Source: Gammaproteobacteria bacterium HGW-Gammaproteobacteria-1
GTDB taxonomy: Bacteria > Pseudomonadota > Gammaproteobacteria > Thiohalomonadales > Thiohalomonadaceae
Reading direction: 5' to 3'
Assembly (NCBI GenBank): GCA_002840095.1
Contig: PGZL01000004.1
Span: 248,001 to 312,000, forward strand
Length of the DNA: 64,000 nt
The notes beneath the pieces were generated by a model. That model ran no database searches. It saw nothing but the letters and a program-made list of their open reading frames with translations, and was not told where the DNA came from. Shown piece after piece: positions 1 to 64,000 of the stretch. The position numbers and the translations under genes were made by a program. The first letter of the stretch is position 1. Each line of letters begins with the position of its first letter.

Positions 1-1236
1 GCCTGGGAAGGCGTGTCCGACGACCAGGTCAACGCCACCGTGCGCGAAATATTGCGCGCGGTGAAGCAGCGCGGCGATGCCGCGGTGATCGAATACACCA
101 ATCGTTTCGATCGCATGCAGGCCAGGAGCATGGCCGAGCTGGAGATTCCGCGCGCCCGGCTGGAAGCGGCGCTGGAGCGGATCACCCCGGAGCAGCGTCA
201 GGCGCTGGAACTGTCCGCCGCCCGCGTGCGCGCCTATCACGAACACCAGAAGGTGGATTCCTGGAGCTACACCGAGGCCGACGGCACCCTGCTGGGCCAG
301 CAGGTGACGCCGCTGGATCGCGTCGGCCTGTATGTGCCGGGCGGCAAGGCGGCCTATCCGTCGTCGGTGCTGATGAACGCCATTCCCGCCAAGGTGGCCG
401 GAGTGCAGGAACTGATCATGGTGGTGCCGACGCCGGACGGCGTGGTCAACGATCTGGTGTTCGCCGCCGCAGTTGTGGCCGGCGTCGATCGCGTGTTCGC
501 CATCGGCGGCGCCCAGGCCGTGGCGGCCCTGGCCTACGGTACCGAGAGCGTGCCGCAGGTGGACAAGATCGTCGGCCCCGGCAACATCTACGTCGCCACC
601 GCCAAGGGCATGGTGTTCGGCAGCGTCGGCATCGACATGATTGCCGGACCCTCCGAGATTCTCATCGTCTGCGATGGGGAGACCAATCCGGACTGGATTG
701 CCATGGACCTGTTCTCCCAGGCCGAGCACGACGAGGATGCGCAGTCGATCCTGCTCTGTCCCGACGCCGCTTTCCTCGACCAGGTGCAGGACAGCATCGC
801 GCGCCTGCTGCCCACCATGGAACGGGCCGACATCATCCGCAACTCGCTGTATGCGCGCGGTGCGCTGATCAAGGTGCGTGACCTGGACGAGGCAGTCGAA
901 GTCGCCAACCACATCGCGCCGGAACACCTGGAGCTGTCGGTGGCCGAACCGCAGGCGATGGCGGCGAAGATCAAGCACGCCGGCGCCATCTTCATGGGCC
1001 GTCATACCGCCGAGGCGGTGGGCGACTATTGTGCCGGCCCCAACCACGTGCTGCCCACCTCGCGCACCGCGCGCTTCTCCTCGCCGCTGGGCGTGTACGA
1101 TTTCCAGAAGCGCTCGTCGCTGATCATGTGTTCGCCCGACGGCGCCTCCGAACTGGGCAAGACCGCCTCCATCCTGGCGCGCGGCGAGGGCCTCACCGCC
1201 CACGCCCGTTCGGCCGAATTCCGCATCAAGCCGTAA
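1..1236 (+). CDS. hisD: Histidinol dehydrogenase HisD (5' truncated by window)
   Basis: Zinc enzyme that oxidises L-histidinol to L-histidine in two NAD-dependent steps, the end of histidine biosynthesis. The frame is open from base 1, so the true start lies upstream; the GTG at 13 is internal by comparison with the family. Family landmarks are present: [10 protein letters not shown] carries the Gln and His zinc ligands, APEHLEL the catalytic Glu-His pair, [14 protein letters not shown] the Asp ligand and [11 protein letters not shown] the C-terminal His ligand. It ends 13 bases before hisC, so the two are probably cotranscribed; hisG would be expected upstream. Only about the first 20-30 residues are missing. 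Confidence 0.97.
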
Positions 1237-1249
1237 CCGGGGAACGCAC

Positions 1250-2305
1250 ATGAGCCGCTACTGGAGTCCGGTGGTGCACCGGCTGTCGCCCTACGTGCCG
1301 GGCGAGCAGCCCAAGATCAAGAACCTGATCAAGCTCAACACCAACGAAAATCCCTACGGTCCCTCGCCGCGGGCGCTGGCGGCCATAAGCGCCGAGGTCA
1401 ACGACGGCCTGCGCCTGTATCCGGACCCGACCTCGATGCAGCTGCGCCAGGCGCTGGCCGGCTATCACGGCCTCGACACGGCACAGGTGTTCGTCGGCAA
1501 CGGCTCCGACGAGGTGCTGGCGCATATTTTCCACGGCCTGCTCCAGCAGTCGGCACCGTTGCTGTTTCCGGACATAACCTACAGTTTCTACCCGGTGTAC
1601 TGCGGCCTGTACGGCATCGACTACGCCACCGTGCCGCTGGGCGAGCAGTTCGAGCTGCGCGTGGCCGATTACGTGCGTCCCAACGGCGGCATCATCTTCC
1701 CCAATCCCAACGCCCCCACCGGCCGCCTGCTGGCGCTGGCCGACATCGACTGGCTGCTCGCGCGCAACACCGACTCGGTGGTGGTGGTGGACGAGGCCTA
1801 CGTGGACTTCGGCGGCGACAGCGCCGTGGCCCTGGTGAACCGCTATCCCAATCTGCTGGTGACGCAGACCCTGTCCAAGTCACGCTCCCTGGCCGGCCTG
1901 CGCGTGGGCTTCGCCCTCGGCCATGCCGACCTCATCCAGGCGCTGGAGCGGGTCAAGGACAGCTTCAACTCCTACCCGCTGGATCGCCTGGCCATCGCCG
2001 GTGCCACGGCGGCCATCGAGGATCGCGAGCATTTCGAGCGTACCCGCCAGGCGGTGATCGCCGGCCGCGAGGAACTGGTGCGCGGATTGCTCGAACTGGG
2101 GTTCACCCTGCCGCCGTCGGCGGCCAATTTCGTCTTCGCCACCCATCCGCGCCACGACGCCGCGGAACTGGCGGCGCAGCTGCGCGCCCGCGGCATCATC
2201 GTGCGCCACTTCCGCCTGCCGCGCATCGAGCAACATTTGCGCATTACCATCGGCAGGCCGGAGGAAAACGCCGCGCTGCTGGAGGCGCTGCGCCAGATCG
2301 TCTGA
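1250..2305 (+). CDS. hisC: Histidinol-phosphate aminotransferase HisC
   Basis: PLP-dependent class I/II aminotransferase of 351 residues that converts imidazole acetol phosphate plus glutamate to histidinol phosphate, the step before the phosphatase and HisD. The PLP lysine is in [12 protein letters not shown]. Other landmarks are the N-terminal [13 protein letters not shown], the FPNPNAPTG segment and [11 protein letters not shown], whose Asp contacts the PLP nitrogen. The ATG follows a purine-rich GGGGAA. Placed directly after hisD as the end of the histidine operon. An aromatic aminotransferase role cannot be fully excluded from sequence, but the context favours histidine synthesis. Confidence 0.95.
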
Positions 2306-2338
2306 CGGACGGCACACCACGCATCGGAGGGAACGGCG

Positions 2339-2992
2339 ATGTTCCTGGGACATTTCGCGGTGGGTTTCGGCGCCAAGGCCATCGCGCCGCGGGCTTCGCT
2401 GGGCACCCTGTTCCTGGCGGCCCAGTTCATCGACCTGCTGTGGCCGACCCTGTTGCTGCTCGGGGTGGAACAGGTGCGCATCGTCCCCGGCATCACCGCC
2501 GTCACCCCGCTGGATTTCACCCACTATCCCGTGTCCCACAGCCTGCTGGCGGTGCTGCTCTGGGGAGCCGCGCTGGCGCTGGTCTATGGCTGGCGGCGCG
2601 GCGACTGGCGTGCCGCGGGGGTGCTGGGCGGGCTGGTGCTTAGTCACTGGCTGCTGGACCTGCTGGTGCACCGTCCCGATCTGCCCCTGCTGCCCGGCGG
2701 CGGTCCGCTGCTGGGCCTGGGGCTGTGGTCGTCGCTGGGCGCCACCCTGGCGCTGGAGTTGTCCCTGTTCGCGCTGGGGCTGTGGCTGTACCGGCGCGCC
2801 ACGGTCGCGCGCGATGCGGTGGGCCGCTGGGCGCTATGGGGCCTGGCCGGCCTGCTGCTGCTGATCTACCTCGGCAACCTGTTCGGTGAGCCGCCGCCGG
2901 ACGCCATGGCCATCGCCTGGGTCGGCCAGGCCCAGTGGCTGCTGGTGGCCTGGGGTTATTGGCTCGACCGGCACCGCCGCCTGTCGCACTGA
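2339..2992 (+). CDS. Membrane protein of the YdjM / putative metal-dependent hydrolase family
   Basis: A 217-residue integral membrane protein with about six hydrophobic segments. Histidine and aspartate motifs sit in or beside the membrane segments: GHF at the N-terminus, FID, HYPVSHS and SHWLLDLLVHRPD. This pattern fits the PF04307 family (inner-membrane putative hydrolases such as E. coli YdjM). The substrate is unknown for the family. It starts 33 bases after hisC with GGAGGGAAC upstream, so it may be cotranscribed with the histidine genes, but nothing ties it to histidine synthesis. The family call is fairly sure; enzymatic activity is inference. Confidence 0.7.
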   Translation: MFLGHFAVGFGAKAIAPRASLGTLFLAAQFIDLLWPTLLLLGVEQVRIVPGITAVTPLDFTHYPVSHSLLAVLLWGAALALVYGWRRGDWRAAGVLGGLVLSHWLLDLLVHRPDLPLLPGGGPLLGLGLWSSLGATLALELSLFALGLWLYRRATVARDAVGRWALWGLAGLLLLIYLGNLFGEPPPDAMAIAWVGQAQWLLVAWGYWLDRHRRLSH

Positions 2993-3040
2993 ACCGCGGG
3001 CAGTTCACCGGAATCTTTCCCTCACCTGGAACCGAACGAC

Positions 3041-3793
3041 ATGGAATGGATTGCAGATCCGCAGGCATGGGTCGCCCTCGCCACGCTGACCGCGCTGGAG
3101 ATCGTGCTCGGCATCGACAACATCATCTTCATCTCGATCCTGGTCGGCCGCCTGCCGCCGGCGCAGCGCCAGAGGGCGCGCGTGCTCGGCCTCGGCCTCG
3201 CCATGGGCACCCGCATCGCCCTGTTGCTGTCGCTGGCGTTTCTCGCCAAACTCACGGCGCCGCTGTTTACGTTGCTGGCGGAGGAAATCTCCGGCCGCGA
3301 CATCGTGCTCATCGCCGGCGGCCTGTTCCTGCTGGCCAAGAGCACCTTTGAAATCCACGGCGCGCTGGAAGGTCCGGAGGAGCACGAGCTCAAGGCCGGG
3401 GCGGCACATAATTTCACTACCACGCTGATTCAGATCGCCGTCGTCGATATCGTGTTCTCCCTCGACTCGGTGATCACCGCCGTGGGCATGGCGCAGCACA
3501 TCCCGGTGATGGTGCTGGCCATCGTCATCGCCGTCGGCGTGATGATGTTCGCCGCCAAATCCATCGGCGATTTCGTCGACACCCATCCCACCATCAAGAT
3601 GCTGGCGCTCAGTTTCCTGATCCTCATCGGCGTGGCGCTCATCGGCGAAGGTCTGGACCTGCACATACCCAAGGGCTATATCTACTTCGCCATGGCCTAC
3701 TCGGTGGTGGTGGAGATGCTCAACATCCGCATGCGCAAACGTGCACGCCAGCCGCTGCAGCTGCACAACAAGCCGGCGGCAGAAACGGAGTAG
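3041..3793 (+). CDS. TerC-family integral membrane protein (YgdQ-like)
   Basis: A 250-residue polytopic membrane protein that closely resembles E. coli YgdQ along its length. It shows the TerC signatures EIVLGIDNIIF in the first helix and DIVFSLDSVITAVG in the second half, whose acidic residues are thought to bind metal ions. Further conserved blocks are AVGVMMFAAKSIGDF and MLALSFLILIG. TerC proteins are implicated in metal (Mn, Ca) export or tellurite resistance; the substrate here is not known. The basic tail after the last helix is cytoplasmic by the positive-inside rule. It ends 6 bases before the next gene. Confidence 0.88.
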   Translation: MEWIADPQAWVALATLTALEIVLGIDNIIFISILVGRLPPAQRQRARVLGLGLAMGTRIALLLSLAFLAKLTAPLFTLLAEEISGRDIVLIAGGLFLLAKSTFEIHGALEGPEEHELKAGAAHNFTTTLIQIAVVDIVFSLDSVITAVGMAQHIPVMVLAIVIAVGVMMFAAKSIGDFVDTHPTIKMLALSFLILIGVALIGEGLDLHIPKGYIYFAMAYSVVVEMLNIRMRKRARQPLQLHNKPAAETE

Positions 3794-3799
3794 GGTGCG

Positions 3800-4327
3800 A
3801 TGAAGAATCTGTTGCTGCAGGAGGTGGAGTTCCGGGTGGAGAAGACGGCCTGGGGCACCTGGCGCCGGCATCTGTCGGAGCGGGGCAGCTATTACGCCGA
3901 ATTCACCTCCCATGCCGCGCTGGCGGGCTGGCCCCTGCTGCACTACACCCGCGGCATCAATCCGCAGACCGGCCGGCGCACGACGGCCAAGGGCGTGATC
4001 GCGGTGGGCAGGGTGGCGCTGGGCGGCATCGCCCTGGGGCAGGCGGCCTTCGGCCTGTGCGCCGTCGGCCAGGCGGGGTTCGGTGTGCTGTTCGGGCTGG
4101 GGCAGGCGTGCAGCGGGCTATACGCCGTGGGGCAGTTGGCCCTGGGGGTGGACTTCGGCGCCGGGCAGCTGGCCACCGGCCACACCGCCATCGGCCAGCT
4201 GGCCCTGGGCGAGTACGTGCTGGCCCAACTGGGCATCGGTAGCCATCTGTGGACGCCGGAGCAGAGCGACCCGGAAGCGGTCGCTCACTTCACCGCGCTG
4301 TGGGAACGGTTCCGGGCGTTGTTCTGA
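3800..4327 (+). CDS. Glycine-pentad repeat protein of unknown function
   Basis: A 175-residue protein I do not recognise. Residues 1-60 are soluble-looking, with many aromatic and charged residues. Residues 61-147 are built of about 17 units of five residues (three have six) that nearly all end in glycine, as in VIAVG, RVALG and QAAFG. From residue 81 they alternate: odd units begin with Gln, even units with a hydrophobic residue, giving a ten-residue period Q-x-A-x-G-x-x-A-V-G. Residues 148-175 are a charged amphipathic tail. Such regular small-residue repeats suggest a beta-solenoid or tightly packed membrane hairpins; this is inference. It starts 6 bases after the TerC gene and converges on the protease gene. 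Confidence 0.75.
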   Translation: MKNLLLQEVEFRVEKTAWGTWRRHLSERGSYYAEFTSHAALAGWPLLHYTRGINPQTGRRTTAKGVIAVGRVALGGIALGQAAFGLCAVGQAGFGVLFGLGQACSGLYAVGQLALGVDFGAGQLATGHTAIGQLALGEYVLAQLGIGSHLWTPEQSDPEAVAHFTALWERFRALF

Positions 4328-4336
4328 ATCCGGCGC

Positions 4337-5497
<1,161 letters not shown>

Positions 5498-5624
5498 GCG
5501 GGGATTCCCGTGCCTGGCGTTGGGTGGTTGTGAGCGTCGCGCTGCGACTCCGTGCGCCATCTCCGCCGCGGCGTTGCCGGCGGGGCGTCCTGGCCGGATT
5601 TTACAGGAATTGGGAGGGAGCGGC

Positions 5625-6383
5625 ATGGTGCGGCTGAACGAGCTTGTGAGCTGGAGCAACAATCTGCTGCAGGTGGACGAGTACCAGGACTACTGCCCCA
5701 ACGGCCTGCAGGTGGAGGGGCGCGACGAAGTGCGGCGCCTGGTCAGCGGCGTCACCGCCAGTCTCGCCCTCATCGAGGCGGCGGTCGCCGCCGGCGCCGA
5801 CGCCCTGCTGGTGCACCACGGCTGGTTCTGGAACGGCGAGGACGCCCGCGTGGTGGGCATGAAACAGCGCCGCCTGAAACGGCTGCTGGAGAACGACATC
5901 AGCCTGCTGGCCTATCACCTGCCCCTGGACGGTCACGGCGAGCTGGGCAACAACGCGCTGCTGGGGCAGGTGCTCGGCGTCGCGCCGGAGGGACGCTTCG
6001 GCAAGGGGCCGGGCGGCGGCATCGCCATGTACGGCGCCCTGCCCGCGGCTATGTCCGGCGCCGACCTGGCGGCCCTCATCGGACAGCGCCTGGGTCGGGT
6101 TCCGCTGCACGTGAGCGGCGGCGGGCGTCCGCTGCGGCGTATCGGCTGGTGCAGCGGCGCGGCCCAGGGAATGATCGGGGAGGCGGCGGCGCTGGGGCTG
6201 GACGGCTTCATCAGCGGCGAGGTGTCGGAGGCCACGGTGCATGCGGCGCGCGAACTGGGCATCGACTACTTCGCCGCCGGGCATCACGCCACCGAGCGCT
6301 ACGGGGTGCAGGCTTTAGGTGAGCATTTATCTCGGAAATTTGCGATCGATCATCAGTTTATCGAGATCGAAAATCCGGCCTGA
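5625..6383 (+). CDS. NIF3/DUF34 family metal-binding protein (YbgI-like)
   Basis: A 252-residue member of the NIF3 family, which forms toroidal hexamers with a dinuclear metal site. Visible ligands are the pair in LVHHGWFW, the Asp-His of HLPLDGHGELGNN and the late GHHATERYG motif. It is often annotated as GTP cyclohydrolase I type 2, but the physiological role is not settled. The ATG at 5625 follows GGGAGGG by 6 bases; the longer open frame from 5496 runs into the divergent protease promoter region and has no protein-like sequence. A short GC-rich hairpin follows the stop codon. Confidence 0.9.
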   Translation: MVRLNELVSWSNNLLQVDEYQDYCPNGLQVEGRDEVRRLVSGVTASLALIEAAVAAGADALLVHHGWFWNGEDARVVGMKQRRLKRLLENDISLLAYHLPLDGHGELGNNALLGQVLGVAPEGRFGKGPGGGIAMYGALPAAMSGADLAALIGQRLGRVPLHVSGGGRPLRRIGWCSGAAQGMIGEAAALGLDGFISGEVSEATVHAARELGIDYFAAGHHATERYGVQALGEHLSRKFAIDHQFIEIENPA

Positions 6384-6392
6384 TCTTGCCTT

Positions 6393-6410
6393 GACCCGGT
6401 GCGGGTCTTT
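6393..6410 (+). terminator. Weak terminator-like hairpin after the NIF3 gene
   Basis: GACCCG, loop GTG, CGGGTC, then TTT. The stem has six GC-rich pairs but the T tract is only three bases, so termination may be partial. The rest of the 213-base gap to petA is AT-richer and shows no convincing promoter, although one for petABC must lie there. Confidence 0.4.
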
Positions 6411-6596
6411 GTATGAAACTACGCGGCTAATTATATATAGGTATCTTCTGACTTACTTATTGGGTAATGCCGGAAGCTGAGTTGGAACTGCCTCAAGACG
6501 GTTTTTTAGCGTTTGCCCGGTACGGTCAAGGCCGTGAGCATTACAGGCCATGTCCCGGGTTTTTGTTTTTTTGCCTGACTTCGGGAGAGAGTATTG

Positions 6597-7196
6597 ATGA
6601 GCACTGAAGGCGTTGATAAGGGTCGGCGCCGGTTCCTGACGGCGGCCACCACGGTGGTCGGCGGCGTGGGAACCGCGTATGTCCTGACCCCCTTCGTCCT
6701 GTCCATGCAGCCCAGCGCCAAAGCCAAGGCTGCTGGCGCGCCGGTCGAGGCGGACGTGAGCAAGCTGGAACCGGGTCAGATGATGACCGTGGAATGGCGC
6801 GGCAAGCCGGTATGGATTGTGCGCCGCACCGAGCAGAATCTGAGCGACCTGTCCTCCCTGGACGGCAAGCTGCTGGATCCGGCCTCCGACAACGCCGCGC
6901 AGCAGCCGGCCTATGCCAAGAACGCGCACCGTTCCATCAAGCCGGAATACTCCGTGCTGGTCGGCATCTGCACCCACCTGGGCTGCTCTCCCACCTACCG
7001 CCCCGACATCGGCGCCGCCGATCTGGGCGGGCAGGACTGGAAGGGCGGTTTCTTCTGTCCCTGCCACGGTTCCCGCTTCGACCTCGCCGGTCGCGTCTTC
7101 TCGGGCGTGCCGGCGCCGTCGAACCTCGTGGTGCCGCCGTACAAGTATCTGAGCGACACCCGTATCCTGGTTGGTGAAGATGGAGGCGCTGCGTAA
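6597..7196 (+). CDS. petA: Ubiquinol-cytochrome c reductase Rieske iron-sulfur subunit PetA
   Basis: Rieske protein of the bc1 complex, 199 residues, which passes electrons from ubiquinol to cytochrome c1. The N-terminus has a twin-arginine signal anchor (RRRFL at 10-14 followed by a hydrophobic stretch to about 36). The 2Fe-2S ligands are Cys125 and His127 in CTHLGC, and Cys154 and His157 in CPCHGS; Cys130 and Cys156 form the stabilising disulfide. The ATG at 6597 is preferred to the TTG at 6594 and follows GGGAGAGA. It is the first gene of a tight petABC operon, 2 bases before petB. Confidence 0.97.
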   Translation: MSTEGVDKGRRRFLTAATTVVGGVGTAYVLTPFVLSMQPSAKAKAAGAPVEADVSKLEPGQMMTVEWRGKPVWIVRRTEQNLSDLSSLDGKLLDPASDNAAQQPAYAKNAHRSIKPEYSVLVGICTHLGCSPTYRPDIGAADLGGQDWKGGFFCPCHGSRFDLAGRVFSGVPAPSNLVVPPYKYLSDTRILVGEDGGAA

Positions 7197-7198
7197 CC

Positions 7199-8428
7199 AT
7201 GAGCACGATGAAAAAATTCATGGCATGGGTGGACGAGCGCTACCCCGCCACCCAGGTCTGGGAAGAGCACCTTTCCAAGTACTACGCGCCGAAGAATTTC
7301 AATTTCTGGTATTACTTCGGTTCCCTGGCCCTGCTGGTGCTGGTGATGCAGATCCTGACCGGCGTCTGGCTGGCCATGAGCTACAAGCCCGATGCCACCC
7401 TGGCCTTCGCCTCCGTCGAGTACATCATGCGCGACGTGGACTGGGGCTGGCTGATCCGCTACATGCACTCCACCGGTGCGTCGGCCTTCTTCATCGTCAT
7501 CTACCTGCACATGTTCCGCGGCCTGATCTACGGTTCCTACCGCAAGCCGCGCGAGCTGCTGTGGATCATCGGCGTGATCATCTACCTCGCCATGATGGCC
7601 ACCGCCTTCTTCGGCTACCTGCTGCCGTGGGGCCAGATGTCGTTCTGGGGCGCCCAGGTCATCGTCAACCTGTTCGCCGCCGTGCCCTTCGTCGGTGAGG
7701 AGCTGTCGGTGTGGGTGCGTGGTGACTACGTCATTTCCGACGTCACCCTGAACCGCTTCTTCGCCTTCCACTTCCTGCTGCCCTTCATCCTGGCCGCCCT
7801 GGTGTTCGTCCACATCGTGGCGCTGCACAAGGTGGGTTCCAACAATCCGGACGGCATCGAGATCAAGAAGAACAAGGACGAGAACGGCATTCCGCGCGAC
7901 GGCATCCCGTTCCACCCGTACTACACCGTGAAGGACATCGTCGGCGTGGTCGGCTTCCTGATGATCTTCTCGGCGATTCTGTTCTTCGCGCCGGAGATGG
8001 GCGGCTACTTCCTGGAAGCACCCAACTTCGAACCGGCGAACCCGCTGAAGACCCCGGCGCACATCGCCCCGGTGTGGTACTTCACCCCGTTCTACGCCAT
8101 GCTGCGCGCCATTCCGCCCATGTTCGGTTCGCAGTTCCCCGGCGTGGTGGTGATGTTCGGCGCCATCGCGGTGCTGTTCGTGCTGCCCTGGCTGGACCGC
8201 AGCCCGGTGAAGTCCATCCGCTACAAGGGACCGCTGTTCAAGATCGCCATCGCCATCTTCGTGGTTTCCTTCGTGGTGCTGGGCTGGCTGGGCGTGCAGT
8301 CCTCCACCCCGACCAAGACGCTGTTGGCGCAGATCTTCACCGCACTGTACTTCGCGTTCTTCTTCCTGATGCCGTGGTACAGCAAGATCGACAAGACCAA
8401 GCCGGTTCCGGAGAGGGTGACAGAATGA
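7199..8428 (+). CDS. petB: Cytochrome b subunit of the bc1 complex PetB
   Basis: Polytopic di-haem cytochrome b of 409 residues, with the quinol-oxidising (Qo) and quinone-reducing (Qi) sites. Eight transmembrane helices are expected. Landmarks: LIRYMHSTGAS and IVIYLHMFRG carry the haem ligands of helix B, FHFLLPFILAALVFVHIVALH those of helix D, and a Pro-Glu (APEMGG) corresponds to the PEW-type Qo motif. The stop codon overlaps the start of petC in ATGA, which suggests translational coupling. The length fits the fused bacterial form. Confidence 0.97.
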   Translation: MSTMKKFMAWVDERYPATQVWEEHLSKYYAPKNFNFWYYFGSLALLVLVMQILTGVWLAMSYKPDATLAFASVEYIMRDVDWGWLIRYMHSTGASAFFIVIYLHMFRGLIYGSYRKPRELLWIIGVIIYLAMMATAFFGYLLPWGQMSFWGAQVIVNLFAAVPFVGEELSVWVRGDYVISDVTLNRFFAFHFLLPFILAALVFVHIVALHKVGSNNPDGIEIKKNKDENGIPRDGIPFHPYYTVKDIVGVVGFLMIFSAILFFAPEMGGYFLEAPNFEPANPLKTPAHIAPVWYFTPFYAMLRAIPPMFGSQFPGVVVMFGAIAVLFVLPWLDRSPVKSIRYKGPLFKIAIAIFVVSFVVLGWLGVQSSTPTKTLLAQIFTALYFAFFFLMPWYSKIDKTKPVPERVTE

Positions 8429-9165
8429 AAAAGTTGGTAATTGCTTTTGTAATGGCAGCCCTGCCGGTTCTGGCGCAGGCTGCCGGTGACGGCCCGCACC
8501 TGGACAAGGCGCCGGTAGACCTGCATGACCAGGCCTCGCTGCAGCGCGGTGCCCAGTTGTTCGTCAACTACTGCCTGAGCTGCCACTCGGCCCAGTTCCT
8601 GCGCTATAACCGCATGGGCGAAGACCTGGGGATCAGCGACGAGCAGCTGAAGGCGAACATGATGTTCGGCACCGACAAGGTGGGCGACACCATGACCATC
8701 GCCATGTCGCCGAAGGCCGCCAAGGTCTGGTTCGGCAATCCGCCGCCCGACCTGTCGGTCATCGCCCGTGCCCGCGGCGCCGACTGGCTCTACACCTATC
8801 TGCGTACCTTCTACGTGGACGAGAAGAAGCCCTTCGGCGTGAACAACGCCGTGTTCCCTGACGTCGGCATGCCGCACGTGCTGTGGGAACTGCAGGGCAT
8901 GCAGAAGGCGGTGATGCACACCACCACCACGGAAGACGGCACCAGCCACACCGCCATCGTGGGCTATGAGCTGGTCAAGCCCGGCACCATGGCCCCGGCC
9001 GAATATGATGCGGCCGTGGGCGACCTGGTGAACTTCCTGGTCTACATGGGCGAGCCGACCCAGCTCAAGCGACAGGAACTGGGCGTCAAAGTGCTTATCT
9101 TCCTGGCCTTCTTCTTCGTGCTGGCTTACCTGCTGAAGAAGGAATACTGGAAGGACATTCACTAA
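8425..9165 (+). CDS. petC: Cytochrome c1 subunit of the bc1 complex PetC
   Basis: Cytochrome c1 of 246 residues, the periplasmic electron acceptor from the Rieske protein. It has a cleavable signal peptide (residues 1-19, ending AQA), the covalent haem motif CLSCH at 50-54, and a C-terminal anchor helix followed by a basic tail (LKKEYWKDIH). The ATG at 8425 lies within the ATGA overlap with petB; the longer open frame upstream lies inside petB and is not used. A perfect hairpin with a T tract downstream closes the operon. Confidence 0.97.
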   Translation: MKKLVIAFVMAALPVLAQAAGDGPHLDKAPVDLHDQASLQRGAQLFVNYCLSCHSAQFLRYNRMGEDLGISDEQLKANMMFGTDKVGDTMTIAMSPKAAKVWFGNPPPDLSVIARARGADWLYTYLRTFYVDEKKPFGVNNAVFPDVGMPHVLWELQGMQKAVMHTTTTEDGTSHTAIVGYELVKPGTMAPAEYDAAVGDLVNFLVYMGEPTQLKRQELGVKVLIFLAFFFVLAYLLKKEYWKDIH

Positions 9166-9187
9166 GTCCGGACGCTGCGGAGGGCTG

Positions 9188-9196
9188 TGCTAGAAT
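9188..9196 (+). promoter_or_regulatory. Extended -10 promoter candidate for sspAB
   Basis: TGC-TAGAAT, an extended -10 element 22 bases after the petC stop. No good -35 is seen. Transcription would begin near 9203, upstream of the terminator hairpin at 9228-9257, so that hairpin would fall in the sspA leader. Confidence 0.4.
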
Positions 9197-9227
9197 AGAC
9201 AGGCCTCCGCTGGGACACGCGGTACAG

Positions 9228-9257
9228 ACAGGGGGGCAATGCCCCCCTGTTTTTTTT
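9228..9257 (+). terminator. Strong rho-independent terminator between petC and sspA
   Basis: ACAGGGGGGC, loop AAT, GCCCCCCTGT: a perfect 10-bp stem followed by eight T. It ends petABC transcripts. Its end is only 22 bases before the sspA start codon, leaving no room for an sspA promoter downstream, so it may also act on sspA transcripts. Confidence 0.9.
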
Positions 9258-9279
9258 GCAGCACAGGAGAATTACGGAC

Positions 9280-9903
9280 ATGGTGGTTATTGCCAACAGA
9301 CGTGCGGCCATGATGCTGTTCTCCGGCGCAAGCGACATGTACAGCCACCGTGTGCGTATCGTGCTGGCCGAGAAGGGGATCGAGTTCGACCTGGTGGATG
9401 TCAAGCCGGGCGACAGGATGGAAGACCTGTTTGAACTGAATCCCTACAATGAAACGCCCACCCTGGTCGATCGCGACCTGGCCCTGTACGACTCCGCCAT
9501 CATCATGGAGTATCTGGACGAGCGCTTTCCGCATCCCCCGCTGATGCCTGTGGATCCGGTATCCCGCGCCAGCTACCGCCTCATGCTGCACCGCATCCAA
9601 CGCGACCTCTATGCCCATGCCGACGTGGTTCTGCACGGCACGGAAAAGCAGGCGACCAAGGCCCGCAAGGACCTGCGCGACAACCTCATCGCCTCGGTAC
9701 CGGCCTTTGCCGCCAAGCCGTTCTTTCTCAGCGACGACTTCTCGCTGGTAGACTGCGCCATCATTCCCCTGCTGTGGCGCCTGCCGCTGCTGGGGGTTGA
9801 GCTGCCGCGGCAGGCCGCGCCGCTGAGCGACTACGCCGAACGCATGTTCAAGCGCGGCTCGGTGAAGGCCAGCCTGAGCGAAGCCGAACGAGAGATGAGA
9901 TAA
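9280..9903 (+). CDS. sspA: Stringent starvation protein A SspA
   Basis: A 207-residue GST-fold protein that binds RNA polymerase and modulates stationary-phase and acid-stress transcription. The N-terminal thioredoxin-like half contains LFSGASDMYSHRVRI and PTLVDRDLALYDS; the C-terminal helical half contains MEYLDERFPHPPLMPV and FSLVDCAIIPLLWRLP. It is close to E. coli SspA throughout and, like it, lacks a clear GST catalytic residue. The ATG at 9280 follows AGGAGA by 9 bases. It is followed by sspB after a repeat-filled gap. Confidence 0.95.
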   Translation: MVVIANRRAAMMLFSGASDMYSHRVRIVLAEKGIEFDLVDVKPGDRMEDLFELNPYNETPTLVDRDLALYDSAIIMEYLDERFPHPPLMPVDPVSRASYRLMLHRIQRDLYAHADVVLHGTEKQATKARKDLRDNLIASVPAFAAKPFFLSDDFSLVDCAIIPLLWRLPLLGVELPRQAAPLSDYAERMFKRGSVKASLSEAEREMR

Positions 9904-9911
9904 CATCAGTT

Positions 9912-10002
9912 CCAAGCTGCAAGTTACAAGTAGCAAGAAAAGGCCAAGTACGATGTGCCGTCTCTTTTGCTTGTAACTTGCAACTTGTCACTTGTCACTT
10001 GG
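9912..10002 (+). repeat. Element A: inverted heptad repeat arrays (CAAGTNN)
   Basis: Left arm at 9913-9940 has four 7-base units in register (CAAGCTG, CAAGTTA and variants). The right arm at 9965-10002 reads, on the other strand, as five units such as CAAGTGA, CAAGTTG and CAAGTTA. The arms share TGCAAGTTACAAG exactly and can form an imperfect hairpin around a loop of about 24 bases. It fills the gap between sspA and sspB. Confidence 0.8.
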
Positions 10003-10010
10003 TTAACACA

Positions 10011-10388
10011 ATGACCTCCAGCCGTCCCTATCTTCTGCGTGCCCTCTACGAGTGGATCGTCGACAACGAGATGACGCCGCATATCCTGGTGGATGCGGCC
10101 TATCCCGGCACGTCGGTGCCGCAACAGTTTGTCGAGAATGGCAAGATTGTGCTCAACGTCGGCCCCAATGCCGTGCAGGGCCTGTCCCTGGGCAACGAAG
10201 CCGTGGGGTTCAGCGCCCGCTTTGGCGGTATCGCCAATCACATCGTCGTGCCCATGGGGGCGGTGCAGGCAATCTATGCGCGGGAAAACGGCCGCGGCAT
10301 GGTGTTCGCGGAAGAGGACGGCTCCACCCCGCCGCCGCCCAGCGAACCGGAGGGCGGCAAGAAGCCCTCTCTGCGCGTGGTGAAGTAG
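10011..10388 (+). CDS. sspB: ClpXP adaptor SspB
   Basis: Protease specificity-enhancing factor of 125 residues, which binds ssrA-tagged proteins and hands them to ClpXP. The folded N-terminal domain runs from RPYLLRALYEWIVDNEMTPH to GAVQAIYARENG. A flexible acidic and proline-rich linker follows, then the C-terminal tail KKPSLRVVK, the known ClpX-docking motif. The ATG at 10011 was chosen because it begins the conserved domain; the upstream extension of the frame lies inside repeat element A. Confidence 0.95.
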   Translation: MTSSRPYLLRALYEWIVDNEMTPHILVDAAYPGTSVPQQFVENGKIVLNVGPNAVQGLSLGNEAVGFSARFGGIANHIVVPMGAVQAIYARENGRGMVFAEEDGSTPPPPSEPEGGKKPSLRVVK

Positions 10389-10405
10389 GGCATCCCTAAA
10401 GAAGA

Positions 10406-10585
10406 AAGGCTTAAACGCAAAGACCGCGAAGAAATCCGAGAATAAAAAATCCAACGCAGAGGCGCAGAGAACAGCAGAGAGGATGCCCGCATGACTCTCT
10501 GCGATCTCCGCGTCTCCGTGTCTCTGCGTTGAGGATTTGAAGTTCTTTGCGCCCTTTGCGTTCTTCGCGTCTTTGCGTTGAAGGC
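10406..10585 (+). repeat. Element B: nested inverted repeats (CGCAAAG outside, CGCAGAG inside)
   Basis: The outer arms AACGCAAAGAC (from 10414) and CGTCTTTGCGTT (ending near 10580) enclose inner arms AACGCAGAGGCGCAGAG (from 10453) and CTCCGTGTCTCTGCGTT (ending near 10530). Both levels are arrays of 7-8 base units, so one repeat pair sits inside another. It fills the gap between the convergent genes sspB and the FAD dehydrogenase and may act as a bidirectional terminator. Confidence 0.75.
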
Positions 10586-10592
10586 TTTTGAC

Positions 10593-11990
10593 TTAAACCG
10601 GTGGGAGCTTTTTGCCGGGATTGAGAATGCCGAGGGGGTCGAACTGGGCCTTGATGGCGTGCATCAGGCCCAGGGTGGCAGGATCGATCTCGCGGCCGAC
10701 GAAGTCGCGTTTTTCCACCCCGATGCCGTGCTCGCCGGAGAGGGTGCCGTCGAGGCGCAGCACTAGGTCGAATACCTCCGACAGGCATTGCCGGGCCCGC
10801 TCCATTTCTTCCGGATCATCCGGGTTGGCCAGCAGGTTGACGTGGATGTTGCCGTTGCCGGCATGGCCGAAGTTGACGATGGTGATGCGGTGACGCTGCG
10901 CCAGTCCGTCCAGCCCCTCGATGAGTTCCGGCATCCGTGATACCGGCACCACCACGTCCTCGTTGATCTTCTTCGGCGCCACCGTGCGCAGGGCCGGCGA
11001 CAGCGCCTTGCGCGTCTTCCACAGGGCGGCCACTTCCTCGGCGGTCCGTGCCTCGATCACCTCGATGCATCCCGCCCCGCCGGCGGCGGCGATCAGCGCC
11101 TGCGCCGCCTCGTCCAGGCAGCTGCCGGGCCCGTCCACTTCGATCATCAGCAGCGAGGCGGCATGGGCCGGCAGTACGTCGCCGGCGTAGCCGCGGATCA
11201 TCTCGATGGCCTTGGCATCCATGAATTCCAGTGCGCAGGGCACGACGGGTTGGGCCATGATGCGGGAGATGGCCTCGGCGGCGCTGCGCATGTCGCGATA
11301 GATGGCCTGCAGGGTGCGGCGTGCCTGGGGCAGCGGCGTCAGTTTCAGGGTCGCCTCGGTGATGATTGCCAGGGTCCCTTCCGAGCCAATGAGCAGGCGG
11401 GTCAGGTCATAGCCGACCACGCCCTTGGTGGTGTGCACGCCGGCGCGCAGTTCGACGCCGCCGCCGCTGACGGCGCGCAGGCCGAGCACGTTTTCCCGCG
11501 GCGTGCCGTATTTCACGGCGCGCGGCCCGGCGGCGTTGCAGGCCAGGTTGCCGCCGATGCTGCATACCGCGGCACTGGTGGGATCGGGGGGCCAGAAGAA
11601 GCCGGCGGCGGCCGCCGCCTCCTGCACCGCCTGGTTGGTGACGCCCGGCTCGACCACCATCAGGCGGTTGGCCGGATCGATGCGCAGGATGCGATTCATG
11701 CGCTCCAGCGACAGCACCACGCCGCCGCCCAGGGGTACGGCTGCGCCCGTGGTGGCGGTGCCGTAACCGCGGGCAAACAGCGCCACCCGGTACTCGTTGC
11801 ACAGGCGCACCACCTCGCGCACCTGGTCGTGATCGGCCGGGCGTACCACCAGATCGGGCAGGGCGTGGCGGCGGCTGTTGTCGTAGCCGTAGGTCCAGCG
11901 TTCGTCCGGCGCGGTGACCACGCCGCCGGGGCCGAGCAGGGCGTGGAGCGCGTCGACGAATGCCTGCGGCAGGGAGGAGGCTGCGTTCAA
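10593..11990 (-). CDS. FAD-linked 2-hydroxyacid dehydrogenase (GlcD/Dld family)
   Basis: A 465-residue flavoprotein with an N-terminal PCMH-type FAD-binding domain (about 40-220; PLGGGVVLSLERMN, SIGGNLACNAAGPRAVKYG, LIGSEGTLAIITEATLKL) and a C-terminal FAD-oxidase domain carrying the substrate and metal motifs NFGHAGNGNIHVN and GTLSGEHGIGVEKR. It resembles GlcD and bacterial D-lactate dehydrogenases, which oxidise D-2-hydroxyacids and feed electrons to quinone or cytochrome c. The exact substrate cannot be told. No GlcE/GlcF partners lie nearby, so it acts alone or with distant partners. Confidence 0.88.
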   Translation of the reverse strand: MNAASSLPQAFVDALHALLGPGGVVTAPDERWTYGYDNSRRHALPDLVVRPADHDQVREVVRLCNEYRVALFARGYGTATTGAAVPLGGGVVLSLERMNRILRIDPANRLMVVEPGVTNQAVQEAAAAAGFFWPPDPTSAAVCSIGGNLACNAAGPRAVKYGTPRENVLGLRAVSGGGVELRAGVHTTKGVVGYDLTRLLIGSEGTLAIITEATLKLTPLPQARRTLQAIYRDMRSAAEAISRIMAQPVVPCALEFMDAKAIEMIRGYAGDVLPAHAASLLMIEVDGPGSCLDEAAQALIAAAGGAGCIEVIEARTAEEVAALWKTRKALSPALRTVAPKKINEDVVVPVSRMPELIEGLDGLAQRHRITIVNFGHAGNGNIHVNLLANPDDPEEMERARQCLSEVFDLVLRLDGTLSGEHGIGVEKRDFVGREIDPATLGLMHAIKAQFDPLGILNPGKKLPPV

Positions 11991-12021
11991 GGGCGTATGG
12001 GTGTGAATGCGCGGGACGGGA

Positions 12022-12591
12022 TCAGTCCGTGTACTCGAACAGCTTGACCACGCGCTTCACGCCGGCGGTATGGCGGGAAATCTCGGCGGCGCGCTCGCCC
12101 TCGCGGCGCGCCACCAGTCCCATCAGATAGACGGTCTGGGCTTCGGTGACGACCTTGATTTGGTTGCCCGACACGCCGTCGTCGCCGAACAGCTGCGACT
12201 TCACCTTGGTGGTGATCCAGCTGTCGCGGGAGCGGCTGGCGAAGGAGGTCATGGGGCCGATGGCCAGTTCGTTGGCGACGTGGCGCACCTTGACGGTCTT
12301 GCGCGCCAGTTGTTCGGCCTGTTCGCGCAGGGGCGCGTCAGGGGCTTCGCCGGACAGCAGCACCACACCGTTGAAACTGGTGACGTTGATGTGGGCCTGT
12401 TCGCGCAGCGTCTCGACGCCGTCGATGGCCTTGCCGATTTTCAGCTCGATGCCCTGATCGTCGATGATGGTGCCGGTAGTGCGCTGGTCGTCTGCCACCG
12501 CCACGGCGCCCACGGCGGCACCGCCGACGATGACCGGCGCGCAACCCTGCAACAGGGCCAGCAGGACTACTGTAGTCAGCAGATATTTCAT
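12022..12591 (-). CDS. dolP: Outer-membrane lipoprotein DolP (BON domains)
   Basis: A 189-residue lipoprotein with lipobox LLQGC (Cys17) and two BON domains, the first around KIGKAIDGVETLREQAH and the second around WITTKVKSQLFGD. DolP (YraP) sits in the outer membrane at the division site and supports the BAM complex and envelope integrity. It lies in the conserved order lpoA-yraN-gmhA-dolP, all on the minus strand, starting 3 bases after the gmhA stop, so it is cotranscribed. Size and layout match E. coli DolP. Confidence 0.92.
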   Translation of the reverse strand: MKYLLTTVVLLALLQGCAPVIVGGAAVGAVAVADDQRTTGTIIDDQGIELKIGKAIDGVETLREQAHINVTSFNGVVLLSGEAPDAPLREQAEQLARKTVKVRHVANELAIGPMTSFASRSRDSWITTKVKSQLFGDDGVSGNQIKVVTEAQTVYLMGLVARREGERAAEISRHTAGVKRVVKLFEYTD

Positions 12592-12593
12592 GT

Positions 12594-13196
<603 letters not shown>

Positions 13197-13562
13197 TCAG
13201 TGCAATTCAATAGCGTTGGTGATCCATTCTACGCGGTTTTCACCGCGTTCCGGCGTGACGGCAACCACGTCGAAGCGGCAGGGACGGCGCGCGGCGTCCG
13301 GGTGCTGTTGCAGATAATGCTGGGCTGCGGCCAGCAGCCTTTCCTGTTTGTGCCGGTCGACGCTGGCGAAGCCGTCGGCGTAGGCGGACGGGCTGCGGAA
13401 ACGCACCTCGACGAAGACCACCACCTCACCCTGCTGCATCACCAGATCCAGTTCACCGCGGCGGCAGCGGTAGTTGCGCTGCACCAGTTTCAGGCCGTTG
13501 CGTTGCAGATAGTCACAGGCCAGGGTTTCCGCAGCCTGCCCCAGGGCGGCGCGGTCGGTCAC
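13197..13562 (-). CDS. yraN: UPF0102 protein YraN, endonuclease-like
   Basis: A 121-residue protein of the YraN family, with a restriction-endonuclease-like fold. The family motifs are GQAAETLACDYLQRNG, NYRCRRGELDLV and VFVEVRFR, carrying the acidic and basic residues of a putative metal site. Its function is unknown. The start is a GTG at 13562 that overlaps the lpoA stop codon (GTGA), giving the normal family length; the open frame upstream runs into lpoA. It precedes gmhA by 9 bases in the same operon. Confidence 0.9.
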   Translation of the reverse strand: MTDRAALGQAAETLACDYLQRNGLKLVQRNYRCRRGELDLVMQQGEVVVFVEVRFRSPSAYADGFASVDRHKQERLLAAAQHYLQQHPDAARRPCRFDVVAVTPERGENRVEWITNAIELH

Positions 13563-15436
13563 GGCTGGGGCGGGGAGTCGGCGCCGCTTTCCACGATGCG
13601 CGGCACACCGCCGTTGAACCGGGCCCACACCAGCTGGCGGCTCAGGCGCCGTTGCGGATCCAGGCGCAGGGAGCCGGTTTCGCCGTGGAAACGTTCAAAC
13701 GGATAGGTCTCCAGCACCTTCAATGCCGGAATGACGTTGTAGGTGTCGCTGCCCAGGGCGATGAGCCGCTGCAGGCCGTTGTCGTTGACCCGCAGTGCGC
13801 CGGCATCCTTGCGCAGGGACTGGTTGGGCGTCGCCGCCTTCAGGGTCCAGGGCATGTCGCCGAACTCGACGCCGTCCATGTCCCGATCCAGCTCGCGGGC
13901 GACGGCGCCGGAGTAGATGTGGGAGGTGGCCAGCACCGGCAGGCCGGCGGCGTGGTGAAATTTGAGCTGGGGCCGGATCAGGCGCGCCTGGCGCGGGAAG
14001 GCGGCCAGAAACACGAAGTCGATGTCCTCGCGGCGGCGCGGTTCGAAGTGCAGTTTCTGGCCGACGATGGATTGCAGGCGCCGGTGCCGCGTATCGCTCA
14101 GATCCAGGTTGAGCAGGGAACGCAGCGGGCGGGCGAAGTCGTTCTTGCTGCCGTCGTAGCGCGCCAGGGTGGTGACCGCTCCGCCCAGTTCCTCCCAACG
14201 GCGGCCGAAGGCGTGCTCGATGCGCTCGCCCCATTCGCCCTCGGGCACGAAGACGCCGGCGTGGGAGTAGCCGAGCAGCCAGGCATGTTCCGCCACCTGC
14301 TGCGCCTCTTCTTCCGGCGACAGGGACAGCTGGTACAGATTGTCCGGCAGGTTGTAGGCGTCGACGGTATTGAGCACCAGGGTCGGCACCGGGAACTCCT
14401 CGCGTTGCAACAGCGCGGTCACGCTCTCCTTGCTCAGCGGGCCGACGACGAAATCGGCGCCTTCGCGCAGCGCCTGCTCGTAACTGGCCTGCACCCAGGC
14501 CGGGTTGGCGGTGTCGTAGACGCGGATATTGATGCGCTGTTCCGCCGGTGCGCTGTAATACGCGGCAATCACGCCGTCACGCACGGCGGCGCCGGCGCTG
14601 GCAAAGCGTCCCGACAGCGGCAGCAGCAGGGCAATCTGCCGCGGTTGCAGCACCAGCTGGGCGCTGCGGCGCAACATCTCGTCGATGAACTGCTGCCGTG
14701 CGGGATGTTGCGGGTAGGCCTGGCGCCAGCCGTCGGCCAGCTGCTGCAGCTCGCGTCGGCTGAGCTGGTATTGTTTGCCGATCTCGGCCAGGGCCATCCA
14801 GCCGCTGAACTCGTCCGGCGGCGGCGCGTAGCGCAGGGCACGCAGGGTGTGGGCCGACAACTGGGTCAGGGCGTTCCACAGCTGCTGCTGGTTGTCGGTG
14901 ATGGCGCTGTCGTCGCTCAGGTAACGGCCACGCAGCGCATGTTCGCGTGCGGCCTCCAGCAGGTTGCCCAGCTGGGTGTAGGCCTGGGCCCGCAGCTGAT
15001 GGTATTGGTCCAGCGCCGTGCGTTCCGTTTCCGGCGGCAGCGGCGCGGCCAGCGCGTCCAGCGCCCGTTCGGCATTGCGCAGTGCCAGCCAGCCGCGCCC
15101 CTGCAACAGGTACAGACGTATCTGCTGCGGCGGCGCCAGCTGGCCGGGCTCGATCAGTTCGGCCAGTTGCAGCGCCTTGGCGGGCTGGCCGGCGTGGACC
15201 AGGGCCTCGGCGGCTTGCAGACGGAACTGCCGGCGTTCCGAGTCGGAATATTGATGGGACTCGGCCAGGCGCAGATATTCGCGCGCGGCGGCCTCGTACT
15301 CGCCCTGGCTCAAGGCGGCCTGGGCGGCATCCTCGCTCACGGCGGTGGGACGCTGCGCACCGGGTTGCACGGCACAGCCGGCCGCCAGCAGGGCCAGGGC
15401 GATGAGCAGGAGGAGTGTTTTGATTCGTATGGGCAT
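13559..15436 (-). CDS. lpoA: Penicillin-binding protein activator LpoA
   Basis: Outer-membrane lipoprotein of 625 residues with signal peptide and lipobox LAAGC. The N-terminal half is a TPR-like helical domain (about 30-240). The C-terminal half is a periplasmic-binding-protein fold (from IALLLPLSGRFASAGAAVRDG onward). LpoA reaches through the peptidoglycan to activate PBP1A transpeptidation in E. coli. The ATG at 15436 immediately precedes the signal peptide; the upstream part of the frame is not signal-like. First gene of the minus-strand group lpoA-yraN-gmhA-dolP, divergent from rsmI. No Shine-Dalgarno is visible before the start. Confidence 0.93.
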   Translation of the reverse strand: MPIRIKTLLLLIALALLAAGCAVQPGAQRPTAVSEDAAQAALSQGEYEAAAREYLRLAESHQYSDSERRQFRLQAAEALVHAGQPAKALQLAELIEPGQLAPPQQIRLYLLQGRGWLALRNAERALDALAAPLPPETERTALDQYHQLRAQAYTQLGNLLEAAREHALRGRYLSDDSAITDNQQQLWNALTQLSAHTLRALRYAPPPDEFSGWMALAEIGKQYQLSRRELQQLADGWRQAYPQHPARQQFIDEMLRRSAQLVLQPRQIALLLPLSGRFASAGAAVRDGVIAAYYSAPAEQRINIRVYDTANPAWVQASYEQALREGADFVVGPLSKESVTALLQREEFPVPTLVLNTVDAYNLPDNLYQLSLSPEEEAQQVAEHAWLLGYSHAGVFVPEGEWGERIEHAFGRRWEELGGAVTTLARYDGSKNDFARPLRSLLNLDLSDTRHRRLQSIVGQKLHFEPRRREDIDFVFLAAFPRQARLIRPQLKFHHAAGLPVLATSHIYSGAVARELDRDMDGVEFGDMPWTLKAATPNQSLRKDAGALRVNDNGLQRLIALGSDTYNVIPALKVLETYPFERFHGETGSLRLDPQRRLSRQLVWARFNGGVPRIVESGADSPPQP

Positions 15437-15514
15437 AGGAGAAGGGGGATAATACCAGATGGCAACAGCGGCGTTTTGCCTGAAGGCGCACAGTATCAAT
15501 AAGGGAGTCGGCGA

Positions 15515-16360
15515 GTGTCAATGAATGTGGGTACGCTTTACGTGGTGGCGACGCCTATCGGCAATCTTGGCGATCTGACGCCGCGGGCGCTGGAGGTGTT
15601 GCAGCGGGTGGCGCGCATCGCCGCCGAGGATACCCGCCACAGCGCCGGCCTGCTGCGCCACTTCGGCATCCACACGCCGCTGCTCGCCCTGCACGAGCAC
15701 AACGAGCGCGAGGCCAGCGTCGAGGTGATCCGCCGCCTGCAACAGGGGGAGGATATCGCCCTGATCTCCGATGCCGGAACACCGCTGATCAGCGACCCCG
15801 GCTTTCCGCTCACCCGCCTGGCCCACGAGGCCGGCATCCGGGTGGTGCCGCTGCCCGGCGCCAGCGCCCTGATCGCGGCCCTGTCCGCCGCCGGTCTGCC
15901 CACGGATCGCTTCGCCTTCGAGGGCTTTCTGCCCCCCAAGAGCGCCGCGCGCCGCCACGCCCTGGAGGCTCTGGCCGGTGAGCGCCGTACCCTGGCCTTT
16001 TATGAGGCGCCGCACCGCCTGCTGGAAACCCTGGAGGACATGACGGCGATCTTCGGCCCCGAACGCCTCGCCGTGCTGGCGCGGGAACTGACCAAGACCT
16101 TCGAGACCGTGCGCCGTGCGCCGCTGGGCGAACTGCTGGAGTTCGTGCGCGGTGACAGCGATCAGCAACGCGGCGAGGCGGTGCTGCTGCTGCACGGCGC
16201 GCCGCCGCCCGCGGCCGATGCCCTGGCGGACGAGCCACGCCGCGTCGCCGAACTGCTGGCCGCGGAACTGCCGGTGAAGCAGGCCGCGGCCCTGGCGGCG
16301 AAAATCACCGGCGCCAAGAAAAACCAGATCTATGACTATCTGGTCAAGGAAAGGCAGTGA
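15515..16360 (+). CDS. rsmI: 16S rRNA 2'-O-ribose methyltransferase RsmI
   Basis: SAM-dependent methyltransferase of 281 residues that methylates the ribose of C1402 in 16S rRNA, in the decoding centre. It has the tetrapyrrole-methylase fold with the family blocks TPIGNLGDLTPRALEVL, AAEDTRHSAGLL, LISDAGTPLISDPG and LPGASALIAALSAAGLP. The GTG at 15515 lies 7 bases after AGGGAG and is chosen; an ATG at 15521 would remove two residues. The stop codon TGA is the first part of the repeat element C. A position divergent from lpoA is conserved in gammaproteobacteria. Confidence 0.93.
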   Translation: MSMNVGTLYVVATPIGNLGDLTPRALEVLQRVARIAAEDTRHSAGLLRHFGIHTPLLALHEHNEREASVEVIRRLQQGEDIALISDAGTPLISDPGFPLTRLAHEAGIRVVPLPGASALIAALSAAGLPTDRFAFEGFLPPKSAARRHALEALAGERRTLAFYEAPHRLLETLEDMTAIFGPERLAVLARELTKTFETVRRAPLGELLEFVRGDSDQQRGEAVLLLHGAPPPAADALADEPRRVAELLAAELPVKQAAALAAKITGAKKNQIYDYLVKERQ

Positions 16361-16426
16361 CAAGTGGCAAGTGGCAAGTTGCAAGTAAAGGCAGGAATAA
16401 CTTGCAACTTGTCACTTGCAACTTGA
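16358..16426 (+). repeat. Element C: inverted heptad repeat arrays (CAAGTNN)
   Basis: The left arm at 16361-16388 has four units in register (CAAGTGG twice, CAAGTTG, CAAGTAA). The right arm at 16399-16426 has four on the opposite strand. Same repeat word as element A. It starts at the rsmI stop codon and ends 11 bases before the predicted 5' end of rnpB, so it occupies the place of the rnpB promoter. Confidence 0.8.
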
Positions 16427-16435
16427 CACTATGTT

Positions 16436-16803
16436 TCGGGAGTCGGCCGGACGATCGCGGCGCCGCAAGGCGCGGAGGAAAGTCCGGGCTCCGCAGGGCA
16501 GGGTGCCAGGTAACGCCTGGGCGGCGCGAGCCGACGGAAAGTGCCACAGAAAACATACCGCCTAAGCGCCTTCGGGCGCCGGCAAGGGTGAAAAGGTGCG
16601 GTAAGAGCGCACCGCGCGGCTGGCAACAGTCCGCGGCACGGTAAACCCCACCCGGAGCAAGACCAAATAGGGGAGCGCGCGGCCTTCGGGCCGCTAATGT
16701 GTGGCCCGCACAGTTCCCGGGTAGGTTGCTTGAGGTGTGCGGCGACGCACATCCCAGATGAATGGTCGTCCACGACAGAACCCGGCTTACAGGCCGGCTC
16801 CCA
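16436..16803 (+). ncRNA. rnpB: RNase P RNA (bacterial class A)
   Basis: Catalytic RNA that cuts the 5' leader from tRNA precursors. Helix P1 is formed by GGGAGTCGGCC at 16438 and GGCCGGCTCCC ending at 16802 (one G-U pair). The universally conserved blocks are present in order: GAGGAAAGTCCGGGCTCC near 16476, CAGGGTGCCAGGTAACGCC, AAGGGTGAAAAGGTGCGGTA, AGAGCGCACCGCGCGGCTGG, CCCACCCGGAGCAAGACCAA, and near the 3' end CCACGACAGAACCCGGCTTA. About 367 bases, normal for class A. Position between rsmI and mraZ is as in Pseudomonas. The exact ends are estimated from helix P1. Confidence 0.97.
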
Positions 16804-16805
16804 CC

Positions 16806-16826
16806 TTCTTCATTCTTCATACTCCA
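16806..16826 (+). repeat. Element M: short single-arm heptad array (TTCTTCA)
   Basis: Two exact units TTCTTCA (16806, 16813) and a variant TACTCCA (16820), followed by less regular similar sequence to about 16842. No inverted partner is seen. It directly follows rnpB in the gap to mraZ (16804-17040) and may be a degraded element. Confidence 0.45.
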
Positions 16827-16951
16827 CTCCAGCTTCATTCTCCAACGTATTGATTTATATAGGGTCGAAAAGGCCCGGATTTCCTCATGTTCCACCTCAA
16901 CCCACCTGAGCTAAGTTACTGTCACATAAGAATTAATATCCCGTTTCCGGC

Positions 16952-16981
16952 TTGACACACAGGCTCCCCGGTACCTATAGT
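16952..16981 (+). promoter_or_regulatory. sigma70 promoter of the dcw cluster
   Basis: TTGACA at 16952-16957 and TATAGT at 16976-16981 with an 18-base spacer, close to consensus. Transcription should start near 16988, immediately before the MraZ half-sites. This corresponds to the mra promoter that drives division and cell wall genes in E. coli. Confidence 0.85.
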
Positions 16982-16990
16982 GTGCGGAAG

Positions 16991-17015
16991 TGGATCGAAG
17001 TGGAGAAAAATGGGA
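16991..17015 (+). promoter_or_regulatory. MraZ operator (three direct half-sites)
   Basis: TGGAT, TGGAG and TGGGA at 16991, 17001 and 17011, each separated by five bases, giving a 10-base period. MraZ is known to bind TGGGN-type direct repeats spaced by five bases upstream of its own gene. Position just after the promoter fits autorepression of the whole cluster. Confidence 0.75.
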
Positions 17016-17040
17016 CATGGAGTTCCCGGGGGGCCAAAAC

Positions 17041-17502
17041 TTGTTCCGAGGAGTGACCGCACTGACGCTGGACGCGAAGGGCCGCATGGCTATGCCTGCG
17101 CGCTACCGCGATCTGTTGCTGGAGCGCGCCGGGGGCAATCTGGTCATCACCATCCACACCGACGATCGCTGCCTGTGGATCTACCCCCAGCCGGAATGGG
17201 AGGAGATCGAGGCCCGCATCGCCGCCCTGCCTGCCTTCAACCCCGTGACCACCAAGCTGCGCCGCCTGCTGGTCGGCTATGCCACCGACACCGAGATGGA
17301 CGGTGCCGGCCGCATTCTGCTGGCGCCGACCCTGCGCGAATACGCCGGCCTGGAGCGCAAGCTGGTTCTGGTGGGGCAGGGCAAGAAATTCGAGTTGTGG
17401 GACGAGGAGCGCTGGAATGCCCAGCGCGACCAGCTGCTGGCCGAAGGCGTGTTCCGCGACGGCGAAGCGCTGGCGCCCGAACTGCAAAGCCTGGTGCTCT
17501 GA
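17041..17502 (+). CDS. mraZ: Transcriptional regulator MraZ
   Basis: DNA-binding protein of 153 residues from the TTG start, with two AbrB-like swapped-hairpin half-domains ([17 protein letters not shown] and [17 protein letters not shown]). It forms ring-shaped oligomers and represses the dcw promoter. The family almost always begins M-F-R-G; here the matching codons are TTG TTC CGA GGA, seven bases after a G-rich stretch, so I choose TTG. An ATG at 17017 would add eight residues and overlap less well with the operator layout. It overlaps rsmH by one base (TGATG). Confidence 0.93.
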
Positions 17503-18431
17503 TGATGGATCACCAGCCGGTGCTGCTGGCGGAAGTGCTGGCGGCGCTGCGGGTGCGCCCGGACGGCATCTATCTGGACGGCACCTTCGGCCGCGGCGGC
17601 CACGCGGCGGAGATCCTGGCGCAGCTGGGACCGCAGGGGCGGCTGCTGGCGGTGGACAAGGACCCGCAGGCAGTGGACGTGGCGCGGCAGCGCTTCGGGG
17701 CCGATCCGCGTTTTGCCATCGAGCGCGGCAGCTTTACCGCGCTGGGGCAGCACGTGGCGGAGCGCGGCTGGATGGGCAAGGTGGACGGCATCCTGCTCGA
17801 CCTCGGCGTGTCGTCGCCGCAGCTGGACGAGGCGGAGCGCGGTTTCAGCTTCCGTCTCGACGGCCCGCTGGACATGCGCATGGATCCGGAGAGTGGGATG
17901 AGTGCCGCCGACTGGCTGGCGCAGGCAGCGGAGGAGGAGATCGCCCGCGTGCTGAAGGAATACGGTGAGGAGCGTTTCGCCAAGCGTATCGCGCGCGCCA
18001 TCGTGCACAGCCGCGCTGAGGCGCCCATCACCCGTACCGCCCAGCTGCAGGACATCGTGGCGCGCGCCAATCCCGCCTGGGAGAAGGGCAAGGATCCGGC
18101 GACGCGCGCGTTTCAGGCGATACGCATCTTCATCAACCGCGAGCTGGATGACCTCGAAGATTTTTTGCAGCAGAGCGTGGCGCTGCTGGCGCCGGGCGGC
18201 CGTCTGGCGGTGATCAGTTTCCACTCGCTGGAGGACCGGCGGGTGAAGCAGTTCATCCGCCGCCAGCAGCACGGTGCGGAGCTGCCGCCGGATCTGCCGC
18301 TGACCCAGGCGCAGATGTGGCAGCCGCGGCTACGGGCGGTGGGCAAAAAGATCCTGGCCGGTGCACAGGAAGTGGCGGCCAATCCGCGTGCCCGCAGCGC
18401 GGTGCTGCGCGTGGCGGAGAAGCCGGCGTGA
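17502..18431 (+). CDS. rsmH: 16S rRNA m4C1402 methyltransferase RsmH
   Basis: SAM-dependent methyltransferase (MraW) of 309 residues that methylates N4 of C1402 in 16S rRNA. RsmI, encoded 1.1 kb upstream, methylates the ribose of the same nucleotide. Motifs: [10 protein letters not shown] for [34 protein letters not shown] and [15 protein letters not shown]. The ATG at 17502 shares its first base with the mraZ stop; a second ATG follows at 17505. It overlaps ftsL by four bases (GTGA). Confidence 0.96.
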
Positions 18432-18694
18432 TCGGCCGCATGTTCCTCACCCTGCTGGCCGGCGCAGTCTTCGCCACCGCACTGGGTGTGGTGTACACGC
18501 AGCACCAGGCGCGCAAGTCCTTCGTGGAATTGCAGGCGCTGCAAGGCGTGCGTGACGAGCTGAACGTTGAATGGGGCCGCTTGCAACTGGAGCAGAGCAC
18601 CTGGGCGACCCATGGCCGTATCGAGGTCATGGCGCGCGACAAACTGGACATGATGATTCCACCGCCGGCGGCGGTGGTGCTGGTAAAGCCATGA
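18428..18694 (+). CDS. ftsL: Cell division protein FtsL
   Basis: A small bitopic division protein of 88 residues: short cytoplasmic start, one transmembrane helix (about 5-23) and a periplasmic coiled coil with a leucine-rich heptad pattern ([20 protein letters not shown]). FtsL bridges FtsQ-FtsB and FtsW-FtsI in the divisome. I chose the GTG at 18428, which overlaps the rsmH stop in GTGA; an ATG at 18440 is the alternative. The stop codon overlaps ftsI in ATGA. Shorter than E. coli FtsL (121) in the cytoplasmic part. Confidence 0.92.
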
Positions 18695-20463
18695 GTGAGC
18701 GCGAAAACATTCCGCACTACGCCGGGCGCCTGCATTTCGTGCTGGGCGTTCTCGGCCTCGCCACGGCGGTGCTGCTGTGGCGGGTGGTGGATCTGCACGT
18801 TTTCAACCGCGACTTTCTCCAGCACCAGGGCGACGCCCGCGCCCTGCGGGTGGTCGAGGTGCCGGCCCATCGCGGCATGATCACCGATCGTCACGGCGAG
18901 CCGCTGGCCATCAGCACGCCGGTGGAATCGGTGTGGGCCAACCCGAAGGAACTGGCGGCGGCACGCGATCAATGGAAGACGCTGGCCCGCGTGCTGGAGC
19001 TGGAGCCGCGTTGGCTGGAACAATTGCTGGCCAAGCGCCAGGAACGCGAGTTCGTCTATCTGCGCCGCCACGTCACGCCGGAGCTGGCGCAGAAGGTGAT
19101 GGCGCTGGAAATTCCGGGCGTCGCCCTGCAGCGCGAATACCGTCGTTACTACCCGGCCGGCGAAGTGTTCGCCCATGTGGTCGGTTTCACCAACGTCGAT
19201 GATGCCGGCCAGGAAGGCATCGAGCTGCTGCACAACGAGTGGCTCAAGGGAACTCCGGGCAGCAAGCGCGTGATCAAGGACCGCCTCGGTCGCACCGTGG
19301 AAAACGTGGAGAGCATCAGTGAGCCGCGTCCGGGCCAGGATCTGCGCCTGGCCCTCGATCGCCGCATCCAGTACCTGGCCTACCGCGAGCTGAAAGCGGC
19401 GGTGTCGCGCAATCAGGCCCGCGCCGGTTCCGCGGTGGTGCTGGACGTGACCACCGGCGAGGTGCTGGCCATGGTCAACCAGCCGGCCTATAACCCCAAC
19501 AATCGCGGCGACCTCACCAGCGAACGGCTGCGCAACCGCACCGTCACCGATGTGTTCGAACCCGGCTCCACCATCAAGGCCTTCACCGTGGCCGCGGCAC
19601 TGGAGAGCGGCAAGTTCCGTCCCGATACGCCCATCGACACCGGCAGCGGATTTCTGCGCATCAACAGCCGGCTGACGGTGCGCGACGTGCACAACTACGG
19701 CCGCATCGACGTGGCCCGCGTGATCCAGAAATCCAGCAACGTCGGCGCCGCCACCATGGCGCTGGCCATCAAGCCGGAACAGCTGTGGGACGTGTTCAAC
19801 CGAGTCGGTCTCGGCATGGTCACCGCCAGCGCCTTCCCCGGCGAGGCAGCCGGATTGCTCACCGATTACGGCCGCTGGCGCGAAACCGAACGCGCGACGC
19901 TGTCCTACGGCTACGGCCTGTCGGTCACCGCCCTGCAGCTGGCGCAGGCCTACGGCGCGCTGGCGGACGACGGCCGCCTGCACCCCGCCACCCTGCTGCC
20001 GGTGGGCAATGGCGTAGGCGACGAGCGGCAGGTCATGCGGCCGCAGATCGCGCGCCAGGTGCGCGCCATGCTGGAACTGGCGGTGGGCAAGGACGGCACC
20101 GGCAGCCGCGGCGCCGTGCCCGGCTATCGCGTCGGCGGCAAGACCGGCACGGCACGCAAGGTGACCGCCGGCGGTTATTCCGACAGCCGCTACATGGCGC
20201 TGTTCGCGGGCTTCGCGCCGGCGCAGACGCCGCGCCTGGCGATGGTGGTGGTGATCGACGAGCCGCAGGGCACGGAATACTACGGCGGCCAGGTGGCGGC
20301 GCCGGTGTTCGGCCGGGTGATGAGCGGCGCGCTGCGCCTGCTCGACATCGCGCCGGACGATCTCGAATCGCTGGGCGTCAAGCTGGCCGACGTCACCGCC
20401 CCGGCGCAGGCGCCGCCGCAGCCGCTGGTGCGTGGCACGAACCCCGTGCGGAGTGTCCTATGA
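18691..20463 (+). CDS. ftsI: Septal peptidoglycan transpeptidase FtsI (PBP3)
   Basis: Division-specific class B penicillin-binding protein of 590 residues. One N-terminal transmembrane helix (about 14-34), a pedestal domain, then the transpeptidase domain with the catalytic Ser293 in STIK, SSN at 348-350 and KTG at 484-486. It crosslinks septal peptidoglycan with FtsW as the glycosyltransferase partner. The ATG at 18691 overlaps the ftsL stop (ATGA), and its own stop overlaps murE. All active-site motifs are intact. Confidence 0.97.
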   Translation: MSERENIPHYAGRLHFVLGVLGLATAVLLWRVVDLHVFNRDFLQHQGDARALRVVEVPAHRGMITDRHGEPLAISTPVESVWANPKELAAARDQWKTLARVLELEPRWLEQLLAKRQEREFVYLRRHVTPELAQKVMALEIPGVALQREYRRYYPAGEVFAHVVGFTNVDDAGQEGIELLHNEWLKGTPGSKRVIKDRLGRTVENVESISEPRPGQDLRLALDRRIQYLAYRELKAAVSRNQARAGSAVVLDVTTGEVLAMVNQPAYNPNNRGDLTSERLRNRTVTDVFEPGSTIKAFTVAAALESGKFRPDTPIDTGSGFLRINSRLTVRDVHNYGRIDVARVIQKSSNVGAATMALAIKPEQLWDVFNRVGLGMVTASAFPGEAAGLLTDYGRWRETERATLSYGYGLSVTALQLAQAYGALADDGRLHPATLLPVGNGVGDERQVMRPQIARQVRAMLELAVGKDGTGSRGAVPGYRVGGKTGTARKVTAGGYSDSRYMALFAGFAPAQTPRLAMVVVIDEPQGTEYYGGQVAAPVFGRVMSGALRLLDIAPDDLESLGVKLADVTAPAQAPPQPLVRGTNPVRSVL

Positions 20464-21965
20464 TGGCCGCGCGACGCATGGATGAGGGCTTTCCGTTGCC
20501 GGCCCTGTTGCAGGGACTGGCGGACGTGCCGGATGTCGCCTGCAGTGTGACCGGCGTTACGCTGGACAGCCGCAAGGTGCGGCCCGGCGATTTGTTCATC
20601 GCCCTCGGCGGCAGTCGCGACCATGGTGCCGCCTATATCGCCCAGGCGGTGGAACGCGGCGCGGTGGCGGTGCTGGTGGACGAACAGGCACCGGCCGACG
20701 AGGCCTGGAACGTGCCGGTATTGTCGATCAGCGGTTTGCGCGCCAAGGCCGGCGTCATCGGTGCGCGTTTCCACGGCGAGCCGAGCAAGGCGATGACGGT
20801 GTTCGGCATCACCGGTACCAACGGCAAGACTTCGGTGAGCCAGTTCATCGCCCAGGCACTGTCGGTCGATGCGCCGTGCGGCGTGATTGGAACACTGGGC
20901 AGCGGCCTGCATGGCGCATTGCATACCACCGGCCATACCACGCCCGACGCGGTGACCTTGCAGGCGCAGCTGGCGCAGCAGCTGGCCGCCGGAGCCCGCG
21001 CCATGGTGATGGAGGTTTCGTCCCATGGCCTGGATCAGCAGCGGGTCGCCGGTGTCGAGTTCGACGTGGCGGTGTTCACCAACCTGAGCCACGAACACCT
21101 GGATTATCACGGCGACATGGATTCCTACGCTCTGGCCAAGCGGCGGCTGTTCCAGTCCCCCGGGCTGGGCCACGCCGTGCTCAACCTGGATGATGCCGTC
21201 GGCGCCCGCTGGTATGACGAACTGCATATGCAGATGGACTGTATCGGCTACGGCTTCGGCAGCGCGGCGCAGCAGGCACAGGGCAAGGTGCTGCGTGGCA
21301 GCGAGTTGCAGCTGACGCCGGTGGGGCTGTCGTTCTCCGTCAGTTCGCCCTGGGGCGAGGCGCGCCTGGCCACGGCGCTGCTTGGCCAGTTCAATGCCAG
21401 CAATCTGCTTGCTGCGCTGGGCGCGTTGCTATCCGGCGGCATGAGTTTCGATATCGCGGTGCAGCGCCTGAAGCAGGTGCGCACGGTGCCCGGTCGCATG
21501 GAACGTTTCGGAACTGCGGAGCAGCCCACCGTGGTGGTGGACTACGCTCACACGCCCGATGCCCTGGAGCAGGTGCTCCAGGCTTTGCGTGCGCATTGCG
21601 CCGGCACGCTGTGGTGCGTGTTCGGCTGCGGCGGCGACCGCGATCGCGCCAAGCGTCCGCTGATGGGGCAGTTGGCCGAGGCACTGGCCGATCGCGTGGT
21701 GCTCACCGACGACAATCCACGCAGTGAAAATCCCTGGGACATCATCGAGGACATCCAGCGCGGCATGAAGGAGCCGGATACGGCATACGTCATGCGCGAT
21801 CGTGCCGCCGCCATCGCCCATGCCGTCGGCATGGCTGCCATCGGCGACATCGTGCTGGTGGCCGGCAAAGGACACGAAACCGAGCAGCTCATCGCCGGAC
21901 AGGTGCTGCCGTTTTCCGATCGCGACGAAGTGGCGCGTTGCCTGCGGGAGGTCGCCGATGCATAA
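20460..21965 (+). CDS. murE: UDP-MurNAc-tripeptide synthetase MurE (meso-DAP adding)
   Basis: Cytoplasmic Mur ligase of 501 residues that adds the third stem-peptide residue to UDP-MurNAc-L-Ala-D-Glu with ATP. The ATP loop is GITGTNGKTS. The DNPR motif in TDDNPRSENP marks specificity for meso-diaminopimelate, as expected for a Gram-negative wall. VVVDYAHTPDALE belongs to the C-terminal domain. The start is the first ATG of ATGATG at 20460, overlapping the ftsI stop; the second at 20463 is possible. It overlaps murF by eight bases. Confidence 0.97.
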   Translation: MMAARRMDEGFPLPALLQGLADVPDVACSVTGVTLDSRKVRPGDLFIALGGSRDHGAAYIAQAVERGAVAVLVDEQAPADEAWNVPVLSISGLRAKAGVIGARFHGEPSKAMTVFGITGTNGKTSVSQFIAQALSVDAPCGVIGTLGSGLHGALHTTGHTTPDAVTLQAQLAQQLAAGARAMVMEVSSHGLDQQRVAGVEFDVAVFTNLSHEHLDYHGDMDSYALAKRRLFQSPGLGHAVLNLDDAVGARWYDELHMQMDCIGYGFGSAAQQAQGKVLRGSELQLTPVGLSFSVSSPWGEARLATALLGQFNASNLLAALGALLSGGMSFDIAVQRLKQVRTVPGRMERFGTAEQPTVVVDYAHTPDALEQVLQALRAHCAGTLWCVFGCGGDRDRAKRPLMGQLAEALADRVVLTDDNPRSENPWDIIEDIQRGMKEPDTAYVMRDRAAAIAHAVGMAAIGDIVLVAGKGHETEQLIAGQVLPFSDRDEVARCLREVADA

Positions 21966-23343
21966 GCCTGCGTCCACCGCACAGCCGAACGAGGGCATCC
22001 GCCTGCGCCTGCCCCAGGCTGCGGCATGGCTGGCGGCCGAACGCAGCGGCGCCGATGTCGAGTTTCACGGCGTCAGCACCGATACCCGTACGCTGGCGCC
22101 CGGCGCGTTGTTCATCGCCCTGCGCGGCCCGCGCTTCGACGGCCATGACTATGTTGCCGAGGCCACGGCGCGCGGCGCCGCCGCCCTGCTGGTGGAACAC
22201 GCGGTGGACAGCGCGCTGCCGCAGCTCATCGTGCGTGACACGCGCCTGGCGATGGGGCGTCTTGCCGCGGCCTGGCGTCTGCACTGCAACACGCCGCTGG
22301 TGGCGATTACCGGCAGCAACGGCAAGACCACGGTGAAGGAAATGACCCGTGCCATCTTTGCCCAGACCGGCACCGTGCTCGCCACCGAAGGCAATCTGAA
22401 CAACGACATCGGCGTACCGCTCACCCTGCTGCGCCTGACGCCGCAGCATCGCCACGCCGTCATCGAAATGGGGGCGAACCATGCCGGCGAGATCGCCTAC
22501 CTGAGCGATCTGGCGCAACCCGACGCGGCGGTCATCACCAATGCCGGTCCGGCGCACCTGGCCGGTTTCGGCACGCTGGAAGGCGTGGCCCGCGCCAAGG
22601 GCGAAATCTATCGCGGCCTGCGCGAAAACGGAGTGGCGGTGATCAATGCCGACGACCAGTTTGCCGATCTGTGGCGCGGCATGGCCGGCACCCAGCGTCA
22701 GCTGTGCTTCGGCATGATGCCCGAGGCCATCGTCTCCGCGCGCTGGGAGGCTGCGGGCTGCGGCAGCCGTCTTTGGCTGCAGACGCCGGCCGGCGAGACG
22801 GAACTGCTGCTGCCGCTGCCGGGACAGCACAACGTCATGAATGCCCTGGCGGCCACCGCACTGGCGCTGGCCCTGGAGGTGAAACTCGACGCGGTACGCC
22901 GCGGCCTTGAAGGCATGCAGGGTGTGGCGGGACGACTGGCGCAGCGCAACGCCTTCAACGGCGCGCAACTCATCGACGACAGCTACAACGCCAACCCCGC
23001 CTCCATGCGCGCCGCCATCGACGTGCTCGCTGCGCGTCCGGCGCCGCGCGTCCTGGTGGTGGGCGACATGGGTGAACTGGGTGAGACCGCCGCGGAATTG
23101 CATCGCGCCGTGGGCGAATATGCCCGCGCCGCGGGTATCGAAGCGCTGTACGCCACCGGTCCGCTCAGCGCGGCGACGGCGGAAGGCTTTGGCAGCGGGG
23201 CAAAATATTTCGAGGATTGTGCGGCGCTGGCGACGGCGCTGCACCAGGTACTGACAGCGGACATGACGGTACTGGTCAAGGGGTCGCGCAGCGCCCGCAT
23301 GGAACGTGTGGTGGAAGCGTTGCAAAACGGAGGGCACGGCTGA
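21958..23343 (+). CDS. murF: UDP-MurNAc-pentapeptide synthetase MurF
   Basis: Mur ligase of 461 residues that adds D-Ala-D-Ala (made by Ddl) to the UDP-MurNAc-tripeptide and completes the cytoplasmic precursor. The ATP loop is [28 protein letters not shown] and [12 protein letters not shown] are family signatures. The ATG at 21958 lies eight bases inside murE. The stop shares one base with the mraY ATG (TGATG). Confidence 0.96.
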
Positions 23344-24425
23344 TGCTGCTCTATCTGACCGAGTATCTGACCCGGTTCTACACCGGCTTCAACGTGTTTC
23401 AGTACCTGACATTGCGCGCAATACTCGGTGTACTCACGGCGTTGCTGATTTCGCTGCTGCTGGGGCCGGCAATGATCCGCCGCCTCAGCCTGCTGCAAAT
23501 CGGCCAGCATGTACGCAGCGATGGTCCGCAGACCCATCTGTCCAAGGCCGGCACGCCGACCATGGGCGGCGCACTGATCCTGGTGGCCATCGTCATCAGC
23601 ACCCTGCTGTGGGCCGACCTGGACAACCGCTACATCTGGGTGGTGCTGAGCGTGACGCTGCTGTTCGGTTTCGTCGGTTGGCTCGACGATTACATCAAGC
23701 TGGTGAAGAAGCAGTCGCAGGGCCTGCGCGCCAAGCACAAGTATGTGCTGCAGTCGCTGTTCGGTTTCGGTGCGGCACTGGTTCTGTATTTCACCGCGCA
23801 GGTGCCGGCGGAACTGCAGCTCATCGTGCCGTTCTTCAAGAACGTGGCCCTGCCGCTGGGTGCGGGATTCATTCTGCTGACCTATCTGGTGATCGTCGGT
23901 TCCAGCAACGCGGTGAACCTCACCGACGGCCTGGACGGCCTCGCCATCCTGCCGACGGTAATGGTGGGCGGCGCCCTCGGCGTCTTCGCCTACGTTGCCG
24001 GCCACGTCCACTTCGCCGGCTATCTCGGCGTGCCCCATGTACCGGGGGCCGGTGAGGTGGTGGTGATTTGCGGCGCACTGGTGGGCGCCGGGCTCGGCTT
24101 TCTCTGGTTCAACACCTATCCGGCACAGGTGTTCATGGGCGACATCGGCGCACTGGCGCTGGGCGCCGCGCTGGGCACCATCGCCGTGGTGGTGCGGCAG
24201 GAGATCGTGCTGTTCGTCATGGGCGGCGTGTTCGTGATGGAGACCATTTCAGTGATTCTGCAGGTGGCGTCGTTCAAGCTCACCGGCCGGCGCATCTTCC
24301 GCATGGCGCCGCTGCATCATCACTTCGAGCTGAAGGGATGGCCCGAGCCGCGGGTCATTGTGCGTTTCTGGATCATCACTGTCATCCTGGTGCTGATCGG
24401 CCTGGCTTCGCTGAAGATCCGCTGA
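23343..24425 (+). CDS. mraY: Phospho-MurNAc-pentapeptide translocase MraY
   Basis: Integral membrane enzyme of 360 residues with about ten helices that transfers phospho-MurNAc-pentapeptide to undecaprenyl phosphate, giving lipid I. Signatures: [26 protein letters not shown] with the aspartate pair, [25 protein letters not shown] and [14 protein letters not shown] with the HHH motif. Length is identical to the E. coli protein. It is the last gene before the only large interruption in the cluster, the repeat element D. Confidence 0.97.
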
Positions 24426-24434
24426 CTACAAAAC

Positions 24435-24544
24435 CTGTCGCAGAGACGCAGAGACGCAGAGGAAATGAGAGTGATGAATGATCGAGTCTCGGATAGCGAA
24501 GCAACAGAGTTGGACAGCTCTGCGGCTCCGCGTCTCTGCGACAG
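24435..24544 (+). repeat. Element D: inverted repeat (CGCAGAGA) inside the dcw cluster
   Basis: The arms at 24435-24461 and 24518-24544 are 27 bases each with two mismatches when paired; they share CTGTCGCAGAGACGC. Units are CGCAGAGA-type repeats. The loop is 56 bases. It occupies nearly all of the 128-base gap between mraY and murD, where neighbouring genes elsewhere in the cluster mostly overlap. Confidence 0.85.
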
Positions 24545-24553
24545 TTTGTTTGA

Positions 24554-25900
24554 GTGAAAATTGACATGACGCTGATAGTTGGACTGGGCAAGACCGGACT
24601 CTCCGTGGCGCGCTTCCTGGCGCGGCGCGGGGAGCGGTTTGCCGTGGCCGACAGTCGCGTCAATCCGCCGGGGCTGGAGCAGCTGCGCAGCGAACGTCCC
24701 GGCGTGGAGGTGCATACCGGTCCGTTCGAAGCGGACCTGTTCCGCCGCCAGAGTCGTCTCATCGTCAGTCCGGGCGTGTCCTTGCAGGAACCGGCGCTGT
24801 GCGCCGCGCGCGATGCCGGGGTGGAAGTTTTCGGCGACGTGGAATTGTTCGCCCGCAGCGTCGATGCGCCGGTCATCGGCATCACCGGGTCCAACGGCAA
24901 GAGCACGGTGACCACCCTGCTGGGTGAGATGGCCCAGGCCGCCGGACTGGAAGTGCGGGTGGGCGGCAACCTGGGCACGCCGGCGCTGGAACTGCTGCTG
25001 GAGTCGGACGAGGCGGGCGCCCCGGATCTGTACGTGCTGGAGCTGTCCAGTTTCCAGCTGGAGACGGTGAACAGCCTCAACTGCCGTGCCGCCACCGTGC
25101 TCAACGTCAGCGCCGATCATTTCGATCGGCACGGCGGCATGGATGCCTATGCGGCGATCAAGCAGCGCATCTTCCGCGGTGATGGCGTGATGGTGTTGAA
25201 CGCCGACGATGCGCGAGTGGCAGCCATGGCGGAGCCGGGCCGCGACGTACGCCGCTTCACCCTGGCCGCACCGGCCGGTGACGCCGGCTATGGCGTACGG
25301 GAGTGCGACGGGCGCACCTGGTTGTGTCGCGGCACGGATGAAGTGATTGCCGCCGACGAGTTGAAGATCGCCGGTCGTCACAACTGGGCCAACGCACTGG
25401 CGGCCCTGGCGCTGGGTGATGCAGCCGGGCTCGACTGCATCGCCATGCTGTATGCGCTGCGCGACTTCGCCGGCCTGCCGCACCGCTGCCAGTGGGTGGC
25501 GGAAACCAGCGGCGTGAACTGGTACGACGATTCCAAGGGCACCAATGTGGGGTCCACCTTGGCGGCGCTGTCCGGCATGCCGGGCGGCAAGGTGGTGCTT
25601 ATCGCCGGTGGCGACGGCAAGGGGCAGGATTTCTCGCCCTTGCGCGCCGCGCTTGCCGCCCATGGTCGCGCCCTGGTGCTGATCGGCCGCGATGCGCCGC
25701 TCATCGAGCAGGCGGTGCAGGGCGTGGTGCCCGTGGTGCATGCCGGCACCAGCATGGAGCAGGCGGTGAGTGAATGCGCACGTCTGGCACAGCCGGGTGA
25801 TTGCGTGCTGCTGTCACCGGCCTGCGCCAGCTTCGACATGTTCGACAATTACATACATCGCGCCGAGGTTTTTATTGCGGCGGTGCGGAGGCTGGCATGA
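24554..25900 (+). CDS. murD: UDP-MurNAc-L-alanine:D-glutamate ligase MurD
   Basis: Mur ligase of 448 residues that adds D-glutamate to UDP-MurNAc-L-Ala. N-terminal Rossmann-like domain (LIVGLGKTGLSVARFL), ATP loop GITGSNGKSTVTT, ELSSFQLET and HRCQWV-type C-terminal signatures, YDDSKGTN. The start is either the GTG at 24554 or the ATG at 24566; neither has a good Shine-Dalgarno, because the preceding sequence is the end of repeat element D. The stop overlaps ftsW in ATGA. Confidence 0.95.
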   Translation: MKIDMTLIVGLGKTGLSVARFLARRGERFAVADSRVNPPGLEQLRSERPGVEVHTGPFEADLFRRQSRLIVSPGVSLQEPALCAARDAGVEVFGDVELFARSVDAPVIGITGSNGKSTVTTLLGEMAQAAGLEVRVGGNLGTPALELLLESDEAGAPDLYVLELSSFQLETVNSLNCRAATVLNVSADHFDRHGGMDAYAAIKQRIFRGDGVMVLNADDARVAAMAEPGRDVRRFTLAAPAGDAGYGVRECDGRTWLCRGTDEVIAADELKIAGRHNWANALAALALGDAAGLDCIAMLYALRDFAGLPHRCQWVAETSGVNWYDDSKGTNVGSTLAALSGMPGGKVVLIAGGDGKGQDFSPLRAALAAHGRALVLIGRDAPLIEQAVQGVVPVVHAGTSMEQAVSECARLAQPGDCVLLSPACASFDMFDNYIHRAEVFIAAVRRLA

Positions 25901-27078
25901 TCGGCGCGAACGTGTTGTGGCGCGGTTACCGGCAGCAGCCGCTGCGCCGCAGTCACATGACGGCGGTGGCGCAGGGTGACGTGCCCCTGCTGCTGGCAGT
26001 GGCGGCGTTGCTGGCGCTGGGACTGCTGATGGTGGGTTCCGCCTCCATCTCCATCGCCGATCGCCAGCTCGGTGCGCCGTTTCATTACCTGTTGCGCCAG
26101 GGCGTGTACGTGGCCGTGGGCGTGCTGATGGCGTTTGTCACCGTGCAGGTGCCGCTGGCGGTGTGGCAGCGCATCGGGCCGCTGCTGCTGTTGTCCAGCC
26201 TGGCCCTGCTGCTGCTGGTGCTGGTGCCGGGACTGGGGCGCAACGTCAACGGTGCGACCCGTTGGTTGTCGCTGGGCGTGTTCAATCTGCAGGTCTCGGA
26301 ATTGGCCAAGCTCGCGCTCATTGTCTATGCCGCCGGCTATCTGGTGCGGCGCGGCGAGGAAGTACGCACCACGGTGAAAGGTTTTCTCAAGCCCCTCGGC
26401 CTGCTGGTGGTGTTTGCGCTGCTGTTGCTGTTGCAGCCGGACTTCGGTGCGCTGGTGGTGCTCGGCGCCACCCTGCTGGGCATGCTGTTTCTCGCCGGCG
26501 TGCGCCTCTGGCTGTTCGGCCTGCTGGTGGCCGCGGCCGGGGGCGCGCTGGCACTGCTGGCCGTCACCTCGCCCTATCGCATGGAGCGTCTTACCACCTT
26601 TATGAATCCCTGGGCCGATCCCTTCAACAGTGGTTTCCAGCTGACCCAGGCGCTGATCGCCTTCGGTCGCGGCGACTGGTTCGGCGTCGGCCTCGGCGGC
26701 AGCGTGCAGAAACTTTTCTATCTGCCCGAGGCGCACACCGATTTCCTGTTTGCGGTGCTGGCGGAGGAGCTGGGGCTGTTCGGCGCCCTCGGTGTAATCG
26801 TGCTGTTCGGTTTCGTGGTGTGGCGCGGCTTCGTCATCGGCCGCGCCGCGGCGCAGGTGGGCGCCCACTTCGGCGCCTATCTCTCCTACGGCATCGCCCT
26901 GCTCATCGGCCTGCAGGCGGTGATCAACCTCGGCGTGAACATGGGCGTGCTGCCGACCAAGGGACTGACCCTGCCGCTGATGAGCTACGGCGGCTCCAGC
27001 ATGCTGGTCAGCTGCATTGCCGTCGGCCTGCTGCTGCGGGTGGATCGCGAGAACCGGCGCGGAGGGCGGACGTCATGA
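25897..27078 (+). CDS. ftsW: Septal peptidoglycan glycosyltransferase FtsW
   Basis: SEDS-family membrane protein of 393 residues with about ten helices that polymerises lipid II at the septum with FtsI. Family blocks: GSASISIADRQ, NGATRWLSLG, LAKLALIVYAA, LLQPDFGALVVL, with the essential aspartate, AHTDFLFAVLAEELG and MSYGGSSML. The ATG at 25897 overlaps the murD stop. Its own stop codon overlaps the ATG of a 25-codon open frame that leads to murG. Confidence 0.95.
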   Translation: MIGANVLWRGYRQQPLRRSHMTAVAQGDVPLLLAVAALLALGLLMVGSASISIADRQLGAPFHYLLRQGVYVAVGVLMAFVTVQVPLAVWQRIGPLLLLSSLALLLLVLVPGLGRNVNGATRWLSLGVFNLQVSELAKLALIVYAAGYLVRRGEEVRTTVKGFLKPLGLLVVFALLLLLQPDFGALVVLGATLLGMLFLAGVRLWLFGLLVAAAGGALALLAVTSPYRMERLTTFMNPWADPFNSGFQLTQALIAFGRGDWFGVGLGGSVQKLFYLPEAHTDFLFAVLAEELGLFGALGVIVLFGFVVWRGFVIGRAAAQVGAHFGAYLSYGIALLIGLQAVINLGVNMGVLPTKGLTLPLMSYGGSSMLVSCIAVGLLLRVDRENRRGGRTS

Positions 27079-27152
27079 CGAATCGCCAGGAAAGACGATG
27101 CGCACGCCCGCAGGGCGCCCGCCAGGGTGCCGCACAGGGAGGTGCGGCATGA
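27075..27152 (+). CDS. Possible 25-codon coupling ORF between ftsW and murG
   Basis: ATG at 27075 overlaps the ftsW stop codon as ATGA, and the TGA at 27150 overlaps the murG ATG in the same way. The frame has exactly 25 codons, begins MTNRQERRCARPQ and continues Gly/Ala/Gln-rich and basic. It has no Shine-Dalgarno of its own, so it could only be translated by ribosomes reinitiating after ftsW. The peptide looks non-functional; the likely role, if any, is to carry ribosomes to the murG start, which has GGGAGG nearby. This is inference; a chance frame is possible. Confidence 0.35.
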   Translation: MTNRQERRCARPQGARQGAAQGGAA

Positions 27153-28258
27153 GTTCACCGCGCATCCTGATCATGGCAGGCGGTACCGGTGGCCACGTGT
27201 TTCCGGCGCTGGCGGTGGCGCACGAACTGCGCGCGCGCGGCGCCGAGGTGAGCTGGCTCGGTACCCGCGCCGGCATCGAGGCGGAACTGGTGCCGCAGGC
27301 AGGCATCGCCATCGATTACATCAGCATCACCGGCTTGCGCGGCAAGGGTGCGCTGGGCTGGCTGCTGGCGCCGCTGCGCATCGTGCGCGCGCTGTGGCAG
27401 GCCTGGGCGGTGCTGCGCCGGCGCCGGCCGCAGGCGGTGCTCGGGCTGGGCGGCTTTGCCTCCGGTCCCGGCGGCCTGGCCGCCTGGCTCAGCGGCCGTC
27501 CGCTGCTGATCCACGAGCAGAACGCCGTGGCGGGATTGACCAACCGTCTCCTGAGCCGTGTCGCGCAAACGGTGATGCAGGCCTTCCCGCACACCTTCGC
27601 CGACGGGGCCAGGGTAATGACCTGCGGCAATCCGGTGCGCCGGGAGATCGTCGCCGTCACCTCGCCCGAGCAGCGCTATGCGGCGCACCAGGGCGCGCTG
27701 CACCTGCTGGTGATCGGCGGCAGCCTCGGCGCCATGGCGCTGAATGAAACCCTGCCCCGCGCCATGGCGCGGCTGCCGGCGGCACAGCGTCCCGTGGTGC
27801 GTCATCAGAGCGGCCGGCGCCATCTGGCGCAGGCGCAGCAGATCTATCGCGAGGCAGGTGTGGAAGCCGAGGTCGTACCGTTCATCGATGACATGGCCGC
27901 TGCCTATGACTGGGCCGACCTGGTGTTGTGCCGTGCCGGTGCCTTGACCGTGAGCGAACTGGCCGCCGCCGGTGCCCCCGCACTGCTGGTGCCCTATCCC
28001 CATGCGGTGGACGACCACCAGACGCGCAACGCCGCCTTTCTGGTGGATGCCGGTGCCGCGCTGCTGCTGCCGCAGCATGCCCTGAATGATGAAATGCTCG
28101 CCGCCGCCTTGCAGCGCTTCTGTGCCGACACAGGTGCCGGACGCGAGGCCCTGCGTGCCATGGCGCAGGCAGCGCACCGCCTGGCGCAGCCCGCGGCGGC
28201 GACGACCGTGGCCGAGGCCTGTCTCGCCGCCACCGCAACGATGAGGAAAGCCGCATGA
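27149..28258 (+). CDS. murG: UDP-GlcNAc:lipid I GlcNAc transferase MurG
   Basis: Peripheral inner-membrane glycosyltransferase (GT-B fold, family 28) of 369 residues that converts lipid I to lipid II. N-terminal domain signature [27 protein letters not shown]-terminal UDP-GlcNAc site around [24 protein letters not shown]. The ATG at 27149 follows GGGAGG and begins directly with the conserved strand; it lies 70 bases after ftsW. The stop overlaps murC (ATGA). Confidence 0.96.
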
Positions 28259-29694
28259 CGGTCATCAGCAACGGCACGCGCCGCGACGACAATCCCATGG
28301 GCCGCATCCGCCGTATCCACTTCGTCGGTATCGGCGGTTCCGGCATGAGCGGCATTGCGGAGGTGCTGCTCAATCTCGGCTACGACGTGTCGGGTTCCGA
28401 TTTGAAGGAAAACGCCGTGACGCGCCGCTTGGCCGCACTGGGGGCGCGGGTGGACATCGGCCATGAGGCCGCCCATGTGACCGGTCGCGACGTGGTGGTT
28501 ATTTCCACCGCCGTGCCGTCCGACAACCCGGAGGTGCTGGCGGCGCGGGAACAGCGCATCCCGCTGGTGCCGCGCGCCGAAATGCTCGCCGAACTGATGC
28601 GTTTCCGCCACGGCATCGCCGTGGCCGGTACCCACGGCAAGACCACCACCACCAGTCTCATCGCCAGCCTGCTGGCCGAGGGCGGGCTCGATCCCACCTT
28701 CGTCATCGGCGGCAAGCTCAACAGCGCCGGCACCCACGCGCGGCTGGGGGCCAGCCGCTATCTGGTGGCGGAGGCCGACGAAAGTGACGCCTCGTTCCTC
28801 TATTTGCAGCCGATGACCGCGGTGGTGACCAACATCGACGCCGATCACATGGCGACCTACGGCGGCGATTTCTCCAAGTTGCGCCAGACCTTCGTCGAGT
28901 TCCTGCATCACCTACCGTTCTACGGTCTGGCGGTGCTGTGCCTGGACGACCCGGTGGTGCGTGAAATTCTGCCCGAGGTGACCCGGCCGGTGCGCACCTA
29001 CGGCCTGACGCCCGAGGCGGATGTCTACGCCAGCGAGGTTCACCAGGACGGGCTGCGCAATCACTTCCGCGTGGCGCGCCGTGACGGCGGCGACTGGCTC
29101 GACGTGACCCTGGCCATGCCCGGGCGGCACAACGTATTGAACGCGCTGGCGGCGATCACCGTCGCCCACGAGGTCGGCGTTTCCGACGAAGCGATCCTGC
29201 GCGGCCTCGCCGCCTTCCAGGGGATCGGCCGCCGTTTCCAGCTCAACGGCGAAGTGGCCGTGGCGGACGGCAGCGTCACCCTGGTGGACGACTACGGCCA
29301 CCATCCGCGTGAGGTGGCGGCGACGATACAGGCAGCCCGCGCCAGCTGGCCGGAGCGCCGCCTGGTAGTGGCGTTCCAGCCGCACCGCTACAGCCGCACG
29401 CGCGATCTGTTTGAAGACTTTGCCGAAGTGCTGTCCACCACCGACGCCCTGCTGATGCTGGAGGTGTATCCCGCCGGCGAGAAGCCGATCCCCGGTGCCG
29501 ACAGCCGCACCCTGTGCCGCGCCATCCGCGCCCGCGGCCAGGTGGATCCGGTCTTCGTGGCGCAGCCCGAGGATCTCCCCGGCACCCTGCACGGTGTGCT
29601 GCAGGCCGGTGACGTGTTGCTGACCCTGGGGGCTGGCGATATCGGTGCGGCGGCGCAGGCGTTGCCGCAACAGCTGGCGGAGGCCTACGCATGA
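28255..29694 (+). CDS. murC: UDP-MurNAc:L-alanine ligase MurC
   Basis: First Mur ligase of the stem peptide, 479 residues. N-terminal nucleotide-binding domain [19 protein letters not shown] loop [20 protein letters not shown] with metal and carbamate residues, [11 protein letters not shown] and [12 protein letters not shown] at the C-terminal domain. The ATG at 28255 overlaps the murG stop; its stop overlaps murB at ATGATG. A weak alternative start lies 14 codons in (MGRIRRIHF), closer to the first strand. Confidence 0.96.
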
Positions 29695-30596
29695 TGGCGG
29701 TGCGCCACCACCAGGCCTTGCGCGGCGTGCTGCTCGAAAACGAGCCCATGGCGCGCCACACCACCTGGCGGGTGGGCGGGCCGGCGGAACGTTATTACCA
29801 ACCGGCGGATATCGCCGATCTGGCGCAGTTTCTGGCCGCCCTGCCCGGTGACGAGCCGGTGTTCTGGGTGGGACTGGGCAGCAATCTGCTGGTGCGCGAC
29901 GGCGGCATCCGCGGCACGGTGATCGCCACCTCGGGCCTGCTCAACGGCATCGGGCAGGTAGACGCTGTAACGGTGCGGGTGGAAGCGGGCGTGTCCTGTG
30001 CCAAGGTGGCGCGTTTCTGCGCCCGGCTGGGCCTGACTGGTGCCGAGTTCCTGGCCGGCATTCCCGGCACCATGGGCGGTGCGCTGGCCATGAATGCCGG
30101 TGCCTTCGGCGGCGAAACCTGGCGCCTGGTCCGCGCGGTGGAAACGCTGGACCGCAACGGACAGCTGCGTGAGCGCAGCGCGGCCGATTACAGCGTCGGC
30201 TACCGCGCAGTGCAGGGACCGGAGGGGGAGTGGTTTGTCGCCGCCGTACTGGAGCTGGCAATGGGCGACACCGACGCGGCGGCGGCGCGGATACGCGAAC
30301 TGCTGGACAAGCGCGCGGCGTCGCAGCCGACGCAGCAGCCCAACGCGGGCTCGGTGTTCCGCAATCCGCCGGATGATTACGCGGCGCGGCTGATCGAATC
30401 GTGCGGCCTGAAGGGTCGTTGTGTGGGCAGCGCCTGCGTGTCGACACGGCACGCCAATTTCATCGTCAATACCGGCGGCGCATCGGCGGCGGACATTGAG
30501 GCCCTGATTGAACTGGTGGCGGCGACCGTGCAGCAACAGAGCGGTGTCAGCCTGGTACGCGAGGTGCACATCGTGGGGGAGGAAAGCGGTGGCTGA
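29691..30596 (+). CDS. murB: UDP-N-acetylenolpyruvoylglucosamine reductase MurB (type II)
   Basis: FAD enzyme of 301 residues that reduces the enolpyruvyl group to give UDP-MurNAc. FAD-binding residues in [15 protein letters not shown] and [15 protein letters not shown]; catalytic Ser in GSVFRNP and the terminal catalytic Glu in EVHIVGEES. It lacks the extra loop of E. coli-type (type I) MurB, so it belongs to type II, the form usually found inside dcw clusters. Start at ATGATG overlapping murC. Confidence 0.95.
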
Positions 30597-31518
30597 GGTG
30601 CGTGACGCCAAATCCTTCGGCAGGGTCGCCGTGCTGATGGGCGGCTGGTCGGCCGAGCGGGAGGTTTCGCTCAAGAGTGGTGCGGCCGTGCTGGCCGCGC
30701 TCCAGCGCCGCGGCGTGGACGCACACGGCGTCGACGCCGGGCACGACGTGCTCGCGGTGCTGGCGCGCGGCGAATTCGATCGCGTATTCATCGCCTGGCA
30801 CGGCCGTGGCGGCGAAAACGGCGAAGTGCAGGGCGCACTGGATCTGATGCAGCTGCCCTATACGGGCAGTGGCGTGCTGGCCTCGGCACTGGGCATGGAC
30901 AAGTGGCGCAGCAAACTGGTGTGGCAGGCCGCCGGACTGCCGGTGCCGGACTGCGAACTGCTGGACGCGCAGAGCGACTTCGCGGCCATTGAGCGGCGTC
31001 TCGGTCTGCCCCTGTTCATCAAGCCGGCAAACGAAGGCTCCAGTATCGGCGTGAGCAAAGTGCGCGAGGCAGGTACGTCGCAGGCCGCCTATGCGGCGGC
31101 GGCACAGTATGACCGCATGGTGCTGGCGGAAAAATTCATCGGCGGCGGCGAATATACCGTCGCCATACTCGGCGATACGGCGTTGCCCGCGGTGCGCATT
31201 GTGCCGACGACGGAGTTTTACGACTACGAGGCGAAATACTTCCGCGACGACACCCGCTATCTGTGCCCCTGCGGCCTGGCGCCGCAACAGGAGCAGCGCA
31301 TGCAGCAGCTGGCGCTGCATGCCTTTGCCGTGCTGGGTTGCACAGGGTGGGGACGCGTCGACTTTCTCCTGGACGAGGCCGGCGAGCCGTTTGTGCTGGA
31401 GGCGAATACGGTGCCGGGTATGACCGATCACAGCCTGGTGCCGATGGCGGCGCGGGCGGCCGGTATCGATTTCGATGAGCTGGTATGGCGCATCCTGGAA
31501 GGGGCGACGCATGGCTAA
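30589..31518 (+). CDS. ddlB: D-alanine:D-alanine ligase DdlB
   Basis: ATP-grasp enzyme of 309 residues that makes D-Ala-D-Ala for MurF. N-terminal [28 protein letters not shown]-site [16 protein letters not shown], and the metal and oxyanion residues in [19 protein letters not shown] chose the GTG at 30589, five bases after GGAGGA and overlapping murB by eight bases; another GTG at 30598 would shorten it by three residues. It overlaps ftsQ by eight bases. Confidence 0.95.
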
Positions 31519-32254
31519 GCGGATACAGGCACGGCGCAAACAGCAGGATGCGATGCAGCCGCAATGGCTGCGTCACATGCCGCTGGTGGTGGGGGTCGCC
31601 GTGTTTTTAGGGCTGGCGTCGGCTGCCGGTCTGTGGCTGGCCGAGCCGGAAAACCTGCCGGTACGCACCGTACGCGTACAGGGCCAACTGCAGCACGTGA
31701 CGACGCAGGAAGTGCGTAGTGCGGTGTTGCCGTACGCGCAGGCGGGTTTCATGTACATCGACATCGCTGCGGCGCGCACTGCGCTGGAACAGCTGCCCTG
31801 GGTGCATAGCGCACAGGTGCGCCGCACTTGGCCTGACCTGCTTCTGGTGCAGCTGCGCGAGCAGCAGGTACTGGCGCGCTGGGCGGACGGCGGACTGGTA
31901 AACCCGGAGGGCGGGGTGTTCCTGCCGCTGGAACCGGTAGCCGCGGCAGGTCTGCCGCTGTTGCGTGGTCCGCAGGGGACCTCGTTGATGCTGACGGCCC
32001 GCTTTATCGAGTTGCAGCAGGCGCTGACGCCGTTGCAGCTGAATATTACGGAGGTGGCGATGGACGATCGTCGCGCCTGGAGGCTGGTGCTGGACAACGG
32101 CATGGAGCTGATGCTCGGCCGCGATGAGCATCCGGCCCGGATGGATCGTTTTGTCCGCGCCTGGCCCCGCATTCTGGGACCGCGCAGCGCCACGGTGGCA
32201 CGGGTTGATTTGCGCTACACCAATGGCTTTTCGGTGCAGTGGCGGCAGTCATAG
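31511..32254 (+). CDS. ftsQ: Cell division protein FtsQ
   Basis: Bitopic division protein of 247 residues: basic cytoplasmic N-terminus, one helix at about 26-44, then a POTRA domain ([22 protein letters not shown]) and a beta domain. FtsQ recruits FtsL-FtsB to the septum. The ATG at 31511 lies eight bases within ddlB; the upstream start in the longer frame lies deeper in ddlB and is not needed. It ends 17 bases before ftsA. Confidence 0.94.
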
Positions 32255-32271
32255 GAACTTGGGAGGGACGC

Positions 32272-33510
32272 ATGTCCAGAAAAGGTGAGAAGAACCTGAT
32301 CGTCGCCCTCGATATCGGCACCTCGAAGGTGGTGGCCATCGTCGGCGAAATAACCGCTGCGGGGGAAGTCGACATCATCGGTATCGGCTCGCATCCTTCG
32401 CGTGGGCTGAAGAAGGGCGTGGTGGTGAATATCGAGTCCACCGTGCAGTCGATACAGCGGGCGGTGGAAGAGGCCGAACTCATGGCCGGCTGCCAGATTC
32501 ATTCGGTGTATGCCGGTATAGCCGGCAGCCATATCCGCAGCCTCAATTCGCACGGCATCGTCGCCATACGCGACAAAGAGGTGATGCAGAGCGATATGGA
32601 GCGCGTGATCGATGCGGCGCGTGCGGTGGCCATTCCCGCCGATCAGAAAATCCTCCATGTGTTGCCGCAGGAGTTCGTCATCGATACCCAGGAGGGCATC
32701 CGCGAGCCCATCGGCATGTCGGGCGTGCGGTTGGAGGCAAAGGTGCATCTGGTGACCGGCGCGGTGAGCGCGGCACAGAACATAGTCAAGTGCGTGCGCC
32801 GCTGCGGCCTGGAGGTGGACGACATCATTCTGGAACAGCTGGCCTCCAGTAATGCGGTGCTGTCCGACGATGAAAAGGAACTGGGCGTGTGCCTGGTGGA
32901 TATCGGCGGCGGCACCACCGATATCGCCGTGTTCACCGAAGGCGCCATCCGCCATACCGCGGTGATTCCCATTGCGGGCGATCAGGTGACCAACGATATC
33001 GCCGTGGCATTGCGCACACCCACGCAGCACGCGGAAGACATCAAGATCAAATACGGCTGCGCCCTGGCACAGCTGGCCAGCGCCGATGAAACCATCGAAG
33101 TGCCGAGCGTGGGCGATCGCGCCGCCCGCCGCCTCGCCCGCCAGACCCTTGCCGACGTGGTGGAGCCGCGTTACGAGGAACTGTTCACCCTGGTACAGGC
33201 GGAGCTGCGCCGCAGCGGGTTTGAGGATCTGTGTGCCGCAGGCGTGGTGCTGACAGGCGGCAGCGCCAAGATGGAAGGCGTGGTGGATTTGGCGGAAGAG
33301 ATTTTTCACATGCCGGTGCGGCTGGGTATGCCGCAGGGCGTAAGCGGTCTGGTGGACGTGGTGCGCAACCCCATCTACTCCACCGGCGTCGGTTTGTTGT
33401 TGTTCGGGTTGCATAACCGCAGTGGCGGTGTGGCGTCGGAGCTGCGTGGTTCCGGCGGTTTGTCAAACGTGGTCCAGCGGATGAAGAGCTGGTTCCAGGG
33501 GAATTTCTAA
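32272..33510 (+). CDS. ftsA: Cell division protein FtsA
   Basis: Actin-like ATPase of 412 residues that tethers FtsZ to the membrane and recruits later division proteins. Phosphate 1 loop [16 protein letters not shown], phosphate 2 [14 protein letters not shown], adenosine motif [12 protein letters not shown]. The C-terminal amphipathic membrane helix is seen in [13 protein letters not shown]. The start follows a strong GGGAGGG, the first proper Shine-Dalgarno after a run of overlapping genes. Separated from ftsZ by 47 bases holding a small hairpin. Confidence 0.96.
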
Positions 33511-33515
33511 ATTAT

Positions 33516-33529
33516 CTGCCCTCGGGCAG
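33516..33529 (+). other. Small GC hairpin between ftsA and ftsZ
   Basis: CTGCC, loop CCTC or similar, GGGCAG, with no T tract. Too weak for rho-independent termination. It could stabilise or mark a processing point for the abundant ftsZ message. Confidence 0.4.
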
Positions 33530-33557
33530 GGGTCAACAGGGGAAGAGGAGGAGCGCC

Positions 33558-34709
33558 ATGTTCGAACTGATGGATACTCAGGCACAGAATGCCATCATCA
33601 AGGTGGTGGGTGTCGGCGGCGGCGGCGGCAATGCGGTGGAGCACATGCTGCTGCAGGACATCGACGGCGTCGATTTCATTTGCGCCAATACCGACGCCCA
33701 GGCGTTGAAGAAGTCCGGTGCCCGCACCGTGCTGCAACTGGGCGGAGCCGTGACCAAGGGATTGGGCGCCGGTGCCAATCCTGAAATCGGGCGTCAGGCG
33801 GCCATTGAAGACAGGGAGCGCATCGCCGAAGTGCTGGAAGGCGCCGACATGGTGTTCATCACGGCAGGCATGGGCGGCGGTACCGGCACCGGCGGCGCGC
33901 CCATCGTGGCCCAGGTGGCCAGGGAGTTGGGCATCCTCACCGTGGCGGTGGTGACCAAGCCGTTCCCGTTCGAGGGCAAGAAGCGAATGACCGTGGCTGA
34001 GGACGGTATCAAGGAGCTGAAGCAGTACGTCGACTCCCTGATCACCATCCCCAACGAAAAGCTGCTGTCGGTGCTGGGCAAGCAGATCAGCCTGTTGGAC
34101 GCCTTCAAGTCCGCCAACGACGTGCTGCTGGGGGCCGTCCAGGGGATTGCGGAGTTGATTACCCGCCCCGGCCTGATCAACGTGGACTTCGCCGATGTCC
34201 GAACGGTTATGTCGGAAATGGGCATGGCCATGATGGGCAGCGGCGTCGCCTCCGGTGAGGACCGTGCCCGGGTCGCCGCCCAGGCCGCTATCGCCAGCCC
34301 CCTGCTGGAGGATATCAATCTGGCGGGTGCCCGCGGTATCCTGGTGAACGTTACCGCCGGCCTGGACATGTCCATCGGCGAGTTCGAAGAGGTGGGCAAT
34401 ACCATCAAGGAGTTCGCCTCGGAGAACGCAACGGTTGTGGTCGGCACCGTAATCGACCCCAATATGTCGGGGGAGCTGCGTGTCACCGTCGTGGCCACCG
34501 GCCTTGGCAATGGCTCCGCCGCCCAGGCAGAACAGCCGGTTCGTCTGGTGGTCAACCGCGCCAGCAACGGCGAAGTGGACTACGGCGTGCTGGACCGTCC
34601 GACGGTGTTGCGCAATCAGCCGCCCAGCCAGGAGCGCTTCAACAAGGAGGCCGACGGCAGCCTGGATTACCTGGACATCCCGGCCTTCCTGCGCCGCCAG
34701 GCCGACTGA
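33558..34709 (+). CDS. ftsZ: Cell division GTPase FtsZ
   Basis: Tubulin homologue of 383 residues that forms the Z ring. GTP-binding: [13 protein letters not shown], tubulin signature GGGTGTG at 106-112, and [11 protein letters not shown] of the T7 synergy loop, which completes the active site of the next subunit. The C-terminal conserved peptide [13 protein letters not shown], after a short linker, binds FtsA, ZipA and ZapD (encoded at 42487). The ATG follows AGGAGGAG. It is the last gene of the dcw cluster. Confidence 0.98.
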
Positions 34710-34714
34710 CCGCT

Positions 34715-34738
34715 CCCCCCAGGGGGGGCAGGGCTTTT
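34715..34738 (+). terminator. Possible terminator after ftsZ
   Basis: CCCCC, loop CAG, GGGGG, then TTTT seven bases later. The stem and T tract are not adjacent, so it is at best a partial terminator; some transcripts may read into lpxC. Confidence 0.35.
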
Positions 34739-34772
34739 GTGAACCCGTTCGCTAGGAATGGGCATTGCCCTA

Positions 34773-34781
34773 TGGTATAGT
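34773..34781 (+). promoter_or_regulatory. Extended -10 promoter candidate for lpxC
   Basis: TGG-TATAGT, an extended -10 element about 65 bases before the lpxC start, without a clear -35. A short stem GCGGT-ATA-ACCGC follows at 34795-34807 in the leader. Confidence 0.45.
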
Positions 34782-34845
34782 TTTGTCCAACTTGGCGGTA
34801 TAACCGCTTGTTGCAACAGGAAGTTATAGGCGGATTGGGCTCAAA

Positions 34846-35757
34846 ATGATTCGGCAGAGAACACTGAAAAACGTGATTCGCGCTACGGGCGTGGGTCTGC
34901 ATACCGGTGAAAAGGTGTACCTCACCCTGCGTCCCGCCCCTGTGGATGCCGGTATCATTTTCCGCCGCGTCGACCTCAACCCGCCGGTCGAGATCGAGGC
35001 CAAGGCTGAAAATGTAGGCGACACAACAATGTCCACCACCCTGATCAAGGGTGATGTGCGCATCTCGACCGTGGAGCACATGTTGTCCGCGCTTGCGGGC
35101 CTTGGTATCGACAACGCCTATATCGATCTGAGTGCCCCCGAAGTGCCGATCATGGATGGAAGCGCCGGTCCGTTTGTCTTCCTGATCCAGTCCGCAGGCA
35201 TCGTGGAGCAAGCCGTCTCCAAGCGGTTCATTCGTATCAAGCGTACCGTACGCATCGAGGATGGGGACCGTTGGGTTCAGTTTGAGCCGTTCGACGGATT
35301 CAAGGTATCCATGGAGATCGACTTCGATCACCCTGCCTTCCGTGGCCGCAGCCAGCTTTCCTGCATCGATTTTTCCACCACTTCTTTCGTCAAGGAAGTG
35401 AGCCGCGCCCGTACCTTCGGTTTCATGAGTCAGCTGGAAATGTTGCGCAGCCGCAATCTGGCGCTGGGTGGCAGTCTGGACAACGCCGTGGTGGTCGATG
35501 ACTACCGCGTGCTCAATGAGGACGGGCTGCGTTATGACGACGAGTTCGTCAAGCACAAGGTCCTGGATGCCATTGGTGACCTGTACCTGCTGGGCTGCAG
35601 CCTTATTGGTGCTTTCAGCGGATATAAGTCCGGCCATGAATTGAACAACAAACTGTTGCGCAAGCTGCTGCTGGAAGAGGATGCCTGGGAACAGGTGACT
35701 TTCGATGATCCGCAGCAGGCACCGATTTCCTACATCCAGCCGGTCGTCGCCGTCTAG
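34846..35757 (+). CDS. lpxC: UDP-3-O-acyl-GlcNAc deacetylase LpxC
   Basis: Zinc amidase of 303 residues, the committed step of lipid A synthesis. Zinc ligands His78 ([10 protein letters not shown]), His237 and Asp241 ([12 protein letters not shown]); catalytic Glu77 next to His78 and the late His264 in KSGHELNN. In many gammaproteobacteria its level is set by FtsH proteolysis through the C-terminal tail; the tail here ends SYIQPVVAV. Position after ftsZ is conserved. Convergent with dciA with no gap between the stop codons. Confidence 0.97.
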
Positions 35758-36195
35758 TCAGTTGCTGCGGCCACGACGCGCCAGTCGCTTCAGCGCCGTG
35801 CGCAGGTTTGGATCGGAAAGGCTGTCGGCGGTGCTGTCGATGATTGCAGCGTTGGCGGCGGAAAGTGTTGCCGGCTGCGGGGATGAAGATACCGGCTGCG
35901 CCAGTGGCGTGACCCTGATTTCGATACGGCGTAACTGGGCGAGCGACGGATGCCGATGCAGGCAGCGTAGTAACTGCGGCGACTGATAGCGAAGGCGAGT
36001 CGCCCAGGCAGTTGAGTCGATATGGACCAGCATTCGTTCCGAGTTCACGTCGGCGACTTGTACATGGTTTGAGGTTTCTGTATCGAGGCAGGCGCGCAAA
36101 TGACCGTTGACTGACCGTAGATAACGGACTCGCTCGATCAGTCGGGCAGAGTCACCGAGGCCGAGTAGGTGTTGCAGGGAACGTGGTCGGGTCAT
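35758..36195 (-). CDS. dciA: DciA (DUF721), DnaB helicase loader
   Basis: A 145-residue DUF721 protein. The family signature lies in the middle (VNSERMLVHIDSTAWATRLRYQSPQLLRCL), followed by a variable, Ser/Pro-rich tail. DciA loads the replicative helicase in the many bacteria that lack DnaC/DnaI. The ATG at 36195 begins the RPRSLQHLLG helix; an upstream in-frame ATG would add six residues. DciA beside lpxC and secA is also seen in Pseudomonas. The N-terminal half is normal, the tail is poorly conserved, so no finer claim is made. Confidence 0.8.
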   Translation of the reverse strand: MTRPRSLQHLLGLGDSARLIERVRYLRSVNGHLRACLDTETSNHVQVADVNSERMLVHIDSTAWATRLRYQSPQLLRCLHRHPSLAQLRRIEIRVTPLAQPVSSSPQPATLSAANAAIIDSTADSLSDPNLRTALKRLARRGRSN

Positions 36196-36273
36196 GAGAC
36201 AAGCATATAACAAGCGCTAATTTGAATGGTAATAACCCAGCCAGGATGGGTTCAGGCGACTGGATAGGGGAAG

Positions 36274-37197
36274 ATGAATATTTTATTTATCTCCAGGCAA
36301 CTCGGGTGTTCCAGTTGCGTCAGCATCGGGCGACGTGGCATGGCGGCGATGTTTTTTGCCGTGTTCATGGCCATTCCGATGTTGGCGCTGTATGGCGGTT
36401 ATCGCATAGGCTTCTCCGATGCCAAGACTTCGGTGTTGGTTGCCGGCGGACTGCAGGGCGAACTGGAGAGCCAGCGCCGCTCCATTGAGGAGGCCAAGCG
36501 TACGGCAGAGGAGAATCTTAATGCCTTGGCGCTACGTATGGGACAGATGCAGGCTCATGTCATGCGCCTGGACGCGATGGGGCAGCGCCTGACGCGCATG
36601 GCGGGACTCGAAGACGGGGAGTTCAACTTCGATAACCCTCCCGCACTCGGCGGACCTGAAAGCGCGGCGGTGCAGCAGTCGTTGCAAGTTCCTGATTTTA
36701 TAGCCCTGTTGGATAATCTGTCGTTGCAATTGCAGGACAGGGGCGATCAGCTGAGTGTGTTGGAGACCATGCTGTTGAATCGCAACTTGCAGGCGGAAGT
36801 GTTGCCGGCAGGGCGCCCGGTGCATGGGGGCTGGATATCGTCTACCTACGGCATTCGTACCGATCCGTTTAGCGGCCGCCTCGCGCATCACAATGGTATC
36901 GACTTTGCGGGCAAGGAGGGGGCCGAAGTGATTGCCGTTGCCTCCGGTGTGGTCACCTGGGCCGGCTCACGTTTTGGCTACGGCAATCTGATAGAGATCA
37001 ACCACGGCAAAGGCTATGTCACCCGCTACGGCCATAACAAGTCCATTGCGGTGAAGGTTGGGGATACTGTCAAGAAAGGGCAGACTCTGGGCACCATGGG
37101 CTCCACCGGCCGCTCGACCGGTCCTCATGTGCACTTTGAAGTGCTGCGCAACGGGCGCGCTGTAGATCCGGCCCGCTACGTCCAGGCTGTACGCTGA
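36274..37197 (+). CDS. M23-family (LytM) peptidoglycan endopeptidase or envelope regulator
   Basis: A 307-residue membrane-anchored protein: cytoplasmic start, one helix at about 23-45, a coiled coil (about 55-105), then a LytM domain (about 185-303). Zinc ligands of an active M23 enzyme are present: HHNGIDF (H-x3-D) and HVHFEV (H-x-H), with the middle RYGHNKS. It probably cuts peptide crosslinks in peptidoglycan. The layout resembles MepM/NlpD-type proteins and the M23 protein next to secA in Pseudomonas. Start ATG follows AGGGGA closely. Divergent from dciA. Confidence 0.88.
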   Translation: MNILFISRQLGCSSCVSIGRRGMAAMFFAVFMAIPMLALYGGYRIGFSDAKTSVLVAGGLQGELESQRRSIEEAKRTAEENLNALALRMGQMQAHVMRLDAMGQRLTRMAGLEDGEFNFDNPPALGGPESAAVQQSLQVPDFIALLDNLSLQLQDRGDQLSVLETMLLNRNLQAEVLPAGRPVHGGWISSTYGIRTDPFSGRLAHHNGIDFAGKEGAEVIAVASGVVTWAGSRFGYGNLIEINHGKGYVTRYGHNKSIAVKVGDTVKKGQTLGTMGSTGRSTGPHVHFEVLRNGRAVDPARYVQAVR

Positions 37198-37204
37198 TAC
37201 CTCG

Positions 37205-37227
37205 TTCCGGCAGCGGTGCTGCCGGAA
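37205..37227 (+). terminator. Hairpin after the M23 peptidase gene
   Basis: TTCCGGCAGC, loop GGT, GCTGCCGGAA: a perfect 10-bp stem seven bases after the stop, but followed by only two T and then a run of C. Possibly a terminator with weak tract, or a 3' end stabiliser. The rest of the gap to secA (37228-37383) shows no strong promoter; TATCAT at 37339 is a weak -10. Confidence 0.5.
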
Positions 37228-37383
37228 TTCCCCCCTCTCCCCCCCGCGGCTCCATTTCCTGCTTTCTCAAGTTTTGACCTGGCCGTCCACATAGCCCGGC
37301 GTCAGCGTCGGTGGTGAGAAAAGCTGGTCGAATTGCGGTATCATTTGCGCTATTTCTTCCACGCAGACAAGCAAAGCGGTCCC

Positions 37384-40080
37384 ATGGTCAGCAAATTCCT
37401 CAGCAAGATTTTCGGCAGCCGTAATGAACGGCTGATCAAGCGGTTGCGTAAGACTGTCGCCCAGATTAACGCACTTGAAGCGGAACTGGAGCAACTGTCC
37501 GATGACGCCCTGCGGGGTAAGACCGATGAATTCCGTGCCCGTTTGGCACAGGGCGCAACGTTGGATGATTTGTTGCCTGAAGCCTTTGCGGTAGTGCGAG
37601 AGGCAGGCAAGCGTGTGCTCGGCATGCGCCACTATGACGTACAGCTCATAGGTGGCATGGTATTGCATGGCGGCAGGATCGCCGAAATGCGCACGGGCGA
37701 AGGCAAGACGCTGGTTGCCACGCTGGCGGCGTATCTCAACGCGTTGCCAGGTACCGGGGTGCATGTCATTACCGTGAACGATTATCTCGCCAGTCGCGAT
37801 GCCGGCTGGATGGGGAAGTTGTACGACTTTCTTGGGATGACCACCGGCGTGATCACCGCCGGGATGTCCTATGACGAAAAGCGCGCGGCTTATTCTGCAG
37901 ACATTACTTACGGTACCAATAACGAATTCGGCTTCGATTACCTGCGCGACAACATGGCATTCAGCGTTGCGGAAAAGGTACAGCGTCAACTGAACTTCGC
38001 TGTCGTCGATGAAGTTGACTCCATACTGATCGACGAGGCGCGCACGCCGCTGATCATCTCGGGTCCCGCAGAAGACAGTTCTTCGCGCTACAAGCAGATC
38101 AATGCGTTGATCCCCAAGTTGCAGCGCCAACGCGAAGAGGAAGGCGAAGGAGACTACAGTGTCGATGAAAAGGCACGGCAGGTCTATTTGACCGAAGAAG
38201 GCCATCAGCACGTCGAGGAGTTGATGTCTGTAAGCGGCCTGCTGGCGGAAGGCGAGAGTCTGTATGACGCCGCCAATATCAGTCTGATGCACCACCTGAA
38301 TGCGGCGTTGCGTGCCAACGCGTTGTATCAGCGGGATGTTGACTACATCGTCAAGGAAGGTCAAATCGTTATCGTCGACGAGTTTACCGGACGCACGATG
38401 CCGGGGCGGCGCTGGTCTGACGGCCTGCATCAGGCAGTTGAGGCCAAGGAGGGTGTAACGATCCAGAATGAGAACCAGACTCTGGCCTCGATTACCTTCC
38501 AGAACTACTTCCGCCTCTATGACAAGCTGTCCGGTATGACGGGAACCGCCGATACCGAAGCCTACGAATTTCAGCAAATATATGGCCTAGAGGTAATCGT
38601 AATTCCAACCCATCGGCCGATGGTGCGTCAGGATCTCGGCGACCTCATTTTCCTTACGGTAGAGGAAAAATTTTCCGCCATTATCCAAGACATCAAGGAA
38701 CGTCACATCGCGGGTCAGCCCATACTCGTCGGCACGACCTCTATTGAGGCGTCGGAAATGCTGTCGCGACAGCTCAAGAGCGAGGGTATCCGCCATGAGG
38801 TTCTGAACGCAAAGCAACACGAGCGTGAGGCTGAAATCGTCGCCCAGGCAGGCCGACCGGGTGCGGTAACCATCGCCACCAACATGGCGGGCCGCGGAAC
38901 CGACATCGTCCTGGGCGGAAATCTCCAGACGCAGATCGATGCCATTGCCGACGCCGACGAGGCTGCGGTTCAGCGCGTGCGGGATGACTGGCAGAAGCTG
39001 CATGACGTGGTCGTCGCCGCCGGAGGCCTGCATATCATTGGCACCGAACGGCATGAATCGCGCCGTATCGACAATCAGTTGCGTGGACGTTCCGGCCGCC
39101 AGGGCGACCCCGGCTCCACTCGTTTCTATTTGTCCTTGCAGGACAATCTGATGCGTATCTTTGCATCAGACCGAGTCGGTGCATTGATGCAGCGCCTCGG
39201 TATGCAAACAGGCGAGGCTATCGAGCACCCTTGGGTGAGCAAGGCGATAGAGAATGCACAACGCAAAGTGGAGGGGCATAACTTCGACATTCGCAAGCAG
39301 CTGCTTGAGTATGACGATGTCGCCAATGATCAACGCAAGGTGATCTATGAACAACGCAACGAGCTGATGGCATCTGAGGATATCTCTGCGACCATTAACG
39401 TGTTGCGCTCCGATATTCTCAACGACACCATCAACAGTTACGTCCCGCCGCAGAGCCTGGATGAGATGTGGGACATTCGAGGGCTTGAAGTCATTCTTGA
39501 ATCCGACTTCGGTTTGAAATTCGATATCGCCGAATGGCTGGCTGCTGACGAGAGTTTGCATGAGGAAACGTTGCGCCAGCGCATCCTTGACGAAGCTGCT
39601 GAATTGTATGTGGCGAAGGAAGCGCTCGCCGGCAGTGGCGTGCTGCGTCATTTCGAAAAGGCGGTTATGTTGCAGACCCTGGACAGTCACTGGAAGGAAC
39701 ATTTGGCAGCGATGGATTATCTGCGTCAGGGAATACATTTGCGTGGTTATGCGCAGAAGAATCCCAAGCAGGAGTACAAACGCGAAGCCTTTGAACTGTT
39801 CAATCAGATGCTGGAACGTATCAAACACGAAGTTATCAGCGTGTTGTCCAAGGTGCAGGTTCGTGCAGAGGAAGACGTCGAGGCGGTGGAGCAGCAGCGT
39901 CGTACACAGGTGCCGGTGCATTATCAGCACGCCGAAGTATCCGCTTTGCAGGACGACACGGTGAACGAGGAAGATCCGGCACGACCATTTGTGAGAGATG
40001 GGCGCAAAGTCGGGCGAAATGAGCCTTGCCCCTGCGGGTCAGGCAAGAAATACAAGCAATGTCACGGACGCATGGAATAG
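37384..40080 (+). CDS. secA: Preprotein translocase ATPase SecA
   Basis: Motor of the Sec translocase, 898 residues. NBD1 Walker A in [23 protein letters not shown] for Walker B, NBD2 [13 protein letters not shown], and the helical scaffold and wing domains of normal length. The C-terminal zinc-binding motif [13 protein letters not shown] (882-894) binds SecB, so SecB-dependent export is expected. The ATG at 37384 matches the family start ([16 protein letters not shown]). No secM-like regulator precedes it, unlike E. coli. argJ follows after 13 bases. The codons are visibly less GC-rich than in the dcw genes. Confidence 0.98.
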
Positions 40081-40093
40081 ATAGGGCAAAATC

Positions 40094-41308
40094 ATGGCGG
40101 TGGGGTTCGAGGGTTTGATGCAGCTCTTTCCGGTGCGTGGATTTCGCATCGGTATCGCCTCTGCGGGTATCAAGAAGCCGGGCCGGCGTGACGTGGTCGT
40201 GATGGAGCTGGCTCCCGGCGCTACATGTGCCGGTATGTTTACCCGCAATGCCTTTTGTGCTGCGCCGGTAACGATAGCCAAGCAGCACCTCGCTGCGGCC
40301 ACGCCGCGCTATTTTCTGATCAACACTGGTAATGCCAATGCCGGCACCGGCAAGCAGGGGTTGGCAGACGCACAACACAGCTGCGTCGAGCTGGCGCGAG
40401 AAGCCGGGTGCACCAGCTCCGAAGTTCTGCCGTTTTCCACCGGCGTGATTGGCGAACCGCTGCCGTTGGGTAAGATTACGCAGGTCTTGCCGCATGCGCT
40501 CGCCGATCTGCGTGAAGGCAACTGGGAAGATGCCGCCCACGGCATCATGACCACTGACACCGTACCCAAGGGTTGTTCGCGCCGTGTAGCGCTCAGCAGC
40601 GGTGAGATAACCATTACCGGGATTGCCAAGGGATCAGGGATGATACGTCCCGACATGGCGACCATGCTTTCCTATATTGCGACTGATGCCGGTGTGGCAC
40701 AGGCTGCATTGCAACGGGCTCTGGATGCGGCGGTAAACCAGTCATTCAACCGTATTACAGTCGATGGCGACACCTCCACCAACGATGCCTGCATGCTGGT
40801 GGCTACGGGCGCGTCAGGTGTACATCTTGCCGCCGACTCCGCTGACTTCCAGATTTTCTGCCAGGTTCTTCGTGAGGTTTGCGAATTCCTCGCGCAGGCT
40901 ATCGTGCGCGATGGAGAGGGTGCTACCAAGCTTATCACCATTGATGTCGTCAATGGCCGGGATATAACAGAGTGCGAGCAGGTGGCGTTCACGATCGCGC
41001 ATTCGCCCTTGGTCAAGACGGCCTTTTTCGCCTCCGATCCCAACTGGGGACGTATTCTGGCGGCGGTTGGTCGCGCCGGGGTACCGGAGCTGAACCTCGA
41101 TGCCATTACGATACATCTCGGTGATGTCTGCATTGTGCGCGAAGGTGGCCGGGCTGCGGACTATACCGAGGAACGGGGAGCAGCGGTCATGGCAGAAGCA
41201 GAGATCGCCATTCGTGTCGATTTGGCGCGAGGCGATGCTATGGCGCGGGTATGGACCTGCGACTTTTCATACGATTACGTCCGCATCAACGCAGAGTACC
41301 GTTCCTGA
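40094..41308 (+). CDS. argJ: Bifunctional ornithine acetyltransferase / N-acetylglutamate synthase ArgJ
   Basis: A 404-residue enzyme of the cyclic arginine pathway: it moves the acetyl group from N-acetylornithine to glutamate. It is made as one chain and cuts itself before Thr190 in DMATMLSY; the new N-terminal threonine is the nucleophile. The oxyanion residues TG (STGVIG, 116-117) and the downstream AKGSGMIRPDMA block are present. Whether it also uses acetyl-CoA (bifunctional form) cannot be read from sequence. It ends in TGA within the next gene's frame. Confidence 0.95.
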   Translation: MAVGFEGLMQLFPVRGFRIGIASAGIKKPGRRDVVVMELAPGATCAGMFTRNAFCAAPVTIAKQHLAAATPRYFLINTGNANAGTGKQGLADAQHSCVELAREAGCTSSEVLPFSTGVIGEPLPLGKITQVLPHALADLREGNWEDAAHGIMTTDTVPKGCSRRVALSSGEITITGIAKGSGMIRPDMATMLSYIATDAGVAQAALQRALDAAVNQSFNRITVDGDTSTNDACMLVATGASGVHLAADSADFQIFCQVLREVCEFLAQAIVRDGEGATKLITIDVVNGRDITECEQVAFTIAHSPLVKTAFFASDPNWGRILAAVGRAGVPELNLDAITIHLGDVCIVREGGRAADYTEERGAAVMAEAEIAIRVDLARGDAMARVWTCDFSYDYVRINAEYRS

Positions 41309-42273
41309 CGTCGTCCATTCATGTGGTAGCCGCGGCCATCGTGGGTGACGATGGCCGCGTGCTAATCGCCCGACGTCCGCAGCATCTACACCAGGGGGGG
41401 CTGTGGGAGTTTCCTGGCGGTAAGGTGGAGCCGGGCGAAGACGTACAGGCTGCACTGCGCCGTGAGCTGATGGAAGAGCTCGGTATTACCGTTGGTTGCT
41501 CGCGCCCGCTGATCCGCATTCCCTACCAGTATCCCGATCGTCACGTTCTGCTTGATGTTTGGCGGGTGACATACGCTGAAGGGCAGCCACATGGCCGGGA
41601 AGGGCAAGTCATCCGGTGGGTGACCCTCGACGAATTGCCACGCTATGAATTTCCTCCACCCAATCGCCCAATCATTGCTGCGCTACAGTTACCGGAGCGC
41701 TATCTAATCACGCCGGAACCGGGTTTGCCGGATCATTGGCCGGTGTTTCTGCAGGAACTGGAAACGGCTTTGCTCCATGGTATTCGTCTGGTTCAGTTGC
41801 GGGCAAAACATCTGGATGAGGGCGCATTGTGTGTGCTGGCACCTCAGGTCTTGAGTGTGTGCCGTCGATTCGGTGCGCGCCTGCTGTTGAATGCAGAAGT
41901 CGCCCTTGTGAAAGAGCTGGGCGCAGATGGAATGCAGCTGAGCAGTAAGGTGCTGATGCAGTACCGTCAACGACCGCCGGAGGCTGTCGGGCTGCTACTG
42001 GGGGCATCTTGTCATTCGGTTGATGAACTGATGCACGCTTGCGGAATCGGCGCTGATTTCGCGCTAGTTTCCCCGGTGTCGCCGACGCAAAGTCACCCTG
42101 GTATGCCGTCTCTCGGTTGGGACAGGTTTGGACAACTTACCGAGCTGAGTACGATCCCTGTGTACGCGTTGGGTGGCATGGAGGTTGGTGATATTCCTTT
42201 GGCTTGGCAACACGGCGGGCAGGGTATAGCTGCGATACGCGGATTGTGGCACTGGGACGGGGAACAGGCGTAG
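41251..42273 (+). CDS. mutT: MutT Nudix hydrolase fused to a thiamine-phosphate-synthase-like domain
   Basis: The N-terminal Nudix domain has a full box GGKVEPGEDVQAALRREL followed by MEELGI (about residues 56-79) and resembles MutT, which removes 8-oxo-dGTP. The C-terminal part (about 150-335) is a ThiE/TenI-like TIM barrel (RYLITPEPG, LVQLRAKHLDEG, GASCHSVDEL, YALGGME) that probably does not make thiamine phosphate. This fusion is known in gammaproteobacteria such as Pseudomonas. The start is uncertain: the ATG at 41251 overlaps argJ by 58 bases, while the family N-terminus corresponds to about residue 22. A CTG at 41305 overlapping the argJ stop, or a GTG at 41323, are alternatives. Confidence 0.88.
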   Translation: MDLRLFIRLRPHQRRVPFLTSSIHVVAAAIVGDDGRVLIARRPQHLHQGGLWEFPGGKVEPGEDVQAALRRELMEELGITVGCSRPLIRIPYQYPDRHVLLDVWRVTYAEGQPHGREGQVIRWVTLDELPRYEFPPPNRPIIAALQLPERYLITPEPGLPDHWPVFLQELETALLHGIRLVQLRAKHLDEGALCVLAPQVLSVCRRFGARLLLNAEVALVKELGADGMQLSSKVLMQYRQRPPEAVGLLLGASCHSVDELMHACGIGADFALVSPVSPTQSHPGMPSLGWDRFGQLTELSTIPVYALGGMEVGDIPLAWQHGGQGIAAIRGLWHWDGEQA

Positions 42274-42286
42274 CACCCGCTCAGAG

Positions 42287-42490
42287 TCAATGCGCCGGAC
42301 TGTTACCGTCGTGCTCACTGTCCGGTGGCGTCTCGGCGGGGGGGCCAGGGATGGCATTACTGCCGTCGGCCCATGCGCCGAGATCAATCAGGCGGCAGCG
42401 TTCACTGCAGAACGGACGCCAGTGTTCTTCCGCCGTCCAAGGAACAGATTTGCCGCAGGTTGGACACTTGACGACAGTCGGGTTGTTCAT
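42287..42490 (-). CDS. yacG: DNA gyrase inhibitor YacG (zinc ribbon)
   Basis: A 67-residue zinc-binding protein with CPTCGK and FCSERC, the four cysteines of the YacG zinc finger, and the family block [14 protein letters not shown]. coli YacG binds GyrB and inhibits gyrase. The ATG at 42490 overlaps the zapD stop codon (ATGA); an in-frame ATG three codons upstream is possible. It is the last gene of the minus-strand group and converges on the mutT gene. Confidence 0.92.
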
Positions 42491-43254
42491 AGCGCGCAAC
42501 AGGTGAGGCGGAAAGGCACATCCTCAGCCGCCTGTTTGGGGCGGTCATCGGGCAGAGGTTGCATGAATCGGACGGCGAAGCGGTGTTTGCCACCACTGAC
42601 CTCCGCGTAGTATGGCGACTCGGCCACTAATCCGATGCGGACCAGTTGGAAGGGGACGGCCGGATCGAGCGTGTGCTGATAGACGCCCGCAGTGGCGATG
42701 GTGGTCGCTGGTTCGGCGCTGTTGCGGATCAGTTTCAGGATCAACTCAACTGATTGCCGCACGGCATCCAGCGTTCCAAGCCAGCGCTCGATATCTGCAT
42801 GACGTTGTTCCTGCGGCAAATGCAGCCACTGATGGTAGAGCGGAAGATCGAAGTCGCAGGTACCGCCAGGAATGCTGCTGCGTTGCCGTATCGCGTTCAG
42901 AAACTCGTTCTCACGCAGCTCCTGTCCCAGAGAGCCCTCCATATCGTGTAAAACACCGCGCAGCTTGTTGAGCCAATGGAGAATATTTTTCAGTTGCGTG
43001 TGGTCCACGCCACTCTTCTCCGTCAGGCGCCCAAGATTGACCGCATTCCGCTCCAGCTCCTTGATGAGTTCGGTCTTGAGGTCGCCGCGACCGAACATCG
43101 TCAGTATATCCATGACGTTGGTGAGTACCGCCCGGGAGTCCCAAACAGTACTACCGGACATGAAATGCTTTATTTGGCGAAAAAGAAATTCCAGGCGCAG
43201 CAAGGTCCGCACACGTTCGTTCAAGGGGTGTTCGTATGTGACGTATCTTTGCAC
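42487..43254 (-). CDS. zapD: Z-ring associated protein ZapD
   Basis: A 255-residue FtsZ-crosslinking protein (YacF). Family features: the N-terminal [38 protein letters not shown] and the C-terminal [12 protein letters not shown]. It bundles FtsZ filaments by binding the FtsZ C-terminal peptide present in the FtsZ of this window. The start is a GTG at 43254, the only one that fits the conserved N-terminus; its Shine-Dalgarno is poor. Lies 7 bases after coaE and overlaps yacG, the same order as in E. coli (coaE-zapD-yacG). Confidence 0.93.
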
Positions 43255-43261
43255 GATGTGT

Positions 43262-43867
43262 CTAATGGATGCGGGCAGTGGCTAGCTGAAGATACTTTTG
43301 GTGCAGCTGTTCGACCTGTAGCACCACCTTTTCCATGTCGGCATCGTTGACGATGATATCGTCAGCGGCGGCCAGGCGCTGTTCCCGAGAAATCTGCGCG
43401 GAAATTATAGCATGGACCTCATCTGTCGAGAGGCCATCCCTTTGTTGTGTACGGGCAAGCTGCATTTCCTGCGGTGCATCGACGACCAGAATGCGGTCCA
43501 CCAGCGACTGCCAACCTTTTTCCAGCAGCAGCGGTACTACGACAATGCAGTACGCGCTGTCCGCGCCCGCAATCTGTTCCAGGGCCCGGGTACGGATAAG
43601 GGGATGCATCAGTTCTTCGAGCTGTTTCCGCTTCATGGCATCGTTAAAGATGATTTGTCGCATGCGGCTGCGGTCGAGGGCGCCACCGGCAGTGATGACC
43701 TCGGCGCCAAACAGCTGTCCCAGTTGCTGTATCAGAGGGGAGCCGTGGGCGACAATGTCATGGGCGATATGATCTGTATCGATGATGGCAATCCCCCGGG
43801 CGGCAAAAAGACCGGTGACCATCGTCTTCCCGCTGCCGATGCCGCCGGTCAGGCCTACGCGCAACAT
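43262..43867 (-). CDS. coaE: Dephospho-CoA kinase CoaE
   Basis: P-loop kinase of 201 residues that phosphorylates dephospho-CoA, the last step of coenzyme A synthesis. Walker A GGIGSGKT at 8-15, IDTDHIAHDIV with the catalytic Asp, and the lid residues in RDGLSTDEVHAI. Its start codon follows the pilD stop after one base. It is cotranscribed with pilD upstream and zapD-yacG downstream. Confidence 0.95.
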   Translation of the reverse strand: MLRVGLTGGIGSGKTMVTGLFAARGIAIIDTDHIAHDIVAHGSPLIQQLGQLFGAEVITAGGALDRSRMRQIIFNDAMKRKQLEELMHPLIRTRALEQIAGADSAYCIVVVPLLLEKGWQSLVDRILVVDAPQEMQLARTQQRDGLSTDEVHAIISAQISREQRLAAADDIIVNDADMEKVVLQVEQLHQKYLQLATARIH

Positions 43868-43868
43868 A

Positions 43869-44741
43869 TCAGGCCGGCAGGGCCGCGCGCAGATACCAGG
43901 CAGTCAACTGTTCGCCCCATAGCAGGGCGATCCAGCCGGCAATGGCCAGATAGGGACCAAAAGGGATGGGAATGCTGCGATCGCGACCGCGGAACATTAT
44001 CAGACTGATCCCAATCACGGCGCCAACGGCCGAGGAGAGCAGGATAATCAGCGGCAGACTCTGCCAGCCCAGCCACGCGCCGAACAGGGCAAACAACTTG
44101 AAGTCACCGTAGCCCATGCCTTCCTTGCCGGTAAGCAGTCGGAAGAGATGGTAGATGGACCAGAGCGACAAATAGCCTGCTGCAGCCCCAATGATGCTGG
44201 CTTGGCTATCCGTATAAATACCAAACAGGCTGAGCAGCAGTCCCAGCCAAAGAAGCGGTAAGGTGATGCTATCGGGCAACAACTGTTTGTCGAAATCGAT
44301 GAAGCTGAGCGCAATCAGCGACCACGTCAGCAGCACCGCAAACAAAGCCTGCCAGCCGAAACCAAAGTGGAGGGCTGTCACCACGGTAAGAACTGCGGTC
44401 AGAATCTCCACCAGCGGATAGCGCAAGGAAATGTGCGCGCCACAGGCACGGCAACGACCCCGCAACAGCAGGTAACTAATGACAGGAATGTTGTCGCGGG
44501 CAGTTACCGTGTGGCCACAATGCGGACACCGCGAGCGCGGCGCAGATAGATTAAAGCGCTCTTCCGGTAGTAGTGCCTTGCCTGCCAGCTCATCACAGTC
44601 ACGGCGCCATGCACGCTCCATCATCAGCGGCAGACGATAGACCACAACATTGAGAAAACTGCCAACAACCAAACCTAGAACCGCAGATAGAGGGGCAAGA
44701 AGCAGTGGCTGTGCCAAGACGGCTGCAATAGTGTCAGTCAT
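43869..44741 (-). CDS. pilD: Type IV prepilin peptidase / N-methyltransferase PilD
   Basis: Polytopic aspartic protease of 290 residues that cuts prepilins after the glycine of the leader and methylates the new N-terminus. Zinc-binding cysteines CPHCG and CRACG form the cytoplasmic methyltransferase-linked loop. Catalytic aspartates are in SFIDFDKQLLPD and GYGDFKLFA. Its substrate PilA is encoded 3 kb upstream in the same group. Starts 15 bases after the pilC stop. Confidence 0.96.
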   Translation of the reverse strand: MTDTIAAVLAQPLLLAPLSAVLGLVVGSFLNVVVYRLPLMMERAWRRDCDELAGKALLPEERFNLSAPRSRCPHCGHTVTARDNIPVISYLLLRGRCRACGAHISLRYPLVEILTAVLTVVTALHFGFGWQALFAVLLTWSLIALSFIDFDKQLLPDSITLPLLWLGLLLSLFGIYTDSQASIIGAAAGYLSLWSIYHLFRLLTGKEGMGYGDFKLFALFGAWLGWQSLPLIILLSSAVGAVIGISLIMFRGRDRSIPIPFGPYLAIAGWIALLWGEQLTAWYLRAALPA

Positions 44742-44756
44742 GAATACGTTGGACCA

Positions 44757-45989
44757 TTAGACCGCTTCGCCCATCTTGAAGATCGGCAGATACATGGCGA
44801 TTACCAGGCCGCCGATGAGTACACCGAGCACGGCCATGATCAGCGGCTCCATCAGGCTGCTCATGGCATCGACGGCATTGTCGACTTCTTCCTCATAAAA
44901 ATCCGCCACCTTGGAGAGCATGGTGTCGATGGAGCCCGCCTCTTCGCCGATGGCAACCATTTGGCAGACCATATTGGGAAAGACACCCGCCTGGGTCATG
45001 GATACATTCAGCGCCTGACCGCCTGACACTTCATCGCGCATCTTGAGCACAGCGTTGCCATATACCACGTTGCCGACGGCGCCGGCGACCGAATCCATGG
45101 CTTCAACCAGAGGCACGCCGGCTGAGAACATGGTGGCAAGAGTGCGTGCATAACGGGCGATAGCGGCCTTGGTCAGAATGTCGCCAACCACCGGAATCTT
45201 GAGAGCCAGTCGTTGCAGTCCCTCGTTCACACGGCGTGAACGCTTTTTGGCCTGGACAAAGAGAAAGCCCGCTAGTCCTATCCCCCCGAAAATGGCCCAC
45301 CACCACTCGACGAAGGCATTCGACAGACTAATTACCATCAGAGTGAGCGCAGGGAGATCAGCACCAAAGCCGACGAAGATCGCCTGGAACTGTGGGATGA
45401 CGAAGATGAGCAGGATAGCCGTAACAATAAACGCCACAACCATTACTGCAACGGGGTAAAACATGGCTTTCTTAATCTTTGCCTTGATGGCCTCGGTTTT
45501 TTCTTTGTAGGTGGCAATCTTGTCCAACAAGGAGTCAAGGATACCGGCTTGCTCACCGGCGTGAACCAGGTTGCAGGTCAATGTATCGAATTGGTTGGGG
45601 TGTTTGCGTAGTGCCTCGGCCAGGGCGATACCGCCTTCGACATCGGACTTAATGGCCAGTACTAAATCGCGCATGGAAGGATTTTCATGACCCCTGCCGA
45701 TAATCTCGAAGGCCTGCACCAGCGGTACACCGGAATTCATCATGGTCGCGAGCTGGCGGGAGAAGATGGCGATATCCTTGGGAACTATTTTCTTCTTGCC
45801 CGCAGTGAAAAGCGGTTTGGCTTTTTTTCTCACCTTGAGAGGATTTATACCCTGGCGGCGCAACTCCGCCCTTGCCTGAGCATCGCTGATGGCTTGCAGT
45901 TCACCTTTGACGCGGTTGTTTCTTTTGTCTAGTCCTTCCCAGACAAAACTGTCGTTTTTACGCGTTAGTTCCTTGTCCTTGCTGGCCAT
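44757..45989 (-). CDS. pilC: Type IV pilus inner-membrane platform protein PilC
   Basis: A 410-residue T2SF-family protein with two repeated cytoplasmic domains and three to four membrane helices (one near 170-195, one near 220-240, one near the C-terminus). Repeated signatures: SRQLATMMNSGVPLVQAFEI in the first domain and ARTLATMFSAGVPLVEAMDS in the second. It couples the PilB motor to the pilus. It follows pilB after 2 bases. Sequence and length are typical. Confidence 0.95.
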   Translation of the reverse strand: MASKDKELTRKNDSFVWEGLDKRNNRVKGELQAISDAQARAELRRQGINPLKVRKKAKPLFTAGKKKIVPKDIAIFSRQLATMMNSGVPLVQAFEIIGRGHENPSMRDLVLAIKSDVEGGIALAEALRKHPNQFDTLTCNLVHAGEQAGILDSLLDKIATYKEKTEAIKAKIKKAMFYPVAVMVVAFIVTAILLIFVIPQFQAIFVGFGADLPALTLMVISLSNAFVEWWWAIFGGIGLAGFLFVQAKKRSRRVNEGLQRLALKIPVVGDILTKAAIARYARTLATMFSAGVPLVEAMDSVAGAVGNVVYGNAVLKMRDEVSGGQALNVSMTQAGVFPNMVCQMVAIGEEAGSIDTMLSKVADFYEEEVDNAVDAMSSLMEPLIMAVLGVLIGGLVIAMYLPIFKMGEAV

Positions 45990-45991
45990 AG

Positions 45992-47707
45992 TTAATCCTT
46001 CGTCACGCGGTTGATTTCTTCCAAACTAGTGAGGCCGGCCATGGCCTTGAGCAGACCAGAGCGGCGCAGATCATTAATGCCTTCCTTCTTGGCCTGCTCG
46101 GCGATCTCCATGGCATTGGAGCCCTCCAGGATGCATTTTTGCATGGCCTCCGAAATGGGCATGACCTGATAGATGCCAGTGCGCCCCTTATAGCCCATGT
46201 TGCATTGATCGCACCCCACGGCTTTATACAACGTGACCCCCTTGGCAAGGTCATCTTCGGTGAAACCTTCTTCCAGCAGCACGGCCCGCGGTACCTCATC
46301 TACTGCCTTGCAGTTGTTACATAGGCGACGGGCTAGACGCTGGGCGATGATCAGCAACAGCGCCGAGGCAACGTTGTAGGCGGGGATGCCCATGTTGGCC
46401 AAGCGGGTGATGGTCTGCGGGGCGTCGTTGGTGTGCAGGGTGGAAAGAACCAAGTGACCGGTTTGCGCGGCTTTGATGGCGATTTCGCCCGTTTCCAGAT
46501 CACGAATTTCGCCGACCATCACGATGTCCGGGTCCTGACGCAGGAAGGCACGCAAGGCGGCGGCGAAGGTCAGGCCTACCTTAGGGTTGACATTAACCTG
46601 ATTGATTCCGGGAAGGTTGATTTCCGCTGGGTCTTCGGCGGTGGAGATATTGCGCTCCGCCGTATTGAGAATGTTGAGACCGGTATACAGCGAGACCGTC
46701 TTACCGGAACCGGTCGGGCCGGTAACCAGGATCATGCCGTATGGCCTGTTGAGGGCATCCATATAGGCCTGCTTCTGTTCCGGCTCGTAGCCCAAGGCGT
46801 CGATGCCCAATTTAGCACTGGAGGGGTCGAGAATACGCATTACGATCTTCTCGCCCCACAGAGTCGGGCAGGTGCTGACGCGAAAGTCGATGGCGCGGGT
46901 TTTGGATAGTGTCAGCTTGATACGACCGTCCTGGGGAACGCGTCGTTCGGAAATATCGAGACGCGACATGACCTTGATGCGTGCGGATATCTTGGGCGCG
47001 AGGGCGATCGGCGGGTTGGTTACTTCGCGTAACATGCCGTCCTGGCGGATGCGGACGCGGTAGAATTTTTCGTAAGGTTCGAAGTGGATGTCGGAGGCGC
47101 CGCGGTTGATGGCGTCGAGCAATACCTTGTTGACGAAACGGACCACCGGCGTATCGTCGGCGTCAGAGCTGGATACTTCGGCGCCGGCGTCTTCCTCCTC
47201 GGAGGATATTTCCAGTCCTTCCAGGTCGACATCCGACAGGTCGGACATACCGGTATCGTTGGATTCCAGCGCCTTGTCGATAATCCGCGCGAGCTTGTCT
47301 TCCTCGGCCAGGATGGCCTCGGTATTGATGCCAACGTGGAACTTGATCTCGTCCAGCGCGGCGAGATTGGTGGGGTCGGATACCGCCACAAACAGGCGGG
47401 CGCCGCGCTTGAACAATGGCAGGGCCCGATGGGCACGCACCAGCTTTTCATCCACCAGTTTGATGACATCGGGATCGAGGTCCACAACGCTGACATCCAC
47501 CAGCGGTACACCGAATTCGTGGGCGCTGGCGGTCGCGATCTCTCTTGCACTGACTAGCTTTTGTTCAACCAGATGAGTAACAAAAGGGACGCGCTTCTTG
47601 GTTGCCTGCTCGAATGCCTTTTCGGCATCGGCTTCAGTGAGCAGGCCGTCGCGAACCAGCCGTCGCGCGACTCCGCTCATGGGCAGTTTTGCTGTGGTCG
47701 AGGCCAT
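45992..47707 (-). CDS. pilB: Type IV pilus extension ATPase PilB
   Basis: Hexameric secretion ATPase of 571 residues that drives pilin assembly. N-terminal MshEN-type domain (about 15-150), then the ATPase core: Walker A GPTGSGKT, Asp box STAEDPAEINLPG, Walker B PDIVMVGEIRD, His box LSTLHTNDA, and the four-cysteine zinc motif CNNCK and CDQCNMGYKGRTG. The ATG at 47707 gives the family-like start MASTTAKLPMSG. Its upstream region carries a candidate promoter separate from pilA. Confidence 0.96.
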   Translation of the reverse strand: MASTTAKLPMSGVARRLVRDGLLTEADAEKAFEQATKKRVPFVTHLVEQKLVSAREIATASAHEFGVPLVDVSVVDLDPDVIKLVDEKLVRAHRALPLFKRGARLFVAVSDPTNLAALDEIKFHVGINTEAILAEEDKLARIIDKALESNDTGMSDLSDVDLEGLEISSEEEDAGAEVSSSDADDTPVVRFVNKVLLDAINRGASDIHFEPYEKFYRVRIRQDGMLREVTNPPIALAPKISARIKVMSRLDISERRVPQDGRIKLTLSKTRAIDFRVSTCPTLWGEKIVMRILDPSSAKLGIDALGYEPEQKQAYMDALNRPYGMILVTGPTGSGKTVSLYTGLNILNTAERNISTAEDPAEINLPGINQVNVNPKVGLTFAAALRAFLRQDPDIVMVGEIRDLETGEIAIKAAQTGHLVLSTLHTNDAPQTITRLANMGIPAYNVASALLLIIAQRLARRLCNNCKAVDEVPRAVLLEEGFTEDDLAKGVTLYKAVGCDQCNMGYKGRTGIYQVMPISEAMQKCILEGSNAMEIAEQAKKEGINDLRRSGLLKAMAGLTSLEEINRVTKD

Positions 47708-47743
47708 GGTTAAGTGTAACCGGTCAAGGGAACGAACCGCATT

Positions 47744-47752
47744 ACTGTAGCA
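47744..47752 (-). promoter_or_regulatory. Extended -10 promoter candidate for pilB
   Basis: On the minus strand TGC-TACAGT, giving a leader of about 30 bases to the pilB ATG. No good -35. A CRP/Vfr-like site TGTGA-N6-TCATA (47781-47796) and a 19-base palindrome (47794-47812) lie 30-60 bases upstream of it. Confidence 0.35.
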
Positions 47753-47793
47753 CAAACTTAGCGCGGTATTTTCAGCAGCTTATGATGGAGATC

Positions 47794-47812
47794 ACACCCC
47801 GCGGCGGGGTGT
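47794..47812 (-). other. GC-rich 19-base palindrome upstream of pilB
   Basis: ACACCCCGC and GCGGGGTGT around one central base: perfect 9-base arms. It partly overlaps the CRP-like site. Could be an operator for a dimeric regulator or a second hairpin behind pilA. Confidence 0.45.
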
Positions 47813-47840
47813 ACAAGACAGGATGGGTTTTGCGAGGGCC

Positions 47841-47871
47841 GAAAAGAAAGAGACCGCCGAAGCGGTCTCTT
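47841..47871 (-). terminator. Rho-independent terminator of pilA
   Basis: On the minus strand: AAGAGACCGC, loop TTCG, GCGGTCTCTT, followed by TCTTTTC. A 10-bp stem with a stable tetraloop and T-rich tail, 52 bases after the pilA stop. It separates the abundant pilin message from pilB. Confidence 0.9.
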
Positions 47872-47922
47872 GTCAGGCCTGGAGTTGGGGACATGTTTGT
47901 CCCCAACTTGATAGCCCCGGGA

Positions 47923-48441
47923 TTAACGGCACTCGGACGGCGCGTACTTGGCCGGGAGGGTGCCTGCACCGGCTGTAACCAGGCCGCGATTGGTAGCGGT
48001 GGTGTTGGTGGTGGAAGCACAGGCCCAGTCGACGGCACCGGTCGCACCGGCCACGATGAGGGCCTGCTGCACGTTGGGGGTGAAGACCAGCGTGGTGCCC
48101 GCGGCGTCAGTCGGGAGGCCGGCCTGGGCAGCGGATTCGAGCGTGACCGTGATCACGCCGTTGCCAGCAACCTGGATATCGGCAATATACTTGGATTGCT
48201 TCGTAGCAATCGGGCGAGCGTTATACTCGGCTGCTGCTGCCGCGACACCGGCCAGACCGTCGGACTGGAAGGCCTCGCTGACCAGAGCCTTCGGTGAGGT
48301 GGCCGCCACGAGGGCTTCAGAGACTTTGCTGCGTACGGTGTAGTCCTGGTAGGCGGGCAGGGCGATGGCGGCCAGGATACCGATGATGGCGACCACGATC
48401 ATCAATTCGATAAGGGTGAAACCTTGTTGGATCTTTTTCAT
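47923..48441 (-). CDS. pilA: Major type IV pilin PilA
   Basis: Class IVa prepilin of 172 residues. Leader MKKIQQG, cut by PilD before Phe8; then the hydrophobic assembly helix [20 protein letters not shown] with the conserved Glu12 (Glu5 of the mature protein). The globular domain ends with two cysteines, Cys141 and Cys171, which form the usual C-terminal disulfide loop. The ATG at 48441 follows AAGGAGAG. It has its own sigma54 promoter and terminator, next to the genes of its regulators PilRS. The head domain is Ala/Thr-rich and probably divergent, as is usual for pilins. Confidence 0.96.
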
Positions 48442-48503
48442 GTCTCTCTCCTTCACTTGTGGAACAACGTCCCGGATGGGATGAAAAACCTCGGTAGTAT
48501 TTA

Positions 48504-48519
48504 AGCATTCTGCGTGCCA
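48504..48519 (-). promoter_or_regulatory. sigma54 promoter of pilA
   Basis: On the minus strand TGGCACGCAGAATGCT: GG and GC elements separated by exactly ten bases, matching the -24/-12 consensus. Transcription would start near 48493, giving a leader of about 50 bases. PilR, encoded immediately upstream, is a sigma54 activator. Confidence 0.88.
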
Positions 48520-48603
48520 GCGCTACAAGCGGTGAAAGTGTGACGGTGTCCGCAGGTTTGTTGGCGTCTGAGCCGTTGGCTGGACGGTGCGGCGACTGCT
48601 GGG

Positions 48604-48638
48604 TGACACCAATTGTCATAAAGTGACAAAAATTGTCA
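48604..48638. promoter_or_regulatory. Upstream activator array for pilA (likely PilR sites)
   Basis: Four pentamers TGACA, TGTCA, TGACA, TGTCA at 48604, 48614, 48624 and 48634, each separated by five bases, so all on one face of the helix. They lie 85-120 bases upstream of the sigma54 promoter, the normal enhancer distance. Known Pseudomonas PilR sites contain TGTC. Binding by PilR is inference. Confidence 0.7.
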
Positions 48639-48677
48639 ATCAGAGTTGTGCACATGGTCTAGGCCCGCGCAGGGTAA

Positions 48678-50042
48678 CTAGTCCAACCCCAGCTTTTGCA
48701 GGCGGTAGCGCAGCACGCGGAAGGATATTCCCAGCAGTTTGGCGGCGGCGGTCTTGTTGTAGCGGGTCTGTTCCAGAGCCTTGAGTATGGTTTCCTTCTC
48801 GATGGCGTCGAGCAGCGGGTCGAGGGGCTGGGGGGCGGCCGCCGGGGTGTCCGGCTGGGAAGCGGCGGCCGGGGCTTGTTGCGATGCGGAGGGCAGGCGC
48901 AGGTCGGCCGCGCGTATGGTGTCGCCCTCGCACAGGGTCATGGACCGTTCCAGGATGTTTTCCAGTTCGCGTACGTTGCCGGGGAAGGCGTAGACCTGTA
49001 GCGCCTGGAGGGCCTCCGGTTCGAGCCGGGGCAAGGGGCAGTTCCAGGTTGTGGCCAGGTTTTGCAGCATATGTTCTACCAGCGCAGGGATGTCGCCGGG
49101 GCGTTCGCGCAGGCTGGGCAGGTGCAGTTCGATGACGTTGATGCGGTAATAGAGGTCTTCGCGGAAGCGGCCTTCCTGTACCAGGGCGGCCAGATCCTTG
49201 TGGGTGGCCGAGAGGATGCGCACGTCGACGTGGATTTCCTGCTGGGCGCCGACCGGGCGGACGGCCTTTTCCTGGATCGCGCGCAGCAGCTTGACCTGCA
49301 TGTGCAGCGGCAGGTCGGCCACTTCGTCGAGGAACAGGGTGCCGCCGTTGGCGGCCTGAAACAGCCCCTCCTTGTCGCTGACGGCACCGGTAAAACTGCC
49401 CTTTTTATGGCCGAACAGCTCGCTTTCCATCAATTCGGTGGGGATGGCGCCGCAGTTTACCGGGACAAAGGAGGCTTCGGCGCGGGGGCCTTGGGCGTGG
49501 ATCAGGCGTGCCGCCAGTTCCTTGCCGGTGCCTGAGGCGCCGCTTATATAGACCGGTGCCTGGCTGCGTGCCAGTTTGGTGATGGTGGCCCGCACCGCCT
49601 GCATGGCGGGGGATGTGCCCAGCAATTCGGGTTGCGAACTGCCATTACCGGAGGGGGCGGCCTGGGCGGACACGCGCAAGGCGGTGTACACCAGTTCGCG
49701 CAGCACCTGCAGTTCCACCGGCTTGGTGACGAAGTCGAAGGCCCCGGCTTTGAGCGCCTCGATGGCGGTGGGCATGCTGCCGTGGGCGGTGATCACCGCC
49801 GTGGGCAGGGTGGGGTGGTGGCGCTGGATGTGCCGTACCAGGTCGATGCCGTCGCCGTCGGGCAGGCGCATGTCGGTGAGGCAGAACTGAAACGGCCGCT
49901 GGGCGAGCAGTCGTTTGGCCTCGGCCAGGGTCGCTGCGGTGCAGGCGTCCACCCCCATGCGGGCCAGGGTCAGGTCGAGCAGCTCGCGGATGTCCGGTTC
50001 GTCATCCACGACGAGGGCGCTGGGTCGGATTTCGGCAGTCAT
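48678..50042 (-). CDS. pilR: sigma54-dependent response regulator PilR
   Basis: NtrC-family activator of 454 residues. Receiver domain with phosphoacceptor Asp57 ([11 protein letters not shown]), AAA+ domain with Walker A GASGTGKE (168-175), the sigma54-contact loop GSFTGA (215-220; Ser replaces the usual Ala) and Walker [13 protein letters not shown], then a Fis-type helix-turn-helix ([20 protein letters not shown]). It turns on pilA when phosphorylated by PilS. It starts 8 bases after the pilS stop. The pilA sigma54 promoter and array lie directly downstream of its stop. Confidence 0.96.
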
Positions 50043-50050
50043 CTCGGGAA

Positions 50051-51685
50051 TCAGTCTGGGCTACGGGCAAATAGTAGCCGGAAGCGGGCGCCGCCGTCAG
50101 GCGGCGGCAGGCAGATGAGCCGTGCCCGGTTGCTTTCGGTCAGCTCCCGCGCCAGGTAGAGGCCAAGGCCGGTGCCCTTGCCTTCGGTGGTGAAGAAGGG
50201 TTCGAACAGGTGTTCGGCCACTTCCGGCGGAATGCCGGGGCCGTGGTCGCGCACATCGAGCCAGGTGTCCTGGCCGCTGCGGCCGGCGGAGATTTCCAGT
50301 TTGGGGGCGGGGGCCGCCGCCGCATGACGCAGACCGTTGAGGCTCAGGTTCCAGACGATTTGGTGCAGTTGGATGGGATCGAACTGTACGACGAGATCGT
50401 CAGGCTCCACCTTGAGACGGATATCGCCGGGATGGCAGGTGGCATTGCGCTGGAATTCCTCCAGGAAACGTTGCAGCCAAGGGGAGAGCTCTATGCGCTC
50501 GGGGCGGGCACGGTCACGGCGGCCCAGGTGCAGCACGCTTTCGATGATGGCGTTTATCCGCTTCGACTGTTCCAGGATGATGCGTAGCAGGCGTTTGTCG
50601 CCGTTTTCCAGCCCCGGCGACTCCTCCAGCAGCTCCCCGGCATGGCTGATGGCCCCCAGCGGGTTGCGGATTTCATGGGCAATGCTGGCAGTCAGGCGGC
50701 CAAGAGAGGCAAGTTTCAGCTGCTGTGCCCGCTGGTTGGCATCGCTGGCGTCCTCCAGGAAGATCAGGCTGTCGGTGCCGTTGCCTATGGGCATGAAGCG
50801 CGGCAATACCTGCTGCCCGGTCTGCGGTACTTCGAACAGGTCCGATTCCTGCCGTCCCCCTTCGCGCCAGGTCATCAACTGCTTTTGCAGGGAGGGGACC
50901 TGTTGTCCCAGCGGCGTGCCGGCGATGGGCTTGGCGCCCAGGCCGAGCAGTTGCCGCGCGGTGGCGTTGATCAGGCGGATCTGGCCGCCGGCGTCGGCCA
51001 CCAGGACGCCGGTCTGCATGTGCTGAATCACGTAGTCGGTCAGCTGGGCCATGTTGGCCAGATCGATGCCGCGTTGCCGGGCCAGGCGCTCGCTGGCCCG
51101 TATACGCCGGGCCAGAGTATGGGCCAGGGCCGCGGTGGCGAACAGGGTGGCGCCCAGCATGCCCGCCTGGGGGTAGTTGATCGCCTCCCGGGTGATGTGG
51201 TCGGGGGCGTTTAGAGACAGATAGCTTTGCTCGACTAGGACCGCGAGTGAGGCGAGGGCGGCAAACAGCGTGGCGGTGCGGCCCATGCTGAGCAGGCCCG
51301 CGGCGGCGACGCTCACCACCAGCAGCATGCCCAGCCCGCTGCCGACGCCGCCGCTGGCATGCATCAGCAGGGTGATGAACACGATGTCGGTGAAGGTGTG
51401 GATATCCACCAGCGTATTGAACGGCAGCATGCGGTTGCGTACTGCCACCGCCGCTACGAAGGCGGCCGCGAGATAGCCGTAGCACAGGGCGACATAGAGC
51501 GAGGGGGCGTGGCTGCCGAAAGGGGCCGGTGTCAGCTGCAGCAGGTGCAGGATCACCAGCAGTCCCGCCAGCAGCAGGCGGTAGATGGCGAAATAGCCGA
51601 GCGGGACCCAGTAGTCGGCGTCAGGCAGGCCCTGCGCGTTGTCGCCCGCGGCCGTGTTGCTCAAGAGGGGGGCGGGGCTGGCCAT
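50051..51685 (-). CDS. pilS: Sensor histidine kinase PilS
   Basis: Membrane kinase of 544 residues with six hydrophobic segments in residues 25-200, a PAS-like domain (about 225-320), the dimerisation helix with phosphoacceptor His in SIAHEIRNPLGA, and an ATPase domain (NLSLNGLRHA, DHGPGIPPEVAEHLFEPFF, GTGLGLYLARE). In Pseudomonas PilS senses pilin level in the membrane and controls PilR. The ATG at 51685 follows the previous gene by four bases; the longer frame lies inside that gene. Confidence 0.93.
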   Translation of the reverse strand: MASPAPLLSNTAAGDNAQGLPDADYWVPLGYFAIYRLLLAGLLVILHLLQLTPAPFGSHAPSLYVALCYGYLAAAFVAAVAVRNRMLPFNTLVDIHTFTDIVFITLLMHASGGVGSGLGMLLVVSVAAAGLLSMGRTATLFAALASLAVLVEQSYLSLNAPDHITREAINYPQAGMLGATLFATAALAHTLARRIRASERLARQRGIDLANMAQLTDYVIQHMQTGVLVADAGGQIRLINATARQLLGLGAKPIAGTPLGQQVPSLQKQLMTWREGGRQESDLFEVPQTGQQVLPRFMPIGNGTDSLIFLEDASDANQRAQQLKLASLGRLTASIAHEIRNPLGAISHAGELLEESPGLENGDKRLLRIILEQSKRINAIIESVLHLGRRDRARPERIELSPWLQRFLEEFQRNATCHPGDIRLKVEPDDLVVQFDPIQLHQIVWNLSLNGLRHAAAAPAPKLEISAGRSGQDTWLDVRDHGPGIPPEVAEHLFEPFFTTEGKGTGLGLYLARELTESNRARLICLPPPDGGARFRLLFARSPD

Positions 51686-51689
51686 GGAT

Positions 51690-51920
51690 TCACGGATGAT
51701 GCGCGTCGCGATGCTCCGGGCTGCAATAGCTGAGGTTACCGCTGCGCAGCGCCTGTGACTCCGGGACATGGACGCCGCAATAGGCGCACTTGACCATGCG
51801 TTCCTGGGGCCGTCCGTCGGGGGCCGGACGGGACGGGGTCTTCGCCGCCAGCCAGCGCCTGAACAGCGTATAGGCCAGCCAGACGACGGCGGCGATGACG
51901 AGGATGCGGATCAGGTTCAT
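51690..51920 (-). CDS. PP0621-type small zinc-ribbon membrane protein
   Basis: A 76-residue protein with an N-terminal membrane helix (about 3-20) and a C-terminal zinc-binding module CAYCGVHVPESQAL plus YCSPEHR. This matches the PP0621 family, which sits upstream of pilS in many gammaproteobacteria. The function is unknown; linkage suggests a role with PilSR. Four bases separate it from pilS, so it is the first gene of this group. Divergent from sucC across repeat element E. Confidence 0.8.
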   Translation of the reverse strand: MNLIRILVIAAVVWLAYTLFRRWLAAKTPSRPAPDGRPQERMVKCAYCGVHVPESQALRSGNLSYCSPEHRDAHHP

Positions 51921-51955
51921 GGCGAATACCGGGGGTGGCGATGGGTCATGTTAGC

Positions 51956-52032
51956 AAAATTCAAAATTCAAGATTCAAAATTGAAAATACAGCCCATCGT
52001 TCGCCCCTCCCTCATTTTGAATCTTCAATTAG
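51956..52032 (+). repeat. Element E: AT-rich heptad array with inverted partner (AAAATTC)
   Basis: The left arm at 51956-51990 has five units in exact register: AAAATTC twice, then AAGATTC, AAAATTG and AAAATAC. The right arm at 52013-52032 is the reverse complement of about two units plus. Strikingly AT-rich in a GC-rich genome. It lies between divergent genes, so it is in the promoter region of sucC or of the PP0621-pilSR group. Confidence 0.75.
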
Positions 52033-52106
52033 TCCGGCCCGTTTCCAACTGGGGTGCATTTCCTCCACAATAGCCGTCTTTCCCCAGTCCCCGGGATACC
52101 AGAAGA

Positions 52107-53273
52107 ATGAATCTGCACGAATACCAGGCAAAAGAATTGTTTGCCCGCTACGGCATCGCGGTGCCGCAGGGGCGGGTGGTGGCCAGCATCGGCGAGGCGG
52201 AGCGCGCGATGCAGGCGGTGGGTGGCGCGCGCTGGGTGGTGAAGGCCCAGGTGCATGCCGGCGGCCGCGGCAAGGCCGGCGGCGTCAAGCTGGTGGAGGG
52301 CGGCGCGGCCCTGCAGCAGGCGGTCAACGCCCTGCTCGGCAGCCGCCTGGTAACCCACCAGAGCGGGCCGGAAGGCCAGCCGGTGAACCAGGTGCTGATC
52401 GAACCGACCTGCGACATCGCCCGCGAGCTGTACCTGGGTATGGTGGTGGACCGCGCCCGCCAGCGCGTGGTGTTCATGGCCTCCAGCGCCGGCGGCATGG
52501 ACATTGAGGAAGTGGCCGCGACGACCCCGGAAAAGATACTCACCGTGGCGGTGGAGCCGGTGGCCGGGCTGCAACCCTATCAATGCCGCCAGGTGGCCTT
52601 CGGCCTGGACCTGGAAGGCGACCAGATCAAGCAACTGGGCGCCATCATGGCCGGCCTGTACCGCCTGTTCACCGAATGCGATGCCTCGCTGCTGGAGATC
52701 AATCCCCTGGTGGTGACCGGCGACGGCCGCCTGGTGGCGCTGGATGGCAAGCTCAATCTCGATGAAAACGCCCTCTACCGCCAGCCGGCGCTGTGCGAGC
52801 TGCGCGATGCCTCGCAGGAGGATGAGCGCGAATACCGCGCCCAGCAGCACGGCCTCAACTATGTGCGTCTGGACGGCAGCATCGGCTGCATGGTCAATGG
52901 CGCCGGTCTGGCCATGGCGACCATGGACCTGATCAAGCTGCACGGCGGCGAACCGGCCAATTTCCTCGACGTGGGCGGCGGCACCAATGCCGACAAGGTG
53001 GCCGAAGCCTTCAAGCTGATCCTGTCCGATGACAAGGTAAAGGCGATCCTGGTGAACATCTTCGGCGGCATCGTGCGTTGCGACCTCATTGCCGAAGGCA
53101 TCATCAAGGCGGTGCGTGAAGTGGGTATTCACATCCCCGTCGTGGTACGCCTGGAGGGGACCAATGTGGAGCTGGGCCGCAAGATGCTGGCCGAGAGCGG
53201 GCTGGCCATCACGGCGGCCGACGATTTGACCGGCGCGGCGCAGAAGGTCGTGGCCGCGGTGCGAGGTGCGTAG
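52107..53273 (+). CDS. sucC: Succinyl-CoA synthetase beta subunit SucC
   Basis: ADP-forming succinate-CoA ligase beta subunit, 388 residues, of the citric acid cycle. ATP-grasp N-terminal domain ([36 protein letters not shown]) and C-terminal CoA-ligase domain ([34 protein letters not shown]). It forms a complex with SucD, whose gene starts at the next base. The length equals the E. coli protein. Confidence 0.97.
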
Positions 53274-54143
53274 ATGGCCATTCTGATCGACAAGGACACC
53301 CGGGTGATCTGCCAGGGCTATACCGGCAAGCAGGGCACCTTCCATTCCGAGCAGGCCATCGCCTACGGCACCAAGCTGGTGGGCGGCGTGACCCCGGGCA
53401 AGGGCGGCAGCAAGCACCTGGACCGTCCGGTATTCAACACCGTACACGATGCGGTGCGCGAGACCGGCGCCAACGCCACCATGATCTACGTGCCGGCACC
53501 CTTCGCCGCCGACGCCATCCTGGAGGCGGCCGATGCCGGTATTGAAGTCATTGCCTGCATCACCGAGGGCATCCCGGTACTGGACATGCTCAAGGTCAAG
53601 GCCGCGCTGAAGAACACCGATGCGCGTCTCATCGGTCCCAACTGCCCCGGCCTCATCACGCCCGGCGAGTGCAAGATCGGCATCATGCCCGGCGCCATCC
53701 ACCGGAAGGGCAGGATTGGTATCGTGTCCCGTTCCGGGACGCTGACCTACGAGGCGGTGCACCAGACCACCGGTGCCGGCCTGGGCCAGTCCACCTGCGT
53801 CGGCATCGGCGGCGACCCCATCCATGGCATGAACTTCGTCGACGTGCTGGGCCTGTTCGAGAACGACCCGCAGACCGAGGGCATCATCATGGTGGGCGAG
53901 ATCGGTGGCAGCGCCGAGGAAGAGGCCGCGGCCTTCATCAGGAAACACGTCAGCAAGCCGGTAGTGGCCTACATCGCCGGCGTCACCGCACCCAAGGGCA
54001 AGCGCATGGGCCATGCCGGCGCCATCATCGCCGGCGGCAAGGGCACGGCGGAGGAGAAGTTCGCCGCGCTGGAAGCCGCGGGCGTACACGTGGTGCGCTC
54101 GCCGGCGGAGATGGGCGCGCGCATGGCGGCGGTGCTGAAGTAA
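53274..54143 (+). CDS. sucD: Succinyl-CoA synthetase alpha subunit SucD
   Basis: Alpha subunit of 289 residues: CoA-binding Rossmann domain ([18 protein letters not shown]) and ligase domain with the phosphorylated His247 in [14 protein letters not shown]. The ATG directly follows the sucC stop. No sucAB or sdh genes are linked here, so the pair stands alone, as it does in several Chromatiales. Downstream lies repeat element F. Confidence 0.97.
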
Positions 54144-54154
54144 ACATGAACAAC

Positions 54155-54343
54155 CTGCCGCAGAGACGCGGAGACGCAGAGTGGATGAGTGCGTTGTGGG
54201 ATGCCACTGGGCACGATGCCATCAGCCCTGCCGGTAAGCCGGGATCATTGATGTCGCATTCTGAATCTCCGCGTCTGGGAAATATGTTCCAGACATTTCC
54301 AACCGACTACATCCATGTAGTCGTCTGCGTCTCTGCGGCAAAG
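54155..54343 (+). repeat. Element F: inverted repeat (CGCAGAGA) with conserved core
   Basis: Left arm CTGCCGCAGAGACGCGGAG from 54155 and right arm CTGCGTCTCTGCGGC ending near 54339 share 13 paired bases. The loop carries CTCCGCGTCT, a second partner of the left arm, and a core at 54277-54324 that recurs in element G. Inside the core GACTACAT-CC-ATGTAGTC forms its own hairpin (54305-54322). It fills the 211-base gap between sucD and nadE. Confidence 0.75.
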
Positions 54344-54354
54344 GGTGTGCCTTT

Positions 54355-55976
54355 ATGAGCAAAACCCTGCATATCGCCCTGGCGCAGATCAATCCCTTGG
54401 TCGGCGATATCGACGGCAATGCCGCGCGCATCATCGCCGCGGCGGAACAGGCGCGTGATGAGCTCGCGGCCGATGCGGTGCTGTTCCCCGAATTGAGCCT
54501 GACCGGCTATCCGCCGGAGGACCTGTTGCTGCGACCCGGGCTGCATGTGCGTGTGCTGCGTGCCCTGGAGGAAGTGAAGCGGCGTGTCAGCGGTATCACG
54601 CTGGTGCTCGGCCTGCCGCAGCAGGCCGCGGGCGGATTGTTCAACGCGGCGGCGGTGCTGCGTGACGGCCAGCTGGTCGCCAGCTACCACAAGCAGCACC
54701 TGCCCAACTATTCGGTATTCGACGAGAAGCGTTATTTCGCCGTCGGCGGCGAGCCGTGTGTGGTGGATATCCGCGGCGTGCCCATCGGCATCACCATTTG
54801 CGAAGACGTGTGGCATCCGGGGCCGGTGGCCGAGGCGGTGGCCGCCGGTGCCCGCCTGATCCTCAATCTCAACGCCTCGCCCTTCCACATCAACAAAGGC
54901 CGTGAGCGTGAGGAGGTGGTGCGCCAGCGCATTGCCGAGAGCGGCGTGCCCCTGGTCTACGTCAACCAGGTGGGCGGCCAGGACGAGCTGGTATTCGACG
55001 GCGAATCCTTCGTCATGGACGAAATGGGCGAAGTGGTCCTGCGCGCGCCGGCCTGGCAGGAGGGACTGTGGTTGGCCGGGTTCGAGGTGGCCGACGAGGC
55101 GGTGCGGCCGTTGCCCGCCGAGGTCGAGCCGGTACAGTCGCTGGAGGCCAGCGTGTACGGCGCCCTGGTGTGCGGTGTGCGCGACTACATCGAAAAAAAC
55201 GGTTTTCGCGGCGTGGTGCTGGGGCTGTCCGGCGGCATCGATTCGGCGCTGACCCTGGCGGTGGCGGTGGATGCCATAGGCGCCGCCCGGGTGGAGGCGG
55301 TGATGATGCCCTCGCGCTATACCGCCGACATGAGCGTGGAGGATGCCGCGGCCGAGGCGCGCCTGCTCGGCGTCAGCTACAGCGTCATCACCATCGAGCC
55401 GCTGTTCAACGCCTTTCTCGACAGTCTGCGCGATGAGTTCGCCGGCATGGCGCCGGATACTACCGAGGAAAACCTCCAGGCGCGCTGCCGTGGCGTCCTG
55501 CTGATGGCCATCTCCAACAAGAAGCGCAAGATCGTGCTCACCACCGGCAACAAGAGCGAAATGGCGGTGGGCTATGCCACGCTGTACGGCGACATGGCCG
55601 GCGGCTTCGACGTGCTGAAGGATGTGCCCAAGACCCTGGTGTTCCGCCTGGCGGAGTACCGCAATAGCCTCAGTCCGGTGATTCCGCAGCGCGTCATTGA
55701 CCGGCCGCCCTCGGCGGAGCTGGCGCCGGACCAGAAGGACACCGACTCGCTGCCGCCCTACGAAATCCTCGATTCCATCCTGGAACGCTACGTCGAGCTG
55801 GATCAGTGTCTGGAGGATATCGTCGCATCCGGTTACGATGAGGCGGTGGTGCGCCGCGTCATCCGCCTGGTGGACCGCAACGAATACAAGCGGCGTCAGG
55901 CCGCGCCGGGGGTGCGCATCACGCGGCGGGCATTCGGCAGGGATCGGCGATATCCGATTACTTCGGGGTTTGGCAA

Positions 55977-55980
<4 letters not shown>
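54355..55980 (+). CDS. nadE: Glutamine-dependent NAD+ synthetase NadE
   Basis: Two-domain enzyme of 541 residues that makes NAD+ from nicotinic acid adenine dinucleotide. The N-terminal nitrilase-like glutaminase domain has the triad Glu46 (FPELSLTGYP), Lys113 (YHKQHLPNY) and Cys149 (ICEDVW). The C-terminal synthetase domain has the ATP loop LSGGIDSAL, TTGNKSE and the DSLPPYE block. It can therefore use glutamine, unlike the short E. coli NadE. The ATG is a few bases after element F and its Shine-Dalgarno is weak (AAAGGG). Its stop codon lies in a REP sequence. Confidence 0.96.
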
Positions 55981-56402
<422 letters not shown>

Positions 56403-56403
56403 G

Positions 56404-56533
56404 GCAGATACAAGATAAAAGAGCAAAGATACAAGGGAATGAGCGCGCTATGCGCGCAACTCAATTTTTGAATCAAGCGTGCGCGTAGCCCACGCCATCC
56501 CTTGTATCTTGTAACTTTCCTCTTGTATCTGCC
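56404..56533 (+). repeat. Element J: inverted heptad arrays (GATACAA) with core
   Basis: Left arm 56404-56441 has units GATACAA, GATAAAA, GAGCAAA, GATACAA in register. The right arm 56497-56533 has four matching units on the other strand; the outer GGCAGATACAAGA and inner GATACAAGGGA pair exactly. The loop holds a GCGCGC-TAT-GCGCGC hairpin and a core that recurs in element H. It lies between convergent glnB and the nitroreductase gene. Confidence 0.8.
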
Positions 56534-56535
56534 CC

Positions 56536-57057
56536 TCAGCGATAGCTGACCACCTCGGTGAGATGCCGGCGCGGGGTCGGTTCCGGCAGTTCCGCCGGGT
56601 AGCCGACGGTTAGCAGGGCGATGGGCCGCAGGCCGGCGTCCAGCTTGAGCAGGCGGGCCACGGCGGTGGCGTCGAATTGGCCCACCCAGGCCGAACCGAG
56701 CCCGGCGGCGACCACCGCCAGCTGGGCATAGGTGGCGGCGATGGTGGCGTCCTGCAAGGCGTAAAGCTCGCGGCCGCGCTCACCGTATTTGGCGGCGGCG
56801 CGTTCGCCGTGGCTGCAGAACACCAGGGTGACCGGCGCCTCGGCGATGAATTCCTGGCCGGCGGCGGCCTCCGCCAGGGCCTGGCGCAGGGCCGGGGTAG
56901 TAACCACGGCGATGTGATAGGACTGCAGGTCACCGGCAGAGGGTGCGGCGCAGGCCATTTCCAGGACGGCGTGGAGCTTTTCCGTCTCTACCGCCATGTC
57001 CGTCCGGTATTTGCGCACCGAATGGCGCCGGCGCACGGTCTCGAAGAAATCCCACAT
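56536..57057 (-). CDS. Nitroreductase-family FMN oxidoreductase
   Basis: A 173-residue member of the nitroreductase superfamily. N-terminal FMN contacts RRRHSVRKYRTD and APSAGDLQSYH, and the late GLGSAWVGQFDA and LLTVGYPAE blocks. Such enzymes reduce nitro compounds, quinones or flavins with NAD(P)H; the substrate here is not known. It is downstream of bamD in the same direction but separated by 143 bases of repeat H, so it may have its own promoter. Confidence 0.85.
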   Translation of the reverse strand: MWDFFETVRRRHSVRKYRTDMAVETEKLHAVLEMACAAPSAGDLQSYHIAVVTTPALRQALAEAAAGQEFIAEAPVTLVFCSHGERAAAKYGERGRELYALQDATIAATYAQLAVVAAGLGSAWVGQFDATAVARLLKLDAGLRPIALLTVGYPAELPEPTPRRHLTEVVSYR

Positions 57058-57081
57058 CGCTGCTGCCTCCCTTTAAAGCCA

Positions 57082-57205
57082 GATACAAGTGACAAGATAC
57101 AAGTGGAGGAGTGCGCTACGCGCACACTGGTTTGAATTCAGTGTCTTGCGTAGGGTGCGCAATGCGCACCGAGCGCCGGGGTGGGCACGTGGTGCGCACC
57201 CTACT
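57082..57205 (+). repeat. Element H: single heptad arm, core, and GTAGGGTGCGC inverted repeat
   Basis: Units GATACAA, GTGACAA, GATACAA, GTGGAGG at 57082-57109, then hairpin GTGCGC-TAC-GCGCAC (57111-57125) and a core similar to that of element J. From 57150 a second pair of arms follows: GTAGGGTGCGC and, ending at 57205, GCGCACCCTAC. The final CTA is the bamD stop codon on the minus strand. Confidence 0.7.
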
Positions 57206-57965
57206 CTACGGCCAGCTGCGCGGCGCGTTCCGGGTGGTTCTGTTCCAGCACGCGGTAGGCGGAGTCCGCCAGGTCCGTCATCTTCATCTCGCGGTAGGCC
57301 TGCACCATCACCGCCAGGGCGTCGGGCACCGCGGGTGTGCGCTCATAGTTTTCCAGTACATACTTGCCGCGGTTGGCCGCGGCAAGGTGGGCGCCGCGGC
57401 GCAGGTAGTAGTCGGCCACCAGGACTTCATAGCGCGCCAGGCTGTTGCGCAGGTAGGTCATGCGCTGCACGGCGTCCTGGCTGTAGCGGCTCTGCGGGTA
57501 GCGCTGCACCAATTCGCTGAAATAGCGGAAGGATTCCCGCGCGGCGGTGGGGTCGCGCTGGGCGCCGTCCTGGGGGAAAAAGCGTTCGAGGAAGTTGCGT
57601 CCCGGTTCGAAGCTGGCCAGGCCGCGCATGTAATAGGCATAATCCACGTTCGGGTGGCGCGGATGCAGCTTGATGAAGCGCTCGGCGGCGGCGATGGCGG
57701 CCTCGGATTCGCCGGCCTTGTAATGGGCATAGGCGGTTTCCAGCTGGGCCTGCTGGGTGTAGCGGCCGTAGGGGAAGCGCGCCTCCAGTTTGCCGTAGAA
57801 CTTGATCGCCTTTTCGTAGTCGTTGTCGTTTAATGCTTCCTTGGCCGCGTTGTAGAGCTGGCTTGCATCCCAGCCGGCGGTTTCGTCGTATTCCTTGAAA
57901 ACGGAACAGCCCGTGCCGGTGAGCACGAACAGCATCAGCGCCAAAAGACTGCCTGCAACACGCAT
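57201..57965 (-). CDS. bamD: Outer membrane assembly lipoprotein BamD
   Basis: Essential lipoprotein of the BAM complex, 254 residues, with signal peptide and lipobox LTGTGC (Cys20). Five TPR motifs follow (for example YNAAKEALNDNDYEKAIKFYGKLEARFPYG). It helps fold outer membrane beta-barrels. Divergent from rluD, the usual arrangement in gammaproteobacteria. The stop codon TAG is provided by the GTAGGGTGCGC repeat; the protein ends QLAVE and may originally have been longer or different at its tail. Confidence 0.95.
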   Translation of the reverse strand: MRVAGSLLALMLFVLTGTGCSVFKEYDETAGWDASQLYNAAKEALNDNDYEKAIKFYGKLEARFPYGRYTQQAQLETAYAHYKAGESEAAIAAAERFIKLHPRHPNVDYAYYMRGLASFEPGRNFLERFFPQDGAQRDPTAARESFRYFSELVQRYPQSRYSQDAVQRMTYLRNSLARYEVLVADYYLRRGAHLAAANRGKYVLENYERTPAVPDALAVMVQAYREMKMTDLADSAYRVLEQNHPERAAQLAVE

Positions 57966-58000
57966 TTACATCGATTCCTGGAGCGGCTTAAGTGCCGCGC

Positions 58001-58009
58001 AGTATAACA
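58001..58009 (-). promoter_or_regulatory. Extended -10 promoter candidate for bamD
   Basis: On the minus strand TGT-TATACT, with a leader of about 30 bases to the bamD start. No strong -35. The same bases read TATAAC on the plus strand and could also serve rluD. Confidence 0.5.
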
Positions 58010-58042
58010 CCCCCATAGACCCCGACGCGAAAACGAGCAGTC

Positions 58043-58993
58043 ATGACAAACAAGACCTACTCCCTGGAAGTGCCGCCCGAACTGGCGGGGCAGCGGCTGG
58101 ATCAGGCGCTGGCGGCCATGCTGCCCGACTATTCGCGCGCCCGCCTCAGCCAGTGGGTCAAGGAGGGCAAGGCGCTGGTGGACGGCCGGGTGTACAAGCC
58201 CAAGGACAAGGTGGTGGGCGGTGAACTCATCACGCTGGAAGCGGTGGTCGAGGCCGACGAGCGGCACCAGGCCCAGCCCATCCCCCTGGACATCGTTTAC
58301 GAGGACGCCGCCCTCATCGTCCTCAACAAGCCGGCGGGGCTGGTGGTGCACCCGGCGGCGGGCAACCCGGCCGGCACGATGCTCAATGCCCTGCTGCACC
58401 ATGCGCCGGAGCTGGCCCAGGTGCCGCGCGCCGGCATCGTCCATCGCATCGACAAGGAAACCTCGGGCCTGCTGGTGGTGGCGCGCACCCTGGAGGCGCA
58501 GAACGCCCTGGCACAGGCCCTGCAGGCGCGGGAATTCACCCGCGAATATGACACCGTGGTCATGGGCGAGATGACCGGCGGTGGCACCGTGGACGCCCCC
58601 ATCGGCCGCCACCCGGTGGACCGCAAGCGCCAGGCCATCGTCGCCTCGGGCAAACCGGCGGTGACCCACTACCGCCTGGTGGAGCGCTACCGCGCCCACA
58701 CCCGGCTCGCCGTGCGGCTGGAAACCGGACGTACCCACCAGATCCGCGTCCACATGGCGCACATTCACCACCCCATCGTCGGCGACCCGGTCTACGGCGG
58801 CCGCCTGCGCCTGCCCGCCGGGTGCAGCGAGGCCCTGCGCGAGGCCCTGCACGGCTTCAAGCGTCAGGCCCTGCACGCCATGCGCCTGGGGCTGTTGCAC
58901 CCGACCAGCGGCGAGTACATGGAGTGGAGCGTGCCCGCCCCGGCCGACATGCTGGCACTGATCGAAATACTGCGGGAAGACGCAAAAACATAG
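58043..58993 (+). CDS. rluD: 23S rRNA pseudouridine synthase RluD
   Basis: A 316-residue enzyme that makes pseudouridines 1911, 1915 and 1917 in helix 69 of 23S rRNA. N-terminal S4 RNA-binding domain (about 17-70), then the RluA-type catalytic domain with Asp137 in HRIDKETSG and the RTHQIRVHMAHI block. RluD followed by pgeF and divergent from bamD is a widely conserved order. Its stop codon TAG is directly followed by repeat element K. Confidence 0.95.
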   Translation: MTNKTYSLEVPPELAGQRLDQALAAMLPDYSRARLSQWVKEGKALVDGRVYKPKDKVVGGELITLEAVVEADERHQAQPIPLDIVYEDAALIVLNKPAGLVVHPAAGNPAGTMLNALLHHAPELAQVPRAGIVHRIDKETSGLLVVARTLEAQNALAQALQAREFTREYDTVVMGEMTGGGTVDAPIGRHPVDRKRQAIVASGKPAVTHYRLVERYRAHTRLAVRLETGRTHQIRVHMAHIHHPIVGDPVYGGRLRLPAGCSEALREALHGFKRQALHAMRLGLLHPTSGEYMEWSVPAPADMLALIEILREDAKT

Positions 58994-59121
58994 TTTCGAG
59001 TTTCGGGTTTGAGGTTTCGCCACAGCACACTCTTGCCGAAACTCGAAACTCGAAACTCGAAACTCGAAACTCGAAACTCGAAACTCGAAACTCGAAACCT
59101 CGAAACTCGAAACTCGAAACC
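58994..59121 (+). repeat. Element K: inverted heptad arrays (CGAAACT) abutting the pgeF start
   Basis: The right arm at 59037-59121 has twelve units of CGAAACT: eight perfect, then CGAAACC plus one extra base, two perfect, and CGAAACC directly before the ATG. The left arm at 58994-59019 reads on the other strand as about three and a half units. It spans the entire gap between the rluD stop and the pgeF start. Confidence 0.9.
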
Positions 59122-59841
59122 ATGGACCTGATCCTCCCAACCTGGCCCGCCCCACCCAACGTCCATGCCTGCGCCACCACCCGCGCCGGCGGAGTGAGCA
59201 CCGAGCCCTACGCCAGCCTCAACCTGGGTGACCACGTGGGTGACGACCCGGCGGCGGTGGCCGAGAACCGCGCCCGCCTGTGCCGCGAACTGGCGCTGCC
59301 GGCGGAGCCGCTGTGGCTGACCCAGGTGCACGGCACCGCGGTGGCGGAGGGGGCGGGCGGCTGCGCCGACGCCAGCGTGGCCTTCGGCCCGGGCACGGTG
59401 TGCACGGTGATGACCGCCGACTGCCTGCCGCTGCTGCTGTGCGACCGCGCCGGGACGCGGGTGGCGGCGGTGCATGCGGGCTGGCGCGGGCTGCTGGCCG
59501 GGGTGATCGAGGCGGCGGTGGCGCGCCTGGACACGCCCGGTGCGGAGCTGCTGGTCTGGCTGGGTCCGGCCATCGGGCCGGATGCCTTCGAGGTGGGGGA
59601 GGAAGTGCGTGCCGCCTTTCTGGCCGAGGATGGAGGCGCTGCGGGCGCCTTCCGGCCCTCGCCGGCGGGGCGCTGGCTGGCGGACATCTATGCCCTGGCA
59701 CGGCGGCGCCTGGCGCGCTGCGGCGTGAACGCGGTCTACGGCGGCGAGTTGTGCACCTACCACGATGCGGAGCGCTTTTATTCCTATCGCCGCGACGGGG
59801 TTACCGGCCGCATGGCCAGTCTGATCTGGCTTGCGGTATGA
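59122..59841 (+). CDS. pgeF: Peptidoglycan editing factor PgeF (YfiH, multicopper polyphenol oxidase family)
   Basis: A 239-residue protein of the YfiH/LACC1 family. PgeF removes UDP-MurNAc carrying L-Ser instead of L-Ala, keeping peptidoglycan composition correct. Family residues: TRAGGVSTEPYASLNLG, TQVHGTAV, MTADCLPLLL with Cys, VHAGWRGLLAGV and LGPAIGPDAFEVG, giving the His-Cys-His metal site. The ATG at 59122 matches the family start. No Shine-Dalgarno exists because repeat K runs up to the start codon. Confidence 0.93.
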   Translation: MDLILPTWPAPPNVHACATTRAGGVSTEPYASLNLGDHVGDDPAAVAENRARLCRELALPAEPLWLTQVHGTAVAEGAGGCADASVAFGPGTVCTVMTADCLPLLLCDRAGTRVAAVHAGWRGLLAGVIEAAVARLDTPGAELLVWLGPAIGPDAFEVGEEVRAAFLAEDGGAAGAFRPSPAGRWLADIYALARRRLARCGVNAVYGGELCTYHDAERFYSYRRDGVTGRMASLIWLAV

Positions 59842-59863
59842 TGCGTCCCCACCGTTGCGATAA

Positions 59864-60655
59864 ATGGACAGCATGACGCTACTCGTCTGGATTATTGTTT
59901 TCTCCCTCATAGGCGGCGTACTGAGCGTGCTGGCAGCGGGCCTGTTCCTGCTGCTGCCGGAGCAGCGGCGCGCGCGCCTGCTGCCGCACGCGGTGAGTTT
60001 CGCCATCGGCGCCCTGCTCGGGGCCGCGTTTCTCGCCCTGCTGCCCCATGCCCTGGAAGGGGAAGGGGTGACCGATGCCCACCACATCACCATGACGGTG
60101 CTGTTCGGCATCCTCGGCTTCTTCCTGCTGGAGAAGATGGTGTTGTGGCGCCACTGCCACAGCAACCACTGCGAGGCGCACGGCATCGAGCACGTGCATG
60201 ATCGCACCACGGCCGCCGGCCACCTGATTCTCATCGGCGACGGCATCCACAACTTCGTCGACGGCATCCTCATCGCCGCGGCCTTCCTCACCGACATTCA
60301 TCTCGGCGTCGTGACCGCCCTGGCGGTGGCCGCGCACGAAATCCCGCAGGAAGTGGGCGATTTCGCCATCCTGCTGCACAGCGGCTTCAGCCGTGCCCGC
60401 GCCCTGATGTTCAACCTGCTGTCCAGCCTGACCACCGTGGTCGGGGCCCTGTTGGCCTATTTCAGCCTGAGCGGCCTGGAGTACGTGGTGCCCTTTATTT
60501 TGGCCATCGCCGCCGCCAGCTTCATCTATATCGCCGTGGCCGATCTGATCCCGGGCCTGCACCGTCGCCTGCACATCGAGGCGACGGTGCAGCAGCTGGC
60601 GCTCATCGGCGCCGGCGTGGCGGTGATCTTCCTCGCCCACTCGACCCTGCACTGA
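59864..60655 (+). CDS. ZIP-family metal transporter
   Basis: A 263-residue polytopic protein of the ZIP family (ZupT/GufA-like), with eight predicted helices. The metal site is formed by GDGIHNFVDGIL in helix IV and AHEIPQEVGDFAIL in helix V. A His-rich loop (HCHSNHCEAHGIEHVH, residues about 102-117) follows the third helix and may bind zinc in the cytoplasm. It probably imports zinc or a similar divalent metal. Two possible starts, 59864 and 59873. No zinc-uptake regulator site was recognised. Confidence 0.87.
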   Translation: MDSMTLLVWIIVFSLIGGVLSVLAAGLFLLLPEQRRARLLPHAVSFAIGALLGAAFLALLPHALEGEGVTDAHHITMTVLFGILGFFLLEKMVLWRHCHSNHCEAHGIEHVHDRTTAAGHLILIGDGIHNFVDGILIAAAFLTDIHLGVVTALAVAAHEIPQEVGDFAILLHSGFSRARALMFNLLSSLTTVVGALLAYFSLSGLEYVVPFILAIAAASFIYIAVADLIPGLHRRLHIEATVQQLALIGAGVAVIFLAHSTLH

Positions 60656-60667
60656 CGGAGTTCAACC

Positions 60668-61189
60668 ATGAATCACTGGTACATGCTGACCCTGGTAGGC
60701 AAGGACCGCCCCGGCATCGTGGCCAAGGTGACCGCGGCGCTGTATGACGGCGGCTGCAACCTGGGCGAAGCCTCCATGATGCGCCTGGGCGGCACCTTCA
60801 CCATCATGCTGATGGTGGACTTCGAGCGCTCCAGCAAGGCGCTGATCGATCTCATCAGCCCGGTGGCCGAGTCCCTCGACCTGCACCTGCACCTGGACCG
60901 CATCGAGGGCAGGCTGCACCAGCACGTGGAGCCGGACGCCCGCGTCACCGTCTACGGCGCCGATCGCGCCGGCATCGTGGCCAAGGTCACCGGCGCCCTG
61001 GCCGAGGCCGGGTTCAACATCACCGACCTGGAATCCATGGTGGGCGGCAGCGAGGACAAGCCCATTTACGTGATGCAGATCGAGGGCACCGCGGCGGAGG
61101 GCATCGAATCTCTGCAGGCGGCGGTGGATGTCATCCGCAAGGAGGGCGTGGAAGCCCATATGGAACCGATCGAAACGCTGATCGGCTGA
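60668..61189 (+). CDS. gcvR: GcvR-like protein with two ACT domains
   Basis: A 173-residue protein made of two ACT domains (about 1-80 and 90-170), each beginning with a G-KDRPGIVAKV-type or ADRAGIVAKV motif. E. coli GcvR is a glycine-binding partner that holds GcvA as a repressor of the glycine cleavage genes. In genomes without GcvA the family may act differently, so the role here is inferred. It lies 12 bases after the transporter and 11 before def. Confidence 0.8.
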   Translation: MNHWYMLTLVGKDRPGIVAKVTAALYDGGCNLGEASMMRLGGTFTIMLMVDFERSSKALIDLISPVAESLDLHLHLDRIEGRLHQHVEPDARVTVYGADRAGIVAKVTGALAEAGFNITDLESMVGGSEDKPIYVMQIEGTAAEGIESLQAAVDVIRKEGVEAHMEPIETLIG

Positions 61190-61200
61190 ACGGGTGCGCC

Positions 61201-61731
61201 ATGGCGATCCTTGAAATCCTCACCTATCCCGACGCGCGCCTGAAGCAGGAGTCGCTGCCGGTAGAACAGTTCGACGACGAACTGCGCGCCTTCCTGGCCG
61301 ATCTGGAACAGACCATGCTGGCCGGTCCCGGCGGCGTCGGCATTGCGGCGCCGCAGGTGGGCCGCTTCCGGCGCATCGTCATCGTCGACTGCTCGCGCAC
61401 CCGCAAGCCGGTGCCCAATCACGGCCGCCTGTTCATCGTCAATCCGGAGATCACCGCCTGGGAGGGCATGACCAGCGGCCGCGAGGGCTGCATGTCGGTG
61501 CCCGACTACACCGGCAACGTCATCCGGGCCGAAAAGATTTCCCTCTCTTACCACGATGCCCACGGCAAGCTGCAGCAGCTGGATGCCGAAGGCTACGAGG
61601 CGCGCGCCATCCAGCACGAAATCGATCACCTCGACGGCCTGCTGTTCCTCGACCGTCTGGTCAGTCGTCGCAACGACCTGTTCCGGCGCAAGGTGTATCA
61701 GCCAACTCCCGAACAACAACCAAAGACCTGA
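61201..61731 (+). CDS. def: Peptide deformylase Def
   Basis: Metalloenzyme of 176 residues that removes the formyl group from new proteins. The three motifs are GVGIAAPQVG (45-54), EGCMS (Cys97) and QHEIDHLDG (His139, Glu140, His143), which hold the Fe/Zn ion and catalytic Glu. It is not next to fmt here, the more common arrangement, so a second deformylase gene elsewhere is possible. Its stop codon overlaps the first unit of repeat element G. Confidence 0.95.
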   Translation: MAILEILTYPDARLKQESLPVEQFDDELRAFLADLEQTMLAGPGGVGIAAPQVGRFRRIVIVDCSRTRKPVPNHGRLFIVNPEITAWEGMTSGREGCMSVPDYTGNVIRAEKISLSYHDAHGKLQQLDAEGYEARAIQHEIDHLDGLLFLDRLVSRRNDLFRRKVYQPTPEQQPKT

Positions 61732-61848
61732 CGCAGAGACGCGGAGGACGCAGAGATGTTGATGCGCAAGATGGGCCTCCCTGAACTCTGCAACCGGGAG
61801 ATATGTTTCAGGCCTTTCCAACTGGCCGCATCCTTGTGTCGTCGGCGC
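61729..61848 (+). repeat. Element G: CGCAGAGA array with the core found in element F
   Basis: CTGACGCAGAGACGCGGAG at 61728 and a further unit ACGCAGAG, then a short spacer and a core at 61796-61843 that matches the core of element F in about three quarters of positions (GGGAGATATGTT, TTTCCAAC, CATCC, TGTCGTC). The inverted right arm is missing, so this is a shortened copy. It fills the gap between def and the acyltransferase gene. Confidence 0.65.
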
Positions 61849-61851
61849 TGA

Positions 61852-62538
61852 ATGGATTCCGTCGTTTACCTGACGATTGCCATACTCGCCGTCCTGTTGC
61901 TGGGGCACCGCGCCCTGCGTGCCCTGGAGCGCGCCCACATAGCCGATTGGGGCGGGCGCTGGGTGAACCGCATCGACGGTTTCAACCGTCTGTTCTGCCA
62001 CTACTTCCACCGTCTTTCCGCCGACTGCCTGCCCTTGCCGGAGAGCGGTCCTGCGCTGGTGGTGGCCAACCACGTTTCCGGCCTCGATCCGCTGCTGCTC
62101 ATTGCCGCCAGCCGCCGTCCCCTGCGCTTCATCATCGCCGCCGAGCAGTACCACCGCTTCGGTTTCCACTGGCTGTTCCGTGCCGCCGGCTGCATCCCGG
62201 TGGACCGCCGCGGCCGGCCCGAGCGGGCCTTCCGCGAGGCCCTCAAGGCCCTGGCAGCCGGTGAGGTGGTGGCGCTGTTTCCCCACGGCACCATTCATCT
62301 CGACTCCGAACCGCCCCGGCCGCTGAAGCGTGGCGTGGCGCGGCTGGCGCAGCTGGCCGACTGCCCGGTCTACCCGGTGCGGCTGGAGGGCATCAAGGGC
62401 GAGGGCCAGGTAGTGCTGGCCGCCTTCCGCCGCGGCGCACCGCGCCTTACCAGTCATGCCCCCATCAACTGCCACCAGCTCAATGATGCGGACTGCCTGC
62501 GCTACATTTCGGAATACATCGAGCCGCATCGCCACTGA
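61852..62538 (+). CDS. PlsC-family 1-acylglycerol-3-phosphate acyltransferase-like protein
   Basis: A 228-residue lysophosphatidate-acyltransferase-type protein with one N-terminal membrane helix. Motif I is NHVSGLD (catalytic His74, Asp79). Motif III is FPHGT (143-147), where the family normally has FPEGT; the Glu that binds glycerol phosphate is replaced by His145. It probably acylates a lipid, but the substrate may differ from PlsC. The ATG at 61852 has no Shine-Dalgarno and follows element G; the first in-frame methionine is used. Confidence 0.8.
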   Translation: MDSVVYLTIAILAVLLLGHRALRALERAHIADWGGRWVNRIDGFNRLFCHYFHRLSADCLPLPESGPALVVANHVSGLDPLLLIAASRRPLRFIIAAEQYHRFGFHWLFRAAGCIPVDRRGRPERAFREALKALAAGEVVALFPHGTIHLDSEPPRPLKRGVARLAQLADCPVYPVRLEGIKGEGQVVLAAFRRGAPRLTSHAPINCHQLNDADCLRYISEYIEPHRH

Positions 62539-62543
62539 GCCAG

Positions 62544-62698
62544 GTAGGGTGCGCACCGCGCCCGGCAGGGAAAACCTGCGACAAGATGAACAAGATGTTT
62601 CAGGATGTACAAGACAAAACCGTATCTTGTTGATCTTGAGAAATCTTGTTCATCTTGTCGCTGTTTTAGGGACTCCGTACCCGCGCACCCTACGGGCG
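62544..62698 (+). repeat. Element I: nested inverted repeats (GTAGGGTGCGC outside, ACAAGATGA inside)
   Basis: Outer arms GTAGGGTGCGCACCGCGCCC (62544) and CGCGCACCCTACGGGCGC (ending near 62698). Inner arms GCGACAAGATGAACAAGAT (62578) and its exact complement ATCTTGTTCATCTTGTCGC (62643-62661), made of 9-base units. The outer pair is the same word as in element H, the inner is unique in the window. It lies between the acyltransferase and the clpB promoter. Confidence 0.8.
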
Positions 62699-62733
62699 CC
62701 GGGGCCGCGGCGGTGAAACCGGTTTGATACCCT

Positions 62734-62760
62734 CTTGAAGCGTGGGTGTACCGGCCCCAT
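62734..62760 (+). promoter_or_regulatory. sigma32 heat-shock promoter of clpB
   Basis: CTTGAA at 62734-62739 and CCCCAT at 62755-62760 with a 15-base spacer, matching the sigma32 consensus. Transcription would start near 62767 and the leader would contain heptad element L. clpB is a classic sigma32 gene. Confidence 0.85.
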
Positions 62761-62784
62761 CTGGGAGACATCATTCCTTTATTT

Positions 62785-62812
62785 CGAAACTCGCAACCCG
62801 AAACTCGAAACT
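62785..62812 (+). repeat. Element L: single-arm heptad array (CGAAACT) in the clpB leader
   Basis: Four units in register: CGAAACT, CGCAACC, CGAAACT, CGAAACT. Same word as element K but with no inverted partner. It lies 17 bases before the clpB start and downstream of the heat-shock promoter, so it is transcribed in the clpB 5' leader. Confidence 0.75.
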
Positions 62813-62829
62813 GATTGAGAGGTTTCCCC

Positions 62830-64000
62830 ATGCGCATGGACAAACTGACCACCAAGTTCCAGACCGCCCTGCAGGACGCGCAGAGCCTGGCGGTGGGCCG
62901 TGATCACCAGTTCATCGAACCGCTGCACCTGCTCACCGCCCTGCTCGACCAGCAGGGCGGCACGGTGCGCCAGCTGCTGGGCCAGGCCGGCGTCAACGTC
63001 AATCCCTTGCGCTCCGCCCTGGGCGAGGGTCTGGATCGCCTGCCTTCGGTGCAGGGCGCGGGCGGTGACGTGCAGGTGTCCAATGCGCTGGTGAAGCTGC
63101 TCAACCTCACCGACAAGCTGGCGCAGCAGCGCAAGGACGCCTACATCTCCTCGGAGCTGTTCGTGCTGGCGGCGGTGGAGGAACAGGGCGAACTGGGCAA
63201 CCTGCTGCGCAAGCACGGCGCCAGCAAGGGCGCGCTGGAGCAGGCCATCGACAAGATGCGCGGCGGCCAGAAGGTGGACGACCCCAATGCGGAGGAGCAG
63301 CGCCAGGCGCTGGAGAAGTACACCATCGACCTCACCGAGCGTGCCGAGCAGGGCAAGCTCGATCCGGTGATCGGCCGCGATGACGAAATCCGCCGCACCG
63401 TGCAGATACTGCAACGGCGCACCAAGAACAATCCGGTGCTCATCGGCGAGCCCGGCGTGGGCAAGACAGCCATCGTCGAGGGCCTCGCCCTGCGCATCGT
63501 CAACGGCGAGGTGCCGGAGGGCATCAAGGGCAAGCGCCTCTTGTCACTGGACATGGGCGCGCTCATCGCCGGCGCCAAGTTCCGCGGCGAATTCGAGGAG
63601 CGTCTCAAGGCGGTGTTGAACGATCTCGCCAAGCAGGAAGGGCAGATCATCCTGTTCATCGACGAACTGCACACCATGGTCGGCGCCGGCAAGGCGGAAG
63701 GCGCCATGGATGCCGGCAACATGCTCAAGCCCGCACTGGCGCGCGGCGAGCTGCACTGCATCGGCGCCACCACCCTGGACGAGTACCGCAAGTACCTGGA
63801 AAAGGATGCCGCGCTGGAGCGCCGCTTCCAGAAGGTGCTGGTGGACGAACCGTCCGTGGAGGACACCATCGCCATCCTGCGCGGCCTGAAGGAAAAGTAC
63901 GAAGTGCATCACGGCGTGGAGATCACCGATCCGGCCATCGTCGCCGCCGCCATGTTGTCGCACCGCTACATCACCGACCGCCAGCTGCCGGACAAGGCCA
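62830..64000 (+). CDS. clpB: ATP-dependent chaperone ClpB (3' truncated by window)
   Basis: Hsp100 disaggregase that, with DnaK, pulls proteins out of aggregates. The first 390 residues are present: the N-terminal double Clp-N domain (1-145) and most of AAA1 with Walker A GEPGVGKT (206-213), Walker [10 protein letters not shown] and arginine finger region ALERRFQKV. The match to E. coli ClpB is close throughout. The ATG at 62830 follows GAGAGG by seven bases; a second ATG at 62836 is possible. The middle coiled coil and AAA2 lie beyond the end of the window. Confidence 0.97.

What the first reader, a model, noticed from the sequence alone, without database searches (positions are those of the whole stretch)
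24435..24544. A repeat hairpin splits the dcw cluster between mraY and murD
From mraZ to ftsQ most gene junctions overlap by 1, 4 or 8 bases. The mraY-murD junction instead has 128 bases, almost all of it element D with two 27-base arms (two mismatches) around a 56-base loop. An insertion here should be costly for coupled translation, and murD has no Shine-Dalgarno and a possible GTG start as a result. The element may have been tolerated because its hairpin brings the murD start close to the mraY stop, or it may tune murD expression.
Basis: partly seen in the sequence, partly recalled or inferred. Interest (0 to 1): 0.55.

Follow-up and report, generated by a model that had tools for sequence, protein, structure and literature searches.

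The report
Hairpin repeat between two cell-wall genes
A high-copy hairpin repeat has landed between two cell-wall genes that directly abut in close relatives, so the second gene probably now starts translation on its own; the repeat belongs to a hairpin family whose letters I found in no searched paper, and that family carries its own smaller passenger hairpin.

Summary
Window 24432-24547 is a strong hairpin (30-nt arms, 90% complementary, 56-nt loop; RNA fold z -5.4) that fills the mraY-murD junction. In two of four same-genus genomes (G002, G004) that junction is only 1-2 nt. G001 also carries a GCAGAG hairpin there; the outgroup G003 has 52 nt of non-repeat sequence. The hairpin belongs to an interspersed family (369 motif hits in the own genome; reversed-pattern control 117). 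Of 148 orthologous junctions, 13 are occupied in G000, 18 in G001, 12 in both (P=1.6e-12). With a matching murD leader (9 of 14 bases), this suggests one old insertion whose sequence was later rewritten. The family resembles MITEs and REPINs but fails tests of each: no target-duplication excess, arms not self-palindromic, no motif at three RAYT-like genes. Most likely it is a tolerated passenger that broke mraY-murD translational coupling; murD keeps its ancestral ATG (24566). The missing Shine-Dalgarno is not a result of the insertion: relatives without it lack one too. Regulation or RNase III processing is possible but untested. Unexpectedly, 20 of 20 examined copies (of 36 found) of a 48-nt double hairpin sit at one place inside the GCAGAG right arm.

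The parts
23343..24425 (+). mraY
   Evidence: ORF; NCBIfam TIGR00445, 437 bits
24432..24461 (+). left arm of element D, three GCAGAG octamer units
   Evidence: the repeat finder, 90% complementary to the right arm; not self-palindromic
24462..24517 (+). 56-nt loop of element D
   Evidence: weakly similar to the G001 loop
24518..24547 (+). right arm of element D
24548..24565 (+). murD leader between stem and ATG; 9 of 14 ATG-anchored bases shared with G001
24566..25900 (+). murD from the conserved ATG; GTG 24554 is the less likely start
   Evidence: TIGR01087, 410 bits
10455..10577 (.). sister element A, nested in a CGCAAAGA-unit hairpin; site also occupied in G001 and G004
54159..54337 (.). 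sister element E between sucD and an NAD+ synthase gene; left half clearly homologous in G001; carries the nested 48-nt element
54276..54323 (+). 48-nt double hairpin nested in the right arm of element E
61732..61746 (+). sister element F (left arm kept, right arm not recognised) between peptide deformylase and an acyltransferase-like gene

Best explanation
Element D is one copy of a high-copy, non-coding hairpin repeat (arms of tandem GCAGAG octamers around a variable loop) that entered the mraY-murD junction before the lineages of G000 and G001 parted. Shown: the junction is occupied in G000 and G001 and only 1-2 nt long in G002 and G004; the motif is high-copy; the stem is strong; the murD ATG is unchanged. 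Inferred: it is a tolerated passenger. It ended stop-to-start coupling of mraY and murD, so murD is now initiated separately at ATG 24566 from an 18-nt leader outside the stem. The operon transcript reads through. In the mRNA the roughly 30-bp stem would act as a local barrier or RNase III site, as hairpin MITEs do elsewhere. The copying enzyme is unknown.
For: Short junctions in G002 and G004. Whole-genome motif counts. Of 148 compared junctions 13 are occupied in G000, 18 in G001, 12 in both, Fisher P=1.6e-12. ATG-anchored leader match 9/14 (0 of 164 control upstream 14-mers; 0.14% of random 14-mers). MurD N-terminus intact and conserved. Fold. Eight other dcw junctions overlap or abut. RNase III precedent for Correia elements in print (PMC2649163 passages; PMC10969869 passages).
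Against: D in G000 and G001 are not each other's best matches (orthologue rank 4 of 36) and the loops are only weakly similar (112 of 2000 shuffles reach the score), so two insertions are not excluded. One further G000 element (148968 of the joined region), outside the 148 junctions, is absent from G001. No target-site duplication excess (5 of 32 against 22.7% in control). No mobilising enzyme found. The arms are better paired than neutral decay predicts in both lineages (simulated P 0.017-0.118 for the G000 score, 0.004-0.053 for the G001 score), which a purely passive passenger does not explain. Whether G002/G004 never had D or lost it is open: the order of G000 and G001 in the tree is poorly supported (SH-aLRT/bootstrap 84.4/81 by DNA, 61.8/65 by protein). 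No RNA data.
Confidence: 0.6

Rival explanations
1. D is a selected RNA hairpin that tunes murD, for example by RNase III cleavage, mRNA end protection, or by keeping the murD start near the mraY stop.
For: Stem kept well paired in both G000 and G001 while loops diverged; strong fold; geometry 6 nt + 18 nt outside the stem.
Against: G002 and G004 do without it. Good pairing is a trait of the whole family (median arm identity 0.90 in 32 copies) and could come from arm homogenisation. G002 junctions orthologous to occupied ones carry other hairpins only slightly more often (score >=14: 4 of 19 against 10 of 129, P=0.08; >=12: P=0.14; >=10: P=0.07).
Confidence: 0.2
2. Two independent insertions of the family into the same hospitable junction in G000 and G001.
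For: D(G001) is only the 4th best match of D(G000) among 36 elements. Arm termini belong to different subtypes (CTGTCGC against CCAACGC). At another shared junction (208604 of the joined region) G000 and G001 carry hairpins of different units. At four of 12 shared sites the orthologue ranks 11 or worse.
Against: 12 of 13 G000-occupied junctions also occupied in G001, of 148. Leader match 9/14. At four of 12 shared sites the orthologue is the best match, e.g. 137 against 38.5 for the next.
Confidence: 0.2
3. D is an intrinsic terminator or attenuator between mraY and murD.
For: The G000 stem is followed by TTTGTTT.
Against: The G001 stem is followed by GGTATTGGAAG, with no T-run. The terminator scan lists nothing there, although its 3-8 nt loop limit would miss D. 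Termination would cut off essential downstream dcw genes unless a new promoter exists; the sigma-70-type scan of 23300-25900 found one site, on the - strand.
Confidence: 0.06
4. D is a REP doublet (REPIN) moved by a RAYT.
For: Inverted doublet with variable spacer, intergenic, high copy, as REPINs are (PMC3116915 passages).
Against: Single arms are not palindromic (z +0.5 and +0.4). The three Y1_Tnp genes found in G000 have no GCAGAG motif (2 substitutions allowed) in their 3.3-kb loci; by eye they are flanked by other repeats beginning GTAGG. No GTAG tag at the arms of D.
Confidence: 0.08

Closest known systems
Bacterial MITEs with long inverted repeats (ERIC/YPAL, NEMIS/Correia)
   Same: Non-coding, short, high copy, mostly intergenic, one long RNA hairpin; Correia hairpins are RNase III sites in print (PMC2649163 passages).
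   Different: No target-site duplication excess; arms built of tandem octamers; loops often unlike between copies and between bacterial families; no parent transposon seen.
REPINs / GTAG- and CGTC-tagged REPs (PMC3116915 and PMC3733652, passages)
   Same: Inverted pair with conserved ends and variable spacer, mainly between codirectional or convergent genes, patchy taxonomic spread.
   Different: Single arm not a palindrome; no GTAG tag; motif absent at RAYT-like genes. CGTC REPs also lack a transposase but have 8-9 bp stems.
Intrastrand triplex repeats (PMC4666352)
   Same: Intergenic, high-copy, structure-forming repeats in many bacteria.
   Different: Those need a third strand shared with a homopurine stretch; GCAGAGAC arms are not homopurine (read by eye, no triplex search run). 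Seen: abstract and passages.

Membership tests
MITE | short, non-coding, terminal inverted repeats | tested here: met
   32 of 36 paired clusters gave an inverted repeat (four had no 8-nt seed); arm median 26 nt, loop median 40 nt
MITE | target-site duplication | tested here: not met
   flank direct repeat >=4 nt in 5 of 32 against 22.7% of controls; published to wane with age
MITE | inverted repeats shared with a transposase-bearing element | tested here: inconclusive
   none apparent in the list of 40 clusters in 410 kb, but no dedicated scan and no whole-genome scan; no match in plasmid and phage records at E 1e-3
MITE | mobility: filled and empty orthologous sites | tested here: met
   filled in G000/G001, 1-2 nt in G002/G004; of 148 junctions 13, 18 and 1 occupied in G000, G001, G002; gain or loss not decided by this
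REP/REPIN | each unit a small palindrome | tested here: not met
   D's arms fold no better than shuffles
REP/REPIN | GTAG or CGTC tag at one end, unpaired | tested here: not met
   read by eye from D and sister arms
REP/REPIN | cognate RAYT gene flanked by the repeat | tested here: not met
   3 of 3 Y1_Tnp loci lack the motif within about 1.5 kb each side
Intrinsic terminator | G+C-rich stem followed by T-run, conserved | tested here: not met
   TTTGTTT in G000 only, none in G001; loop 56 nt
Known RNA family | reaches an Rfam gathering score | tested here: not met
   no match above gathering at D; four sub-threshold microRNA-precursor models (best 33.3 bits, gathering 58), taken as chance matches to a long hairpin

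The most novel reading that the evidence does not exclude
The GCAGAG hairpins are a class of site-persistent, sequence-fluid elements: the junction stays occupied over long times while arms and loop are rewritten (by conversion between copies or re-invasion of the same site). They host a second-order, site-specific hairpin element that lives only inside their right arm.
Probability: 0.3. Interest if true: 0.62.

Novelty: new variant of a known kind. Interest (0 to 1): 0.42.

Why it matters
It is a natural experiment on translational coupling in an essential operon: related genomes with and without a 140-nt hairpin between mraY and murD, with the same murD start. The family it belongs to offers empty and filled sites for studying how structured repeats are tolerated between genes, and how they persist while their sequence changes. 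Its passenger hairpin points to an unidentified, very site-specific DNA-moving activity.

Tried and rejected
Independent insertion as main reading: lowered by 12 of 13 co-occupancy and the leader match, not excluded. RAYT link: not supported for the three Y1 genes found. Target-site duplication: TGAC flanks D, but duplicated flanks are no commoner than control, and in coupled junctions both stop and start must survive anyway. Terminator: see rivals. Plasmid or phage carriage: no match in either collection at E 1e-3; an exact 19-mer of the motif is in 30 stretches of viral contigs, not followed. Literature by letters: 0 papers with CGCAGAGACGCAGAG, CTCTGCGTCTCTGCG or AACGCAAAGACGCAAAG; six further strings gave two papers, on Giardia kinases and on wheat, by title unrelated. 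Word searches gave general repeat papers; none names this family in the listings. Only abstracts or passages were seen, of PMC4666352, PMC4853749, PMC3733652, PMC3116915, PMC10969869, PMC2267715 and PMC2649163. A first ranking of orthologous copies paired one G000 element (173629) with the wrong G001 element and left out 179027; one search replaces it, D's rank is unchanged. Not used: taxonomy look-up, E. coli collection, structure prediction.

Full report
The element. The arms lie at 24432-24461 and 24518-24547, 30 nt and 90% complementary, with 56 nt between them. The RNA folds 5.4 standard deviations below shuffles. mraY ends at 24425. murD is read from ATG 24566, or from GTG 24554 in the same frame. 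NCBIfam names both genes with high scores. The eight other junctions looked at, from mraZ to ftsW, overlap or abut.

The empty junction. Five genomes of the genus are held, including the own one. In G004 and G002 mraY and murD are separated by 2 nt and 1 nt. In G001 the gap to the ATG is 142 nt and holds another GCAGAG hairpin. In the outgroup G003 the 52 nt are an in-frame, non-repeat stretch. In the wider family a murD of 54% identity or more was found in 18 of 20 genomes, and in several the likely start lies on or next to the mraY stop. MurD's first residues, MTLI[VI]GLGKTG, and its ATG are the same in G000, G001, G002 and G004, so the ATG is the likely start. G002 and G004 have weaker anti-Shine-Dalgarno pairing (-1.6 kcal/mol) than G000 (-4.4) or G001 (-8.8), against a random median of -4.7. 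The lack of a ribosome site therefore is not a result of the element.

The family. CGCAGAGACGCAGAG with at most one mismatch occurs 191+178 times in the own genome, backwards control 57+60; the control is partly the same tandem repeat in another phase and so too strict. With CGCAGAGNCGCAGAG, one mismatch, the counts are 587 in G001 (control 166), 160 in G004 (53), 4 in G002 (0) and 2 in G003 (1). Over a sample of the class, 60 of 274 genomes have any match to the first pattern, and 14 of 274, the own one included, have ten or more. I fetched 15 stretches from nine other genomes of that sample, chosen partly because hits on both strands lay close. In 12 of 15, from six genomes, the best inverted repeat is a GCAGAG hairpin with 12-29 nt arms and a loop of other sequence; three stretches gave none or another hairpin. 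In 410 kb of G000 and G001, 36 of 40 motif clusters hold both arms (the motif there also admits CGCAAAG units). Of these 36, 32 gave a measurable inverted repeat: arms of median 26 nt at 0.90 identity, loops of 6-151 nt. Two of the 40 lie inside a called reading frame, but gene calls are incomplete, 68% of the G000 stretch.

History of the site. Aligning G000, G001 and G002 gave 148 comparable junctions. The motif is in 13 (G000), 18 (G001), 12 in both (Fisher P=1.6e-12) and 1 in G002, that one of CGCAAAG units. One more G000 element, outside these 148, is absent from G001. Occupied junctions are 16 codirectional, 2 convergent and 1 divergent of 19; all 148 are 110, 18 and 20. At the 12 shared sites the orthologue was the best match of 36 in four, second in two, third in one, fourth for D, and 11th, 22nd, 31st and 33rd in four. 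Fourfold sites differ by 28.6% between G000 and G001. D's loops score 11, reached by 112 of 2000 shuffles and just under the 5% point (11.5) of a neutral simulation. The 14 bases before murD's ATG match at 9, a level that none of 164 control sites reaches. I read this as one old insertion whose body was rewritten; two insertions remain possible. The tree supports G002+G004 (bootstrap 100 by DNA, 98 by protein) but not the order of G000 and G001 (81 and 65), so G002/G004 may have lost D or never had it. At one junction G002 keeps what looks like the end of a lost element (GCGTTGCAGGTTTTTGA), which fits loss there; that is an impression from one site.

Mechanism. Shown: occupied and near-empty orthologous junctions, intact coding sequences, strong stem, high-copy motif. 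Inferred: with 6 nt from stop to stem and 18 nt from stem to ATG, a ribosome that finishes mraY meets a stem of about 30 bp, so coupled restart is unlikely and murD is initiated separately. I take the stem to be long enough for RNase III (recalled), whose action on Correia hairpins is in print (PMC2649163 passages; PMC10969869 passages). In simulations from perfect 30-42 nt arms, the observed pairing is reached in 1.7-11.8% (G000) and 0.4-5.3% (G001) of runs. Something (selection, arm correction or overwriting) therefore seems to keep the stem; this counts against the purely passive reading and is why a regulatory role keeps 0.2.

Comparison with known kinds. It works like a hairpin MITE, but the target-duplication test is not met and no parent element was seen. 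It resembles a REPIN, but D's single arms are not palindromes and none of the three Y1 transposase loci contains the motif. Those loci carry other repeats beginning with GTAGG.

A passenger within the repeat. A 48-nt double hairpin (fold z -4.6) was sought by a 40-base pattern with up to three mismatches. It is present 18 times in G000, 7 in G001, 11 in G004 and not in G002 or G003, which nearly lack the GCAGAG family. I examined 20 of these 36 (all 18 of G000, 2 of 11 of G004). All 20 lie at the same place and in the same orientation inside what reads as a GCAGAG right arm, typically between GCGTC and TCTGCG with single-base variants. The flank tests met by 20 of 20 are met by 22% (left) and 5% (right) of control positions. 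At two orthologous elements one genome has it and the other has the uninterrupted arm (sites 179027 and 201600 of the joined G000 region); element E looks like a third case. This is a site-specific second-order element, or a removable module of the family. D does not carry it.

Noticed in passing
window 54276-54323; L296-L315: 48-nt double hairpin; 20 of 20 examined copies (36 found) lie at one spot inside a GCAGAG right arm, and no copy was found in the two genomes that nearly lack GCAGAG repeats.
   Followed up: partly
G002 (e.g. orthologue of window 10455): G002, nearly free of GCAGAG repeats, has a private palindrome GGAAGCTCTGAA-N4-TTCAGAGCTTCC at 140 places; G000 has 2, G004 3, G001 and G003 none. 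It sits at two junctions where G000 has GCAGAG hairpins.
   Followed up: partly
window 16360-16427: Hairpin of another unit family (AAGTGGC / CAAGTTG repeats) overlapping the stop codon of the ORF at 15515-16360, just before the RNase P RNA gene at 16439.
   Followed up: no
window 10414-10580: A GCAGAG hairpin nested inside a hairpin of CGCAAAGA units.
   Followed up: no
L179, L180, L181: Three Y1 (RAYT-like) transposase genes of G000, each flanked by its own distinct repeat beginning GTAGG.
   Followed up: no
G000 C66:328469 and G001 C10:120457: One orthologous GCAGAG element is far more alike between G000 and G001, loop included, than any other pair (score 137, next best match of that copy 38.5), suggesting constraint or recent exchange.
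   Followed up: no
G002 orthologue of window 61732: The same junction holds a hairpin built of CGAGGGA-like units in G002 where G000 and G001 have GCAGAG units.
   Followed up: no
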